A DNA stretch of 64,000 nucleotides, taken from the NCBI GenBank assembly GCA_001592805.2, contig CP051142.1:1054001-1118000 (forward strand). Reading direction: 5' to 3'. Below the pieces are notes generated by a model. It did not search any database and was not told the DNA's origin. It was given only the letters and a program-made list of their open reading frames with translations. This DNA comes from Peltaster fructicola. Lineage: Eukaryota > Ascomycota > Dothideomycetes. Made by a program: the position numbers and the translations under genes. Of the stretch, positions 1 to 64,000 are shown piece after piece (position 1 is the first letter of the stretch; every line of letters begins with the position of its first letter).

Positions 1-529
1 ATTTCAGCCTTCCAGAGCACGAGACTGACCTAGACAGTTCATCTACCGATTGAAGACATGTCCAGAAGTATGCCTCGGACTCTTCACGAGTAGTGAGGAC
101 AGCACGGCAGTCACAGCAGCAACAAGCAGACCTATAGACAGTGATGCACCTGCTCGCAAGGCTATCCTACTCGGTCATATCGTGTCCACCAGGACAACAC
201 ATTCCACAGTCAGCGATGAAGACATGGCCTATCCCACTGATGCCAATCCTGACCCGAAACTTGGTCACAAGGAACATGGTCGCACAGTGTGTCTGCACTC
301 TCTAGCTGTGCTGCCTGGCTTTCAGAAGCAGAAACTTGGGACGACTTTGATGCGTGCCTATATCAAGCAGATACAATCACAAGACGTAGCCGATCGCATC
401 GCGCTGATTGCGCACGACTATTTGATCGCCTTCTACGAGAAGTTTGGCTTCAAGAGTCTGGGTCCTTCGAAAGCACAGTTCGGTGGAGGTGGTTGGTATG
501 ATATGGTGCTTGAGCTCAAGGACGAGTAA
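1..529 (+). CDS. GNAT acetyltransferase, AANAT-like, 5' partial
   Basis: This is the C-terminal part of a GNAT-fold N-acetyltransferase resembling the fungal/animal arylalkylamine (serotonin) or polyamine acetyltransferases, which move acetyl from acetyl-CoA to amines. Visible are an FIYRLKTCPE segment, a β4 strand with LHSLAVLPGFQ, the acetyl-CoA loop QKQKLGTTLMR, and the C-terminal FYEKFGFKSLG hairpin typical of GNATs. No ATG fits: the first in-frame M-like codon (50) is TTG inside the conserved block, so the gene starts left of the window. From base 3 a different frame reads PEHETDLD, which matches the FPxxE region expected just before FIYRL, so one base seems missing near 36-39 (TT run). 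The stop is TAA at 527-529. Family assignment is firm; the substrate is not known. Confidence 0.75.
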
Positions 530-982
530 TGGACATGGGAACTTACAAGCATTGCTCTGCGACTGCTGACAACATTGCACGGCTCGACCTTCTTGGGTAT
601 GCATACAGGGGCCACACAACATATTTCACACTCTCGCGACAATAGTGAACGAGCGCGCCCGAGCGGTCTCGATTGCGCAACAAGTGATCAAGCATCCTTG
701 CTCGAAGTTCCCTCAACTGATATCAGTCTCATTGTGGTGGCGACAGTGTAGAAGGCAAGACTGAGTGTTACATTCCCCGACGATCGCAAGCTTCGTCTTG
801 TGTATGAAGTTCACCAACCGCTGGACTACCTAGCTCCAGTGAACCTGGTTGTCTCGCCTGCTGCAATCCACCTTGGTTGTGAAAAGCTCGTGGTGCTCGG
901 AGACACAAGATGCATCAAACAGTTACACAGCGCTCTGTATGCATTTCTGACACCTTAATGGGTGCCCCTGAGTCGCATCGGC
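530..982. other. Intergenic, convergent 3' ends
   Basis: This gap lies between the GNAT stop and the dihydroorotase stop on the other strand. A stop-free plus-strand frame of about 68 codons ends at TAA 956-958 (VTFPDDRKLRLVYEV...), with an AG acceptor just before it. It could be a last exon, but I find no convincing first exon or family. Confidence 0.4.
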
Positions 983-2156
983 TCATTTCACCCATTGCAC
1001 ATCCCATGTCATCTTGCCTTTCCTGAACGGCACAACTTCGATCTTTCCATCCTGTGTCGTCAAAATGTCCTCAACAGCACTAGCAGGACTCCGTAGCACG
1101 ATGCGTTCGTTGCCTGGGTTCTCGACACGATAGAAAGCTCGGCCATAGCCACTGAGGAAGTTCTCGAGCTTCTCCTTCGTCACGTCTCCAGCAGTCAAGA
1201 CGCCTGACTCGACACCCATCTGCAGAGCATCTATGACATAGCTGACAGCATGCGGTTGTGTGAAGACGCCTGCAGCGACCTTGTCTCCTCGTTTCGAGAT
1301 CGCGGGATGAGGTGCGGAATCTGTGCCTAGGAAGAACTTCGGGCTGCCACTCACTGCAGTCTTGAGCAGTGCTCGACGATCAGACGGCAGCTTTGCTACA
1401 GGCTTGCAGAAGCAATGTGGGTCGCCTGCCCAGTCGTCGACAATGAGGAAGAGGTGGTGTGCTGTCAGTGTTGCAGCAACTGTAGGTCCACACTGTTTCA
1501 CTGCTTCGATTGCAGCACTCGTAGTACAATGCTCAAGGATGATCCTGAGCTTCGGGAAGCGCTTGTGGAGGTCAAGTAGCGTTGGCAGGAAGGCTTCTTC
1601 GGCGTTCAAGACTGTGATGTCCGAGTCTTGAGAGGAGGGCACCTCACCGTGGAGGTTAAGAACCATGTCCTGTCGCTCCATTTCTTCAAAGACTGGGTAG
1701 AATTGCTCGTACGAAACCACACCGGATCCAGAGTTCGTCGTGACACCGTGAGGATACGATTTGATGCCAGTGATGCCGGCTTGTTTCGCTTCGATCACTG
1801 TCTCTGGCGTGATGTCTGGGTGTAGGTACAGAGACATGAGAAACTGCACATTTGGCTCAATGGTCTGCAAAGTCTTCTTGTAGTCCAGGGCATGTTTCAC
1901 CGTAGTGATCGGAGGGACTAGATTTGGCTTGATATTGTTATTTTGCTTCATGATCAACTAGGCTGATCCCGTACCATAACGAAGACAGTGTTTGCACCAC
2001 CTTTACGTATCAATGGTCTGTATCGATCAGCTGTGCGTTCACATTATACGAGGACTCAACTCACACAACCAGCTGAGTCATTGCACCTTCACGTAGGTGA
2101 ACATGCATGTCCGCTGCCGCAGGCAGCTCAATGCCGTCCAGATGCTGCAGCACCAT
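983..2156 (-). CDS. URA4: Dihydroorotase, three exons
   Basis: Dihydroorotase catalyses the third step of de novo pyrimidine synthesis, closing carbamoyl-aspartate to dihydroorotate. Exons run 2156-2065, 2017-1975 and 1927-983, giving 359 residues, close to yeast Ura4 (364). The junctions restore the conserved run from GAMTQLVV to VPLIRKGGANTVFVM and on to PNLVPPITTV. Metal ligands are visible: HVH in DMHVHLREG, the lysine expected to be carboxylated in GIKSYPHG, NLHGE, ILEHCTT and the catalytic Asp in LGTDSAPH. I chose the ATG at 2156 because it lies 9 residues before the conserved IELPAAAD; the open frame extends upstream to 2279 without family similarity. Introns are 46-47 bp with GT..AG ends. 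All key residues are present, so it looks functional. Confidence 0.93.
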
Positions 2157-2291
2157 ATTTTCTTGCCGGTAGAAGTGCTGGTCTGAATGCTCATAGGAAG
2201 TTTTGGGCATGGTGGAGCCCCACATACGCACCTGTGAGTGGTCGGATTGTCTACGACGTATGCCTGAGGCTCTGGACACACTTCCTACTCT

Positions 2292-3035
2292 CTATATGCT
2301 CGACATGGGCTCTGAAGCAAGAGAGACGCTCATGTTTCGATGGAATAGTCTCTTTCTACATGCCCGAAGTGACTTCAATGGATGTATGGGCGCTTCTGCT
2401 AACCCAACATCCTCACCAAGTTGGTACTGGTTGTTGATCGAGCTTACACACTCAATCTTACGGCAGCCACAAGGATGGATCCTTTTCAGATCGTTGTTGT
2501 CAGCATCGCTTCCTGCTGTGGCAAACATTGGAACGCCCAGGTTGTAAGCTTCAATGATTGCAGACTCAAGAGCAGTAGAGTCGAACATTCCGAAAGACAT
2601 GTTGAATACAGACCCTCTCCATGCTGTTTTGTCAGAGGTGATCAGACCTTCGATGTGTCGATCGGTAGTATCATTGATCGCTCTCGCGATGTTGCACGTC
2701 GAATTGCCATTGTTCATGACCTTGACGGAGATGAGGTTCGCCTTCAGAGCAACGCCGTAGTACAAAGGAGCAGTGATACCAGCGACGTGTCTTTCATGAC
2801 CGTCCGATTCCGCCCATATCTCAAGGAGATAAGGCGATTTGCTATTCGGATCGGCGCCGCTCTGAAGCACGACCTTGGAAGTAAGCACGACCGAGAGACA
2901 GCAGTGGCGAGAAAGTGAATATCAACGCGAGCACCTGCTTGGTCGTAATAGTCGTACTGTCCTTGGAGCGGACTGACATTCTCCATGACAGGAGCTTTCA
3001 AGCGGTCAAGTCGGGCAGCTCCGACGATATGTACA
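2292..3035 (-). pseudogene. Subtilisin-like (S8) protease relic
   Basis: Two overlapping minus-strand frames carry pieces of a fungal proteinase-K-type subtilase: YDYYDQAGARVDIHFL (the strand before the catalytic Asp), GADPNSKSP, GHERHVAGITA (catalytic His block, normally GHGTHVAG), YGVALKANLISVKVM, NMSFG and VPMFATAGSDADNN. The Asp motif DTG reads LATAV, the oxyanion Asn of the AGND motif is Ser, the frame changes between the Asp and His blocks, and no GTSMAxP serine motif is found before the dihydroorotase gene begins. This is a decayed, 3'-truncated host protease gene, not an active enzyme. It occupies the space where the URA4 promoter must lie. No recognisable I9 prodomain is seen upstream. 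Confidence 0.8.
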
Positions 3036-4249
3036 CCATATGACGCTCCAAGTACTTGAAACGCTCGTTATGTATGACCGCGAGCAGGCGAGATCGTGCT
3101 CTTGTCGGTCCGAACGTGTCGGTGCATGTCGCAGCCTCTTGCCCTAAGAGCATCACTGCTGGCGGGATCGATGCTGTCTCATATGGGTGTACGTCAGCAG
3201 AAGAGGTGTCGAATCACTTCTGTTCAATCAGAGCCCATTGACTGCGCAGCCGCAGTAAGCACCGAGAGCTTTGTAAGGCGGCGGTCTCGGGGCCAAGACT
3301 TGTTAGGCTCTCATGTGCAATGAAATGCTGTGTGTCGCTGCGATGCCTATCGGTGTCTCTTACAGATAAGGGATCTTGTCGATGGCATTAATGAGAGACA
3401 GCCATGTTCACCGTGACAATTTGGATGGCAAGTCGAAAGCGATGTCTCCAAGACAACTCTAGCTGCCGTAAGCGAAGCAGCCTACTGTATGCATGCCAGC
3501 CTTGGAAGAACAATCCAAGATTGCCAGTCCAGAATATACCGATGATGAAGAGTGATGGTATACAAGATCATGTCTTGATCTCTCGGACGCGCGACCGAGG
3601 ACAATGGACCACCTTGTTGAGGTCTGCTTAAACAGACCTAAAGGTGCTGCCGCCTACCAAGAAATACATAGTGGATTAGTCATGCTGTCACGCTAGCGTG
3701 GTGCACCCTCAATCCGTGTCGCGCTCCAGAGCACCTGCACACCTTCCTTCGTCAAAATCCTCGTTGTGCCTCCATGGCCGACACCATCATATCGCCATGC
3801 ATTGGTCAGCTTTACGCACAAACGCAACCCATGATCACAATGTTGAGACATGCATGCAGACATTGCAGCAGCCATGCAAGCAGCAGTGACACCTCCTGTA
3901 TTGAGCTGGAGCTGGAATCATCCCGAGGCCATTGCGTCATTCCAATGACAGGCTGAGATGTCCATCCTTCGATGATTGAAGGAAGAGATCGTCGTTTCGA
4001 GATTGATTGTTTGACACGCACCACAGTAAGCAAGAGCCGCCTCGTGCTAATTGTGGTTGCGCTGCCTCCACACTGGTAATCAGAACCTGCATTGGTACCT
4101 GCAGGCATACCATGCAGCATGACCCGAACTGCTGATCCAACGCAGCGATCACCATCATCCTTAGGGCCGGCTATTGTCATGAGCTTTACAAGTAGACATC
4201 CCAGTCCTTTGGCTCTCTTCTTCGTTTTTTGATCATTATTTCTGCAGCC
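3036..4249. other. Gene-poor gap upstream of glutaminase
   Basis: About 1.2 kb with only short ORFs and no recognisable domain. It may include more of the decayed subtilase and the glutaminase promoter. Nothing further is supported. Confidence 0.5.
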
Positions 4250-6633
4250 ATGCTTGCCAGACTTATCCTTCCACTTCTACTTCATGCTATCGGACTGTAT
4301 GCTGCAAGCATTTTCTCTCCGCTGAGACCACCTTCCATCCCGCTAGCAGTGAGGTCGCCGTATCTCAGTGCATGGCAGCAAGCTGGTGCCGATGGAGGTA
4401 ATGGAGGCTACTTGGCAGGCCAGTGGCCGACATTCTGGCGGTATTGTTGTCAAAGCCAGGCGTCTAAGTATCACTAACATCTCTGCAGCGGCCAGGTTAC
4501 AGGCTGGACTGGCATGATCAGAGTCGACGACAGCAATTACGTCTGGCTGGGCAATCCTGCTGTGACAAGTCCACTTGTGGAACAGGTCGCCTTTGAGTAC
4601 ACGTCCACTAGAAGCATCTTCACCATGAACGTTGGATCTAAGGTCGGCATGAATGTCACGTTTCTCTCTCCTGTAGAGCCAGACGACCTGCTCAGGGCCT
4701 CCCTGCCATACAGCTATCTCGAAATCAGCGTCTACTCGTTGGACTCGGCACAGCACAATGTCTCCGTCTATACAGACATCTCTGCAGGTGAGTTGCTGGT
4801 AGACGTCGAAGCTATCCGCTAACCGCGAGCAGAATGGGTATCTGGTAATCGTAGTGCAACCGCACAATGGGAATTCGACGTTGTCAGTAACATCACGCAG
4901 TCATCGGACCATGCCTCGACAGAATCTGCGCGCAGGAGATCCAATAGACAGACCACATTGCGAGACATCTCCCGTCCAGAGCTGGCCAGCGGTATAGCGT
5001 ATCACAAATTATGGCGACAAGAGCAGCTTCTATTCTCCGAGGTTAATGAGCAGACTGAATACGGCTACTGGTACTACGCAACAGAAAGCTCCGAGAGTCT
5101 CACGTATCAGTCTGGCACAGACACAGCTGTTCGAGAGCAATTTGTGGCCAATGGATCCCTCGCCAACACGAACGACACTAACTACCGCGCCATCAGCAAT
5201 GCCTATCCTGTCTTTGCATTTGCTGTTGACCTTGGGGCTATCGGAACACTTGCGCAGAGCACGTACTTCCAACTCAGTCTTCATCAGCAGCAAGCAGTCC
5301 AGTTTTTGGGCGCCAATGGTACCCAGATCTTGCCCTCGCTCTGGACTTCGTACTTCGCCACGGATGTCGAGGCACTCTCCTTCTTCTACAACGATTACAG
5401 TAAAGCCGTCACTCGTGCTGACGCCCTCGATCAGAAGATCGCTATAGACTCGATTGCGTCTGCCGGGCAGCAATACGCAGGTCTGACAGCGTTAGCCACA
5501 AGGCAGGCATTCGGCTCCCTTGAGTGGACGAACACACCTACGGAACCACTGGTGTTCATGAAAGAGATCAGCAGTGACGGCAACGTCAACACTGTGGATG
5601 TCATCTTTCCTTTTCATCCTATCGCAATCTACCTCAATCCTAAGATCCTGAAATACCTCCTTGATCCGCTGTTCATCAACCAAGAATCCGGCAACTGGCC
5701 GCAGACATACACCATTCACGACATTGGCAGCGCTTTTCCAAACGCCACGGGACACCCTGATGGCAAAGCAGAAGACCAGCCTCTCGAGGAGTGCGGCAAT
5801 ATGTTGATCATGACTCTGGCCTACGCACAACGCAGCAACGACAGTGCATATCTCTCCCAGCACTACAACATTCTCAAGCAGTGGACTGGCTATCTTGTGA
5901 ATGATAGTCTCATCCCTGCCAACCAGATCTCGACAGATGACTTTGCAGGCAGTCTTGCCAACCAGACAAACCTTGCTCTCAAGGGCATGATCGGTATCGA
6001 AGCCTTTGCACAGATCGCGAATCGTACTGGTCAAGTCGTTGATGGCGTGAACTACACTCAGATTGCGCACAGCTATATCGATCAATGGCAGAGCCTGGGT
6101 ATCGCTTCGACAGCTAGCCCACCTCACACGACACTGGCATATGGCGAGAACGATACGCACGGCCTGCTCTATAATTTATATGCGGACAGAGAGCTCGGTC
6201 TTCAATTGGTGCCACAAAGTGTGTACGATATGCAGAGCAGCTTCTATCCGACAGTAATCAACCAGTATGGCGTACCACTAGACACTAGACACACGTACAC
6301 GAAGGGTAAGGAGGACTTCGATGCTTCTCGTTACCAGCTAACATGCCACAGCGGACTGGGAGTTGTACGTTGCAGCCATCGCATCCAACACGACCAGAGA
6401 TCTCCTCATCAGCACAATAGCAACGTGGTTGGGCAAGACAACGACAGCTTATGCTTGGTCAGACCTGTATGAGACTGTGACTGGAGGGTGAGTCTAATGT
6501 ATTTCACTTGCTTCTAGCTGACACAACTTCTAGATTTCCTTCATCACCAATGTTCATCAATCGACCAGTCATTGGAGGCATCTTTGCACCGCTGGCCTTG
6601 GACAGTGCTCCAGCAGCTGCGAATGGCACATGA
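4250..6633 (+). CDS. gtaA: Secreted glutaminase GtaA-like, five exons
   Basis: This matches the fungal extracellular glutaminase A family (DUF5127/DUF4965/DUF1793), thought to hydrolyse glutamine to glutamate outside the cell. Exons are 4250-4440, 4489-4787, 4833-6305, 6352-6487 and 6534-6633; each junction is in phase and restores conserved text (GQWPTFWR/GQVTGW, YTDISA/EWVSGN, HTYTK/ADWELYVAAI, ETVTGG/FPSSPMF). The N-terminus is a signal peptide (MLARLILPLLLHAIGLYA). The central part has RAISNAYPVFAFAVDLG, YTIHDIGSAFPNATGHPDG and EECGNMLIMTLAYA, all family hallmarks. Many NxS/T sequons fit secretion. The ATG at 4250 is the first in frame; 4229 is TTG. The C-terminus IGGIFAPLALD is typical of complete members. 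No damage seen. Confidence 0.92.
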
Positions 6634-6753
6634 TATCATTCGATCAAAGGAAGTAGCGTCAACTCTTGTCGCTTAATCAAATCGATGTCACTTTTGCTGC
6701 GTAGATTCCCTACTCTATATGCTGGTGTCTGTGTGTCAGATCTTTAGCGACAT

Positions 6754-7658
6754 TCACAGGTCGAAGAGCTTGAGCTCGGCCATGGTATCACCTGGGTTGG
6801 TGACAGCATGACCAATGGTGCGTGGGTCCTCGTAAATCTCGTAGTCGTTACCGCCCTTGTAGGTCTTGTCGCCGAAGAAGTGAATGGTAGTGTAGTCGAC
6901 ACCGCCTGGCAGGTTCTTCTCGTTCTCAACGTGCTGGAGCGCGTAGGTCTTATCCCAACCTCGTGGGAAGACGTCGAAGGAGATCTGTCCTCCAATAGAG
7001 TAGCTAGAGCAGATCAGCATAAGTTGCGCGACAATATCGTCCAGTACTCACGTCAAGCCAAGATCAGAGAACTCCTTCTTTATGGCCTCAACGAAGTTGG
7101 CACGGATCTTGTGTTCAAGGTCGAACTTCTCGTAGTCGAGACGCTCCTGAATGCTAGCATTACGTCCGATTGGGCTGACATTGATCATGCCGTTCCTGAA
7201 CTCGATGAATGTACCACGCTTGATTGGAATGTCCAGATCTGCAATGTAGTGGAGGATGAACTTCACCAGTCTCTTGTAGTTATCCTCGCCGATCCACTTG
7301 ATGAAGCTGTGCGAAGCCAATGGCTGTCCCATGCGGTATGCGGTCAACCCATTCTCGGCGAAGCAGAAGTCGAAGAGGGTGGTCACTGGGATGGAGGCGG
7401 TACCGAGCTGCTCCTGCTGCTTGACAAGGTCAGAGCCACCGACGAATCCGATTGCGACCTTGTGGCGGAGTGCAGAGAGGAGTTGCAGCATCTCTGGTGA
7501 GACATCCTGTACGTGGTCAGCGGATTGAGCAGTGCTAGGGAGCATGAATTGCTTACTCGTCTTGCTGGAGTGAGGGTTCCATCTACGTCGAACAGACAGA
7601 TTGTGTTCTTGATTGGTCGCTCCGCCAGCGATGGGATGACTGTTGCTGCTACTGCCAT
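6754..7658 (-). CDS. SEC53: Phosphomannomutase
   Basis: A HAD-superfamily phosphomannomutase that converts mannose-6-phosphate to mannose-1-phosphate in the cytosol, feeding GDP-mannose for glycosylation and cell-wall mannan. Exons are 7658-7557, 7506-7052 and 7003-6754, giving 268 residues. The nucleophile motif [11 protein letters not shown] is at the N-terminus, followed by [24 protein letters not shown], the cap segment [15 protein letters not shown] and the C-terminal [19 protein letters not shown] and [17 protein letters not shown]. The 48-50 bp introns join in phase (TPARR/DVSPEM, SDLGLT/YSIGG). Start MAVAATV at 7658 is the only ATG before the nucleophile. It looks intact. Confidence 0.95.
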
Positions 7659-8097
7659 GGTGTCTGTGGACTGTCGTGTTGTGGTTGATGATGGTTGCCG
7701 AGAGATAATTTCAATGGCTCCTCAGTGGGGTTACAGCCGTCGAGTGTCTGTCAGGAGTCGAGACACAGAGCAAGCACCTTATTACAGCAGTTGCTCGTGG
7801 ACAAGTGTCTCGAGGGTATCTTGCAGGCCGCGTGTCTGTCAACGAAGAAACTTGTCTGATGTTCTGGAGAGTTTGAATGCGGTGTGGACGCAGGTACCCA
7901 TTGAGCATTCACAGCCCCGCAACCTTACAGGGTTTCGTACAGTAGTCGAAGGTATCACATGTAAAAATGCCAGATTGCAAAAGGTTATGATTCATGCTGT
8001 CTCTCTCGCTATGCATTCTTCTTACTGCTCTGAAGATGTGGCCTCAAGCTGACGTGTAAAGCGTGAGTCACTCGGTCGGACGCACAGATGCTTCGCT
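7659..8097. other. Intergenic, SEC53 promoter side
   Basis: About 440 bp between the SEC53 start and the eIF2-gamma stop, both on the minus strand. No protein domain is seen; it should hold the SEC53 promoter and the eIF2-gamma 3' UTR. Confidence 0.5.
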
Positions 8098-9743
8098 TCA
8101 TGCCTCCTGCGGCTCGACTGTAGTTCCAGCTTGGATCGTGGCCCTGTGCGATGTTAGAAATGATGATATGTTTCAGCAGACGAAGGACGTACCATCCAAT
8201 CAACCGCCAATGCTTCTCGATTCTTCGACTCAGAGCGACCTTCTCACCAATCTCTGTGCATGCTGGACTTGTCAACTGAAGCTTAGCAGCATCAGCCTTG
8301 ACAGCGACGACCTTAGCGCCAGTCGCAGTAGAACCAATGTTGACCATGAGCACCTCGTTCTTCGAAAGCTTGGCCACCTTGGCTTGCTTGCCGTCAGCAG
8401 TCTTGACACCCAAAAGTCTTCGAAGCAGGAAGTAGTTGACTTCCAGCTCCGTGTAGATCTTAGGCAGCTTGCCCTTCAAACCGAGTACGAAACCGACAAG
8501 TCGATCGGCACGGCAAAGTGTAGGGTCGATGCGGGTGCCAACACCGATAAGTCCACCAGGGACGGCGAACTTGAGGTGGTTGTTCTCTGCGAAGAGCGAA
8601 ACCACTCGAGAGAAGATGGGCTTGCACTGGATCTTGCCGTGCTCGTCCTTACTCACGATACCTGGTCTGATCTCGATTTCGTCGCCAAGCTTGAGAATAC
8701 CAGTCAGGATAGAACCACCCGCGACACCGCCTTGCAGCTCGTCGATCTCGGATCCAGGCTTGTTGACGTCGAACGATCGAATGACAATAAGATGTGGGTC
8801 GTCCTGGAAGTTTCGCATTGGCACAGGGATCTTCGTTACAAGCATCTCGTTGATAGCGTCGATGTTGAACTTTAACTGAGCAGAGATAGGAATGATGGGT
8901 GAGTCGTCTGCAACAGTACCACGAATGAACTTCTTGATCGAGTCGTAGTGTGATGCGGCTGCTTCTTGTCGCATCAGGTCGACCTTGTTCTGCAGAATGA
9001 TGATATGATTCAGCTTCATGATCTCGATGGCTGCAAGATGCTCCGACGTCTGTGGTTGTGGACATGGCTCGTTGCCAGCAATAAGAAGGAGAGCTGCATC
9101 CATGACAGCAGCTCCGGAAAGCATAGTGCTCATCAGAATGTCGTGACCTGGGCAGTCAACAAAGCTATGAATTTGTCAGTATCATGCTATGTCTTTTCAA
9201 CCACCATACTCACGAGACGTGTCGCAACAGACGGTATGTTCCCTCACAGCCATCTCTTTCGCATGGAGGATCGACCTCTTTCTCGCTCTTGTAACTTCGG
9301 TAGCATGTTGGTCGTGGGCACTCTTCGTTATCACACTTGTAGATCTTGGCGTTGGCATATCCCAGCTTGATCGTGATGTTTCGCTCCAGCTCGTTCTTGA
9401 ATCGCACAGTCTGCACGCCTGATATCGCCTTTACCACCGTACTCTTTCCGTGTGCGACATGGCCGATGGTGCCGATATTTATCGTTGCCTGTCTTGCGAT
9501 GATCTCTGGTGAAAGAGGTGTGAGGCTTGCAACGTCGAGATCCTTCGGGTCTGGTTGCTCTGGCAGTTCGGGTCTCAGTGCTGCTGCTGCGGCAATTGCG
9601 TTGGATTTCTTCAAAGCAGATTTTGGCATCGGCGCTGGACCTTTCTCGTGTTTCGATAACGACTCATCGTCTGGCTGTGCTGCCAACTCGGGCGACTGTG
9701 GTGGTGTCTCCTCGTCGGAGGGATATTCGCCGTTGGTCGCCAT
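8098..9743 (-). CDS. GCD11: Translation initiation factor eIF2 gamma
   Basis: The GTP-binding subunit of eIF2, which brings initiator Met-tRNA to the 40S ribosome. Exons are 9743-9214, 9164-8193 and 8143-8098, giving 515 residues. G1 is [10 protein letters not shown]3 is DCPGHD, G4 is NKVD; a cysteine-rich zinc knuckle (CDNEEC...C...C) lies in the N-terminal GTPase part, followed by the β-barrel domains ([22 protein letters not shown]). The third exon is only 46 nt and restores the ending [16 protein letters not shown]; reading through the 49-bp intron gives an unrelated tail. The first 90 residues are a polar fungal extension. All GTPase motifs are intact. Confidence 0.95.
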
Positions 9744-10228
9744 GATTGCGACTACTGGTCGAGTTGAGAGGCAAGTGGGTAGTCCTGTGCGTGAGATCTC
9801 GAGGATGTGCGCCGATTCCTATGTCGAGGTTCTGTCGTCCTGCGGATGGCTCGACAAACGGTACTCGGTTGCTTCACTGTTCTCAGAGGACGTCTTCGAG
9901 TAGTTGTGGTCGATGGCAATTCATCGAAGTCTACAGCTGCAGTGGCTATGATTCACACGTCAATTTCTATTGCAGCCAATCATTCTGTCGCTGCGGGGTC
10001 GTTTCGACTGCCCACAGCGAAAGAATGCCAAGATTTCGATCCAACATGACATGCACTGATCGATTACACTATGAGTGCACAGCACTGATGGAAAGACTTA
10101 CACAGTGTCCTGGTCTTAAAATCATATGGTCAGCACTTGCGTACGAGATGCATATGACTGTATAATCACAGACGACTCTCATTCACGTTGAGGCATACCC
10201 AAGAACAATCTGACGACACGCAAACATG
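9744..10228. other. Intergenic upstream of eIF2 gamma
   Basis: About 485 bp holding the eIF2-gamma promoter and the 3' side of the trypsin-fold gene. No gene is visible. Confidence 0.5.
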
Positions 10229-11095
10229 CTATTCTAGCACTATTGCGTTATCACTGCTGCTCCCAGCACTCTTCTTCGCGTCGTCAGAGGACTGCTCCGC
10301 CAAGAAGGCTATCACAGCTTCAAGGGCGACACCACGGCGCATACCTGTCTCATCATCCCAGGATGAGTGCAGGCCAACCAGTAGACCGGTCGACCGTTCG
10401 ATCAGAGGGGCGCCGCTATGTCCCCAATACGTCCAGCAATCATGCATGAGGGCGCCGATCTCTGAGTTATCCTGGATGTCTTGTCCAACATCACAACCCC
10501 GGTATCTACCTTCGCTGACATGAATCACATCGTATCCAGTTGCAACACCAGCCCTGGAGTGCTCAAGATCTTCGCTTCCTGGATGACCAACACACAGCAG
10601 TCGGGTACTGACTTTAGGCATGATGGTGCCTATCTTCGCACATGACCATATCCTCAAGTTCGATGCCTGCTCGGCACGCTCGGCAGCGACGATCTGTAGG
10701 AGCGCCAGGTCTCGAACGCCGTCCCAAGCAGTACAGCGAGCTTGCACCACTATTCCTGATGCCGAGATGAGCCACATACTCTTGCTGACGGCGTCGTGCT
10801 TAGATTCACCTAAGCAGTGCGAGCAGGTGAGGAGAAGACCACCCGGCGCGATGCATACAGCAGTACCAGCTTCTTCCTGTGCAAATACGAAGACTGATTG
10901 TACTGCCTCCACGAGCACAGGTCTGTTGGGTGCATCCTCAGCAAGCCCATCAACGAATTGGCGGATCTGCGACTCGGCAGCTTGCAGCTTGGAGCGTTTC
11001 ACGTGCAGAAGGCTCAGGTCAGAAGTCTTGAGTCGTGTGTTCTGCCTCGTCAGCCGCGCTGGTAGGTTTTTGACCAGTAGCCTAGGTCTCACCAT
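10229..11095 (-). CDS. Trypsin-fold (S1-like) serine protease protein
   Basis: A single-exon 288-residue protein with a chymotrypsin/trypsin-2-like fold. The triad can be placed: His in LLLTCSHCLGE, Asp in WDGVRDLALLQIV and Ser in YWGHSGAPLIE, followed by GLLVGLHSSWDD. The GTAVCIAPGGLLLT strand before the His is typical. There is no signal peptide, so it is probably intracellular, as for other fungal trypsin-like peptidase-domain proteins. The first 60 residues are basic and helical (KRSKLQAAESQIRQFV), the tail is serine/aspartate rich. The start ATG at 11093-11095 is the first in frame. The substrate is unknown; activity is inferred only from the triad. Confidence 0.75.
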   Translation of the reverse strand: MVRPRLLVKNLPARLTRQNTRLKTSDLSLLHVKRSKLQAAESQIRQFVDGLAEDAPNRPVLVEAVQSVFVFAQEEAGTAVCIAPGGLLLTCSHCLGESKHDAVSKSMWLISASGIVVQARCTAWDGVRDLALLQIVAAERAEQASNLRIWSCAKIGTIMPKVSTRLLCVGHPGSEDLEHSRAGVATGYDVIHVSEGRYRGCDVGQDIQDNSEIGALMHDCWTYWGHSGAPLIERSTGLLVGLHSSWDDETGMRRGVALEAVIAFLAEQSSDDAKKSAGSSSDNAIVLE

Positions 11096-11926
11096 GCTGC
11101 AAGCTCAGATGACGCTGTCTGTCGTATCTTGCTATGATGCCGGTGATCTATGCATGGGAACTTGATGCATATACGAAACGCTAAAAGTGAAGGGATCAGC
11201 TGTCGTATCCTCTGAGCACAGCCTGGCTGCCTTGACCATTGATGAGTCATCGCGTGCTTTGCCGCAGACGAAGGAGATAACCATTGGTCGTGCTAGTGGT
11301 GAGGAGGATACTGTGCGCGAAGAAGAGCCCATGCGATGGAGTTGCCTACCTCGATGCAGCACATAGGTGGATAGCCATCGATGACAGCATGCACATCGGT
11401 GGCGCCATAGAGACGAAGAAGGCTTTGATGAAGCAGTCTCCAACCTCGCTACACGCCAAGCCAGGAGTACAACCCGTAAGCTGTGCCTCACAGGCGTAAT
11501 TTGTGTTCCGAACGCGCATAAGCAAGCATATGTCTGACAACGCCTTAATTTTGTTTTCCTGGAATAGCAAGCAACCCTTTGCGCACACACGGCCGACCAC
11601 TATTCGTCATCTCGCATTCCCACTCTGTACAGACTCGTGTGTCGAGATCAAGCCTTCTGCAATACCAGAGTTCCCTTGTGGTGGAACGGAAGTGGGTTCA
11701 AGTACCTGAAGAGACCCTGCATCCCGCATTTAACCACTGCTTAGATGGCTCGGTTAACAGATGCTATCGCATGGTGATCAAGAGCTAGCAACACTAACCC
11801 CGCAGCACATCAAGCACATGCGCAACGAGGGCAGTGAGTCCAGGCATGCCTGCCGTGCTTTATATTGTCAGCTTCCTGCAATGAGCGGCATGTCTCCTTG
11901 TCTCATACCCCTACCCTACCAGCACC
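11096..11926. other. Gap between protease and GMC genes
   Basis: About 830 bp between divergently read genes. Several 60-150 codon ORFs on both strands have no recognisable content. A GGTTCAAGT near 11692 looks like a tRNA B box, but no A box or cloverleaf surrounds it. Confidence 0.5.
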
Positions 11927-13843
11927 ATGGTCTTCGGCTTCGGTAACAAGGCTCTCCTGACCGAGCCAAAGAGCTATGCTTCACCACGTAAACACTCAGG
12001 CCAACCACCAACACTGAACGCTGCTCTTCGAGATCGCAAAGCTTACGACTATGTGATAATCGGTGGAGGAACAGCAGGCTCCGTCTTGGCGAGCCGGTTG
12101 ACAGAAGATGCAAATGTCGACGTGCTGGTTCTCGAAGCAGGTGGTGATAACCGGTCTATACTCGAGACCAAGATCCCTTTGACTTTTGGGAAGCTGTTCC
12201 ATAGCGAGCATGACTGGAACTACTACACCACTCCACAAGAGAATGTCTCCCATCGCGAGCTATTTTGGCCGCGAGGCAAGATGATCGGAGGCAGCTCCAG
12301 CATGAACGCCATGATGAGCCATGTCTGCGACAGACAGGACTTCGATGAGTGGAAAGAGAAGTTTGGCTGCGTAGGCTGGGGTTACAACGACATTCTGCCG
12401 TACATGCGGAAGAGCGAGAAGTTCACACCGAACCCAAACAGACCAGCGATTAGCACAGAGCACCGAGGCGACTCTGGCCCATGGCTGACCGGCTATTCGT
12501 GGTTGACGGAAATCGGAGAGACTGGCTTTCTGGGAGGCTGTGAGGAGGTCGGCATTCCTAACAATCCTGACATCAATACGCCAGCCGGAACTCTTGGTTG
12601 CACTCGCTTTCAGACCTTCATTGATTCTAGGGGTCAGCGTTCGTCTGCAGCAACAGCTTACCTGCCTCAGGCCGTGGTCAACCGCGCCAATCTGTATATT
12701 GGCATCAAGGCTTGTGTGACCCGCGTACTGTTTGACACGAGCTCCACGGAACCAGAAGCTATCGGCGTCGAGCTCAGAGATGGAAAGGACGGCTCACTGT
12801 ATGAAGTCTTCGCCAGGCGAGAAGTCATCCTGTGCGCCGGTACAATCAACACTCCACAAACACTCATGCTCAGTGGCATTGGTCCCAAATCTCAGCTTCA
12901 GCAGCATGGCATTCCTGTCATCAAAGACAACGCGGCCGTCGGCAGCAACTTGAAAGACCACTTCTGTACGTCGGGTCTCATCTGCAAGGCGAAGTCTGGA
13001 ACCTGCCTGGACTATCTCAGTGACGATGTGAAGGCCATCCCTGCCCTCTTGCGCTGGTTGATCACAGGCGGTGGTCCATTGACAAGTAACGTTGGCGAGA
13101 CGGCAGCATTCGTGCGTTCAGTCGATCCGCCTTGCCCCGTCAAAACAGACGCAAAGCCAAAGGATTACGGCTCTGGCAGGATCGGACCAGACATTGAGAT
13201 CATCGGCGCGCCGCTCATGTTCGTACACCACGGAGAAGAGAGAGCTCCGCCAGGAGTTGATGTTTACTCTTTCGTTCCGATTGGTGTCAGACCACAGAGC
13301 ACTGGGACCATCACCTTGAAGAGCAAGGATCCACTCGATCATCCTATCATCGATCCAAGGTACTGGAGTGATCCAGAGGACAACGACAGAAAGGTGCTCC
13401 TCGTAGGTCTGCGTGTCTGCTTGAAGATCATGCGCAGTGAGGCGATGAAGAAGTGGCTGGACCCCGTCGAGCCAAACGATGATCCTGATTCATATTGGTG
13501 GCCATACAGCAGCTCGAACATCGACGCCATCACTGATGACCAGCTGCGCCGATGGATGACCCGCACAGCATTCACCTTGTATCATCCCATCGGCACTGCT
13601 CGCATGGGACCGGATGCGAAGGACTCGGTGGTAGACCTCGAGTGTCGAGTCCATGGTGTTAAAGCGCTCAGAGTCATCGATGCCAGCATCATGCCTGACC
13701 AAATCTCAGGCCACCCGACAGCACCGATTATCGCCATTGCTGAGAAGATGAGCGATGTGCTTAAGGGAGTCATCTCGATCTCAGGAGATCCAACCAAGGT
13801 CGTGCCAGTGGATACTCGAGTACCTCTCCCAGCAGCTGCTTGA
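11927..13843 (+). CDS. GMC oxidoreductase (FAD)
   Basis: A 638-residue single-exon member of the glucose-methanol-choline oxidoreductase family. The FAD dinucleotide fold reads YVIIGGGTAGSVLASRL (about residues 42-58) with LVLEAGG after it; the GMC signature WPRGKMIGGSSSMNAM and the second signature GTINTPQTLMLSGIG are present. The active-site His sits in LYHPIGTARMG (about residue 550) and the second His in SGHPTAPIIAIAEKM (about 594). There is no clear signal peptide, which argues for an intracellular alcohol/aryl-alcohol or choline-dehydrogenase-like enzyme; the substrate cannot be told from sequence. The frame is intact. Confidence 0.92.
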   Translation: MVFGFGNKALLTEPKSYASPRKHSGQPPTLNAALRDRKAYDYVIIGGGTAGSVLASRLTEDANVDVLVLEAGGDNRSILETKIPLTFGKLFHSEHDWNYYTTPQENVSHRELFWPRGKMIGGSSSMNAMMSHVCDRQDFDEWKEKFGCVGWGYNDILPYMRKSEKFTPNPNRPAISTEHRGDSGPWLTGYSWLTEIGETGFLGGCEEVGIPNNPDINTPAGTLGCTRFQTFIDSRGQRSSAATAYLPQAVVNRANLYIGIKACVTRVLFDTSSTEPEAIGVELRDGKDGSLYEVFARREVILCAGTINTPQTLMLSGIGPKSQLQQHGIPVIKDNAAVGSNLKDHFCTSGLICKAKSGTCLDYLSDDVKAIPALLRWLITGGGPLTSNVGETAAFVRSVDPPCPVKTDAKPKDYGSGRIGPDIEIIGAPLMFVHHGEERAPPGVDVYSFVPIGVRPQSTGTITLKSKDPLDHPIIDPRYWSDPEDNDRKVLLVGLRVCLKIMRSEAMKKWLDPVEPNDDPDSYWWPYSSSNIDAITDDQLRRWMTRTAFTLYHPIGTARMGPDAKDSVVDLECRVHGVKALRVIDASIMPDQISGHPTAPIIAIAEKMSDVLKGVISISGDPTKVVPVDTRVPLPAAA

Positions 13844-14658
13844 CGGCGTGCATCTGCTGCGCACGGCAAGTGCTGACAAGACGAAGACTGCTTAACGTGC
13901 TGTCGTGTTCCATAGACTGTATATCAGACCGTGTCCGGGATACATATCCGTCGTCCCATTCCTCAGTTGTCTGATGACATGTGCTTGAGTCTAACCTAGA
14001 ACTCTTTTGCGCACTGTGTCGTAATCTCAACACCAAGCAGCGTCAGTCTGTAGGCAGTGCGCGATAAGGTGACAGGCATTACGGACGTTGGGAGCCGAGT
14101 CTGAGAACGACACGGAAAGTGTCGCAAGGCACGATCAACTCATGGCGCGCTATTTTCAACGCTTCCTGATTAGCCTTCAGCCTCCTTCATCCACCAAGAG
14201 CCTCAGAGTCGCAATGGCTTCCGGATATCTGTTGAAAGGTTTGAGGCATTTGCAACCTTTCCTCCATTACCCGACAGACCGCCTGTTGCACACAGCACAT
14301 GCTTTGAACACGTTTTCGTGCATTGACAAGGCCAGTAAGATCACGATCTCGCAATATCGGCATCCTTGTACTCTCGTTGAGTAACGTTACTCTCATCCGG
14401 GTGGTGGCGCTACCGCTTCAAGCAGTCCCTTGCTGTGAGACGAGCCCGGGCTCGTACCTCCACCGGTTGTTCAAGAAAAAGTTGTAAGTACCAAGGAGGC
14501 TGACTGTGAGTGATATCCGTGTAGATAAAACACGCTCTGCCAGCAGATTGTCTCTTTTTCATCTCAATCTATTCATCTTTCTTCCGTTGGCCATTCCGCT
14601 GCATTTCTAGCGATTTCTGACTATAGCACTCGCGTCACCATACACATACATTCCCAAG
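13844..14658. other. Intergenic with leader of small gene
   Basis: About 815 bp. The last 130 bp are pyrimidine-rich and A/C-rich, as expected for a fungal 5' leader of the gene at 14659. The rest holds no supported feature. Confidence 0.5.
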
Positions 14659-14921
14659 ATGTCGGCTCTTCTCAAGTCACTCACTGTGCTCTCCGGTCTT
14701 ACCGTCACTGGCGCTGCAGCAGTCTACTCTACACGACAACAGACGGATTTCTCGACCGCTGCTCTCAAGACTGGCGAGCTCGACGTGTCGATTAAGGAGG
14801 CAATCAAGCCAAGGCTGTGAGTGTAGTCCTGCTCATCTTGCTGGCCTTACTAACCTCTACCAGGCCTTCTGAATTCTTCTCTTTCACACTCCGCGATTAC
14901 AAGATCAGCAATGCTGCATAG
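14659..14921 (+). CDS. Small single-pass membrane protein, two exons
   Basis: A 71-residue protein encoded by exons 14659-14816 and 14864-14921, too short for normal ORF calling. The 47-bp intron starts GTGAGT, has a TTACTAAC branch site and ends CCAG; splicing joins KPRL to PSEFFSFTL in phase. The N-terminus SALLKSLTVLSGLTVTGAAA is a likely membrane segment or mitochondrial/secretory leader. The rest is charged and soluble. A long pyrimidine-rich leader before the ATG suggests good expression. I do not recognise the family; small inner-mitochondrial-membrane (for example MICOS-type) proteins have a similar layout, but this is a guess. Confidence 0.55.
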
Positions 14922-15296
14922 GAAGCACATCTACAACCTTTTCTTTGGAAGGCATTGAGCCGGCGTTTTGAGTCTTCCATACTAGAGCATAGTGCATGCG
15001 TAATAGCTGGGATAGACGTTATGGGAATACGAAGTGGTATACAAGTGTGGCGTAATTGAAGAGGGAAAGTTCAACAACCTGTATGGCTATCATGATCGAG
15101 CATTACTCTGCTGCTTGCTAAGCTATACCTCTAATACATGAGGTGACGGTTGTTCTGTACATTGAGCATATGATGAGGTGCAACGTGACGAGCTCTCAAA
15201 TGCTGCTTGCAACGGACAGCATGCGTCCTCGCCTTGCGAAGTGATTGAAGTTTATATGCCCTATCTGGCTGGTATCTCGAAATATGTCGCTTCCAT
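14922..15296. other. Convergent 3' region
   Basis: About 375 bp between the small gene and the stop of the purine enzyme on the other strand. It should hold both 3' UTRs; no gene seen. Confidence 0.5.
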
Positions 15297-17142
15297 CTAG
15301 TGATGGAACAGACGGGTGTGCTGCTCAACGAAGGTGATTCCGAGACCGTCAGCCGTAGAAAAGACAGCTTGATCGTTCTGGCTGCCAGTAGGTGCAGCAA
15401 TGTACTTGACACCACTTCGGCCAGCACGGAAGACATTGTCGATGAATGGAAAGAAGGCATCACTGCTGACAGCCACCTGACTGAGCTTGCTGAGCCATTG
15501 CTTCCTCTCCTCCTGTGTGAATGGCTCAGGCACGACCTCGAAGTTGCGCTCGTAGTCATCCTTCTCTGCTGCTGTAGTTGGGGCTAGACCCGACGTCAAC
15601 AGGTCGATGGCATTCGACTTGTCTGCACGCTTTGTGCCCTTCTTCCACTGGATACCGATCGTGCGGTCGTGGAATCGCATCCACCAGTTGTCAGCCTTGT
15701 CTCCTGCCAATCGTGTGCAGTGGATACGGCTCTGTTGACCTGCACCAAGACCAATGACCTGCCCGTTCAGAGCGTAGCATACGCTGTTGGATTGTGTGAA
15801 CTTCAAGGCAATAGTGGCGACTGTGAGATCTCGGAGAGCGGCATCTGGAAGCGCCGGGGAGTCTTTTGGAACAATGATTGTGTTGAATGTGCTTGAAGGT
15901 GAAATGACTGCATCGTTACGGTGCTGGGTGAGGTTGATGCCGAAGACTGTGCGGTTCTCCTGGTTCGACGGAGTGTACTCGCGATCCATCTGCAAGACAA
16001 GGTATTTGCCGCCCTTCTTCTTGGTAAGCAGCTCAAGTGCTTCTGGCTGGTACGAAGGCGCGATCACACCATCGCTGACCTCTCGAGAAATGATCTTTGC
16101 AGTGGGCACATCAACCTCGCGAGACAGAGCAATCACATCGCCGAAGGACGACATGCGATCAGCGCCTCGAGCACGAGCATAAGCTTGTGCAAGCCCAGAC
16201 TCTGCCAAACCGTCAATGTCGTCAACCATGTACACCTTCCTCTCTTTCTCGGACAATGGAACACCAATGGCAGCGCCAGCTGGTGAGACATGCTTGAACG
16301 AAGCTGCAGCAGGAAGGTCGAGTGCTGTGTCGAGCTCCTTTACAAGCTGCCAAGCGTTGAGCGCGTCCAGCAGGTTGATGTAGCCTGGCGAGCCTGCGAG
16401 TGCCTTGAATGGCAGTGGTCCATCGACGCGGTATGCTGAGGCTGGCTTCTGGTGTGGGTTCGTGCCGTATCGAAGAGTCATCTGCTGCAATCCTTCGCCA
16501 GCATACTGCCTGCGGAAGAAGTCCGAGATAGCGGTATCATAGTCTGCAGTGTGGGAGAACGCCTTCAATGCGTACAGCTGCTTGCTTTTCTCCGTGATTT
16601 GACCCTTGTCCAGCTCGCTGAGGAAGTCGTGGTAGTCTGCCGGGTCGCTGAGAATCGTGACTCTGGTGTGGTTCTTTGCGGCAGCTCTGATCAGTGTGAC
16701 ACCTCCGATATCGATCTCTTCGACAGCCTCTGGAATTGTCACGCCGATCTTTGCGACAGTGTTCTTGAATGGGTAGAGGTTACAAATGACATAGTCGACC
16801 TTGTTGATGTTCTGCTCTGCGAGGTCCTTCTCGTCACTAGCGAGGTCTCTTGCTAGAATACCGGCGTGGACTGCTGGGTGGAGGGTCTTGACACGACCTG
16901 AGAGCATTTCAGGCGCCTTGGTGATCGCTGAGACATCTCTAAACCTCTAGTCAGCTTGTCGCCATCGGGATATCGATCATAACGTACTCGACTGGGAAAC
17001 CACTTTCTCTGATCAACTTTGCGGTGCCGCCTGAAGCTAGAAGACGAATGTTATGCTTGATCAGACCTTTAGCAAGATCTAGCAGTCCAGTCTTGTCATA
17101 TACAGACAGGATAGCAATCTTCTGAGCTTGTTCTGACGCCAT
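15297..17142 (-). CDS. ADE17: AICAR transformylase / IMP cyclohydrolase
   Basis: The bifunctional enzyme of the last two steps of purine synthesis: formyl transfer to AICAR, then ring closure to IMP. Exons are 17142-16988 and 16938-15297, giving 598 residues (yeast Ade16/17 about 592). The N-terminal cyclohydrolase domain shows [33 protein letters not shown] and [17 protein letters not shown]; the transformylase domain has [12 protein letters not shown] and the catalytic Lys-His in [10 protein letters not shown], plus [21 protein letters not shown]. The 49-bp intron joins FPVE to [12 protein letters not shown] in phase. The start is the M of MASEQAQK at 17142; the longer open frame to 17241 is leader. 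Ends LFHH. Intact. Confidence 0.95.
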
Positions 17143-17594
17143 TGTTACGAGGTTCTGGTCAAGAGGGAAGTTGCAATAGACATCTGAATACTTGTGCCCG
17201 ACAAAATATCGTACCTGCGATGCCGGAATTTTTTTGCCCAAAGTATACCTCGAAGTGACGCGCGACTGAGGGGTTCAATGCTATTACACCCCACCAGGAC
17301 ATGCGACCATTGAGATGAGATGAAGTGTTTGACGTGTAGATCACAATATCTAGAGATATATCGTATCGAGAATCGAAGTTAAGGATCAAAGAGGCGCCTT
17401 ATGCACATGTAGCAGGACGCACTGTCACTGCTTTGGCCTATTTTCCTTGCTTGCTGTGGTATTGCCCAGTATTTTTCTGCATCTGCCAGACTGCCAATTT
17501 CAGTACGGCGACCAAGATGCAACAAAGAGAGATCGCTAGAGAGACGCTGTTACGTGCGTGGTGGTGTTGCAAAAACAAATGCCATATCCCAAGC
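17143..17594. other. Intergenic between ADE17 and MSB2
   Basis: About 450 bp with the ADE17 promoter and the 3' UTR of the mucin gene, both on the minus strand. No other feature is seen. Confidence 0.5.
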
Positions 17595-20500
17595 TCAGTT
17601 CCAGCCCAAGCTGTTCTGGCTGGTTACTGGTGCTGATATGCCTGCTTCTCGAAGACTTCTTCCATTCGAGCTAGAGCCACTGTTTCGACTGCCTGGTGTA
17701 GCTCGTGTGGCTCCAGACTCGCGACCGTTGGCTCCAGACATGAAGAAGGCGCCCATGCCTCCTCCTGAGCCTCGCTCGCTCATGTTTGGTGCGCGAAAGT
17801 ACTGCACTGAGGATGAGCGCTGATGACCTCGTCGCTTGTGTCGGTAACGACGAGCGACGAACACCATAGCTGCAGCATAGATGGCCGCACCTGCGACGGC
17901 GCCGACACCAATGCCAACACTCGTGCCTTTCACTGGTTGAGAGCTGCCGGAGTCACCTCCGATGGGAGCAGCATCAGTAGCTGGCGATGAGGTTTGTGCA
18001 CCCTGATTGGAAGTGCCGCTGCCACCAGACTTGTCATTCACCCCGCCAGGCCAGAATGGCAATGCAGGGTTGATCATGCTCATGAGAGTACGTGTGGGCG
18101 AGGAGTCCTCATCGTTGTACAGTCGGGAGGTTGGTTGTTGAAGCTCGAGCTGCAGCTGACTGGCCGTGCTTGAGGGGATGTACAACTGAACAAGTGTGGT
18201 GTAGTATCCCGCCTGTGCGCCGGTATCGTAAGCCATGAGATCATTGATCTGTACTTGCGAGACTGGAATCTGCAAACCGTACGCAATACCCTGTGGGAGG
18301 TAGTTGAAGATCTGCTGGGTGGCAGCATTGCTACCGTAGACGAACTGCCAGTTCAGAGCATAACCGAAACCGACCTGGACGAGGACGCTGCCGGGTAGTG
18401 GTGTTGGCTGTCCTCCAGGTGGCTGGATCATAAGAGGCATTCCACTGGGGAACGTTGAGGCGACTGGAGTCAAGGTTGTTGCCGTGGCTACACCATCGCT
18501 CGTGCCTGGCATAGATGCAAACACAATGTTACTCGAAACTGGCAATGAAGTCAGAGTGTTTGAGCCTGTTGGCAGAACCGAGTATTGTGCCGCACTTGTG
18601 GTAGGTGGTGCAGCAGTCGTCGTTGGTGGAGTCGTCGTTGGCTGGAAACTGAATGCTGGAGAGACAGTGGTCGGTGCGGTTGAAGCAGGACTCTTTGACG
18701 TGGCTGTTTCGGAGCTGCCAACGCTCTGTTGACCTGATGCTGTAGCACTGGCCAGACCGCTTGAGGTCGACTGGCCGATTACGACAGGCAGACTAACTGA
18801 GCTTGTACCTGACACTGAAGCAGACCCAGATGTGATGACAGCCGACGTGGAGACGGAGACTGGAGCTACGCTGACGACAGATGCTGGCGATGAAAGCGAC
18901 CCGGTGATCGTGGAAGTGCCCGAGACTGAGACTGCAGGGATAGAGGATTCGCTTGCCGAAGCTGTCTGAGTTGGGGAGAGAACGATGACCGATGTAGAAG
19001 AGCCAGACACGAGTGGCGTCGAGGAGAGTGCTGGAAGTGTAGTGCCAGACACAAGTGACGTCGATAGCGGGACTGCGCTCACAGTTGGGGATACTGAGTC
19101 AGTGATTGCTGCTGTGCCATTGATCGAAGGTATAACACTGCCGGTTGGAGCTGCTGCTTGTGAGACAGGGAGACTGGTCAGTCCAGACAAAGGCAAGCTC
19201 GAAAGAACAACCGGAACAGTGACTGACACTGGCAAAGATGGTTCAAGCGATCCGGTATCCGACACTGATGCGGCCGTCGTAGTCGACTGAGCAGGAATGA
19301 TGCCAGATGGCAATGCAGACACTGTTGGTAGTGGGAAGATGCCGAGTAGATCACTAGACGAGGCCACGCGTGTGACGCTGCTAGCGATACTCTCCTGTGC
19401 ACTTCCGGCATTGCTCGATACTGCTACCGTTTCCGAGCTGGGCAACAAGGTTGGTAGCGCTATCGAACTTCCGACCAATGATGGAAATGTGATGCCCAGG
19501 ATCGGCGAGGTCGTAACTTGAGGTGAAGATGGAGCTGCTGTCACGGACGTGGGTGCGACTGTGCTGCTCTCGATGATCGTAGAGAGACCCACGATGTAGG
19601 AGACTGAGCTCGAGACTTCAGACACTGCCGCGGCTGAAGAGGAAGCACCAATTGTTGGAAGCACAACAGGAATTGAGATTGGCAAGCCGTTTGCAGAGGA
19701 TGTGGCTGGTGCCGACTCGAATGAAGCAGTTGAAGAGCCACCAACTGTTGGAAGGACGACGGGGATCGAGATTGGCAGCAGTGCAGAGGATGAGCTTGGT
19801 ACCGATGCTGTCGCTGATGTGGTGGAGTCACTTGGTGTCGACAGCACGATTGGAATCGATATGGGCAGCAAATTCGCAGAGGAGGAAGCTGGTGTCGATT
19901 CTGCGACATTGACCGAGCTTGATGTTGGCAAGACGATGTTAGGAATAATGCCTGCTGCTGAGCTGGATGCTACGACCGCAATCGAGGAAGCTGCTGTGGT
20001 CGAGCTTGAAGTTGGCAAGATTATGTTCGGAAGAAGCTCGAAAGTAGAGCTGGAAGAGACGGCAGCGACAGATGATGTTGTTGCTACTGTGGTCGAGCTC
20101 TGCTGAGGGATGATTGCTGGCACCGAGATACTTGGCAACGTGATGCCCAGGAATGCAGAGGATGAAGTATACTCCGAAGTCGAACTCGATGTTGATGTTG
20201 TGCCACTCGCTGAGCTAGATACCACCGCAGCAGGAATGGTTGATGTGGTCGAGATTGACGTCGTCGATGTTGATACTGTTGAGCTCGATGTAGGAAGGAT
20301 CACTGGAATTGTCAACCCGAGCAAACCTGTGCTGGAGACCTCTACGCTCGAACTTGTGACAGCCGTACTCGTAGAGCTAGATGTCGGCAGTATGTTTGGC
20401 AAAGTGATTCCAAGGAATGCGCTTGAGCTTGAGCTGGAGCTGGAAATCGCCTCAGAGGATGTCGAAGATGTCGAGGACGTCGAAGATGTTGAGGATGTTG

Positions 20501-20846
20501 AGCTTGTGCTGACCACTACAGGAATGTGTGACGACAACGTCGTAGTTGTCGTCGTGGATGTGGTAGTGGTTGTTGTCGAGCTTGAAGTTGGCAATGCCAC
20601 TGTTGGCAAGGTCAGGCCTAGCACATTCTCGGCGGATGTGCTAGAAGAACTTGTCGAAGATTGCGGTGGTGGTGCCTCCTGCGACGAAGATGTCCTCGTG
20701 CCGTTTGTGATCTCTCTCCTCACTAATCGAGGAAGTGCTCTGATCTGGTCTTCCTCCGATGGAAAAGGCGCTGCGTGTGCGAACGTAGAGCCACCGTTCA
20801 TGGCCATGACAGCCAAAGCGGCCGCCCATGCTGATGTCGTTCGCAT
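17595..20846 (-). CDS. MSB2: Msb2-type signalling mucin
   Basis: A 1083-residue type I membrane protein like the fungal osmosensor/signalling mucin Msb2, which acts above Cdc42 in the filamentation and HOG MAPK pathways. It has a signal peptide (about 1-26), a very long Ser/Thr-rich region (about 45-800) for O-mannosylation, the conserved Msb2 extracellular domain near 815-930 (IFNYLPQGIAYGLQIPVSQVQ, SSPTRTLMSMINPALPFWPG), one membrane helix (VGIGVGAVAGAAIYAAAMVF, about 975-1000), then RRYRHKRRGHQRS and a Ser/Gly-rich tail. The mucin part is built of degenerate modules around a core like LLPISIPVVLPT plus Ser/Thr linkers. A run of STS triplets lies around 20460-20510. Repeat number probably varies between strains. 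No intron needed. Confidence 0.9.
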   Translation of the reverse strand: MRTTSAWAAALAVMAMNGGSTFAHAAPFPSEEDQIRALPRLVRREITNGTRTSSSQEAPPPQSSTSSSSTSAENVLGLTLPTVALPTSSSTTTTTTSTTTTTTLSSHIPVVVSTSSTSSTSSTSSTSSTSSEAISSSSSSSSAFLGITLPNILPTSSSTSTAVTSSSVEVSSTGLLGLTIPVILPTSSSTVSTSTTSISTTSTIPAAVVSSSASGTTSTSSSTSEYTSSSAFLGITLPSISVPAIIPQQSSTTVATTSSVAAVSSSSTFELLPNIILPTSSSTTAASSIAVVASSSAAGIIPNIVLPTSSSVNVAESTPASSSANLLPISIPIVLSTPSDSTTSATASVPSSSSALLPISIPVVLPTVGGSSTASFESAPATSSANGLPISIPVVLPTIGASSSAAAVSEVSSSVSYIVGLSTIIESSTVAPTSVTAAPSSPQVTTSPILGITFPSLVGSSIALPTLLPSSETVAVSSNAGSAQESIASSVTRVASSSDLLGIFPLPTVSALPSGIIPAQSTTTAASVSDTGSLEPSLPVSVTVPVVLSSLPLSGLTSLPVSQAAAPTGSVIPSINGTAAITDSVSPTVSAVPLSTSLVSGTTLPALSSTPLVSGSSTSVIVLSPTQTASASESSIPAVSVSGTSTITGSLSSPASVVSVAPVSVSTSAVITSGSASVSGTSSVSLPVVIGQSTSSGLASATASGQQSVGSSETATSKSPASTAPTTVSPAFSFQPTTTPPTTTAAPPTTSAAQYSVLPTGSNTLTSLPVSSNIVFASMPGTSDGVATATTLTPVASTFPSGMPLMIQPPGGQPTPLPGSVLVQVGFGYALNWQFVYGSNAATQQIFNYLPQGIAYGLQIPVSQVQINDLMAYDTGAQAGYYTTLVQLYIPSSTASQLQLELQQPTSRLYNDEDSSPTRTLMSMINPALPFWPGGVNDKSGGSGTSNQGAQTSSPATDAAPIGGDSGSSQPVKGTSVGIGVGAVAGAAIYAAAMVFVARRYRHKRRGHQRSSSVQYFRAPNMSERGSGGGMGAFFMSGANGRESGATRATPGSRNSGSSSNGRSLREAGISAPVTSQNSLGWN
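20455..20515. repeat. GATGTCGAA-like microsatellite in MSB2
   Basis: Imperfect 9-bp repeat in the mucin coding region (plus strand gatgtcgaa / gaggacgtc variants), encoding a Ser-Thr-Ser triplet run on the minus strand. Likely length-variable. Confidence 0.7.
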
Positions 20847-23800
20847 GGTTAAAGAACGTTATTAATGTGCAAGAATCTGAATGCTCTTGTTAGCCGCGAA
20901 CAATGGAGACCAGCAAAGGCACCAACCGTCAGAAGATATGTAAACGAATGACTGACGACTGAAGAGTCGTTGATATGAGTATCGACTGGTGCTTTCGAGG
21001 CAAAATCCTAGGACATGCTAATACTTCTGAGACGACGACGCTGAATGAGTGTGATGTGGTCGGTGTAGTACAAGGCTCAACTTTGTAGAGTCGTAATGAT
21101 CGAGTAGATCAATAGCTTGTAATCTCTTGTACGTTTGTTTGATGCGGCACAGAATAATAACACGCGTAGCTCCAACAAAGAAGCCGCGTTGTTTATCAAT
21201 CTGCTCTTTTCCACCGAGTGTCCTTTCACAATCTTGTGCGCGGTAGGCGGCGTCGCAATTGATGTGACGAGAGATGAGTGTCGTGCGTGATCGTTCGGTC
21301 GCAGATCAGCTGATCTCGATCGCTAGAAGTCCGAAGCAAAGGCCGTAATTCGAATGAATGCTGCGGAAAATAGTCGCGAGAAGCAGATTGGGAGTAAACG
21401 AGCGTGTCGAGCAGCTGATGTGCTTGCGTAAGGGCGAAGGAAGGGTGGTAGAAAGGTCGGTTTGTCGGCTGTCCTTCTCAGGGATATCCACTACGTGTCG
21501 AAGAATGAACGCCGTAAACACGAGGCACCAGCAGTTGTCGACTATGTTGACTGCTCGCGTCCAGGATCCAGTGCAGCCTGCCGTAGAGAAAAAAGGAAAT
21601 GGGTGGTGGTGGTGGTGTTGTTGTGGTAAGAGGTGAGAGAACAGGTGCAAAACGGGCCTCCGTGGAGTGCAGCAGCAGAGAGCAGCAAGCAGAGACAGCA
21701 GCAGCGACCAAAGGAGCACTAGCTACTGGCCCCAAGACATGGCGGCAGCGTGCGAGATTGTGTGGTCTCATACAGTTTAGCCTGAGGACAAGGGAGCGTT
21801 ACAATTCGTCCGCAGTCCTTGGTTGGTACGAACACTCCTCCAAGCAATATAACGGTGGGACCCGCTTTGGGAAAAGACTCAGGTCCTAACGATCTAATGC
21901 ACCTTGACAATAATATTCATACGCTAAGTGAGGCTAGGCACTTGGGAGAGGCGCAGGCGGTCATTCCACGAATACACCGATGGTGATGCAGCATTTGTAG
22001 ATGCCTTTCGCCCTGCTCTGATGAGCAATCGCAATGTGTGGCCTATCACCTCCGCGAGGTTCAACGGAGCGCGTTGCCGATGCTGTGAAAGCATGACAGT
22101 CGCAATAAATGCTGTGCCGCATTGGCTTCGACGAGGAGGACAATGCTGACCACACGTGCCAGCTCGCGACTCTGCCGCCGTTCAGCCATTCGAGGGAGAA
22201 AACGGTTCTAATGGTGAGCGGCACTGTTGCTCTGCTATACGGATCGTGTTGGCACCAACGTGCTCAGTAAGGGTTTTTGCTGCAGGCTTGGCCTAGAAGA
22301 GAACGCCCATGTTGGATTGAGGCGTTAGAGTTCACCAGGGTAGGGAAGATCCACACCTCTCGATGCATGTTGTGCTCTTCTCCTCGTCATCCCGAGCACC
22401 GTTGATGCCCGCTGGCTGATGAGCAGTTCGCAAGCCTTGTGGGAGCAGTACAGGTGTGTATGTTCGCGGCTAGGGACCTTGTCAATGGCTGATGCACGTC
22501 CATTCGGGCGCAAGTCTTTTGCTGGGACAGTCTGTAGCTAGCCTGGTGATGCCATTGTGTCAGCCTGTGTAAGCACTGCGAACGTATACGAGTGTGTGGT
22601 GCCACCAAGCGCGCTGTCAAGGTCGACATTCCAGTGTAACAAGTAGAGTCCAGCCGGCAGCACGTAACCAGGCGAGTGGTACTCTGTCATCGATCGTGGG
22701 CTGTTTCATGGACAAGTCGAGATCCACCATCCTAAGGCTGGGTGACAACACAGGGATATTCCTGTCAGTCCTGACAGAGGCGAGGCGGCGGTAGTCGAAA
22801 GCAAAGTGCTTGTGTGCGGAAATTGGTCGACAGTTGCACAGCATGAGCTTGGCAAAGAATGCTGGTAAGAGTCTGTACTTGTGGTGACGAATTCACCGTG
22901 CAGCATGGGACTTCGCTCTTGCCATGGTGTCGAGTCGGTGAAGTGCCCGTGGTAGAGGTAGTTGAGATGCCTGCCGATTTGGGCCCGGTATGCGAGGAGT
23001 CGTGAGAATCAACGGTGCAAATATCGTGGTCACTGTAAGCCTATATCCTTGTCGGTTGTTCTTGAGCTCCAGATGTCGTCGGCAAGCTCGAGGAGCTACC
23101 CCGTGGTTCAAAGAAGCTATGTTCTGGTGGTGCCGGTAAAGCATAGAGATGCCTCAATTTATATGAGTTCAGCTACAGGATGTCTGTAAAGTGTCGAGCA
23201 AGCTGGTTCACAAACCCAACATGTTGGAGTGTCGGTCTCCGTACGACAACAGCTCCTTGGGCAAGCAGCAATATCAATGTCTATGCGAGCTGCTAGATCA
23301 CTGTTGTTCGTTTCGTACTAGTACTTCGTCTGAAACAGCGGGTGGTTATATAGCATCGATGTTGGATCAACACCAAGACTGGATTGGAACATAGTCGACG
23401 TGGAAGCAGGCCATGTCTCCACTGCGAGTTGTGACAGAGCATGCACTGAGGTAGTGTGATCAACAGAATGTCATCCTGTGGTGCGGAAAGTCAGTTGACC
23501 GTCGTCCTTCAGGTCCAGATGCTTTGTGTTTCGTTAGCAAAGACGCCTCATCTCGAGAGCACAACTGCTTCAGGTTCGTTGATACCCAGAGTCCAGACTA
23601 GACAGCCCGCAGTAAGTGCACGAAATGATGCCGAGCTCATGTCGCGTTGAGCAGCGCTTACACGACGTGTTCTGTGGGCGTGCAAGCAGTTGTGCTGCTC
23701 ACAGCCAAACAACGACATTGCATGTAATGTCGTGATCTATCATCGGCCGATGTCGATGACTGCTGAAGCGTAATCAAAGCAAGTAATGTCAAGCCAGGCA

Positions 23801-24115
23801 CAACCAGCGACGACGATAGGACAAAGGAGATAGGTGATGACGTGAGGACAGGAGGCGGCCGAACAAAGCGCGCCGTAAAATCCGAGCTATCCGCGTGTAC
23901 TTTCATGATCGACGGCTTCTTCTTGGGCGAACCATCGACATACATTGCCGCATGCGTCAGCTCATCCTTACAATATGTCCGCGTAAGTCCACGAGGGGTC
24001 ATATAGATAAGTATAGCACATTTCCTTGTGCTCTAGTATCTTTCAAGCTCAACAATCACTACACCAGTCACTCTCACATTCAACTACAATCAACAAGCAC
24101 CACATTACCACTATC
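20847..24115. other. 3.3-kb gene-poor region upstream of MSB2
   Basis: A long gap for this window. It holds the MSB2 promoter and probably a long leader, and the promoter of the gene at 24116. A GGT-rich stretch lies at about 21599-21630. Short ORFs on both strands (up to 137 codons) carry no recognisable domain. Bases 24000-24115 include a TATAGATAAGTATA-like AT element and an A/C-rich leader. Confidence 0.5.
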
Positions 24116-24376
24116 ATGTCTAGCTTTATGTCTCGCCTGGCGAACCGCCGATCGTCTACAACAAGCAAAGAAGAGAGAAGACGGTCTTCAGCTCTCTCGA
24201 CCCTAAGCAGCTCCTCCACTACATCACTACCAGAAGGAGTCCTCGAGATCACGCTTCCAATGGCTCCTCGCGAGGACAACTACAACATGAGTGAAGCTGA
24301 CCGACAAGCACGAATCAAAGCGAAGTGCAGACAGCGACAGGAACCCTGGAGGAGTGCCAAGCAGATCGCAACATGA
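24116..24376 (+). CDS. Small serine-rich basic protein, unknown
   Basis: An 86-residue single-exon ORF. The ATG at 24116 follows a 60-bp A/C-rich stretch without G-rich blocks, the usual look of a leader of a well-expressed fungal gene. The protein is hydrophilic: a Ser/Arg-rich first half (SKEERRRSSALSTLSSSSTTS), then EGVLEITLPMAPRE and a basic helix MSEADRQARIKAKCRQRQEPW. No signal peptide, membrane segment or cysteine pattern. I do not recognise it; composition suggests a disordered cytosolic or nuclear protein. Confidence 0.55.
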   Translation: MSSFMSRLANRRSSTTSKEERRRSSALSTLSSSSTTSLPEGVLEITLPMAPREDNYNMSEADRQARIKAKCRQRQEPWRSAKQIAT

Positions 24377-26306
24377 AATTAGATTCACATCCGGCAAGAA
24401 ATGAAACAGTCTGGATATGAAGTCGTATGAGAGACGAGAACAACTGAACGACTGTCACAGTTGAAAGAGATGAACCACAACTATACATGCATTTGTCTGC
24501 ATGCTTCACGCAAGTCGGAAGAAGTTGGAACACCCACAGCCAGAGGCCACTGTGTCGACAGCCCATCGATAGCTGCTCTCCACATAGCTGGGCAGGCAGG
24601 AGCAGTGCACAGAGATACTGCAGCTATGGTTGCAAGGGTCAGACACGATACGCTGGGGCATTGATTAGAGATCTGGATCACGTTCGTGTGGAACGCTATT
24701 GGTACATATGAACCTCTTAGAGTAATAAATTCGAAGCTGCTCGAGTGCAGACTCTTTCAAGATGTCCACGTCGAGCCTCCGCCCAAGTGCTTGTAACATG
24801 AGTATCGTCGAAACACCAATGATAGGGTAAGACAGGATGAGCTCGTGCCCTATAGCCCTTTCAGGATCGTTGAGTTCACTATCTGCACGTCTCCGTCAAG
24901 TCAACGAGCATACCGTCATGGTGGTAGACTGCAGGATGACACACAAGGGACACGAACATTTGCTGGGAATCAGCAGGTCGCCCGATAGTGAGACATAAAG
25001 GCATGAGCCCCGATGACGCTCAGCAACCGAACGTACGACTTCTCGCGTCGAGCTTCCAACGTGTGAATCTCAGTAGGCCCTTTGAGGTAAAAGCAGACGG
25101 AGTCTGGTACGTGGCCAAGGACTTCAGAAAAGCAAGACACCCTCGTTGAGGCCCATGTAGGCGGTAGCACGCTGATACTCTCTCACTCCGTGACTTGCTC
25201 GGTCCGATGCAGACAAAGATCCCATGAGCAAGACGATGTTCATTCCGATCGTGACGAGTCGACGAGGCGTCGCGGCGTCGCGGCCACAACGAGGCATTGT
25301 GCACCTTACGTCGATTCCATGGCAGCCGGTACGGACCCACTGGTACCTCTCCACCAGCCAGCGTCGATAGTCGAGCCTCAGTGCTGGTATCCCCGTGTAC
25401 GGCAGGCAAGTTGACACATTCTTATCAGCTTGAATTTCGACAGTAAAACTTCTGCGTGCGATTGCAGATCCTTATATTGAGCGCGTAAATCGTTCGGAGA
25501 GTGATTGAGCACCGTCGAGAGTAAGAGAATGGTTGGTGGAGCGTAGGCTGGAGTCTGATCGGAGCTATCTTGAACCCTGCAGTCTTTTCCAGCGTCCCCT
25601 TCCAGCACGTGGAGCTAGGAAGGATTGCGTGACCAGTATCAGCCTGCCCACTATCCACGGTGTGTTCGTGCTTGCAACGACGCAGGCGTGATGTTTCTTT
25701 CAGTCGGCGGGTCGCCTGTGTGGATCTATTGGCTCAGATCGGAAGGCCATGGATGCACAAAGAGAGTTGATTCTGATTGCGATATGTAAGTAGTCAGTGA
25801 TGTGCTGCTCTTTTCGTATCCTGCAGCATCGAGTCATCAAGGTGAGGAACTCTGGCCTCAAGGAAACACTCTCATAAACCTGGCACCTTCCTCGTTCACC
25901 ACACAACGCGTCTCTCCGATCAAGTGGAACCTTGAACCATAACACAGTCAGCAACAGCGTCGGCAGATAAGGAATCTCCAGCAGTGATACGTAGCACGAC
26001 TCAAGAAGAGTAGGTATAAGGTTGACATGCTCGAGACCAGTCTATCTGACATACATGCTGCAGGTTCTCCTCGTCGCCAGCTTTCTCTGCCTCTATTCCA
26101 AGGTTACATCTTGCACAGCACGACGTCCTGCGCCGTCAGAATAGACTTGCCATCTTCGCTTATCGAGGCATTTACAGTGAGGCCTTTTCCACAACTGGGC
26201 CTCTACGCAGCGTACTACTCCTGCAGCCCGGCTGGCTCTCCACTGCCCTCTACACCGCCGCACGGGCCCAAAGCATTGGCAGGTCACCGAACACATTAAA
26301 GGCCTC
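24377..26306. other. 1.9-kb gene-poor region
   Basis: No recognisable gene between the small Ser-rich protein and the Ecl1-like gene. Short ORFs on both strands look random. The right end must contain the ECL1-like promoter and leader. Confidence 0.5.
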
Positions 26307-27114
26307 ATGAGTACTCGACATCATGCACGATCTGGAAGTTGCGGTCGAAAGTTATTGTCCCCTTTCACAAAGACATCACGTCCCACCCCAGCATCGAAAC
26401 GCACATCCAGCCATCACTCTTCATCCAATGGATCTGTAGCTTCACGTCCTATATCACGAGACGAAGCAGAAGACACTGACGACGAGGACGAAGACATGGC
26501 CAGCTTCTTGCAGTTCTGGTGAGTCCATCCTGCAGACAAACTTGTGTTTTCATATACTGACCAGACGAAGCGCCACTTGTGAGAAGCAGATCGTAACTCC
26601 TGCTATTACAGTACTGTATTGCTCTGAAGCATGCCGACGACGAGACTCTACGAAGTCGGTGCCATCCAGTGTGCTCCACTCGCCTCCGTTGAGTCCCTCG
26701 ACGGCGTATCACGACTATCCTCCTACCATCGTTCCTCGTCGATCGCCGACCATCCTGCATCCTCTGTCGACAACGTTCTCGGAGCTGTCTCTGTATGAGC
26801 TGAACACCGAACGAAAGTCTCTCGACCTCGATGAGAGCACATTCGGAATGCCGACAGAAGCTCGACCCTATCTGAAGCGGACGTCAACATCAGAGGAGTC
26901 GACCATTCCATCGCTTGTGCACTCGCCAGCTTCCTCATATGGCACCTCAATGCCAATGATCGATACATCAAGACCACTACCCAGAAAGCATTCTTGCACA
27001 ACACATCGAGGTATCGAGCTGGTGACGCCGATCATGGGTTTGTCACCGAGCACTGCGGATCCACGTAGGAAATCGACACCTGTAATCGCCAAAGATATAC
27101 GCAGGCAGTTCTAG
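26307..27114 (+). CDS. Ecl1-family life-span regulatory factor
   Basis: A 251-residue protein with the N-terminal Ecl1/life-span-regulatory-factor motif: MASFLQFCATCEKQI followed by TVLYCSEACRRRDS, a four-cysteine probable zinc site. Ecl1-type proteins prolong chronological life span in fission yeast and respond to nutrient stress. Exons are 26307-26518 and 26571-27114. The 52-bp intron starts GTGAGT, has CTGAC before the acceptor and must end at AAG (26570) so that TG joins C to make the first motif Cys. The upstream CAG (26564) gives TGA at once. The rest is Ser/Pro-rich and disordered, with LHPLSTTFSELSLYEL and PRKHSCTTHRG. Family call rests on the cysteine motif and layout. Confidence 0.82.
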
Positions 27115-27296
27115 TAATCGGTCGTGCAACATGCACAACATTCTTCTCATGACATTAGCATAGCGAGGCGGACTAATCTGGTATTCAAAAGTTGGAATGT
27201 GGATGTGCAACGGACCATGATCCGATCATTGCATAGAAATGATGGAGTTCTACATACGAGCACGCCTTGGACAGTGCGTCATTACGTTATGAGTGG

Positions 27297-28502
27297 CTAC
27301 TCCATCGCAGATGTACTTGTCTGCACAGCAGTTTTGACAGTGGAGTTGAATGGTTCGGCTGCCGTGTCGGGAATGAAGTCCGTAACTTCGTTCTCGTCGA
27401 TACTGTCAATCATACCCTCCCTGAACTTGTCTACACGTCTGCGCCATGGTTTGTAGCACAACACAGCCAGGCCGCCGAAGAGTAAGAAGCTCCCACATAT
27501 TGCACCACCAATGATGTCGTAATTGTCTCCAGCACTTTGGACACCATCCCAGAATGGTCCATCAAGATCTGGTCTGATGTTGAGGACCATGATCAGAAAC
27601 TGTAGCACACCAATGACGATGGCCACAGCGATTGTAATAGCGGTGAGTACGCACTGATAGTACAGAATGGCGATGTTGTCCCTTGCCAGGCGTGCCGATG
27701 TATACAGCGACATCATCGCGGCTCCATCAAAGGTGTCCAATAAGCACATTCCAGCAGTGAACAGCACAGGGAATATCAGAATAACCCAAAAGCTCGTCCC
27801 GCTCGCTGCCTGGATGGACGAGATGCCAAGTAATGCAATCTCCGAGCTCGTATCGAAGCCAAGGCCGAAGAGCACGCCGAGAGGATACATCTTCCAAGGT
27901 TGATCGATCAACTTGAAGAGCTTGCGAAGGATTGCAAACATGCAGCCGCCACCAGACAGATTGAGCTCTGCCGTCTCATGACCTGTTGGCGAGTTGATGG
28001 CAGCTTGTAGCGCTTGGTAGAGCTTGTAGAATATGTAAGCATTCATACATCCTAGCAGCAGTAAGAAGCTGGCGCTGACAGACGACCCAATGATGCTGCC
28101 AACGTCACTGAAGGAATCAAATCTATTGCTGATCGCCGCAGAACTTGCCGCTACAACAATAGATGTGATGATGACTATCGTGCTGTGTCCCAGGGAGAAA
28201 TATGTCCCGACAGTGACGGGTCGTTGGCCAGAAGCAATTAGCCGTCTCGTCATCAAATCAATGGCTGATATGTGGTCTGCATCGAGTGCATGTCGTAGGC
28301 CTAAGGTGTATGCAAGCACTGCGGTCGATGCCAGAGCTGGGTTAAAGGATAGGACAACACCGCATGCTATCCACACAAGCACATTGACCGCAATTAGCAG
28401 TACAATGATCGCTAGTGCCGGTGCTGGAAACTGCCTCACAACCGGGATCCTTTCGTGATACTCTGTAGCCCTGAGCCATAGTTTGTGTCTTGCTGAACTC
28501 AT
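27297..28502 (-). CDS. NIC1: Nickel/cobalt transporter, NiCoT family
   Basis: An integral membrane protein of the NiCoT family that takes up Ni (and Co) ions, in fungi mainly to supply urease. The signature RHALDADHISAIDL (HxxxxDH) is in the second helix, with the other family motifs YFSLGHSTIV, LGFDTSSEIALL and LFTAGMCLLDTFDGAAM. Eight hydrophobic segments can be counted. I chose the ATG at 28502 (MSSARHKLW); in-frame ATGs at 28523 and 28568 exist, the last touching the stop of the upstream CWC24 gene. Length about 401 residues. The tail is acidic and cytosolic. Only 65 bp separates it from CWC24 on the same strand. Confidence 0.92.
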   Translation of the reverse strand: MSSARHKLWLRATEYHERIPVVRQFPAPALAIIVLLIAVNVLVWIACGVVLSFNPALASTAVLAYTLGLRHALDADHISAIDLMTRRLIASGQRPVTVGTYFSLGHSTIVIITSIVVAASSAAISNRFDSFSDVGSIIGSSVSASFLLLLGCMNAYIFYKLYQALQAAINSPTGHETAELNLSGGGCMFAILRKLFKLIDQPWKMYPLGVLFGLGFDTSSEIALLGISSIQAASGTSFWVILIFPVLFTAGMCLLDTFDGAAMMSLYTSARLARDNIAILYYQCVLTAITIAVAIVIGVLQFLIMVLNIRPDLDGPFWDGVQSAGDNYDIIGGAICGSFLLFGGLAVLCYKPWRRRVDKFREGMIDSIDENEVTDFIPDTAAEPFNSTVKTAVQTSTSAME

Positions 28503-28567
28503 CTTATGTTGTGATGATAGCATTAGATATATCGATCTTGGTGGGCAGATAGATAAGGTGTGGGGCA

Positions 28568-29464
28568 TCAGGTATCCTCTTCTTCTTGTGTGCCGTCTTT
28601 CTCTGCTCGAGCTCTTTTCTTTGCCAACAGGTCTTGCAGCTTTTTCGCAATCGTGAAGGAGCCATTTGTATCAACACCACAATTTGCGCAAGTCTTCTGC
28701 TTCTGCTTGAGATACCGCTGCATCGCGCATTTCTCGCAGAAATAATGACCACATTTCGTCATCACCGGATTCTTGTAGTCTTCCTTGCAGATGATACACT
28801 TGAACGGAATATCCTTGAGCACCTTCTCTTCTTCCGTCAGCTCGACCATCTTGGCCTTTGCAGCTGCATCTTTTCCAGCTTGCTCCCACTCCTTGTCGAT
28901 CTGCCAGCCTTGCTTGTAGTTCTCTCGCGCGTGTAAGAACTTGCAAGTGTCGCCGAAACCGCAGAAGCCCGTCAATTTGTAGTCCTTGCAGACATCAGGT
29001 GCAAAGTCGGTGACTGTGATCGTGCGAACATTGGTTGGAGCTTTGACTGGCCCAACATTCTTCTGACGATCTGGATCCTTCTGAATGTAATTGCCGTATC
29101 CTGCTGCTCCTTTGTATGTGCCATCTGTGCTCCCTTCTTTTGCCTTGAGCTGCCCAGCACCGAGCGCAGCATCTGTGTACCAATTGGACAGCTTGGTGGC
29201 ATCCTCGCTCTGCTTGATGCTGGCGTCACGATCAGCTTCAAACTTTGTTGATTTGCTCAAGTCTTGCGTGGGCTTGGTGATGGCAGAATTGTTGGCATTC
29301 AGGCCATCCTTCTTCCTCCTCTTGACACGAACACCACTGTCATCGTCTGTGAAGTCCGAATCTGAGTCTGAAGCATCGGGAGGTGGTGTGGCTGGTCGTT
29401 TACGTATGTTGCTAGCTTTCGCTCGCTTCTTAAAAGCTGGTGCAGCAGCAACAACGTCTGCCAT
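28568..29464 (-). CDS. CWC24: Pre-mRNA splicing factor CWC24
   Basis: A 298-residue protein with a CCCH zinc finger followed by a C3HC4 RING, the layout of Cwc24 (RNF113), a spliceosome factor acting around catalytic activation. The CCCH reads CKDYKLTGFCGFGDTCKFLH (CX8CX5CX3H), and the RING starts CIICKEDYKNPVMTKCGHYF and ends with CANCG. A conserved stretch VRTITVTDFAPDVCKDYK precedes the CCCH. The N-terminus is basic and acidic-serine patches (SDSDSDFTDDDS) fit a nuclear protein. Start MADVVAAAPAF at 29464 chosen over an open extension to 29563 that lacks family features. Intact. Confidence 0.94.
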   Translation of the reverse strand: MADVVAAAPAFKKRAKASNIRKRPATPPPDASDSDSDFTDDDSGVRVKRRKKDGLNANNSAITKPTQDLSKSTKFEADRDASIKQSEDATKLSNWYTDAALGAGQLKAKEGSTDGTYKGAAGYGNYIQKDPDRQKNVGPVKAPTNVRTITVTDFAPDVCKDYKLTGFCGFGDTCKFLHARENYKQGWQIDKEWEQAGKDAAAKAKMVELTEEEKVLKDIPFKCIICKEDYKNPVMTKCGHYFCEKCAMQRYLKQKQKTCANCGVDTNGSFTIAKKLQDLLAKKRARAEKDGTQEEEDT

Positions 29465-30182
29465 GCTCGCTGATGTAGAGTGTTGTGGGAGGAAAGGCTC
29501 GAGTTGTCTTCGAACATAAAAGTAATGCGCCACTCGTGGCTGATTAATTGAGGCTCGAAGCACTGCGTCATTATAACGCTAACCCAGATTGGTCACTCAC
29601 ACAGAGGCTCTTGTTTGTTTACCTCCCTGACAGTCTATACAGTGTTACATAGCCTGTACCAATCACTGCGTTATTGCATAATGTCATACTCGCTCTCATC
29701 CTTGATCAAACGGCCGTCCGATACTCGACCGTTCGACTCGCAAGGCCAATTGATAGCACTGTCGCAATTCTTGGGCTCGGACGCACTAGCCCGTGTTTAT
29801 CGACAACACAGACCACAACATTGAACGACCGTCTCAATTTCTACCGTTGCGTATCACCTCTCTTGACCCACCACGCGCGATCGACGTGGCTGCGACTATC
29901 TTTTCAGACCTTCACTTATACAGTTCCCTTCAGTATACACATCTACCTTTCGGACTTTCAGTATTTGCCGCCAGTCACTGACGACAGCCTAGCGCGTGCA
30001 GCTGCCAGGAGACGCGGAGATTGGTTGACAGGAGTAGGGCATCATCCCTGTTGTTGACAAGCTACGCTGCGGGACAACATACCTGGACACATGCTGGATG
30101 CGCGTCGCTGACGACAGGAGTCTAAAACAATAAGAGCGCTCAGCCGACCACTCTCACTTCGACATACACTCAGCGGACAAGA
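29465..30182. other. Divergent promoter, CWC24/apsA
   Basis: About 720 bp between the divergent CWC24 and apsA starts. A 47-codon plus-strand ORF at about 29683 and longer frames after it show no domain. Confidence 0.5.
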
Positions 30183-33100
30183 ATGGCGACCACAGCGAAT
30201 TTGGCGCCTGGCGCAACACCGAAGCAGGCTTCGAATGATCCCTTCGTTAGCACTCCGAGCCCGTTCCAGTCTGCACAACTACGATACGCTTCGCTCGACA
30301 ATGACCAATTCACATCATATACCACAAACTCACCGGCACAAGCTCGCCGAGCACTGGAGGCTCATCTGAAGGAGACCGACCGACGTATTCATGATGCAGC
30401 CAAGCTGGGTAATACTTTGCTTGACCAGAAAAAAAACCTTACAGCAAGACTCCAGGATATCGAGAATGTCAAGACCGACGATGAAGTGCCAGCAGCGCTT
30501 CGCCAGAAGCTTGCAGAGCTCGAGAAAGAGTATAATGAGGTTGGACGAGAAAGTGCAAGAGCTTTTCTACCGAAACTTCGACCGTCTAAGTCAGAGGCCA
30601 TCACTCTGAGCGGACAAGGGTCGTCTTCTCCATCCAAAGTATTGGCTCCATCACGAAGACAGCGCAACGCACCCAATGCGCGTGTCCATGACATCGAATT
30701 TGCGACTGAGATTAGTACCTCACTGCTTGCCCAGGTTCGACAACTGCAAGCAGCACTCGCTGAGAAAGATGAGACTCTGAAGGACACTGCTTCTGCGAAA
30801 GCTCAGCTGGAGGCAGATGTCACAGGATTGACTCAAAGGGTCAAGCAGATGGGTGAACGATCGCAGTCGTATAAAGATGAGAATTGGAATCTCGAGACCA
30901 AGCTTCAAGAACTCGAGAGTGCGCTGAAGGCCAGCAACGACGACGCACATCGTCTTGGACAGACTTTGCAATCCGCAGAATCTGCCAAATCAATCGCGCA
31001 GCGTGATTTTGATGAGCTAAAGGTTGCGCACGATAGAGCCGTCGAAACACACCTTGATACGAAGCGACAGCAGGACAACGACTTGCATACTTTACGCCGA
31101 GATATTGCGAACCACCAGGCTGATAAAATCGTCCTGCAGAAAAAGATTGATGAGCTGACGAGTAACAATACCGAGCTCGCGCGAGCTGTTTCCTACCGCT
31201 TCAACCAGCCTGGCGAAGTGACGGCGCTCAATAACGAGCTTGACAAGAGTGACGATGACCATGACGAGACCGTTGTGGAATTGGATATGTCTCCCATCAA
31301 AGGCACTCCAGCTCGACCAGCGATGCTCGAGCAAGAGACACTCAAGTCAAGCTTGAACCACGCTCATAGAATGATGCAAAACCTCAAGAACACCCTGCAT
31401 CGTGAGAAAAGCGAAAAGCTTGAGCTCAGGAGGATGCTCAACGAGGCCCGTGATGAGCTCGAGAAACGCAGAAACGACAATGGAGCACGTGCTGTCACTG
31501 ACAAGAACAAAAAGCGGACTGTCGAGCGCGAAGGTAGACGTCGACCAGTACGTCTTGGCGCTGTAGGCGCCGCTACCACAGAAGTCCTTGAAGATGAACC
31601 AGAATGGGAGAGCGACAACCAAAAGACACCTTCAAAGACACGAAATTTCAGTGCTAATATGCCTGGTGCTTTCATCAGCGCGAGTGCCACCGATGCCGAG
31701 TCAACAGATGCCTTTGAGACAGCCGATGAACGCAGGGAGACAGCCACGGAGACTGAGGGCTTCGAGACAGGAGCCGAGACATCTGGCGATGATAGTGATG
31801 ACCTCACGGAGACCGAAGGCTTGAACAGATCAGGTACGGTTCGTGGGTCCCATGCAATTGTTGGTGCTGCGTCCGAGAGGCGCCGATCATTCCAAAGCAC
31901 AGCATCTGCTTCGTCAGGTGACGACGAGCCTCTTGTGCGCACTCCAAGCCAGTCTGTTGGCCCAAAGTACAGACTCCGTGTCAGCAAGAGCGCCAGACGA
32001 TCTCTCCGACAGAGCCAAATTCTTGCTGATAGTCCTGCCTCAAACAACTCTACGCCTCAGAACTTCAGCAAGAGCCTGGGCGACGAGCTGGCTGGCTTGG
32101 ACGACGAGAGCATGGAAGGCACTCCGAGTAAAGTTCGGGACGAGCTTTGGTCTCGCCTGAGACACAGAGAAGCGTCAGCACTTCTGGCACACCTCTTCGC
32201 CACAGCACATCACCATTCGTCATCGCGCCCTCCCTGCAACACAACGCAGAGAGCTCGCCTGGCCAAGCCGTAGACCAGACTGTCCTCATGCATGAGACGA
32301 AGCCTGCAATGGTTGACGCTGGCATCATGACTGAGCCATGGCAGCCAGAGCAGGCCGCTGTGCCAGTACAGGCAGTCGATACGGCCCTCGATCCCGACAT
32401 GACAGAAGAGTCTTCAATCGTCGAGGAGGAGCCGAAGACACCAGTCAAAGGACTCGGTGAACGACTTGTTGGTGCTGCTGGTGGGGCATTGGCAGGGTTT
32501 GGTCTTGGTAGGATCAGCAAAGAGAAGACACCTGAGCCAGAAGCTGCCGGAGATATCGCTACACCAATTCGTGCCGACAGCGAGACCCTACCCGCAAGCA
32601 CTGCTTCTTTCGCAACACCAACGAAGGATATTACTGCTCCTACGCCGGCGCCGACGCTCTCCTTCGCGCCGATCATTGCTCAGGACTACGAGCCTTTGGC
32701 TGTACCTGTGATCGAGCCTCAGTCGCACTCTACTCCCGTACCGCCGAAGCGCAGCTCGAAGCGTATTGGATCGTCGCCAACAACGCCAATTGTAACCGAA
32801 TTACCCGTTCCGATTGAGCTTGAGGCGTCACCAGTCAAGACACCAACTACGAGATCGTTATCGCAGGGTACTGCAGTCGTGCCAGAGGAGCCAGAGCGAG
32901 AGTTCGTTGAGCCTGCTGTATACGGTGGTGGAAAGGGTGCTAATGGCATTCCTACTCTCGTATTCGGCGACGAGCCTGATGCCATCTCGACACCTGTCCG
33001 ACGACCAATGCAAGAGATCTCACCTAACGTGGCTCAAGGAGCAGACTCTACAACCGTGGTGCCGCTGCCAATCGTTACGCCGCTGCAGCCTCTCAAGCAC

Positions 33101-34618
33101 ATGCAGGATGGTGGCAGCCAGACAGTCGTCAGTGGCCAAGATATCGACAACATGATGCGAGATAAGAGCGTGGTGCCTGTGCCTGTACCTGTACCTGCAC
33201 CTGTAGAAGAGATACCTCGAAGTCCTGTACGACCTGGCAGTGCTGGCAGCGCTCGACAAAAAGTATCATCACCGATACCAACACCTCCTCTGCCTCCAGA
33301 CCACACAGAGAAGATTGCTGCCGCTGCCAAAACGCCAGTGCCCACGAACGTTCCAGGCTCAATGGGACCACCGCTGCTCCCAGCATCTGCTTATCGAGGC
33401 AAAGGCCAATCACGCCTAGCGAGCGCAGTGTACGAGGCATGTCTCGAGACGGTACTACGCCGCGAGCAGTACGAACGTCTGTCCGTGATGGATCTGCTAA
33501 CGGCAGGCTGTCACGAAGCACATCTGTGTCGAGCTTCGCTTCAGAGCTCGATGACCGCTTTCAGATCAACGACAACCATCTCATGTATCCTGACGATATT
33601 GCACCAGCCACGGACCCACGTATGATCCAGGCCATCACGCAGACCATGATTGGCGAGTACTTGTGGAAATATACACGCAAGGCTGGCCGTGTTGAAAAGT
33701 CATCAACAAGACACAGACGTTTCTTCTGGGTACATCCATACACCAGAACACTCTACTGGAGTGAACAGGACCCCTCTACCACGACCAAAGGCATGATGAA
33801 AGCGAAGAGTGTGCCCATCGAGGCTGTCAGAGTTATCACAGACGACAATGTCAACCCTCCAGGTCTGCACCGCAAGTCAATTGTCATTGTCTCGCACCCG
33901 AGATTGTCGTAACCGCGCCTACCAGCCAACGTCACGAGACGTGGTTCAATGCTTTGTCGTACCTTTTGCTTCGATCAGGTGCAGAGACGGAGGCTGACGA
34001 TGCCATCAACGGTGAAGACATCGAAGAGTTCAATCCAGCAGGCTTCAGCTTTCGGAGAAGCATCTCCAAAATGACACGAGGACGTAGTAGAAGTCGTGTA
34101 AGCTTGGCTAGCCGTACCTCTCGCGTTACGAGGAACGAATCGCCTACAAAACTCGAATCGGCGATACCTGAGCATCAATCAGCCACTGCTGGACGATCAC
34201 AATCTAGTGCACCGGCAGCTGGCTCGATATCTTCACGCAGGGCCCGAGATAGCAGTCGCTTCTCGACCATGGCCTCACGCTTCAGTACTGTTCGTGGTAG
34301 CAGCGTCAACCAGGCACGAGCAGGATCAGCATTGTCTAGCCGTGGTGATGGCGAGGTCTACAACTCGTCTCTGATGAGCGAAAGTGCAGAAGATGTGCGA
34401 CAAGCGATTGAGAGGCAGGATCAGGGTGCCGATATGCTTGAGAATGTTCGAGCTTGTTGTGATGGTAAGTGCGCTAGGCGTGCCCCAAGGACATTGCTAA
34501 CAAGCACACAGGCAAACACGATGTCGGCTCACTCTCGAAGGCTCACAAGCACACGAGTCTGAGGGCACGATTGAGTGCCTCCCATCACCATGCCCCGAAG
34601 GCTGAAGCCATTTCCTAA
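30183..34618 (+). CDS. apsA: Cortical anchor ApsA/Num1 (frame interrupted)
   Basis: Homologue of A. nidulans ApsA, yeast Num1 and S. pombe Mcp5, cortical proteins that anchor dynein and mitochondria through a C-terminal PH domain binding PI(4,5)P2. The first 420 residues are coiled coil (about 55-100 and 190-440), then an acidic T/E-rich repeat (ATETEGFETGAETSG), a Pro-rich linker, and the PH domain (GEYLWKYTRKAGRVEK...RRFFWVHPYTRTLYW...HETWFNALSYLLLR), ending LENVRACCDG/KHDVGSLSKAHKH across a 47-bp intron (34465-34511). The protein runs through three frames. Shifts lie at about 32149 (GG), 33407-33409 (AA) and 33897-33899 (CCC), each one base short. Flanking protein is well conserved, so I favour sequence error over decay. 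Total about 1460 residues. Confidence 0.85.
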
Positions 34619-34682
34619 GGGAATCCTTCGCTGCAGCTGCAGCTTTTCTTATAATCCCATCTGTCTGTAATGCTGTCATGAT

Positions 34683-35882
34683 TCATGTTCTCGTCAACTC
34701 GTCTTCACGTATGCTATTGCATGATCAGTAGATTTCGTAAGGTGCCACGCAGACTCACTAGCATCAATCTTGAGCACTTGTGGTAGAGCTAGGCGGACCT
34801 TATTCCTATACAGCACAGGTTGTGTCTTCTGCACTGGGTTGCCTTCGAAATACACCTCCTCCAGCTTCGTCTTATCTGCCAGTGCCCGTTCTATCTCCTG
34901 GAAGGAAGCAATCTGGCAGTTTGAAGCCCAAACATTCTCAAGGTCGTCTAGCTCTTCGATGCCAGCAAGTGAAGAGATTGGGTTGGTCTGGAAGTCCAGG
35001 ATTTCCAGCTTGGTATTGGCATGTAAGGGCTCGAGAGACGGGATCTGGTTGTCGCTAACGTACAGCTCAGTCAATTGTGGTAACGCCTCAATGCCAGCCA
35101 AAGAGGTCAGTCTGTTGGCCTGTATGCTCAAAGTGCGCAAGTTGGTCAGTGTGCTGAGGCCTTTCAGCTCGGTGATACGGTTCTGACCAAGCCAGAGACT
35201 GCGTAGATTGACCAGTGCATCGATGCCATCGATCTCACGTATGCGATTCGCTCCCAGCTCCAAGTATTCTAGATTCACAAGCTCTTGTAGTCCTTCGATC
35301 TTCGAGATGCGGTTCTGCACAAAGTAGAGATGATCGAGCTTCGTGAGCGTCGACAATCGTTTGATGTGTTTCAGTTTGTTGTAGCTGAGATCAAGACTTC
35401 GCAGCTCTGTAAAGTCTTCCAGACCGTCGATATGCTTTATGAGATTGTCGTACAGCTCAAGCTCTTCCAATGTTTGTGAGAGTTCTAGTGGGAGTTCGAT
35501 GTCGGTGACACTGTTCTGTCTAAGGCATAGCCTGCGGAGGCTCTTGAATCGCTCGAGATGCAGGGCTGGTATTGACTGTATGCGCGAATGCTGTGCATCG
35601 ATCTCGTCTGTGTCTAGCGGCTCGTCGTCCAAGAGATCTGCAAGTAGTCAGCATATTCACTCTCACTAGTGGTGATCCCATACTCTCGTCTGCTGCGATC
35701 TCGTCGCGTGGAGGTGCATCTTCGTCTGAGTAGTCTGGATCTTCGAGTGCTTCTGGGTTCGCCAGAGTCGCCTGCTTGTCTGTTACTCTCAGCTTGCCAT
35801 CCCAGCCATTTCTACTGAGTGGTGTGGAAGCTTTGGGCTTTTCGCCATCTATCTTGACGTGCTCATTCTCCTCGTCAGCCAT
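34683..35882 (-). CDS. sds22: PP1 regulatory subunit Sds22
   Basis: Leucine-rich-repeat protein that binds and directs the nuclear type-1 phosphatase. Exon 1 is 35882-35684 and exon 2 starts at 35637; the 46-bp intron joins AADEN to LLDDEPLDTDEIDAQH in phase. About eleven SDS22-type 22-residue LRRs follow (for example LEELELYDNLIKHIDGLEDF, LRSLWLGQNRITELKGLSTL), then the LRR cap LEEVYFEGNPVQKTQPVLYRNKVR and LPQVLKIDA. Right after IDA comes a strong donor GTGAGT (34758). Splicing to 34702 gives the ending NELTRT with stop 34683-34685; reading through gives a 15-residue longer tail with stop at 34694. The N-terminus is acidic and disordered. About 365 residues. Confidence 0.92.
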
Positions 35883-36266
35883 GATTTACGCGAAGATATG
35901 AAGAAATCGTCATGAGAAGACAATAATACATGTAGAGGTGCCAAAATATAAAGCTTCAGGGTTGCACCCACCTGCTGCACGTCATCTACCTCAGCCCTAC
36001 GACAATCGCCACGAATGTTACTGGTTACAATCAGCTCGTATGTATGTTGACATGTGATACATGCGCGAAGGCTCACCGATAGCATGAATGGTATCGCGAC
36101 AGATGCTGTAGAGCTAAGAGGCGATCCTGAGGCTACCAACTTCGCCAAGCTTCATGAAGGATGAAGCTGCGGCCCCTTTCGTCAGCGCAGCCACGAGATG
36201 CTGCATACTTCTCCTCTGAAGAGTCGAGGCCTCAATGAGCTGACCTGATGCCATGCATGAAGACAG
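35883..36266. other. Divergent promoter, sds22/CorA
   Basis: A 384-bp gap between two divergent starts. A 99-codon minus ORF here has no recognisable content. Confidence 0.5.
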
Positions 36267-38060
36267 ATGACGACTCATGGAGCGTACGGACCCGAGAAGC
36301 TGCCACCACCGGCACCTGACTACGAGTCAGATGCAGCCTGGCGCCACAAACCTCTAACGCCAGCTCAAGTACTGGTGCACGACATTGCTGTGGGCAAAGA
36401 ACATCTCGAGATCACTGAAGTACCTTCAACTGCTCTTGTACCTGTTGAAGCCAAGTTCAGTCGATCTAGCGACCTCATCCGTGCTCATCAAGCAGCGCAG
36501 AACCCCATCGAGCAGCAGCGCTTCCAGCTTCTGGAAGACAAGTATGGATGGATCAAACACTTGCGTCTGGATCCAGTAATTCCCACGGACACAGAGAAGC
36601 CTTACACGCAATGTCGTTGGACGCATGTATCTTCGAAGTTTCCCGAGTACTTGGCGTCGTTCTTCTGGTCGTTGTCCGATCATGATCGCATGGGACAGCA
36701 TCTCTCACATGGCCTCCGGGCTATCGATGAATCCGTTGAGAGATACAGGAGGTACTCGAAGCACGGAGAGTACTTCGTGCCCTTTTACGAGCCGTTGCTG
36801 AATGATCAGTCTTTCGAGACGCAGCCAGTCCTGATTAGTTGTCCTTGGACTGACTGGGGAGTGACGGGGACTCAGCCTCAGCTACGATTCCAAGTTGATC
36901 GTAGGGAAGGTTTCAGGTCATCTCGGTCCTCTGCCCACTTACTCCGCTCCATTCTCCAACACTGGTACCGTCTCGAGGATACAGCTGATCGTGAGAAGCT
37001 GCAAGTCTTCACGAAGCACAAACCGTGGGAGAACAATAAAGACCTCGACTTGCGGATCAGACGGTGGTACGGCCACTATCCGTCTTCGCTGGTTGTCGAT
37101 GAGCTCTGGATACTGGTTGTTGATTCTGCTAATATTGTCACATTCTCAAGCAACGTCTCCTGGAAGTCCAGATGGCCGCCTCTACAATTGGCTTCCAGAG
37201 TAGCTAATGTGTCATTTCGCCAATTCAGGAGAGGCTTTGGTCGTACCTGGCAAAGCGAGCAGAAGGAATACACCAGCGCTACGCACGCCATGGTCTGTCT
37301 TAGTGGTGCCGTTGGCATGCTACACCGCAGCTTCTGGTCTGACATGCCGCTCTGCCTGACAGATCGCTTTGCTGGTTATCTTGGACATCTACAATATCGC
37401 CTACATCGTGCACCAAGCACAAAACTGGTGATGAGCTTGATCTCCTGCTACGATGAGCTCAATATCGTGATCCAGATCACTCATCAGCAGATGGATCTCC
37501 TCATCAGTCTGCAGGAGATGCCTAACGTCGACCTGGGAATCGGCGATGGCATTTCACGACAGAGACGTCCTCGATCAGCTGCTGATGCTGCGCAAGGTTG
37601 GAACTATACGACGACCACACTTACAAAGTATCGGACCAACATCTCATCGTCTCGCGCAAGCAGTCCTCTGCTGCAGATCATAGACAATCTACAGCGAGAG
37701 CTTGCTGATCTAGAGGATCTCAGAGACAACACAAACGCACTCATCACACGTACCATACAGTTGGTCAACATCAGACTGGAAGACAATGGCAAGTCGATTC
37801 TTGTCTTCACTGTGGTCACCATTATCTTCCTTCCACTGAACTTCATCGCCAGTTTCTTCGGCATGAATGTCTCAGACATTCGAGAGCTTGACCAAACGCA
37901 AGCTTTGTTCTGGATTGTCGCCGTTTGTGTAACAACTGGCGTTGCAGCTTTGTCAACATTCATTGCCTTCCAGGGTAGCAATCTGATGGAGAGTTACAAG
38001 CTTTGGCGAGACAATCGAGCAGCAGACCAACGCCTGATCTCAAGCCTCAAGCGTCGATAA
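36267..38060 (+). CDS. CorA-like Mg transporter domain protein
   Basis: A 597-residue single-exon protein with a C-terminal CorA-type channel part. The first membrane helix ends with the diagnostic GMN motif (IFLPLNFIASFFGMNVSD, GMN near residue 532) and the second helix is ALFWIVAVCVTTGVAALSTF. Before it lies the long CorA stalk helix with LEDLRDNTNALITRTIQLVNIRLEDNG. The N-terminal 450 residues are a fungal-specific cytosolic region (RWTHVSSKFPEYLASFFWSL, LDLRIRRWYGHYPSSLVVDELW). Fungi have many such CorA-like proteins, some not proven to move Mg. It probably sits in the plasma or organelle membrane. Confidence 0.9.
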   Translation: MTTHGAYGPEKLPPPAPDYESDAAWRHKPLTPAQVLVHDIAVGKEHLEITEVPSTALVPVEAKFSRSSDLIRAHQAAQNPIEQQRFQLLEDKYGWIKHLRLDPVIPTDTEKPYTQCRWTHVSSKFPEYLASFFWSLSDHDRMGQHLSHGLRAIDESVERYRRYSKHGEYFVPFYEPLLNDQSFETQPVLISCPWTDWGVTGTQPQLRFQVDRREGFRSSRSSAHLLRSILQHWYRLEDTADREKLQVFTKHKPWENNKDLDLRIRRWYGHYPSSLVVDELWILVVDSANIVTFSSNVSWKSRWPPLQLASRVANVSFRQFRRGFGRTWQSEQKEYTSATHAMVCLSGAVGMLHRSFWSDMPLCLTDRFAGYLGHLQYRLHRAPSTKLVMSLISCYDELNIVIQITHQQMDLLISLQEMPNVDLGIGDGISRQRRPRSAADAAQGWNYTTTTLTKYRTNISSSRASSPLLQIIDNLQRELADLEDLRDNTNALITRTIQLVNIRLEDNGKSILVFTVVTIIFLPLNFIASFFGMNVSDIRELDQTQALFWIVAVCVTTGVAALSTFIAFQGSNLMESYKLWRDNRAADQRLISSLKRR

Positions 38061-38235
38061 TCGGGAGGTGATGGCTTCGCCTTGCGAGCGACCAACTCCC
38101 CAAGGTTCAAGCATCGGACTGAGACATGAAGTCAAGTTTCGTGGCCCTATCTCGACACGAGCACAGCCAACAATGCAGCCTCAGAGACGGCATCGTGGAA
38201 GCTGCAAGACCTAGACGATTCCATCAAACTTGCGC

Positions 38236-39396
38236 ATGCAGCAAACAAACTTCACAGCGATGAAGCATGCATATAAGGCTTATCTCGCATCACGTCTGCC
38301 GACTATCGCTCAAAGCGACATACCGACTATGAAGATCCTCGTCCTCCCGATGTCGACAGAACCTATATTACTGCGTCCTGCAAGCCACGATAGACAACGA
38401 TATCTTCTCGAGCGTCGAGATGGCGTTGTTGTACCATTGATTCCAGCAGATGAGCTTCCAGAAGACTTTAAGCTCAAGGTCCAGCGCACAATGACAATGG
38501 ATGAAGCGTTCGCCTCTGGGTTACAGCTTGTCAGCTTCGAGCCTCAGGTGGCCGCCGCGAGCACTCCACCAAACTCGTCATCGTCGCTCTCACCTGCGCC
38601 TGTACCTAAGCGCCACCAGCGACCCAAGTCACGCGTTGCCGACGCTGTAAGACAAAGCAGACTCAGCCCTCCTACTGAGATAATCGATCTCAACACGAGT
38701 GAGCTTTCCTCTGAGCCAGCGTGGCGAGCTCTTCCGCGCAACACTACCTCAAAGTCTCCGGATGGCTTAGCAGAACAACATCGTGTGCCAGATGAACGTC
38801 TGAAACGCTACTGCTCACATTGGGTACATTACGGCAACTGCGACTATACACAGCAAGGTTGCAAGTTCCTCCATGTGATGCCTGACCAGGAGACACTACG
38901 GTCCATTGGCTTTCGAACCACACCTCGTTGGTGGCTCAACAGGCACATGTCGGGCAGTCCTAGGGGCTCCAGTGAGCTCTCAAAGCCATCTACTGCACCA
39001 TGCACTGATCAGATCGACGAGAGCCTGCGCGTCCGCTCGGCCTTTAAGCGCGAAGCTTGTAGAGGATCTACAACCAGCAGTGTCAGCTCGTCATACATCA
39101 ACCTCATCGACCTGTCACCTGACTTGCATGCCATGTCGCCGTCTAGCATATCGAGCCTCGTTCATGAGCCAAGTCCTGTTCATCTGGGACCGTCTCTGAT
39201 GCAAGAAACTTCAGACCCACAGCATGAGACCTCGTCCGAGCCACGCCAACAAGCCAGCTACCATGAGGATTCCCCAAAGCTAGAAAGAGGCAAGGACTTG
39301 AATTCGCCGCACTTGATCCGTCGCAAGAGTGGTCGACGTGAGGTCTATTTGCCTCCCAAATCGAGGCGATCAGGAAGGGGAAAGCGTGGTTTGTGA
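38236..39396 (+). CDS. CCCH zinc-finger protein
   Basis: A 386-residue protein with one CCCH zinc finger near residue 194: CSHWVHYGNCDYTQQGCKFLH (CX8CX6CX3H), followed by MPDQETLRSIGFRTTPRWW, typical of a fungal family of single-CCCH proteins presumed to bind RNA. Before it are QRYLLERRDGVVVPLIPADELP, also conserved in that family, and a Ser/Pro-rich linker. The C-terminus is Ser-rich with a basic end (RRKSGRREVYLPPKSRRSGRGKRGL). The ATG at 38236 is first in frame (38230 is TTG); ATGs at 38260 and 38329 are also possible. Role unknown. Confidence 0.75.
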   Translation: MQQTNFTAMKHAYKAYLASRLPTIAQSDIPTMKILVLPMSTEPILLRPASHDRQRYLLERRDGVVVPLIPADELPEDFKLKVQRTMTMDEAFASGLQLVSFEPQVAAASTPPNSSSSLSPAPVPKRHQRPKSRVADAVRQSRLSPPTEIIDLNTSELSSEPAWRALPRNTTSKSPDGLAEQHRVPDERLKRYCSHWVHYGNCDYTQQGCKFLHVMPDQETLRSIGFRTTPRWWLNRHMSGSPRGSSELSKPSTAPCTDQIDESLRVRSAFKREACRGSTTSSVSSSYINLIDLSPDLHAMSPSSISSLVHEPSPVHLGPSLMQETSDPQHETSSEPRQQASYHEDSPKLERGKDLNSPHLIRRKSGRREVYLPPKSRRSGRGKRGL

Positions 39397-39455
39397 GTTG
39401 CTGGTGAATAGCTGTGTGTCTGGAGGTTGTTGTGGAGGCAGTCGGAATCTGTGGT

Positions 39456-41780
39456 TCACTCTGCGAAGAAGAATAATCCACTAACGCCAGTGAATGGAGC
39501 TATTTTTCCATCTAGACCTTTCCGATCTCCGTTATAACGTAGTCGATAGGAAGCTGTACTGTCCAGTTTCTCGAAGTGCAAGTATTCTGCCGTGGTCAGT
39601 GGAGCTTGGTCTCGTTTGATTGCCCAGTCGCCCTGTTCCCACTTTGTCTCCCAGGTGATGGTGACCTCTGATGTACCACGCACTGTACTTGTGCGTTTCC
39701 ACTCGAACAGTAGGCTCCAGTCCTTGTCATCTCTAACAGTATACCATTGTCCGGTCTCCTGGTCCAACTTTTCGACCTGTGCATAAGTGCTCTCCAGGTG
39801 GAGATCGTTTCGAGGATTGGCGCCCACAAACGTCGCACTGACGCTCTCGCCGTAGTGGTACTCCTTACGTACATCAATCAGGAGCTGTCCAAAGGACTTG
39901 AATGTTCCTGCTCGGTCAAATATGGGTTCATTGATGAAGCTCAAAGAGCTGTTGGTGTGAACAGGAGGTAGTGGCCCTCGCACGAGCTGTGGCTTCTTTC
40001 GAGATGTACTATCCAAATCGGCAAGAAGCTGCAAAGACTGATCGATGTGAGCTGCCAGTGTGTGAGGGCCATAGAGTGTCGAAGCTCCTTCATATCGCTG
40101 AACAGAGTACTCCTCTTCCGTTGTGATATAGTGGGTATAGCTATTGGCTGGCCCACCTAGTACTGTAATGGGCTTGGTCGGCAGAGCGAGCCTCTCTGCT
40201 GCAGCTTCAGCGATGGCAGCTCGCCAGCGACGTCCACTCATGGTTGTTGCTTCGCCAGAAGAGACTATCACGAACAGCTGTCCTACCCTCAGGAGCTGGA
40301 CATCCACGATGTTGGGCGACCAGGCGTAGGGGCTTGACGACTCGCCAACATCAAGTAGGATCGGCTTGACGCCATGACAAGCGATTTGCGACTCGTTGGG
40401 TTTGTGAATGCGATTGCCCACGACAGACCAGAGAGGGTTGTCATGCGGTTCTCCAGGCTGAGCTTGCTTGAAATCGAACTTGCCAGGACCGTCGCTCGTT
40501 CCTGCAGCGAAAGAATGGCCAAGTGCAGCAGGACAGGTGTTCACTTGCGTGCCATTGGGTAAGGTGAGCTTGAGCGTACTAAAGTCGACGAACTTGTGAG
40601 CCGCTTTGACCGGGCCTTGGAGTGGAGTCCACGAAGCTGACTTCTCCAGGCTCTTAGCAGCAAGATACTGCCGTCTGCCTATCTCGTAAGTGGACGCTGC
40701 ACCTCCATCGTGTAGATCGTAGTATGGTCCACGACCATGACAGGGCTGGTTCTTGCCTGCGCATAGAGAAGTCTCGTAGTCGCACAAGTGCCCAGCCTGT
40801 TCGCCAAATTCGCAGTAGGCGCCAATAACATTTGGTGTAGTATCTCCGACATTCGACTGACTAAATCCTGCCACGAAGAGATCGTCGGCCATCGAGCGCT
40901 CGTACAGATATGCTGCCACACCCTTATTGTCACCTGTGACGTGAGTGTTGTTCCCATACATGCTCGTGCCATGTACGGGGAACCAGGACAAGATACCGAT
41001 GTCCTTTTCAAACCCATCGATGCTGTGAGTGAATTTGAGAACAGTCATGTTCTTGTCGACATCATCTTTGCCATATCTCTGCCGCTCTGTCAACGGATTA
41101 GCCGTGTATGCATAAGGACTTCGATTAGCATTCGTATCGTGTGTCACGGCAGTGCCGACAGCTAGACGACCTGGAGCTAGACTTTCGTGAGCGCGCTTGA
41201 TGGAAGTAATAGCACCATCTACGATAGCTTGATACGAGGGCTTGTGGAAGCCATAGCTTGTTATCTGTGGGAGTAGGTAGTTCACCCACGCTCCAGGGCC
41301 GCTGTGTGAGTGTGTACCACTCACAGCAACATTCTGGTTGCCGTACAAAGCATACTCGCCGCCCAGTGCTTTCAGTGCTTCGAGAATTCCATGTCGGACT
41401 GCAGTGTCACCAGATTGTGTGTCAAGAACAAGATAGACGAAGCGATCTATAGGCTCATCTGTGTTGCCAACGATGAATGCTCGCGAGTATAGACGCTGTC
41501 GCAGACCGCTTCCTACTTGGCTTGTGTCTGCATAACCCATGAAGTTAATCTCAACGACCGGGCCAGTGATATCTCCTCGTCCGACACCGAGCAGATACTG
41601 GGAGCCGTTGTTCTGATTCACTGTGGTTGTCAGGAAGGAGTCAGTCTTGGTGTCGACTTGCGAGTGCCATGACTCGTCACTCCGAAATGCAGAAGGTTGA
41701 AGTCTGCCGACAAGGTATAACGAAGATAGAACGAAGAGCAGGCCTGCTGCCAATACGGCGATGGTCCTCGAATGGGTCAT
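39456..41780 (-). CDS. Neutral/alkaline ceramidase
   Basis: A 774-residue single-exon neutral ceramidase, which splits ceramide into sphingosine and fatty acid at a membrane or outside the cell. The N-terminus is a signal anchor (TIAVLAAGLLFVLSSLYLVG). Zinc ligands are placed: THSHSGPG, FPVHGTSM, the Glu in SSGEATTMSGRRWR and the Tyr in NSYTHYITTEEEY. The nucleophile block reads SQSNVGDTTPN where the family has GDxSPN, so residue 315 is Thr, not the expected Ser. The C-terminal Ig-like domain (SVSATFVGANPRNDL, VTITWETKWEQ) is complete. Many N-glycosylation sites. The 39456 stop lies 59 bp from the stop of the CCCH gene (convergent). Confidence 0.93.
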   Translation of the reverse strand: MTHSRTIAVLAAGLLFVLSSLYLVGRLQPSAFRSDESWHSQVDTKTDSFLTTTVNQNNGSQYLLGVGRGDITGPVVEINFMGYADTSQVGSGLRQRLYSRAFIVGNTDEPIDRFVYLVLDTQSGDTAVRHGILEALKALGGEYALYGNQNVAVSGTHSHSGPGAWVNYLLPQITSYGFHKPSYQAIVDGAITSIKRAHESLAPGRLAVGTAVTHDTNANRSPYAYTANPLTERQRYGKDDVDKNMTVLKFTHSIDGFEKDIGILSWFPVHGTSMYGNNTHVTGDNKGVAAYLYERSMADDLFVAGFSQSNVGDTTPNVIGAYCEFGEQAGHLCDYETSLCAGKNQPCHGRGPYYDLHDGGAASTYEIGRRQYLAAKSLEKSASWTPLQGPVKAAHKFVDFSTLKLTLPNGTQVNTCPAALGHSFAAGTSDGPGKFDFKQAQPGEPHDNPLWSVVGNRIHKPNESQIACHGVKPILLDVGESSSPYAWSPNIVDVQLLRVGQLFVIVSSGEATTMSGRRWRAAIAEAAAERLALPTKPITVLGGPANSYTHYITTEEEYSVQRYEGASTLYGPHTLAAHIDQSLQLLADLDSTSRKKPQLVRGPLPPVHTNSSLSFINEPIFDRAGTFKSFGQLLIDVRKEYHYGESVSATFVGANPRNDLHLESTYAQVEKLDQETGQWYTVRDDKDWSLLFEWKRTSTVRGTSEVTITWETKWEQGDWAIKRDQAPLTTAEYLHFEKLDSTASYRLRYNGDRKGLDGKIAPFTGVSGLFFFAE

Positions 41781-43623
41781 GGCCGGACTGGTGCTTTCTG
41801 TAGCACGTCGGTCGAAGAACTGTGATGTTGTTGCAGGACTGACTCTGGTAATTCCATGGACGCCCGGTGCATGACTCGTGTTCCGCGGGCATAAACTGGC
41901 AGCCGACCGCCAAGCACTTCACCTTCCTTTTCTATGATCTTATCAATAGGTCTACCACTGTTACGCTGTAGCGACCTCTCACGTACGCATCTGCGTCGAC
42001 ACGCTTGCAAGGAGTCTTTCCATTTGCCAAGCCCTCCATGAATACATTGTGAACGTGGCGTACGTCGTCTGCCAAGGTTGCTAGAGTGAGCAACGTCTCT
42101 CACACTCATCCACTCTTCGCATCACTCGCCTCGGCGTCGACTTCGCATCGGAAGTCTATACCACATTGCGTAGGCAGATCTCACGCTTCCAATATAGAGG
42201 AGGGCCAGGAACAGCTCAGAACATACCATGCAAGTACAAGGGCGTTGCTGTCGAGAGAACCCTGAATACAGTCACTCATGGATAAACATCTGCAGAGAAC
42301 CAAGGTGAGACGGCGTGAGCGAAGAGGATGCATTAGAGGTCATTGCATGGTGCCATGCTGGTTCCTAATTGGTTTGAGAGACCGATACTGCTCTTGGCAC
42401 TTCGCGTGTTTGGTTCACCCAAATCTGCCTCTCTATCGCTCTCACTTCATGCATTGCTCGCCTCGCTAGAATCAAGTCCTTCGCCATCGTTCTGCTTCAC
42501 GGCCTTCTACACGCTTCATACCACTTCAAGCCGAATGACTTCAAGCTTATAGCAAGCGTCCAGCTGACTTTAGCGCTCGCATCAGCAGCACTCGTTGCTT
42601 GTCCTAAGGGAGGTAGTGTCCTATCGTCAAGTAGACATAGCAGCTCTTTCTAAGAGGCTACGACGATCAGACAGCTTCACCAAGACGAGTCCTCATGTCA
42701 GCTTGATATCTCTTGAGCAGTCTACGGCACGTCAACGCCCTGCTACAAGTACATAACTCTAACACCAATCACGAAGACCACCATCATTGTCAGTGCCATA
42801 GCTCACGCCCGTACAACGACCAAGAGGATCAGTCCCTACAACTGTGGCTGACTGCATAATATCACGTCAACCATCTACACAGCTTGTGCGACGAACGACT
42901 ACGCCAGCTATGCGGTTGCCAGCAACGAAGATCAAAAGCTGCTTCTGAGTCGAACGACTCGTACTTCGACTCCTTCTTCGTTACCGATTCGGCGTACTTC
43001 TACTGTGCTGCAGCGATCAAGGCGGACCCGGTGCGTGGTTGTAGGCTTCTCGCATCCTCAGGACGTGCCTTTTCTCAGCGCTAGCAATGCGATCGACCAC
43101 GCTGACGAACTTCGTTCTGCTCAGTATGTCGTAATGTTGGCGCTCCTCAATCGCGATCCGTCAGTGACCATGAACCCGTGGCTGTGCTGATCAACAAACC
43201 TTGTGGCGAGTGGACCGCATTACGACGTGACCTATGGTAGTGGTATGAAGGAGTAGTTATCTCAACGCTTCTATCGGTCAAAGCGCAATCTGACGCCCTT
43301 CTATGTTGTGTCAGAGCTAGTGGTGTCATACGTACAGCTAGATGGCGAAGCTCGTTCCACATGAGTGATCCCTCGTATGTGAGAAGAGTGATTTGCAGTC
43401 GAGTGTTTTGATAGACTGCGTACTACAACATCCACCACGCTAGCTTGATGCATCGTCGCAGCCGGAGGAGTCGTCACGTGTAGCTGCCAACTTCCGGCTT
43501 GACACGGTACATGATATTAGCCGTGGTCGATCGATAAGACGGAGGCTATGTTTGCTTCTGGACCGATAAAATCGCCCATTAATGTAGTCTGCACGAAAAG
43601 ACACCAATTTGCAGCACCCTTTC
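41781..43623. other. 1.8-kb gap, no supported gene
   Basis: Short ORFs only. A plus-strand stretch 42884-43190 is open in two frames over 60 codons each but matches nothing I know. The left end is the ceramidase promoter. Confidence 0.45.
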
Positions 43624-44984
43624 ATGGAACCGTTACACGAGCATTCGCAACGGCGCAACTCCTTTCGGCGAAGCTTGAATGAGTGCGGACTTTCGCCAGA
43701 GTACCTTGAGCAATTAGAAGCCAAACGAAAGGCTCTCGACGACTCCATTCACCGCTTTATCGCTTCAAAGGAGAGGGAATATCAAGCATATGAGAAGGAG
43801 CTGCGGCATCAAGCCAGGCGATCCGATGAACGGCTGCACAATGCACAAACGGATACTGCATCTACGGCTATTGTAGATACAGTGGTGCGGTCGAATCCAA
43901 GCAAGAAGGTGCACGACCACACATCTGAGATCGACTTTGGCGTGCACAATGGTTTGACAGATGCACAACGGCAAAAGGAGGACTTCCAAGGCGTGTTCAC
44001 ACCAGAATACCTCGCAGCACTCGACCACCCGAGTCTCGAAAGGACTGCGTCAGCTCCTGCGTCAACAGAGGCGCCAACAGGATCGCCAAACACACCGATG
44101 TTACGGACAAGTTCAGACTCAGCGACACGCCCAGCTCGTCTGACGAAACGAATGTCGTCTTCCGGCTCTAGCGCCGATGGGAGGCTCGTCTCAGCATTGA
44201 AATCAACCACCGAGACCACAAGAAGTACGAAGAGGGTATCTCTGGCTGTAGGCGATGCAATAGTGAAGCCATCAGATAATGTTCCGATGGCACTCAAGGG
44301 CAGTACATCATCCCATTCGAGGTCCCGGACACCTGCACGACAGTCGTTGCTAGATGGAACAGACAACATACTTGAGGTACAGGACGATCACCCGGCTAGC
44401 AAAACAGGCATCAGCGCTGCCATACAGTCACTGCATGAGCAAGGTTCAGCATCAGCTGCATCTGCGTCTGACTCGAGAAAGCACCTCCGCCACCTGTGCA
44501 GCAAGATGTCGGAGACATGTTCGATCTCGAAGAAGATGAAGTGAATGCAAGTTATCAAGATATGCCGGACTCTAGCTTAGAGGACTATTTCGATAACGAC
44601 ATGGTGAACTCCACGGACCGGACAGCTTCACAGCAGAGTCTCGACATGGACCGTGGCGAACCACCGCCGGACGACCTTGTGCATTCAGAGCCACTCATCT
44701 TTGCTGAGGGCGCTGCAGCCACCAAGCAGCCGGCTTCACCTGGTTTCCGAAGACCTTCAGCAGCTATGGATCCTGTGTATACTGGCCGCGGCTACAGGAC
44801 GGCAGAGAACGAGGCAGAACAGAGCAGCTTTTATGGTTCCAGCTACAGTCGTGATGGCAAGGGCTCTTTCACATCCAGCTCTCTAGGAGAGTCATATATG
44901 GCCAAAAATGCTGAAAAGCTAATGGCCTTGCGTGGACAGCACGAGACGGATAGACAGGCATCACAAGCTATGCAAGTACGATGA
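43624..44984 (+). CDS. Unrecognised Ser-rich protein with coiled coil (frame interrupted)
   Basis: A protein of about 454 residues that I do not recognise. It starts MEPLHEHSQRRNSFRRSLNE (ATG 43624; the frame at 43609 begins with TTG), then a charged helix about 25-75 (LEQLEAKRKALDDSIHRFIA, KEREYQAYEKELRHQ), a Ser/Thr/Pro-rich middle and an acidic part VGDMFDLEEDEVNASYQDMP, ending SLGESYMAKNAEKLMALRGQ. The frame changes once at the AAA run 44478-44480, where one more A would join SR to KAPPPPVQQDVGDMF and give one continuous protein. No membrane segment or zinc site. Likely cytosolic; function unknown. Confidence 0.65.
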
Positions 44985-45190
44985 TGTATACGAATGATAT
45001 GACATTGGACGCTACACAATCGTGCCATGTAACCAGGCTTGGAGTTCTCTCTACATGTATGAAACTAATCCCCGCGTGTGACGTGAGCTCTCTGTAATTT
45101 GCTTCAGACTTCAATCCCTTCGCCAATTGATCGTTTGCGACATCTAGCACTCACAACGCACTCCTTTATCGTTCTTTCTAAATACACATC

Positions 45191-46825
45191 ATGTCGGCAT
45201 ATGAATCCCTGAAGGTCACAGAGCTTAAGACACTACTCAAGGAACGACAAATACCAGCCCAAGGCCTTACGCGCAAGGCACAATTTATTGATGCACTGCT
45301 TGAGGACGATGCGAAAGCGCATGCAATCGTAGGTACTGACGGTGGCCATGCTTTAGACCAAGTTGTACACGGACATCATAGCGACGAGCAAGCAGCAGAA
45401 ACAGCAGAGACAGTAGAGACAGCAGAAGCAGCAGCAGCAGTAGCTCAAGACAAACCACAAGATGGAGCAGAACCTCCAACAACCGATGCTATGACCGAGG
45501 AAGAACCCCTGGATACATCTGATATTGTGCAACGTGCTGTAGTGTCGCAGCAAGACGAAGGAGATTCGAATGTTGTGATCAGTCAACAAACTGGTTCGTC
45601 TGCATTGCCGACTCCGACTCCTGCAGAACGCAAAAGGAAACGTGAGTCTGTGGAAGAGGATGGAGAGAGTGCAGAGGGAAGCTCAAAGAAGATCAAGACG
45701 CAAGTTGTAGACGAAGCGCAACCAGAAGCTGTCAGGGAGACACAGTCAGATGTGATGGAGGTAGAAGAACAAGTCGAGGACAACGCCACGACTATGATTG
45801 TGCCAGAGGACGAAGAAGAGCCTGCAGGGCCACCTTCAGAGCATGCGCCGACAGCTGCACTGTACATACGCAACCTCATGCGACCACTACAGGCACAAGC
45901 CTTCCGATCTGAATTGCTCTCGCTAGCTGATCCTTCAGACCGGGAGCAAGGCGCTGCCATTACTGGCCTTCATCTCGACAGTCTCAAAACGCACGCTTTC
46001 GTGGTGTGCTCATCTACAAAGATAGCATCTCGCCTTCGCTCAGCTCTACATGACAGACCTTGGCCACAGAATGAATCACAACGCAAGCTTCTTTGGGTAG
46101 ACTATGTACCTGCAGACAAAGTGCCCGGCTGGGTCGAGCGCGAGCAACACGCAGGACGTGATGCACGCTTCGAAGTGCTCTACGAGGACAGTACCTCGGG
46201 CGATAAGACTGCTGTGCTTTCAGAAGTCAATGCCAGACAAGCACCACGAGACGCACCACGAGACGCACCACGAGACGCACCACGAGACGCACCACGAGAC
46301 GCACCACGAGACGCACCACGAGACGCACCACGAGATGCACCACGAGATGCACCACCACAACAATACGAAGTCGCGGCGCCTGGACAAGGCATGCCTGGTG
46401 CACCACAAGGTCCTCGAGGACAACGCCCACAGCGACAAGCACCACTCACACCTACAGAGCCTGCACCAAAGCAGCAGAATACCTCGTTTAACAAACTTGA
46501 TTCGTATTTCAGCTCTACCACGGCTAAGCCCAAGATCTACTTTCAGCCTGTCGAGAAGGATCTCGCCGACCGCCGTCTCGATGAGATCGATCGCGAGACG
46601 AGTCGAGACTGGAGAGGAGGCCAGAGCTGGAACCGAAGCACAAACCTGGCGCCCATTGATCAGCTGAGGAGGTACACCTTTGACGATGGCGACAGGATCG
46701 TCGATGGTGGCATGGACTTTGGTGGCTTTGGTCGCAGGCAGGGTGCCGGAGGTTCTGGAGCATTCAATCCTAATACTCCTCGGGGCGGTGGCGGCCGCGG
46801 TGGACGTGGAGGCTACCGCTCTTGA
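45191..46825 (+). CDS. Acinus-like SAP domain RNA-binding protein
   Basis: A 544-residue single-exon nuclear protein. A SAP domain is at residues 5-40 (LKVTELKTLLKERQIPAQGL), followed by acidic, Gln/Ala-rich linkers with a nuclear signal ERKRKRE. Residues about 220-320 form an RRM-like fold (TAALYIRNLMRPLQAQAF, HAFVVCSSTKIASRLRSAL, LLWVDYVPADKV), and NKLDSYFSSTTAKPKIYFQP resembles the RSB motif by which Acinus binds RNPS1 and SAP18 in the ASAP complex. The tail is RGG-rich. A nine-fold Ala-Pro-Arg-Asp repeat lies between RRM and RSB motif. Acinus identity is inferred from domain order; an mRNA splicing or export role follows from that. Confidence 0.75.
   Translation: MSAYESLKVTELKTLLKERQIPAQGLTRKAQFIDALLEDDAKAHAIVGTDGGHALDQVVHGHHSDEQAAETAETVETAEAAAAVAQDKPQDGAEPPTTDAMTEEEPLDTSDIVQRAVVSQQDEGDSNVVISQQTGSSALPTPTPAERKRKRESVEEDGESAEGSSKKIKTQVVDEAQPEAVRETQSDVMEVEEQVEDNATTMIVPEDEEEPAGPPSEHAPTAALYIRNLMRPLQAQAFRSELLSLADPSDREQGAAITGLHLDSLKTHAFVVCSSTKIASRLRSALHDRPWPQNESQRKLLWVDYVPADKVPGWVEREQHAGRDARFEVLYEDSTSGDKTAVLSEVNARQAPRDAPRDAPRDAPRDAPRDAPRDAPRDAPRDAPRDAPPQQYEVAAPGQGMPGAPQGPRGQRPQRQAPLTPTEPAPKQQNTSFNKLDSYFSSTTAKPKIYFQPVEKDLADRRLDEIDRETSRDWRGGQSWNRSTNLAPIDQLRRYTFDDGDRIVDGGMDFGGFGRRQGAGGSGAFNPNTPRGGGGRGGRGGYRS
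46241..46348. repeat. 12-bp tandem repeat x9 in SAP protein
   Basis: Nine exact-length copies of gcaccacgagac in frame, coding Ala-Pro-Arg-Asp nine times. The first seven are identical; the last two end in t instead of c (GAT for GAC, still Asp). A tenth degenerate unit gcaccaccacaa follows. Confidence 0.97.
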
Positions 46826-46909
46826 AGCACGTACACCCGTATATGTGATAAATGACGAGACATGGCGATGCTTGACGCTCGTCGATGTGTTACTAAGCCT
46901 AGACTTCGC

Positions 46910-48174
46910 TCAATACGCTTCTAGCATACGCTGCTTCTCTCCATCCTTGAACAGATCGATGTAGTCTGTCGAGCCGTTCAACAGTACAGGAATGTTGAGT
47001 CTGGCACTCCACCTCACGTTCTTGGTGTATGCTTGTCGAATATAGCCATCATTATGCTCACTGATATCACTACCATGAGAGACAGGGCCAACAGAGCGAT
47101 GGTGCTGAAACAGTTGAGGTTGTACTGTCAGACAAGTGTGCACTGGGCGACCACTTCCATCGCAGAAAGATCGTAATGCCATATCGGTGGTGCCGTCTAG
47201 CTTGCTGACGCCGAGCTCGTACAGCAATGATGCAGCACCTCGCTGAGACAACGCATAGCCAAGAGTGCATGTATTGACTCGTGCTCGTGAAACAACACGA
47301 GTGAAAGGAGGATACTGCAGTAACAGCTCATGGTTGCCAAACTGCATATCTAGATGCTGCGTCTCCGGAACAGTTGAATCGTTGCTGAGGACAACTCTGC
47401 CGATGGGCATATTGCCGTCACTTGCAGCAGGAAATCTGCACCCGCAATGTCCAACCCAGAGGAGATCCCAGTTGCTGAGGTCTCCGTATGGAGATGTCGT
47501 GGGCTCTTCCACCTTGAAGTCTTCATGACGGAGATTAGTGTGCTTCATGCTTTGATCAGCAGGTACTGGATATGATGGATCTGCATGGTCCTGCGAGCCT
47601 TTCAGGGGCTGCAACATCACACGGGCGGCCTTGGCGAAGTCCTGCATCTGAGACTTGATTCGAATGTCCCAGTCGGCATCGTCTTCCAGCACGAGCGCAG
47701 ACTGTATTCCTTCTTCGACCATCCTGCGAATGTTAGTCATGAATAGTGCGAGTACACTACCGACGTACAGAGCCGCAACTTTCATATGGGAGCGCCAGTT
47801 GCCTCGCTCTGGTGCTCGCAGCTTGTCATACATATCGCCCGGAGGGAGCGCTTTCGCGCTCACGTCGGTTTCAGCCTCGACGAAGGTGAGCTGCAAACCA
47901 GTGAAGGACGCAGCGAGGACTGCAGCATCTCGGTGATCTGTTCGGTTCTTGAGGTTGATCACATATATCTTCTCGAACTGTGCTAGCATTAGATCCTAGC
48001 TCAAGGCTGGACGTGAGGGCGACCTACGCCTAGAGTACTATTCTTGATGTTGTTCAACGAACCATCGTGCGACTGCGTGAAGGTCGAGAGTCTCGGGAGA
48101 TCATCCGAGTGGTGTGATAGTAGCAATGTAGCGATTATGATCACGAAGAAGGTGAGAGCGACCGAAGCCTTCAT
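46910..48174 (-). CDS. Glycosyltransferase family 25, type II membrane
   Basis: A 392-residue GT25 (LPS-glycosyltransferase-like) protein. Exons are 48174-48024, 47982-47769 and 47723-46910. Exon 1 gives a signal anchor (VALTFFVIIIATLLL); the junction restores NSTLGV/AQFEKIYVINLKNRTDHRD, the family N-terminus. The second intron (45 bp, GTACGT..GCAG) has no stop and is a multiple of three; removing it joins HMKVAAL to MVEEGIQSALVLEDDADWD, the conserved nucleotide-sugar DxD block. WDLLWVGHCGCRF and GYALSQRGAASLLYEL follow. The first intron is short (41 bp). The enzyme is expected in the Golgi; sugar and acceptor are unknown. Confidence 0.88.
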
Positions 48175-48924
48175 GCTGTACGAAGAGAGCAGCATCTCGA
48201 CGAAGTGGACTCGGAACCTACTAACGACACGAACGTTGGAGCGGTGGTTGTGCGCCAGCAGGTGCCATCGAAGATATAGTCACGCAAGGGATAGCGTGGA
48301 GAGTGATATTGGCATCGACTTTTTGGTATGCGGCTCAAAAGGGCCTTGTGAAGCTATTATAGTCGGGTATGAGGCGAGCTGAAAGGCGCCAACGGTACCG
48401 CGTGCTTGCAGCATCTTCTTCAATGCTCACTGTTCACCTTCGATGGAGCGAGTCAGATTACGGGCAAGCAATGTGGTCCACCGGCATGGATACTGTCGGT
48501 CTGTGTAGGCATCGCAGTAACAGCTTGCGATAGCAAGTCAGACGACAGACTGATGCGACATCAGCAATCCGGAAGCTCGAGCAGAGATACTGGTGTAAGT
48601 CGGAACAAGAAGACTCGAGGTTTTCATCCGAGCGATGCGATAGCGAATGAGGCATCAGCATGGAATACGTGAAGTCGAGATGTAGATGTCTTTGTGATAC
48701 CATAGCACGTGTTGACGCTAGTAAGATTGAAGCGATCGTCATCATGCAGTGCAGCTCGCGCTGTAGCTCTATAATGGACAACCTGCTCAAGTGACACTAA
48801 AGCTGTCAGTTCACCACACAATGCATGCCTTCATGCTAAAAATGTATACCTAGAGTTGTCCTCCTCACCCGACAGCACTGAATTCCGCCTACAACCGGCC
48901 CAAGTCGCCAGACTCGACCCTATC
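48175..48924. other. Divergent promoter, GT25/DUF155
   Basis: About 750 bp between divergent starts. No gene or domain is seen. Confidence 0.5.
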
Positions 48925-50609
48925 ATGGCTCCCACCGAGTCCTCGCCGCTGCTTCCAACCAACACCCGCAACATAGCACCCAAACCACAGCGCACTGTCA
49001 CTTTCAATCCACAGATCTCGGCGTCGAGTCCGCCGCGAAGACGGCCTGCCTTTCCCGAGAATGCCTCGAGGACAAGCAGCCTGCTCTCGTCAGCAAGGGA
49101 GGGTACACAACCAGTGTTATCAGCATTGAACAGCAAGCTACGCAGACGGAATAGCTCGGGTGCACCGCTTCAACTACCTGCGCAGACAGCTGCGAGCAAG
49201 ATCGGTCCGCAGAGGACGACGGTGAGAACACAGAAGCTCAAGCTCCTGCCGAATCCTGAGCATGGTGACGAAGGTCCGGACGAGGAGAGTGGAAGAGATG
49301 TGTACAGCCAGTTCACACGTATCAAAGACCCCACAGCACGTCGAGACGCTGCTCGACTGGGCAAGGAAGACAGAGACAAACTGCCCAGAGTGACGGCGTA
49401 CTGTACAGCGAGCAGCTATAGCCTCGACGACCTACTCAGATACCTCAAGGGCAAATCTAAGACTCGAAGTGCACAGCCTAAGCTCTTCGACGAGTGTATC
49501 TACACTCCCTACGCCTACCAAAAGGAACCTAGCACTGCACGACGAAGATCGAGTGGAGCCGGAGATGCAGTTGATCCGGCAGTGGTGCTCTCACATCCCC
49601 AGCGACGCTTCTCTGATAGTGCCATTGAGGTCGACGAAAACACAGAACATCGTCGACAGGATCTGATCGACTTGCAGATCGAAAATGGCCAGGCGCCGGT
49701 GCCTGCGACACAATCTTCGAGCTCTCTCCTCGAAGATGCTCTAGACCTCGAAACGGACCACCACGCTATGGCGTCCCAAATCTCACGACCGCTCACTCCC
49801 GATTTTGACACCACCGTACACGTCCCGGAAGTGTTCTTGTTCGAGTACGGTGTTGTTGTGATCTGGGGCATGACGGAGAAGGAAGAACAGCGCTTTCTCA
49901 AGGAGATCTCGAAGTTCGAGCAGGAGAAGCTCGACAAGGATGACATACAAACTGAAGAGTTCAACTTCTACTACACACGAGAATATCAGGCACGCATTTA
50001 CAACGACTTCATCTCTTTGCGAGAGAAGAGGAATTACATGACGAAGCTGGCCATCAGTCATGCATTGGCACAGAGCACGAAGGTAGGGTATTGCGACCAC
50101 AATGTAACGAAATGCACTGACACTGTCTAGACCTCGCTGTACGAGGACTTGGTCGATGCTACCATCTCGACTACTCAGTCAATACCCTCCACTATTGCAC
50201 AAACAGGCAGGATCAATCTGACGCGACGAGAGATCAACATGCAAATCGGCGAACTCTTCATTCTTAGGATCAACATTCATCTGCAAGGTTCAGTTCTCGA
50301 TGCTCCTGAGTTGATGTGGGCAGAACCACAACTCGAACCTGTATACCAGGCAGTCCGAAGCTATCTTGAGATGGACCAGCGTGTTGGACTCCTCACCGAG
50401 CGACTTGATGTAATAGCAGACTTGCTACAGGTGCTGAAGGATCAGCTGACGCATACCCATGGTTTGTTGTGGATGAATGATTGTTTCGACAGGCTTGCTA
50501 ATCATCATCAGGTGAATATCTGGAATGGATTGTTATTGTACTCATTGCAGCCGAGATTCTCGTTGCTGCCATCAACATCATTGTCGACCTGTATGCTGGA
50601 GTAGACTAG
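48925..50609 (+). CDS. DUF155 protein, Rmd1/Rmd8/Sif family
   Basis: A 528-residue member of the RMND1/Rmd1 family (DUF155), related to yeast Rmd1 and Rmd8 and fission yeast Sad1-interacting factors. Exons are 48925-50082, 50131-50461 and 50512-50609. The domain reads RVTAYCTASSYSLDDLLRYL, then VPEVFLFEYGVVVIWGMTEKEE, YMTKLAISHALAQSTK/TSLYEDLVD, and LKDQLTHTHG/EYLEWIVIVL with the C-terminal membrane helix. The last exon (98 nt) is needed for the family ending; retaining the 50-bp intron gives an unrelated tail. The start at 48925 opens MAPTESSPLLP; the open frame reaches 48856. Cytosolic head with a membrane tail is typical. Confidence 0.9.
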
Positions 50610-51348
50610 ATAGTCATAATCTGCTTGTGGAACCCAATCTGGAGCTGATCAATGCATCACAGTTGTCACACTCGTCAACATCTTTGGCACATCGCACGGT
50701 ACAGTATCTTACTTGGTACTGACCTTCAAGCACAGTTGATACATTACGCTGGCTGGAACGTTGGCGCAACGCTTACGTATGTCACGGAGTACAGGACTCA
50801 GCTACTGACGCTAGCAGCAGCACAGTTCAAGCTATTCACCGACCACAATATAAGCGAGTACGATATCCGTCCCATCATGATCTTTGCCAAGAGGAAGGTC
50901 ACATCTCACTGACCATACGTAAGCACAAGCTTATTCTAACAGCAAGGTTATGGCCAGCCCTCCCAATGGACGACTTCGTATCTCAGCAAAGCCGACACAT
51001 GCGGTCAAGCGCAAGATCTCTAGAGTGTGATTGTCTTGCGGTGAGAGATGGCGCTGACATTTTATAGATCAAGAAGTCTACACCAAAAGTCGTTGCCGAT
51101 GTTCCAGCACAAGACGTGGTACTTTGTCCACAGATGTCCTGTACAGATCTATACGTCTGGAGCAACAAACGAGCGATCAAAAGACAGACCAAGATATGCA
51201 GCATCTTTGGTTGCCCGATTGTCTCAGAAGTGCGGCATGCTGCATGACATTGATAGCCAAGCAGAATAAGAACCTCTCCTTCTGTCGATGGTCTTCCATT
51301 GCGTGGCTCTCGCATCGTCTTCACTTTGCAAGTCACTGCACTATCACA
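50610..51348. other. Gap with short unassigned ORF
   Basis: About 740 bp before the GH16 gene. An 86-codon plus-strand ORF (50652-50912) contains YAGWNVGATLTYVTEYRTQL but has no known family or good leader. Mostly promoter of the GH16 gene. Confidence 0.45.
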
Positions 51349-52766
51349 ATGGCAGCAGCGATGGCGCATCGTGATGTAGACAGTACAATCACCACAAGCT
51401 CCGAGCATGCAACGAGCAGCGATACCAGCCTCAGCCAACGTAATGCTACCCGGGATCAATTCGATACTCCTTACACCTCGACAGCACCATCTCTTGTAAC
51501 ATCCACAACTGCTCTTCGAGCTCCACCACCACCAAGATACTTCCACTCTCGCAGAATCAAGAAAGGCGAGATCGAGCAACCTTGGCTGAAAAGGAAAGAT
51601 CCTCGTGAGAAGTGGGTGACCATCATCCCAATTATAGGGTTTCTCGTCGGACTGGCAATCTCTATCTTTTTGGTCTGGCAAGGACTTCAGAGTCTATCGC
51701 ACCACGTCTACTGCCAAGTGCTGGACGAAGACTTCTCACATGGGCTTGATTCGAACATATGGATGAAGGAGGTCGAGGTTGGTGGATTTGGGTGAGCTGT
51801 ATCGATAAGTCTGGTACTCAAGCTAACAGGGGCAGCAACGGTCAATTCGAGCAAACCACAAACACCGATGAGAATGCATTCATACAGGATGGCTGGCTAT
51901 ACATCCGACCTACCCTACAAGACTCGCAGCTAATGCAGACAAACAACACCATCAATCTCACACAGCAAGGCATCTGCACTTCCACCACCTGGACTGACTG
52001 TGTTGCTACCACAAACACCACCAATGGCACTGTCGTGAATCCAGTCAAATCAGCACGCATAAACACACGACCCGGGGCTAAGATTCAGTATGGTCGTGTC
52101 GAAGTTGTTGCTCAACTACCAGCTGGTGATTGGCTTTGGCCGGCTATCTGGATGCTGCCTCTGAATGCCTCCTATGGTCCATGGCCTGCTTCAGGCGAGA
52201 TCGATATCATGGAGTCTCGAGGCAACAACTACACATATTCTCAGGGTGGTAACAACATTGTCTCGTCGACGCTGCATTGGGGCCCTGATGCTGCCAATGA
52301 CGCTTGGTGGCAGAACAACGTCAAACGTGAAGCTCTACACACTACCTGGTCGAGCGGCTTCCACACATATGGTCTTGAGTGGAGCGAGAAGTATGTCTTC
52401 TCATACATCGACACTCGACTCCTTCAAGTGCTCTACACACAATTCGACATGCCATTCTGGCAAAGAGGTCACTTTCCAGTCTCAAGCGTAAATGGCACAA
52501 GGTTTGTCGATCCTTGGAGTCAGACAGGACGCTACAGCACGCCCTTCGACCAGGATTTCTATCTTATCATCAACGTTGCTGTTGGCGGCACAAATGGATG
52601 GTTTCAAGATGGCATCAGCGGCAAGCCGTGGGTAGATGCCTCTGCGAGTGCTAAGAGAGACTTCTGGAACGCTCGGGAGCAATGGTACCCGACCTGGGCA
52701 GACAACGGACAGATGATCATCAAGAGTGTCAAGATGTGGCAGCAACAGGGTTACAATGGATGCTGA
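51349..52766 (+). CDS. GH16 beta-glucanase, type II membrane
   Basis: A 457-residue glycoside hydrolase family 16 enzyme, endo-1,3(4)-beta-glucanase/laminarinase-like, acting on cell-wall glucan. Exons are 51349-51791 and 51836-52766; the 44-bp intron joins VEVGGFG to NGQFEQTTN in phase. The catalytic ExDxxE is SGEIDIMESRG (about residues 267-272), with AGDWLWPAIWMLP before and YLIINVAVGGTNGW after it. An N-terminal cytosolic Ser/Thr tail precedes one membrane helix (WVTIIPIIGFLVGLAISIFL, about 89-110), so it is a type II membrane protein instead of a freely secreted one. Stop TGA at 52764-52766 is 9 bp from the stop of the next, convergent gene. Confidence 0.92.
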
Positions 52767-52775
52767 TGGCTTCCT

Positions 52776-53608
52776 TCAAGGTGCTATCTGCTCTCCTTTC
52801 CAGTCCCATATCTTCCCTCGATCTTCGAGACTGCGGCTGTTGACGACTTGGAGCAATTTCTCCGATGCGAACTCTGGTGTAAATAGCTTCTCTTCTTTTA
52901 CATTACTCCAGAACTCTTTGCTGAGGCCTGTCTTCACTGTGCCAGGATGTAGCGCAACAGCAATGGCCTGCTCGCCTGCGCTGGTCTTCAGGTAGTTATC
53001 AAATGTTTTCGTGACCTGATTCAGAGCAGCTTTTGAGGCTCGGTATGAATACCATCCTCCAAGGTTGTTGTCCGAGATGCTTCCAACTCTTGCGCTCATG
53101 TTAGCCCAGACGGCTCGTGACGGAAGGCCTCTGATGTCCTGTAGCTTCGTAGCCTTCTTAGGCAAGAACTGCCAGAAGTGCTTAAGCAGTATCATAGGCC
53201 CAAGCGTATTGACCTTGAAAGTGTCTAGAGCTTTGTCGTAGTCGATCTGACTTGGCGACTTCTCAGGATGAAGGATGCCGGGTATGCTTAGGGCAAGGTG
53301 AAGATAGTCATCCTTGTGACTGAACCTCGACCTCAAGGAAGATGCGGCGTCGGCAATCGATTGTTCGTCTGAATAGTGTCAGTGCTGTCTGAATGGGTCA
53401 ATGGCAACATACCGAGAACATCCACCTTGACAACGTGCAGTCTCTCTTCTTTGACATTGTCAAGTCCGTTCAAAAGACCTTCTCTGGTCTGATCCACGTC
53501 CCTTCTAGCTGTAGCCACGAGCGGTACGTTTGTGGTAGTCAGAATGCGTCGAGCAAGCTCATAGCCTATGCCTCGCGAGGCTGGAGTCACAAGGGCCCAT
53601 GCCGACAT
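52776..53608 (-). CDS. Short-chain dehydrogenase/reductase
   Basis: A 262-residue classical SDR (csgA/YMR226-like group) using NAD(P)H. Exons are 53608-53413 and 53368-52776; the 44-bp intron joins VVKVDVL to DEQSIADAASSL. The cofactor loop reads TPASRGIGYELARRIL (a Pro where most have Gly), the NNAG-type strand reads LALSIPGIL (unusual, most are NxAG), the catalytic Ser is in ANMSARVGSISDN and YxxxK in YSYRASKAALN. LHPGTVKTGLS is the typical C-terminal motif. Substrate unknown. The NNAG deviation is worth noting. Confidence 0.9.
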
Positions 53609-53998
53609 CCTCGATGGAATGTATCAAAGATGTGTGGCATTGCCATCGAGTAGTGAGGTCACGAAGAGCGATAGCACATACCTACATGTAAGTCACGATT
53701 CTTGGATGTAATGACGACTATCCGCGCCAATCGAGCACCTCAAGCTACAGTACGAATGCCAGATCTGGAGCTTGGACCATCAACAGATTTCTTTCGCGTG
53801 TGGACACGCCATTACTCGACAACACTCCTGCAGGTGACTACGAACAATGCTCAGATAGAGAAGTCGACAGAGATCCACATTGGCGTCTCAGTACACCAGC
53901 ACTGTACATCTGATCCTATTGAGCTCGCCGGCTTCTACCTCGTGCGATTATTGCAGCACCCTTCCGATCTGCGCATTTTCAGGATGCTAAGCAGGCTA
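53609..53998. other. Gap with 118-codon plus ORF
   Basis: A plus-strand ORF 53702-54058 (MTTIRANRAPQATVRMPDLE from 53711) is open but has no recognisable domain and overlaps the minus-strand ORF ending at 53999. It may be a gene or chance. Confidence 0.35.
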
Positions 53999-54202
53999 TC
54001 ATTTGTTCAGCTCTTCGGCCCTTTTCCTGAGCTCTTCTTTGCTAGCTGGCTGTCCTAGGTTCTCGGCACCTGTCAACTGGATGCCTGGCTGTGCAGTGTG
54101 CTCCTGTGCAGTCGCAAGTCTCTTGCTCTGACCGTCGTTCCCGTCTTGAGGCTTCTGAACAGCATCGGATAGATCTGGCAAGGTCAACGACTGGACTGGC
54201 AT
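53999..54202 (-). CDS. Small hydrophilic ORF, unknown
   Basis: A 67-codon ORF (MPVQSLTLPDLSDAVQK...ENLGQPASKEELRKRAEELNK). It has coding-like, charged composition and ends in a helix. It may be the second half of a gene with the ORF at 54266-54490; the frames differ and I find no clean intron, though a missing A at the ttt run 54202-54204 would extend this frame upstream. No family recognised. Confidence 0.3.
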   Translation of the reverse strand: MPVQSLTLPDLSDAVQKPQDGNDGQSKRLATAQEHTAQPGIQLTGAENLGQPASKEELRKRAEELNK

Positions 54203-54265
54203 TTGGAAGAGTAGATCATACCCTTAGCAGAGGTGTCCTGTGGCAGCACTGGCATTGTAGCGGTG

Positions 54266-54490
54266 TTATGCTTCGATCTTGAGGTCGGATCGAGTCTTAT
54301 GTGTCAGTAGGATCCCGTCGACGGTCTCTCGAAGCTTGTGCTCGAAATCAGACTGCTGCTGTGATGGCGTGGATTGTGCTGTCACTGTTGAAAAGTCAGG
54401 CTTGTCTGAGAGATATTTCTTGATGGCTTCGAGCTCTTGCTGCGTCGGTTTGTTATCCTGCTTGGTCGATGACGCAGCCTTAGGACCCAT
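54266..54490 (-). CDS. Small hydrophilic protein, unknown
   Basis: A 74-codon ORF starting MGPKAASSTKQDNKPTQQEL with a helical charged segment (EAIKKYLSDKPDFS, DFEHKLRETVDGILLTHKT). No signal peptide, membrane helix or metal site. It has coherent codon use and a plausible ATG, but no family is recognised. It may be complete or may be exon 1 of a gene that continues to 53999. Confidence 0.4.
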   Translation of the reverse strand: MGPKAASSTKQDNKPTQQELEAIKKYLSDKPDFSTVTAQSTPSQQQSDFEHKLRETVDGILLTHKTRSDLKIEA

Positions 54491-55032
54491 GTAGTCCTCG
54501 TGATATCAGCACGAACGGGAAAGGCAAACAGGTTCGTCTTTCACAGTTCATGGTCATGCTCTCCCAAGATCATTGGTGGGGTCCAGTGGCTCATGCTAAT
54601 TAGCTGATATGACGTGCAGGCAGCTGTCTCACGAAAGCCTCAGGTCCATGTCGGTGGCGAATTCTACCGCGAAGGTGCTCTGCAACGCATTTCACAACCG
54701 GAAAGCAGAGCACATCAAGACTGGCAAGTGTGGTCCCCAGCACGCCAAACCACAGCGACCCTCTGTCAATACACCAATTCGATTACAAGTAATCCTGATG
54801 ATGGGTCTTGCGGCAAGGGCACACCTTTAAGCGATCGGGTATTGTCTTGTGACACGATCACGAGGGAGTCGAGCAGTGGCACCAGAGGTGAATGCAACGA
54901 GTGTCTCATTCATGCTTTATCTTCCTATCCCTCCGTCTCTCTCTCAGGAACACACCTTTCACAACATCCATCGTCCAACTGAAGCTCCAATGAGTGTGGT
55001 TGTCAGGCTAAAGAGCCCATGCTTGGAACGAT
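54491..55032. other. Gap, nothing recognised
   Basis: About 540 bp. A 122-codon plus ORF (54614-54982) has no domain; it reads as noise. Confidence 0.45.
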
Positions 55033-55155
55033 TTACTTCTATGATGGACAGTCAGGCGTTTGTGTCGATCACGACATGATCAGAAGACTTACGGAGCAGC
55101 TGCAGCTGCCCTGTGCGCAGTTGCAGGAGTCGTTGGAGCAGTCTGAGCAACCCAT
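55033..55155 (-). CDS. Metallothionein, 22 residues, two exons
   Basis: A tiny copper-type metallothionein. Exon 1 (55155-55093) codes 21 residues starting MGCSDCSNDSCNC and ending GSCSCS, with Cys at 3, 6, 11, 13, 18 and 20; exon 2 (55038-55033) is only AAG TAA, adding the final Lys. The 54-bp intron begins GTAAGT, has CCTGACTG before the acceptor and ends ATAG. The C-x-C pairs, Ser/Asn/Gly spacers, lack of aromatics and terminal Lys match the 22-26 residue fungal metallothioneins of Neurospora and Magnaporthe, which bind Cu(I) or Zn. The leader is C/A-rich and a TATAAAGG lies about 103 bp upstream, signs of strong inducible expression. Six cysteines versus seven in Neurospora. Confidence 0.8.
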
Positions 55156-55207
55156 TTTGATTGAGGTGGTTTGGTTTTGGTTGGTGGTAGTGTTTGGTTG
55201 TTGTTTG
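55156..55207 (-). promoter_or_regulatory. C/A-rich 5' leader of metallothionein
   Basis: On the minus strand this stretch is almost only C and A with scattered T (plus strand g/t-rich), ending directly in the ATG. Such leaders are common in highly expressed fungal genes. Confidence 0.6.
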
Positions 55208-55257
55208 GAGTATGCGGATGAAGAAAAGAATCACTGATGATGGACAGGAGATACATG

Positions 55258-55265
55258 CCTTTATA
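55258..55265 (-). promoter_or_regulatory. TATA box of metallothionein gene
   Basis: TATAAAGG on the minus strand, 103 bp before the ATG. Position and match fit an inducible TATA promoter. Confidence 0.55.
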
Positions 55266-56017
55266 CGCTTCGACAGGGCATTCAACCTCCACGACTCCAC
55301 CTACCCAAGACGATCAGCCATTCCGAGGACGAACATGCTCTACGAGGCAGGTACCTGCTGCTCTGTCTTGCATCCCACGCGTATGCGTCCTGCATGGTCG
55401 AGGATACCAGCTACGGTAAGTGATCTGTAGAAGATCTCCACTTCTCAGCAACTGTCAGACGTGGGTGACTCCCTCACGTGTTGGCTTGAGGCTGCCTAGA
55501 TGGGTAAGACTCCATACGGGTGGGTGTGGCCGTACGTTCGCAGGAAGATGTTGGCTCGGCTTGCGCTGCTGTCGTGGATGAGCATGGTTGGTGAGAGCTC
55601 ACCCGCACTACATGCGCGGGAGAGGCGCTAGTGCTATACTTACTGCACCTAGGACGTCCGTATACTACGATCAGAGACTCACATGCTTTTCAAGACGAAG
55701 GCCTATCGGCAAGGGCGACTCAGTAGCCGCAAAATTAATACACCTCAAGAGTTGCATATCGTCAGAGCTGGAAGAAACACTCTCTAAAGAGCCTGATTCC
55801 ATTCACTTCCGATAAAGCACCGCCGAGAGCCGTCCAAGCTTCATACACAGCTGTCGGATCATTAGCCTGCACTACTGCAGGCTGAGTTCGTAGGATGTTC
55901 GTAGCCTTGGTCTATGCGCAGTCGTGCACCTCCACGGCAGATCGTGAGATATGACATTCCATTATGTTAATGTTTGCACAGTCGAAAGGGTCTGAGCCGT
56001 GGTCTTGATCAAGCAGT
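55266..56017. other. Gap upstream of metallothionein
   Basis: About 750 bp holding the metallothionein promoter and the aldehyde dehydrogenase 3' UTR, both on the minus strand. No gene seen. Confidence 0.5.
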
Positions 56018-58029
56018 TCATGCTCCAACAAGCTTTCGTATGCCGATCCACATCCTGTAGAAGCTGTCGCCGTACCCGAATTCGACGATGCCTGTAGCCA
56101 TATTAAACGCTCCTGCTTGCATGGGATAATCCAGCTTGCCAGGTATCGCGGTTTTAATGATGCTTGGGAAACGATCTGAGCAGACGCTCTTGACGTTGCA
56201 AATGCTGCGTAATCCCTCCTCTCCTGCGAACCGTCCATAGCCAGATCCTGCGACTCCGCCAAACGGGAGCTGTACAGCATAATACACCGCGAAGTCGTTG
56301 ATTGCGACCATACCAGATTTGATTTGTTTCGCGACATGTTGTAGACTATCGCGCGCCGCAGTCGTGTGCGTTGGGCCGAAGACGCTGCACCCAAGACCGT
56401 ACATGGTTCCATTGGTGATATCCACGGCTTGCTGCACGGTTTCGGCCTTCATGAACACGCAGATGGGGGCAAATAGTTCCTCTCGCGCGATTCGCATGTC
56501 TGGCGTGACGTTCACCAGGAGTGTCGGTGCAAAATAATGGCCCTGTGGATACTTGGGGTGTTTGACTTTCCTTCCTCCTACAATGAGAGACGCGCCTTGA
56601 GACACCGCTTCAGCGATCAATTTCTCCAAGCGGTCAAAGGAGGCTGAAGAGATCGAGGCTCCCACGTCGACTTGCCCTCCCTCCCGTACATCGAGATCGT
56701 TGCCAAGACGCAGAGCTTTGATGCGCGGTGTCAGCATAGTGACAAGTTTCTCATACATCCGAGGCATGGCGACGATGCGCTCAATGCCAATGCAATTTTG
56801 TCCTGCCGATTGGAATACACCCCTCATGATGATGCTTGCTATGCGATCGATTTCACCTTGACTAGGTAAAGTATTGCCATCGTGGTCCAGAATGACTGCT
56901 GCATCTTTCCCGCCAAGTTCCACGCACAGTGGGATGAGAGCGCGTGAGGCACTCTTCGCCACGGCATGTGCGACAGGCTTGCTCCCAATGAAGAGGAGAT
57001 GACTGATCTTTGGGTGCGACGTGAGGTGTTCTGCTGTCTCCGGCCAGCAGCTGACCACATGAACGATGTCTGCGTTGTGTCCAGTGACGACGAGTGCTTT
57101 GCGAACGAGGTCGCCAAAGTATTGTGACGACCATGCTGTCTGCTCGCTACCCTTGACTACGATGGCATTTCCGGTGAACAGAGCGCTGATGATCGGTCCT
57201 AGGATGTTGTGAAAAGGGTAGCTTTGCATGTTAGCACAAGTTGTAAGTGAGAGGCAGGCGCTGAGAATACTTCCAACTGACGCAGGCAGCTATGACACCA
57301 AGAGGTTCGTAGTGGACAACGTTCTTCTTGTAGAACATCAAGAAGTTGGTTGGTCGTCGTTCTGGTCGAAGTGCTGTTTCGCCGTGGTCGATAGTCCACT
57401 TCAGCTTCTCGACAGTAACGAGGATCTCTCCGAAGAGAGCATCGACACGTGTCTTGCCGCTATCGAGGCAAGCCACACGAACGATCTCATCTTGGTTGTC
57501 AAGGATGAACCTAAGATGCGTCAGCCAAGAGTTAGGAGTATCGGATGGACGAGGATACCGAAGAATCGTTTTGAGCACTCGTCTTCGTTGCCAGAATTGA
57601 GTCTCAGCCCATTCTTTCTGTGCGGTGCCAGCCTGGTCGATCAAACGATCGAGACCATCCGGTGTAACAGGTGTAATGCATTGGAGAAGCTCGCCAGTCG
57701 CAGGGCTGTAGCACTGGATGTCTGGAGAGCCAGGTACCTGGAGACAACAAGCGTCAGCGACAAGCTCATAGAGAGTGCCAGTCGGACGCCGTAAAAGCGA
57801 TGGGTTCACTGCGAGGAAATTGTGTTCTTATGCCGGGTCGCAAACCTCGTACCTTGATGGTTGGGTTGGTCAACACATGAACCTTCTCAGTCGTGGGCGC
57901 CGCGAGCGTGTAGGCGATGCCTTGTTCGCGAGCACTGTTCAATCTGCTTCGGAAGATCCATAGTACGATGCCGCCGAGTAGGAATGCAGGCAGCAGATGC
58001 TGTACGTTTACAATGATGTCTGTCGGCAT
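56018..58029 (-). CDS. MSC7: Msc7-like aldehyde dehydrogenase
   Basis: A 599-residue membrane-anchored aldehyde dehydrogenase like yeast Msc7. Exons are 58029-57853, 57737-57559, 57510-57271 and 57221-56018. Exon 1 has a membrane helix (HLLPAFLLGGIVLWIF); junctions give TNPTIK/VPGSPDIQCY, RVLKTILR/FILDNQDEIV and AACVSWN/YPFHNILGP. The catalytic Glu is in CVELGGKDAAVIL and Cys in FQSAGQNCIGIERIV; EELFAPICVF, PFGGVAGSGYGRF follow. The second intron (48 bp) has no stop and is a multiple of three, so an unspliced ORF carries a false 16-residue insert. Probably ER or lipid-droplet facing; the substrate is unknown. It shares a 255-bp promoter with the Zn2Cys6 gene. Confidence 0.93.
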
Positions 58030-58284
58030 GGTCGAATTTCGTGGTGCTTGTCCAGAGAAATGTGAATGATTGGAGGACAAGCGGAGCTGCTGACATAATA
58101 AGTCCGCCCAAATTTAGAACATCCTCCTTGAGGCCTATTGCGCCCGCGACACAGTCACCTCATCGCTGATTGTTCACATTGAACAACTCGTTGACTGCAT
58201 AGCTGCAGAGCAAGAGCATGAGACGGTCTATGGGCCTACACTCAATCGTCAGCACACAAAGACGCCCATAACAGATCGCTAGGC
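58030..58284. promoter_or_regulatory. Shared divergent promoter, MSC7-like/Zn2Cys6
   Basis: 255 bp between two divergent ATGs, so both promoters overlap. No site could be assigned with confidence. Confidence 0.6.
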
Positions 58285-60858
58285 ATGTCTCTGCGCCAGG
58301 ACGCGCCGACCTCTCTCTTAGAACACTCGAAGCAGAAGCGAGCTCGAGGCCAGCTCAGCTGCACCCCTTGTCGTGTCGGTAAGCTAAAATGCAATCGTCT
58401 CCGAGATCCTGCTTGCGATCAATGTCTCAAGCGAGGTCGCGAAGCAGCCTGTCAATATGTTCCACCACCGACCAAGACCAAATCGTCTTCCAACGTTAAA
58501 GGTCGTATTAGACAGCTCGAGACCTTGGTTAAAGACCTGATGACGCAGCAATCTGCGCACTCGACCGATCAACCTACACCTCCTTCGGATGGCGATGAGC
58601 TTCGAACGCCGCCCAAACGCAAGACGAATATCGATGCAAGTGTAGAGACGTCTCTGGGCAACCTGGACTTAGGAGGAGGCGCAATCGCATACACAGGAGA
58701 GAATCATTGGCAAACTATCCTGAGCAGCCTGAAAGACATCCAACAAGATCTTGCAGATGATGAAGGAGGCATACAGGACAACAGCAATGAAGGTATCAGT
58801 GAAACACAGCCAGCATACGTTGACGAAGCGTCTGTTCCTCGATATTTCCTCCTTGGCAACATCAAAGCGATGACTAGAGCAGAGCTTCTCCAAAGTATAC
58901 CTGAGAAACGAGTTACCGACCGGCTACTATCACTATGGTTCAACTCACCTGATCCGTTCAAGATCGTGGTTCATGCGCCGACCTTCCAAGAGGAATACAA
59001 ACGTCTGTGGGAGGACCAAAGTGTTTCCACTATGTGGCTCGGCTTGCTCTTTGCTATACTCTGTCTATCTGAGTCCTTCCGACTTCGGAATAGCTCGCCA
59101 AGCAATCCCCCTGACAATGATCGAGTTGAGCGAGTACAGCATTATCAATCACTCGCTGCATCAGCCGCTGTGCTAGCAGAGTACACGAAGCCTAAGGAGT
59201 ACACCATCGAGTGTCTCCTGCTGTACATGGTTGGACTTCGCAGCGAGAATGCAGCAATGCATGCCTGGATTATCATGGGTATCATTGTCAGACTCGCATT
59301 TCGCATGGGCTACCACAGAGATCCTGGCCATTACCCGAAGATCACCCAATTCCAAGCAGAGATGCGACGCAGAGTCTGGACTATGACGAGCATGATCGAT
59401 GTTTTAATGAGCTTCCAGCTCGGTCTTCCAAGCATGGTGCGCACCGCCGCATCAGATACGAAACCACCTTCGAACCTATTGGACAGGGACTTCAGCCGGA
59501 CAATGCTGTTCTTGCCTCCCGGTCGTGGAGAGGACGAGCTGACACCCTCGCTGTACAGTCGTGTGAAGCTCGGCATCATGCACATCTTCGCACAGGCAGT
59601 CGAGCTGAGTCATGCTGTCGTTCCTGCAAGCTACGAAACGATACAAGGGCTGGCTGCGGATTTAGAGAAAGCTAAGGAGAACATGCCTCAAGCACTGCGG
59701 ATGCCCGACATCAGTGAGCTGGTCACCGATCCGGCCGAACAGCTGATGTACCGCTTCAACATCGATCTTTTGTTCTCGAAGTGCAGGATCGTGCTGTTTC
59801 GAAGATACATGCTTGTCCCGCTGGGCGAGCTGAGCGAAGAGGAACAAAAGAGAGGAATCGGTGAAGGAAGAGAGGCATGCATCAAAAGCGCTCGGCGAGT
59901 GCTCGATCATCACCACACAATCTATAGTGCTATACAGCCTGGCGGTCAACTCGAGAACATGCGATGGTACATGGGTTCGATCGCCGTCCATGACTTTCTG
60001 CTCGCTGCCATGGTCATCTGCTTGGAGCTGTCTCAGCAAATGGAGAAGGACAAGATGCTGCGTATCTCAAACGGAATGCAATGTCCTACTCGACAGGCAA
60101 TGCTGAGAGCACTCGAGCGAAGCTATGACATCTGGAGCACTACAACTAACGAGTTTGCCTCGACCATACACACTGATTATCGCCCTGGCTACAAGGGTGG
60201 CGACATGTATGAGGAGACCGAAAAAGCCAGCAAGGCCATGGCAGCGATGTTAGCCCGGATCCGAGCGCAAGATTCTCGCACTGCAACCGAAGCAACTGCA
60301 CCATCGCCTGCCAAGACAAGTGTCTTTGACGAGGGACAGCATTACTACTTCGACAATGTAGGTCTCACTCGCTCCGGTGCACGAGCACATAGAAAGGAGG
60401 GCGTGCATGGAGTTCTCACCATTCACGACTGGGGAGATGTGCCGAATGACTTTCAGTTCAACCCTACACCTCAATCTGCCATTCAAAGTGACTCGAGCAC
60501 TGACAACCAGAAGTCGCAACATTTGGCGCCAGGTTATGCGTTATTGCCAGACCAAGCAGCAAGTCAGATCGATTTCGACATTGGAGATCCTATGAACCTT
60601 GACTGGCAAGCTTGGGACTCCGAGATATTCAACATCGCTAAGCAGGGTCGCTTTGATGAGGCTGCTGAGGACCTTGACTTCTCAATGTACAATACAGAGG
60701 CATCCTCGCAGATGTTCTCGGCAGACCAACTACCGAACACATCTGGCATGCAGTTCAGCATCGAGGATATGCAGAACATCGATATTGGTGTTGGCAACTT
60801 TTACACACCGTTCATCGAGAATGCAAAAAACGCTGCTTGGAACCGAAATCCACGATGA
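58285..60858 (+). CDS. Zn2Cys6 transcription factor
   Basis: An 857-residue single-exon fungal regulator. The binuclear zinc cluster is at residues 26-57, starting CTPCRVGKLKCNRLRDPAC and closing with CDQC and a last Cys (CX2CX6CX7CX2CX8C), followed by a basic linker and a short coiled coil (KGRIRQLETLVKDLMTQQ). The middle part (about 210-600) is the fungal_trans homology domain (ESFRLRNSSP, WIIMGIIVRLAFRMGYHRDP, RRRVWTMTSMIDVLMSFQLGLP). The C-terminus is acidic (MNLDWQAWDSEIFN), probably activating. A divergent aldehyde dehydrogenase is a natural candidate target, by position only. Confidence 0.94.
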   Translation: MSLRQDAPTSLLEHSKQKRARGQLSCTPCRVGKLKCNRLRDPACDQCLKRGREAACQYVPPPTKTKSSSNVKGRIRQLETLVKDLMTQQSAHSTDQPTPPSDGDELRTPPKRKTNIDASVETSLGNLDLGGGAIAYTGENHWQTILSSLKDIQQDLADDEGGIQDNSNEGISETQPAYVDEASVPRYFLLGNIKAMTRAELLQSIPEKRVTDRLLSLWFNSPDPFKIVVHAPTFQEEYKRLWEDQSVSTMWLGLLFAILCLSESFRLRNSSPSNPPDNDRVERVQHYQSLAASAAVLAEYTKPKEYTIECLLLYMVGLRSENAAMHAWIIMGIIVRLAFRMGYHRDPGHYPKITQFQAEMRRRVWTMTSMIDVLMSFQLGLPSMVRTAASDTKPPSNLLDRDFSRTMLFLPPGRGEDELTPSLYSRVKLGIMHIFAQAVELSHAVVPASYETIQGLAADLEKAKENMPQALRMPDISELVTDPAEQLMYRFNIDLLFSKCRIVLFRRYMLVPLGELSEEEQKRGIGEGREACIKSARRVLDHHHTIYSAIQPGGQLENMRWYMGSIAVHDFLLAAMVICLELSQQMEKDKMLRISNGMQCPTRQAMLRALERSYDIWSTTTNEFASTIHTDYRPGYKGGDMYEETEKASKAMAAMLARIRAQDSRTATEATAPSPAKTSVFDEGQHYYFDNVGLTRSGARAHRKEGVHGVLTIHDWGDVPNDFQFNPTPQSAIQSDSSTDNQKSQHLAPGYALLPDQAASQIDFDIGDPMNLDWQAWDSEIFNIAKQGRFDEAAEDLDFSMYNTEASSQMFSADQLPNTSGMQFSIEDMQNIDIGVGNFYTPFIENAKNAAWNRNPR

Positions 60859-61043
60859 TGACATAAATAACGACTTAGATGAAAGCTGTATAACGGACGA
60901 AGCCTTCAAGCCACTGGACACCAGCCAGAGATCATTCGGACGAGCTCGAGTCTCGCTTCGGTGTCCGTCTGCTCTGTGAGCGCCCATGCAGTCGACGATT
61001 CCTGTCTTCCATGGCCGCGTCGGTCCTTTTCTACATCATTGCC

Positions 61044-62198
61044 CTACTCGCTCAGCACACTGATCATGTGCTTGCCGGCAGTCGCTCGAACCTTGTAGGT
61101 GTGAAAGCTGCAGCCCATGGCAACGTAGAGGTTTTCCTGCCGCGGATCAGGATGCCTAACCAGCATCCAAATTTCTGTGGGTGTGATGGCGTTCCAGCAC
61201 AGTCGCCGCAGTCAACTGGTCTGTCCTTGGCAAAAGCTGGCGCGATCCTTGACATCATGTTCCTCATCATTTCAGCTTGCAAGCCTTTCGGGACGGTATG
61301 CTGACCCCTTTCTAATGATGCTGAGATCTGGTGGCTGCTTGCTATGGTGATCCCTTTGGCATACTTTAGCAGTTGGTCCTGTTCGGGAGGTAGGATGATC
61401 TCACCGTAGAGCCTATACACGACGACCGGCATCTCTGGGAGCATTGCCATCTCATCAGTAGCCATTTTGTAGTGCGTTACAGCACCTCAGCTGCTATCGC
61501 TTGCCGCTCTACACGATGTATATCGACAAGGCCAAGTTGTCTTCAAGCGACGACAACATCTCCGTCATTCATGTACCAGTAGTAAGCACGATCTGATCCG
61601 CCTGCAGTATGCTTCAATCTTTGATGCGAAGGGAGATCTGACCGCTGCTGTTGTGCTGCACCTCAAGGGCTTCTCCCACAATGTCCTGGATATCGATGGC
61701 TATGGTAGCTTTCATCACTGCTGTCTTAGCATCTGCAGCATCGCCCCAGCCAGCATGTGGGTCCCAGTAGGCATCACCAAAGCGTTCGGTATCGGAGCCT
61801 CGTAGCGCACCCTTCCAGCGATGATCAATCTGATCAGGAGGAATATCCTCTGTGACGTCTCGACTCGCCTTGCGAAATTTCGCTGTGATCTTGCTGACAG
61901 GATCACTGCCTTATTGACCGACAATCAAGCGACCAGTTCGATGGTAACTTGGCTTTGCTTCCAGTCAAGTCGCTTATGCTTCTATGGCCTCATGGGCTAG
62001 ATCGCAGTAGACTTGCGTGAGACTGTCGTCTCGAACGATCTTGTTGATGTCTATACTAGCAGCGCCAGCCACAGGACACGGACTGCGGTCCAGCATGGTG
62101 ATCTTGCCAGGCTGTCTGTACTTGCGTGCTAGACGATAGGCAGTCTATGCGCCCAACACGCCTGCGCCAATGACTAGAACAGTTGGCTTTGAAGGCAT
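61044..62198 (-). pseudogene. FAD-dependent fructosyl-amino-acid oxidase-like pseudogene
   Basis: A decayed member of the DAO/amadoriase (fructosyl amino acid oxidase) flavoprotein family. The first frame begins MPSKPTVLVIGAGVLGA, the FAD-binding GxGxxG strand, then a stop, TAYRLARKY, and SIDINKIVRDDSL. Further on are GSDTERFGDAYWDPHAGWGD and QADQIVLTTGT. A second frame reads ATDEMAMLPEMPVVVYRLYGEIILPP (61465-), and a third CWNAITPTEIWMLVRHPDPR and NLYVAMGCSFHTYK to the stop at 61044. At least six in-frame stops and about two frame changes separate the parts. The C-terminal helix order of the family is kept, so the gene is a whole-length, recently decayed copy. Not expected to make enzyme. 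Confidence 0.85.
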
Positions 62199-62264
62199 AT
62201 CCTCATTGTAACTTGCTAGCTATTGCAATTGCCGCCTGCCACACCCCCACAACGCAGTTACACG

Positions 62265-63296
62265 CTATGCAGGCGTCAGGATAGCGTCCTGTTGTTGCGT
62301 TTGTTCTGCTTGGCAATGCTGGCAAGCGCATATGAAACCCCAGACGGTTTCGAGTCTTGTTCGTCGTTCAGTCACTGACATATCCTTCTCGTCACCACCC
62401 AGATAGCTAATGCACAGCTGCTCGCCTTGTGAAATGTCTCTTGCTGCGCTGAAGTGCCACCCTCTGCCAATACGCTGCTTGTCGATGTTAGGATCGCAAG
62501 AGTGATTGAAATAGCTCGCATCAGGATAGATGGCCCATGCCAGATACTCTTCTTTGTCTTCGCCTCCTGCTCGTATGCCAAATGCATTATGGCTACCAGC
62601 AGCCGTTGCGGTCAGTGAGGTGGATGAGCTGCAACTTGGGATGAGCTCTGGCGGCAGAAGGGTTGCGAGCTGCAGCACGCTGTTGCAAGTCACCTGAAGC
62701 TCTGTGAAGCTCTTGTATGGCGTCTCGTCGAATACCAGTGCAGCCATGTCTTGGTCCCATACGTCTCTGCGTTTGTGGTGCAGCAGGATAGCAGAGAGTT
62801 CGAAACTGAGCACATCAGGATAGACAGCCTGCATCGACGGCAAAGCTTTGTTCTTCCGCCTGACACGAGGACCCTTGCGAATAGCATCGTCACATTGTGC
62901 CCACTGGGAAGCTATGTCCTCAATAGTAGGCTTCGGACCGAGTAGCATGTCTGTGGTGAAAACTCGAGCAACCTTGCTGTTGCTCTTGACGAATGACTCT
63001 AGACGCTGCCAGGCTTCAATCTCGATCTGGGCAGTATGTTCTCGCCAGCTCAGATGACAGGCTTCTGAGCAGAAGACTTTAGCAATATCATTGTTTCTGA
63101 TAGGAAGAGATCGGCCACGATCGTAGTGAAAGCAGTATGCACATACTTCTTTTCGATATTCTCGAAAGACGACATGTACAGCAGGATCGGCGCACGTCAG
63201 CAATTTCGTACTTTTGGAAATATCAGCGATGGCTATGAGACCTCTTCCAGCATTGGCAATGTCCTGTAGCTCGAACAGATCAGAGGTAGGCGGCAT
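62265..63296 (-). CDS. SET6: SET domain protein, Set6-like
   Basis: A 343-residue single-exon SET protein of the SET/MYND-like group, like yeast Set6. The SET core is split: N-SET DIANAGRGLIAIADIS near residue 10, then an inserted zinc-like segment with CAYCFHYDRG and VFCSEACHLSWREH (MYND-like), and C-SET with YFNHSCDPNI, GEQLCISYLG and the post-SET cysteines FICACQHC. These are the SAM-binding and catalytic motifs of lysine methyltransferases; NHSCDPN and the Tyr in SYLG are present. The substrate is unknown. Start at 63296 is the only ATG before N-SET. Confidence 0.9.
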   Translation of the reverse strand: MPPTSDLFELQDIANAGRGLIAIADISKSTKLLTCADPAVHVVFREYRKEVCAYCFHYDRGRSLPIRNNDIAKVFCSEACHLSWREHTAQIEIEAWQRLESFVKSNSKVARVFTTDMLLGPKPTIEDIASQWAQCDDAIRKGPRVRRKNKALPSMQAVYPDVLSFELSAILLHHKRRDVWDQDMAALVFDETPYKSFTELQVTCNSVLQLATLLPPELIPSCSSSTSLTATAAGSHNAFGIRAGGEDKEEYLAWAIYPDASYFNHSCDPNIDKQRIGRGWHFSAARDISQGEQLCISYLGGDEKDMSVTERRTRLETVWGFICACQHCQAEQTQQQDAILTPA

Positions 63297-64000
63297 GAAG
63301 TCGAATATTCTTGAGGTGAAGTCCAGCTTGACAGTGGTGAGAATTCTTACGCCTCGGTATCGATTGAACTACCAGTATGTTTTCCATATGCTATGCTCCG
63401 ACTACGCTTATTGAGCTGTGTACAATACACTCAAGGATGATGAGACAAGAGGTGTCGTTCAGGTCGAGACCGAAATCGTTCGGCGACTGTGGTCCTCAAA
63501 GTGCGACGTGGCCACGCACCGCGGCCCCAGGTGCACCCAACGAGCAGTTCACGGTCTATAAGATCTGCAATATAGCTGATCTCTGTAGAGCTGCATGCGG
63601 TCAGCTGGTTGTGCCAGTATGTTGAGTTGCCCACGACATCTTCGAAGTGTGAACCAGCCCGCTTGACTCGATCCGAAGCAAGGAATATCATCTGGAGGTA
63701 AGGAGAAATTGGGTGGTGTGGCCATGCAGCTGTCATGCATTGACATTAGGTGTAACGAAGCACGATCTGATTGTGTCTAGAGTGCGACGATCGCAGGATG
63801 AATGACGTAGAGTGTTGGCTAAATCTTGCGGCACACCTAAGGGTGATTCGCCCATGAGCACGATATCGAGATCAGTATCGAGTAGCGCGATCGATGAAGA
63901 TCTGGTTTGCGCTTCGCACGCTCTATCTGGTTGATCGTACCCTCTGTGTCGCAGACCGTGCCTGGTGCACATTTGAGTTTAGAGAGTGAAGTCATCGTTT
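63297..64000. other. Right end, unassigned
   Basis: No secure gene. A minus-strand ORF (63972-63733) contains LLDTDLDIVLMGES, which has the look of a nucleotidyltransferase DxD strand, but the flanking context is missing. Confidence 0.35.

Follow-up and report, generated by a model that had tools for sequence, protein, structure and literature searches.

A Putative Two-Exon Gene for a 22-Residue Metallothionein-like Peptide in the Genome of Peltaster fructicola

Results

Genomic Context of the Locus

The window, that is, the whole 64,000-nucleotide stretch of Peltaster fructicola DNA analysed here, contains on its minus strand, between an aldehyde dehydrogenase gene and a pair of small open reading frames (ORFs), the elements of a putative two-exon gene for a 22-residue peptide (hereafter, the 22-mer). 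Read in the 5' to 3' direction of that strand, the features are as follows:

58029-56018, minus strand: AMS68_005847, an Msc7-type aldehyde dehydrogenase of 599 residues, its three introns mapped exactly; upstream of the 22-mer gene
55258..55265, minus strand: TATA box TATAAAGG, starting 110 nt 5' of the ATG
55156..55214, minus strand: G-free, A/C-rich 5' leader of 59 nt reaching up to the ATG, the longest among the ATGs of the window
55093..55155, minus strand: exon 1, ATG plus 20 codons, coding MGCSDCSNDSCNCAQGSCSCS
55039..55092, minus strand: 54-nt spliceosomal intron, GTAAGT...CTGAC...ATAG, with consensus splice signals
55033..55038, minus strand: exon 2, AAG TAA, that is, Lys-22 and the stop, as read from the sequence
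54490-53999, minus strand: two small ORFs in succession, 74 and 67 aa long, downstream, with no Pfam match

The genome sequence comprises 18,987,130 bases in 5 contigs, and PMC7181583 describes a telomere-to-telomere assembly of 18.99 Mb and five chromosomes for this fungus, a dothideomycete, with a median intergenic distance of 463 bp. Approximately 1.5 kb without a supported ORF separate the stop of the aldehyde dehydrogenase (56018) from the start of the next small ORF (54490), and no ORF longer than 122 aa is wholly enclosed between these two positions. The description of the region as an ORF desert in the initial annotation is therefore fair, and a gap of this size, set against the 463-bp median, gives the appearance expected of a missed small gene.

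The identity of the upstream neighbour is clear, ORF 56018-57229 (minus strand) matching AMS68_005847 of P. fructicola with 100% identity and 100% coverage. When this aldehyde dehydrogenase was used as a query, no match was obtained in viral contigs, while genome contigs yielded one bacterial locus at 25% identity. One protein with 66% identity to it is listed as coming from a plant, Quercus suber, and may derive from a contaminating fungus. On the downstream side, the 74- and 67-aa ORFs are possibly exons of one small gene adjoining the metallothionein locus, and a downstream ORF shows a weak short-chain dehydrogenase match below the Pfam cut-off. Farther away lie a Zn2Cys6 factor and a GH16 enzyme; no neighbour gene points to metal handling. 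Elsewhere in the window, ORF 48856-50130 carries the initial portion of a DUF155 (RMND1/Sif2) domain, and a likely 48-nt intron (50083-50130, plus strand) links it with the open frame that follows on that strand.

Peptide Product

Splicing of the two exons (minus strand, 55155-55033) gives MGCSDCSNDSCNCAQGSCSCSK, a product of 22 aa with 6 Cys arranged as C-x2-C-x4-C-x-C-x4-C-x-C, namely one C-x2-C and two C-x-C pairs. Besides its 6 Cys it contains 6 Ser, and F, W, Y, H, L, I, V and R are absent. All six Cys of exon 1 are encoded by TGC (6/6), a codon with a 64% share of the Cys codons across the window's 20 long ORFs. The 22-mer shows the general make-up of metallothioneins, being small, holding Cys at 27 mol% in C-x-C and C-x2-C pairs, and having zero aromatic residues. 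This Cys content falls within the 13-35% range stated for metallothioneins in PMC12508003, and was for that reason counted in favour of a metallothionein reading.

The layout that had been proposed earlier for the locus was recovered in full. The two exons, the six Cys, the C-x2-C first pair and the 6-nt last exon are all present in the sequence, as are the 54-bp intron with its branch site, the C/A-rich leader and the upstream TATAAAGG; the strand, previously unstated, is the minus one.

Intron and Splice Sites

The CTGAC branch-like site of the 54-nt intron starts 17 nt before the intron end, and the ATAG acceptor followed by AAG forms a tandem NAGNAG acceptor, use of whose second member would remove the terminal Lys. 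Introns of the neighbouring gene, obtained by mapping the public AMS68_005847 protein to the window, provided a local reference: they measure 115, 48 and 49 nt, their CTRAC motifs begin at distances of 20, 14 and 13 nt from the intron end, and their acceptors are CAG, TAG and AAG, so that P. fructicola does not insist on CAG. With its 54 nt, its CTRAC at 17 nt and its TAG, the proposed intron lies inside the range of these three introns, which make up a small control. Its length is also close to the median intron of 50 bp given in PMC7181583. Extraction of introns over the window returned 11 candidates, reduced to 7 once neighbours were merged, three of the seven being 48-49 nt long; of the two references, the mapped AMS68_005847 introns are the firmer.

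Full short-intron signals accompany 3 of the 16 GTAAGT sites in the window, the proposed intron included, and with the looser donor GTRNGT short-intron signals occur at 14 of 213 sites, which makes the intron weak evidence when taken by itself.

Promoter and Leader

The leader of exon 1 is an outlier among those of the 2441 ATGs of the window. Its G-free stretch extends over 59 nt, with a runner-up of 26 nt, and 54 of the 60 nt preceding the ATG are A or C, with a runner-up of 45. A scan of the window for ATGs whose 50-nt leader reaches 80% A+C, or reaches 74% with TATA[AT]A located 50-160 nt upstream, retrieved this ATG as its single match, with both alternatives present. TATAAAGG is the sole occurrence of TATA[AT]A followed by A, G or T in the 400 nt upstream of the ATG. 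A/C-rich leaders occur in well-expressed fungal genes, and by analogy the leader suggests that the putative gene may be strongly expressed. In the 900 nt upstream, the yeast Ace1-type element HTHNNGCTGD had no full match, and a partial TTGCTGA was detected at -296.

Expectation by Chance

Cys-rich frames are common in this DNA, with 19 open-frame stretches in the window containing six Cys in 24 residues versus 4.9 per shuffle (100 dinucleotide shuffles), and Cys-richness as a sole criterion was consequently rejected. A composition filter was applied instead, which asks for six Cys in 22 residues with the first Cys no more than 7 residues from the ATG, and which bars F, W, Y, H, L, I, V, M and R up to the sixth Cys. 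Exon 1 is its one match in the window, versus a total of one match in 400 dinucleotide-shuffled windows, and when two C-x-C pairs were additionally required the 400 shuffles gave none. With the residue bar dropped, the window contains 3 matches versus 0.5 per shuffle. Scaled to the genome, the composition filter in its looser form leads to an expectation of ~0.7 chance matches, so that composition alone is insufficient. Taken together, composition, leader and intron exceed chance and set the locus apart from the other Cys-rich frames.

In a separate count over the genome, the codon pattern for C-x-C-x3-C-x-C was found 516 times, versus 287 for the pattern read backward; many TGC/TGT runs appear among the matches listed, and triplet repeats may inflate the figure of 516.

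Searches for Relatives

Pfam returned no family at E <= 10 for the spliced or the unspliced product, a 22-mer being possibly too short to score. At the same threshold the 22-mer had no match in the PDB, in a set that included the Neurospora metallothionein 1t2y. A search of the 18.99 Mb genome for the gene returned its own locus alone, hence no paralogue, and the Neurospora metallothionein (MT) used as a query against the P. fructicola genome gave no match, a result which, obtained without a positive control, shows little. Rfam at its gathering scores yielded no match, and no tRNA was found.

A 40-aa product that begins with exon 1, discussed below as a rival, shared three five-residue words with none of the proteins of 22-70 aa in the protein database searched; this database includes P. 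fructicola and many Dothideomycetes aldehyde dehydrogenases, and may lack 22-residue proteins. The outcome suggests that exon 1 is absent from the listed proteins of 22-70 aa, and the gene is probably absent from the annotation. The literature search on metallothionein and Peltaster found no paper in the collection searched, and among the matches listed by further searches none pointed, judged by title, to a close relative's metallothionein sequence or to the intron position in a short ascomycete metallothionein.

Discussion

Readings of the Locus

Considering (i) the composition of the peptide, (ii) the leader, (iii) the intron signals, and (iv) the introns of the neighbouring gene, a two-exon, 22-residue metallothionein-like gene, as put forward in the initial annotation, accounts for the locus far better than any other reading. 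We estimate at roughly four in five the probability that it is a real small gene of P. fructicola, metallothionein-like and spliced as proposed.

The alternatives concern either the fate of the transcript or the existence of the gene itself. The same exon 1 might be joined mainly to a 3' splice site further down, through an intron of 108 or 114 nt, yielding 40 or 38 residues and nine Cys. A second CTGAC followed by acceptors at 54985 (GGAG) and 54979 (TTCAG), which would add the tails LQLDDGCCERCVPERETEG or LDDGCCERCVPERETEG with three extra Cys, makes such an arrangement conceivable, and its length does not by itself exclude it since a 115-nt intron occurs in AMS68_005847. Nevertheless, the distance from CTRAC to the intron end would then be 22 or 28 nt, versus 13-20 nt in the three AMS68_005847 introns (a small control), while the nearer ATAG sits 17 nt behind a CTGAC of its own. 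The 40-aa product, moreover, found no relative in the protein database, and a tail ending in ERETEG is unlike short metallothioneins, among which we know of none with such an ending. Main use of the distal acceptors is accordingly considered improbable. A still smaller chance is given to an intron that is never removed, or that is kept under some conditions, in which case the frame, open for 7 further codons, would produce the 28-residue MGCSDCSNDSCNCAQGSCSCSVSLLIMS with the same six Cys. As the frame stays open past the donor, a Cys-rich peptide would result with or without splicing; against lack of splicing stand the consensus donor, the branch-like site and the acceptor, all of them present, together with the hydrophobic VSLLIM tail, hydrophobic tails being unusual in the metallothionein family.

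That exon 1 could be no gene at all, but a Cys-rich frame arisen by chance between genes, agrees with the 19 Cys-rich frames of the window, with the short-intron signals at 14 of 213 GTRNGT sites, with the ~0.7 composition matches expected per genome, and with the failure to retrieve a homologue from the PDB, Pfam, its own genome, the Neurospora MT query or the protein database. It would nonetheless demand that a composition met once in 400 shuffles coincide with a unique leader and with a complete, correctly placed set of intron signals, and we assign this reading a very low probability.

Proposed Mechanism

For the preferred reading, a short metallothionein encoded by two exons, the following sequence of events can be proposed. 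The TATA promoter and the A/C-rich leader would drive production of an abundant short mRNA, from which the 54-nt intron would be spliced out to give a 22-residue cytosolic peptide that acquires a fold only upon metal binding. The six Cys thiolates of this peptide, arranged in one C-x2-C and two C-x-C pairs, would enclose a single small Cu(I)-thiolate cluster, which might be Cu4S6, and the cluster peptide might thereby buffer surplus copper, possibly also Zn or Cd and oxidants. What the DNA displays directly is the sequence with its open frame, a composition beyond chance, the leader and the splice signals. From these we infer the transcription, splicing and translation of the gene, its induction by copper, and the metal binding and metal preference of its product. 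Judged from the sequence, the most likely function of the peptide would be that of a short cytosolic copper metallothionein. The cytosolic location would follow from the lack of a hydrophobic stretch and hence of a signal peptide. Two matches to the copper-fist domain above the Pfam cut-off in the genome indicate that a copper-sensing regulator is available, although, with no full match to the yeast element upstream, copper induction is an expectation only.

A more elaborate scheme, which we regard as highly unlikely, would make the gene a splicing-tuned metal buffer: selection within the NAGNAG acceptor would give a peptide with or without its Lys, the acceptors at 54985 and 54979 would give a nine-Cys form of different metal capacity, and the C-x2-C pair would shift the Cu(I) preference towards Zn/Cd.

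The two-exon metallothionein reading implies that a fungal genome finished from telomere to telomere can harbour a very short metallothionein that is probably unannotated, and that a tiny gene can be recognised by the combination of leader, splice signals and composition. If expressed, it might serve as a metal buffer for a fruit-exposed fungus of the apple surface, one possibly missing from its gene list. It would also add, if expressed, to the six-Cys short fungal metallothioneins, and offer a simple system for addressing the minimum of thiolates per working cluster.

Comparison with Known Metallothioneins

The copper metallothionein of Neurospora crassa (UniProt P02807), of family 8 (fungal 1) of Binz and Kagi, resembles the 22-mer in being short, starting with MG, ending in Lys and having no aromatic residues, and the S-C-N-C and C-S-C-S blocks of both peptides align. 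They differ in that the Neurospora MT has 26 residues and 7 Cys, versus 22 and 6 for the 22-mer; in the first Cys pair, which is C-x-C in the former and C-x2-C in the latter; in the gap between the last two C-x-C pairs, of x3 and x4, respectively; and in a seventh Cys past the last C-x-C, present in Neurospora and missing in the 22-mer, which ends in C-S-C-S-K. The formal Cys pattern of family 8, the Neurospora-type arrangement of seven Cys with C-x-C as first pair, is thus not that of the 22-mer, which was for this reason kept out of the family. The Neurospora sequence compared is that of Table 1 of PMC4755600, and also that of PDB 1t2y, there without the first Met.

The alignment score against the Neurospora MT was reached in 23 of 5000 permutations with everything permuted, in 130 of 5000 with the Cys positions kept, and in 333 of 5000 when M1 and K22 were held constant along with the Cys, the likeness being weak in this last case. 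The likeness of the two sequences is thus suggestive and does not prove common descent.

Other fungal metallothioneins are of comparable size. Mmt1 of Magnaporthe grisea carries six Cys and a terminal Lys, as does the 22-mer, with a Cys spacing that probably differs from that of the P. fructicola peptide. Podospora anserina PaMT1, with seven Cys, and the MT of Agaricus bisporus are likewise very short, like the 22-mer. Mmt1 also equals the 22-mer in length, with 22 residues according to PMC12508003, a precedent by which short length in itself is not new; PMC9036806 locates Mmt1 at the walls of cells in infection structures and ascribes to it a part in pathogenicity. In the sources cited, the PaMt1 gene is described as copper-inducible (PMC2654708), the Agaricus bisporus MT as having seven Cys (PMC4755600), versus six in the 22-mer, and metallothioneins of such size in Neurospora and Agaricus as copper-thioneins (PMC4755600). 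Aspergillus nidulans CrdA and Candida albicans Crd2 are putative metallothioneins with C-x-C pairs in the account of PMC5447758; CrdA, with 109 residues and 16 Cys, is unlike the 22-mer, with which it has the C-x-C pairs in common. Deletion of crdA in Aspergillus nidulans produced no metal sensitivity according to PMC5447758, so a detoxification role need not follow from a metallothionein-like sequence.

The suggestion of the initial annotation that the peptide is a distinct metal-binding variant stands insofar as the peptide does depart from the Neurospora protein in its C-x2-C first pair and in lacking a seventh Cys, while a difference in metal preference has no support as yet. The locus thus opens no new metallothionein class, and its product is a modest variant of the short fungal metallothioneins.
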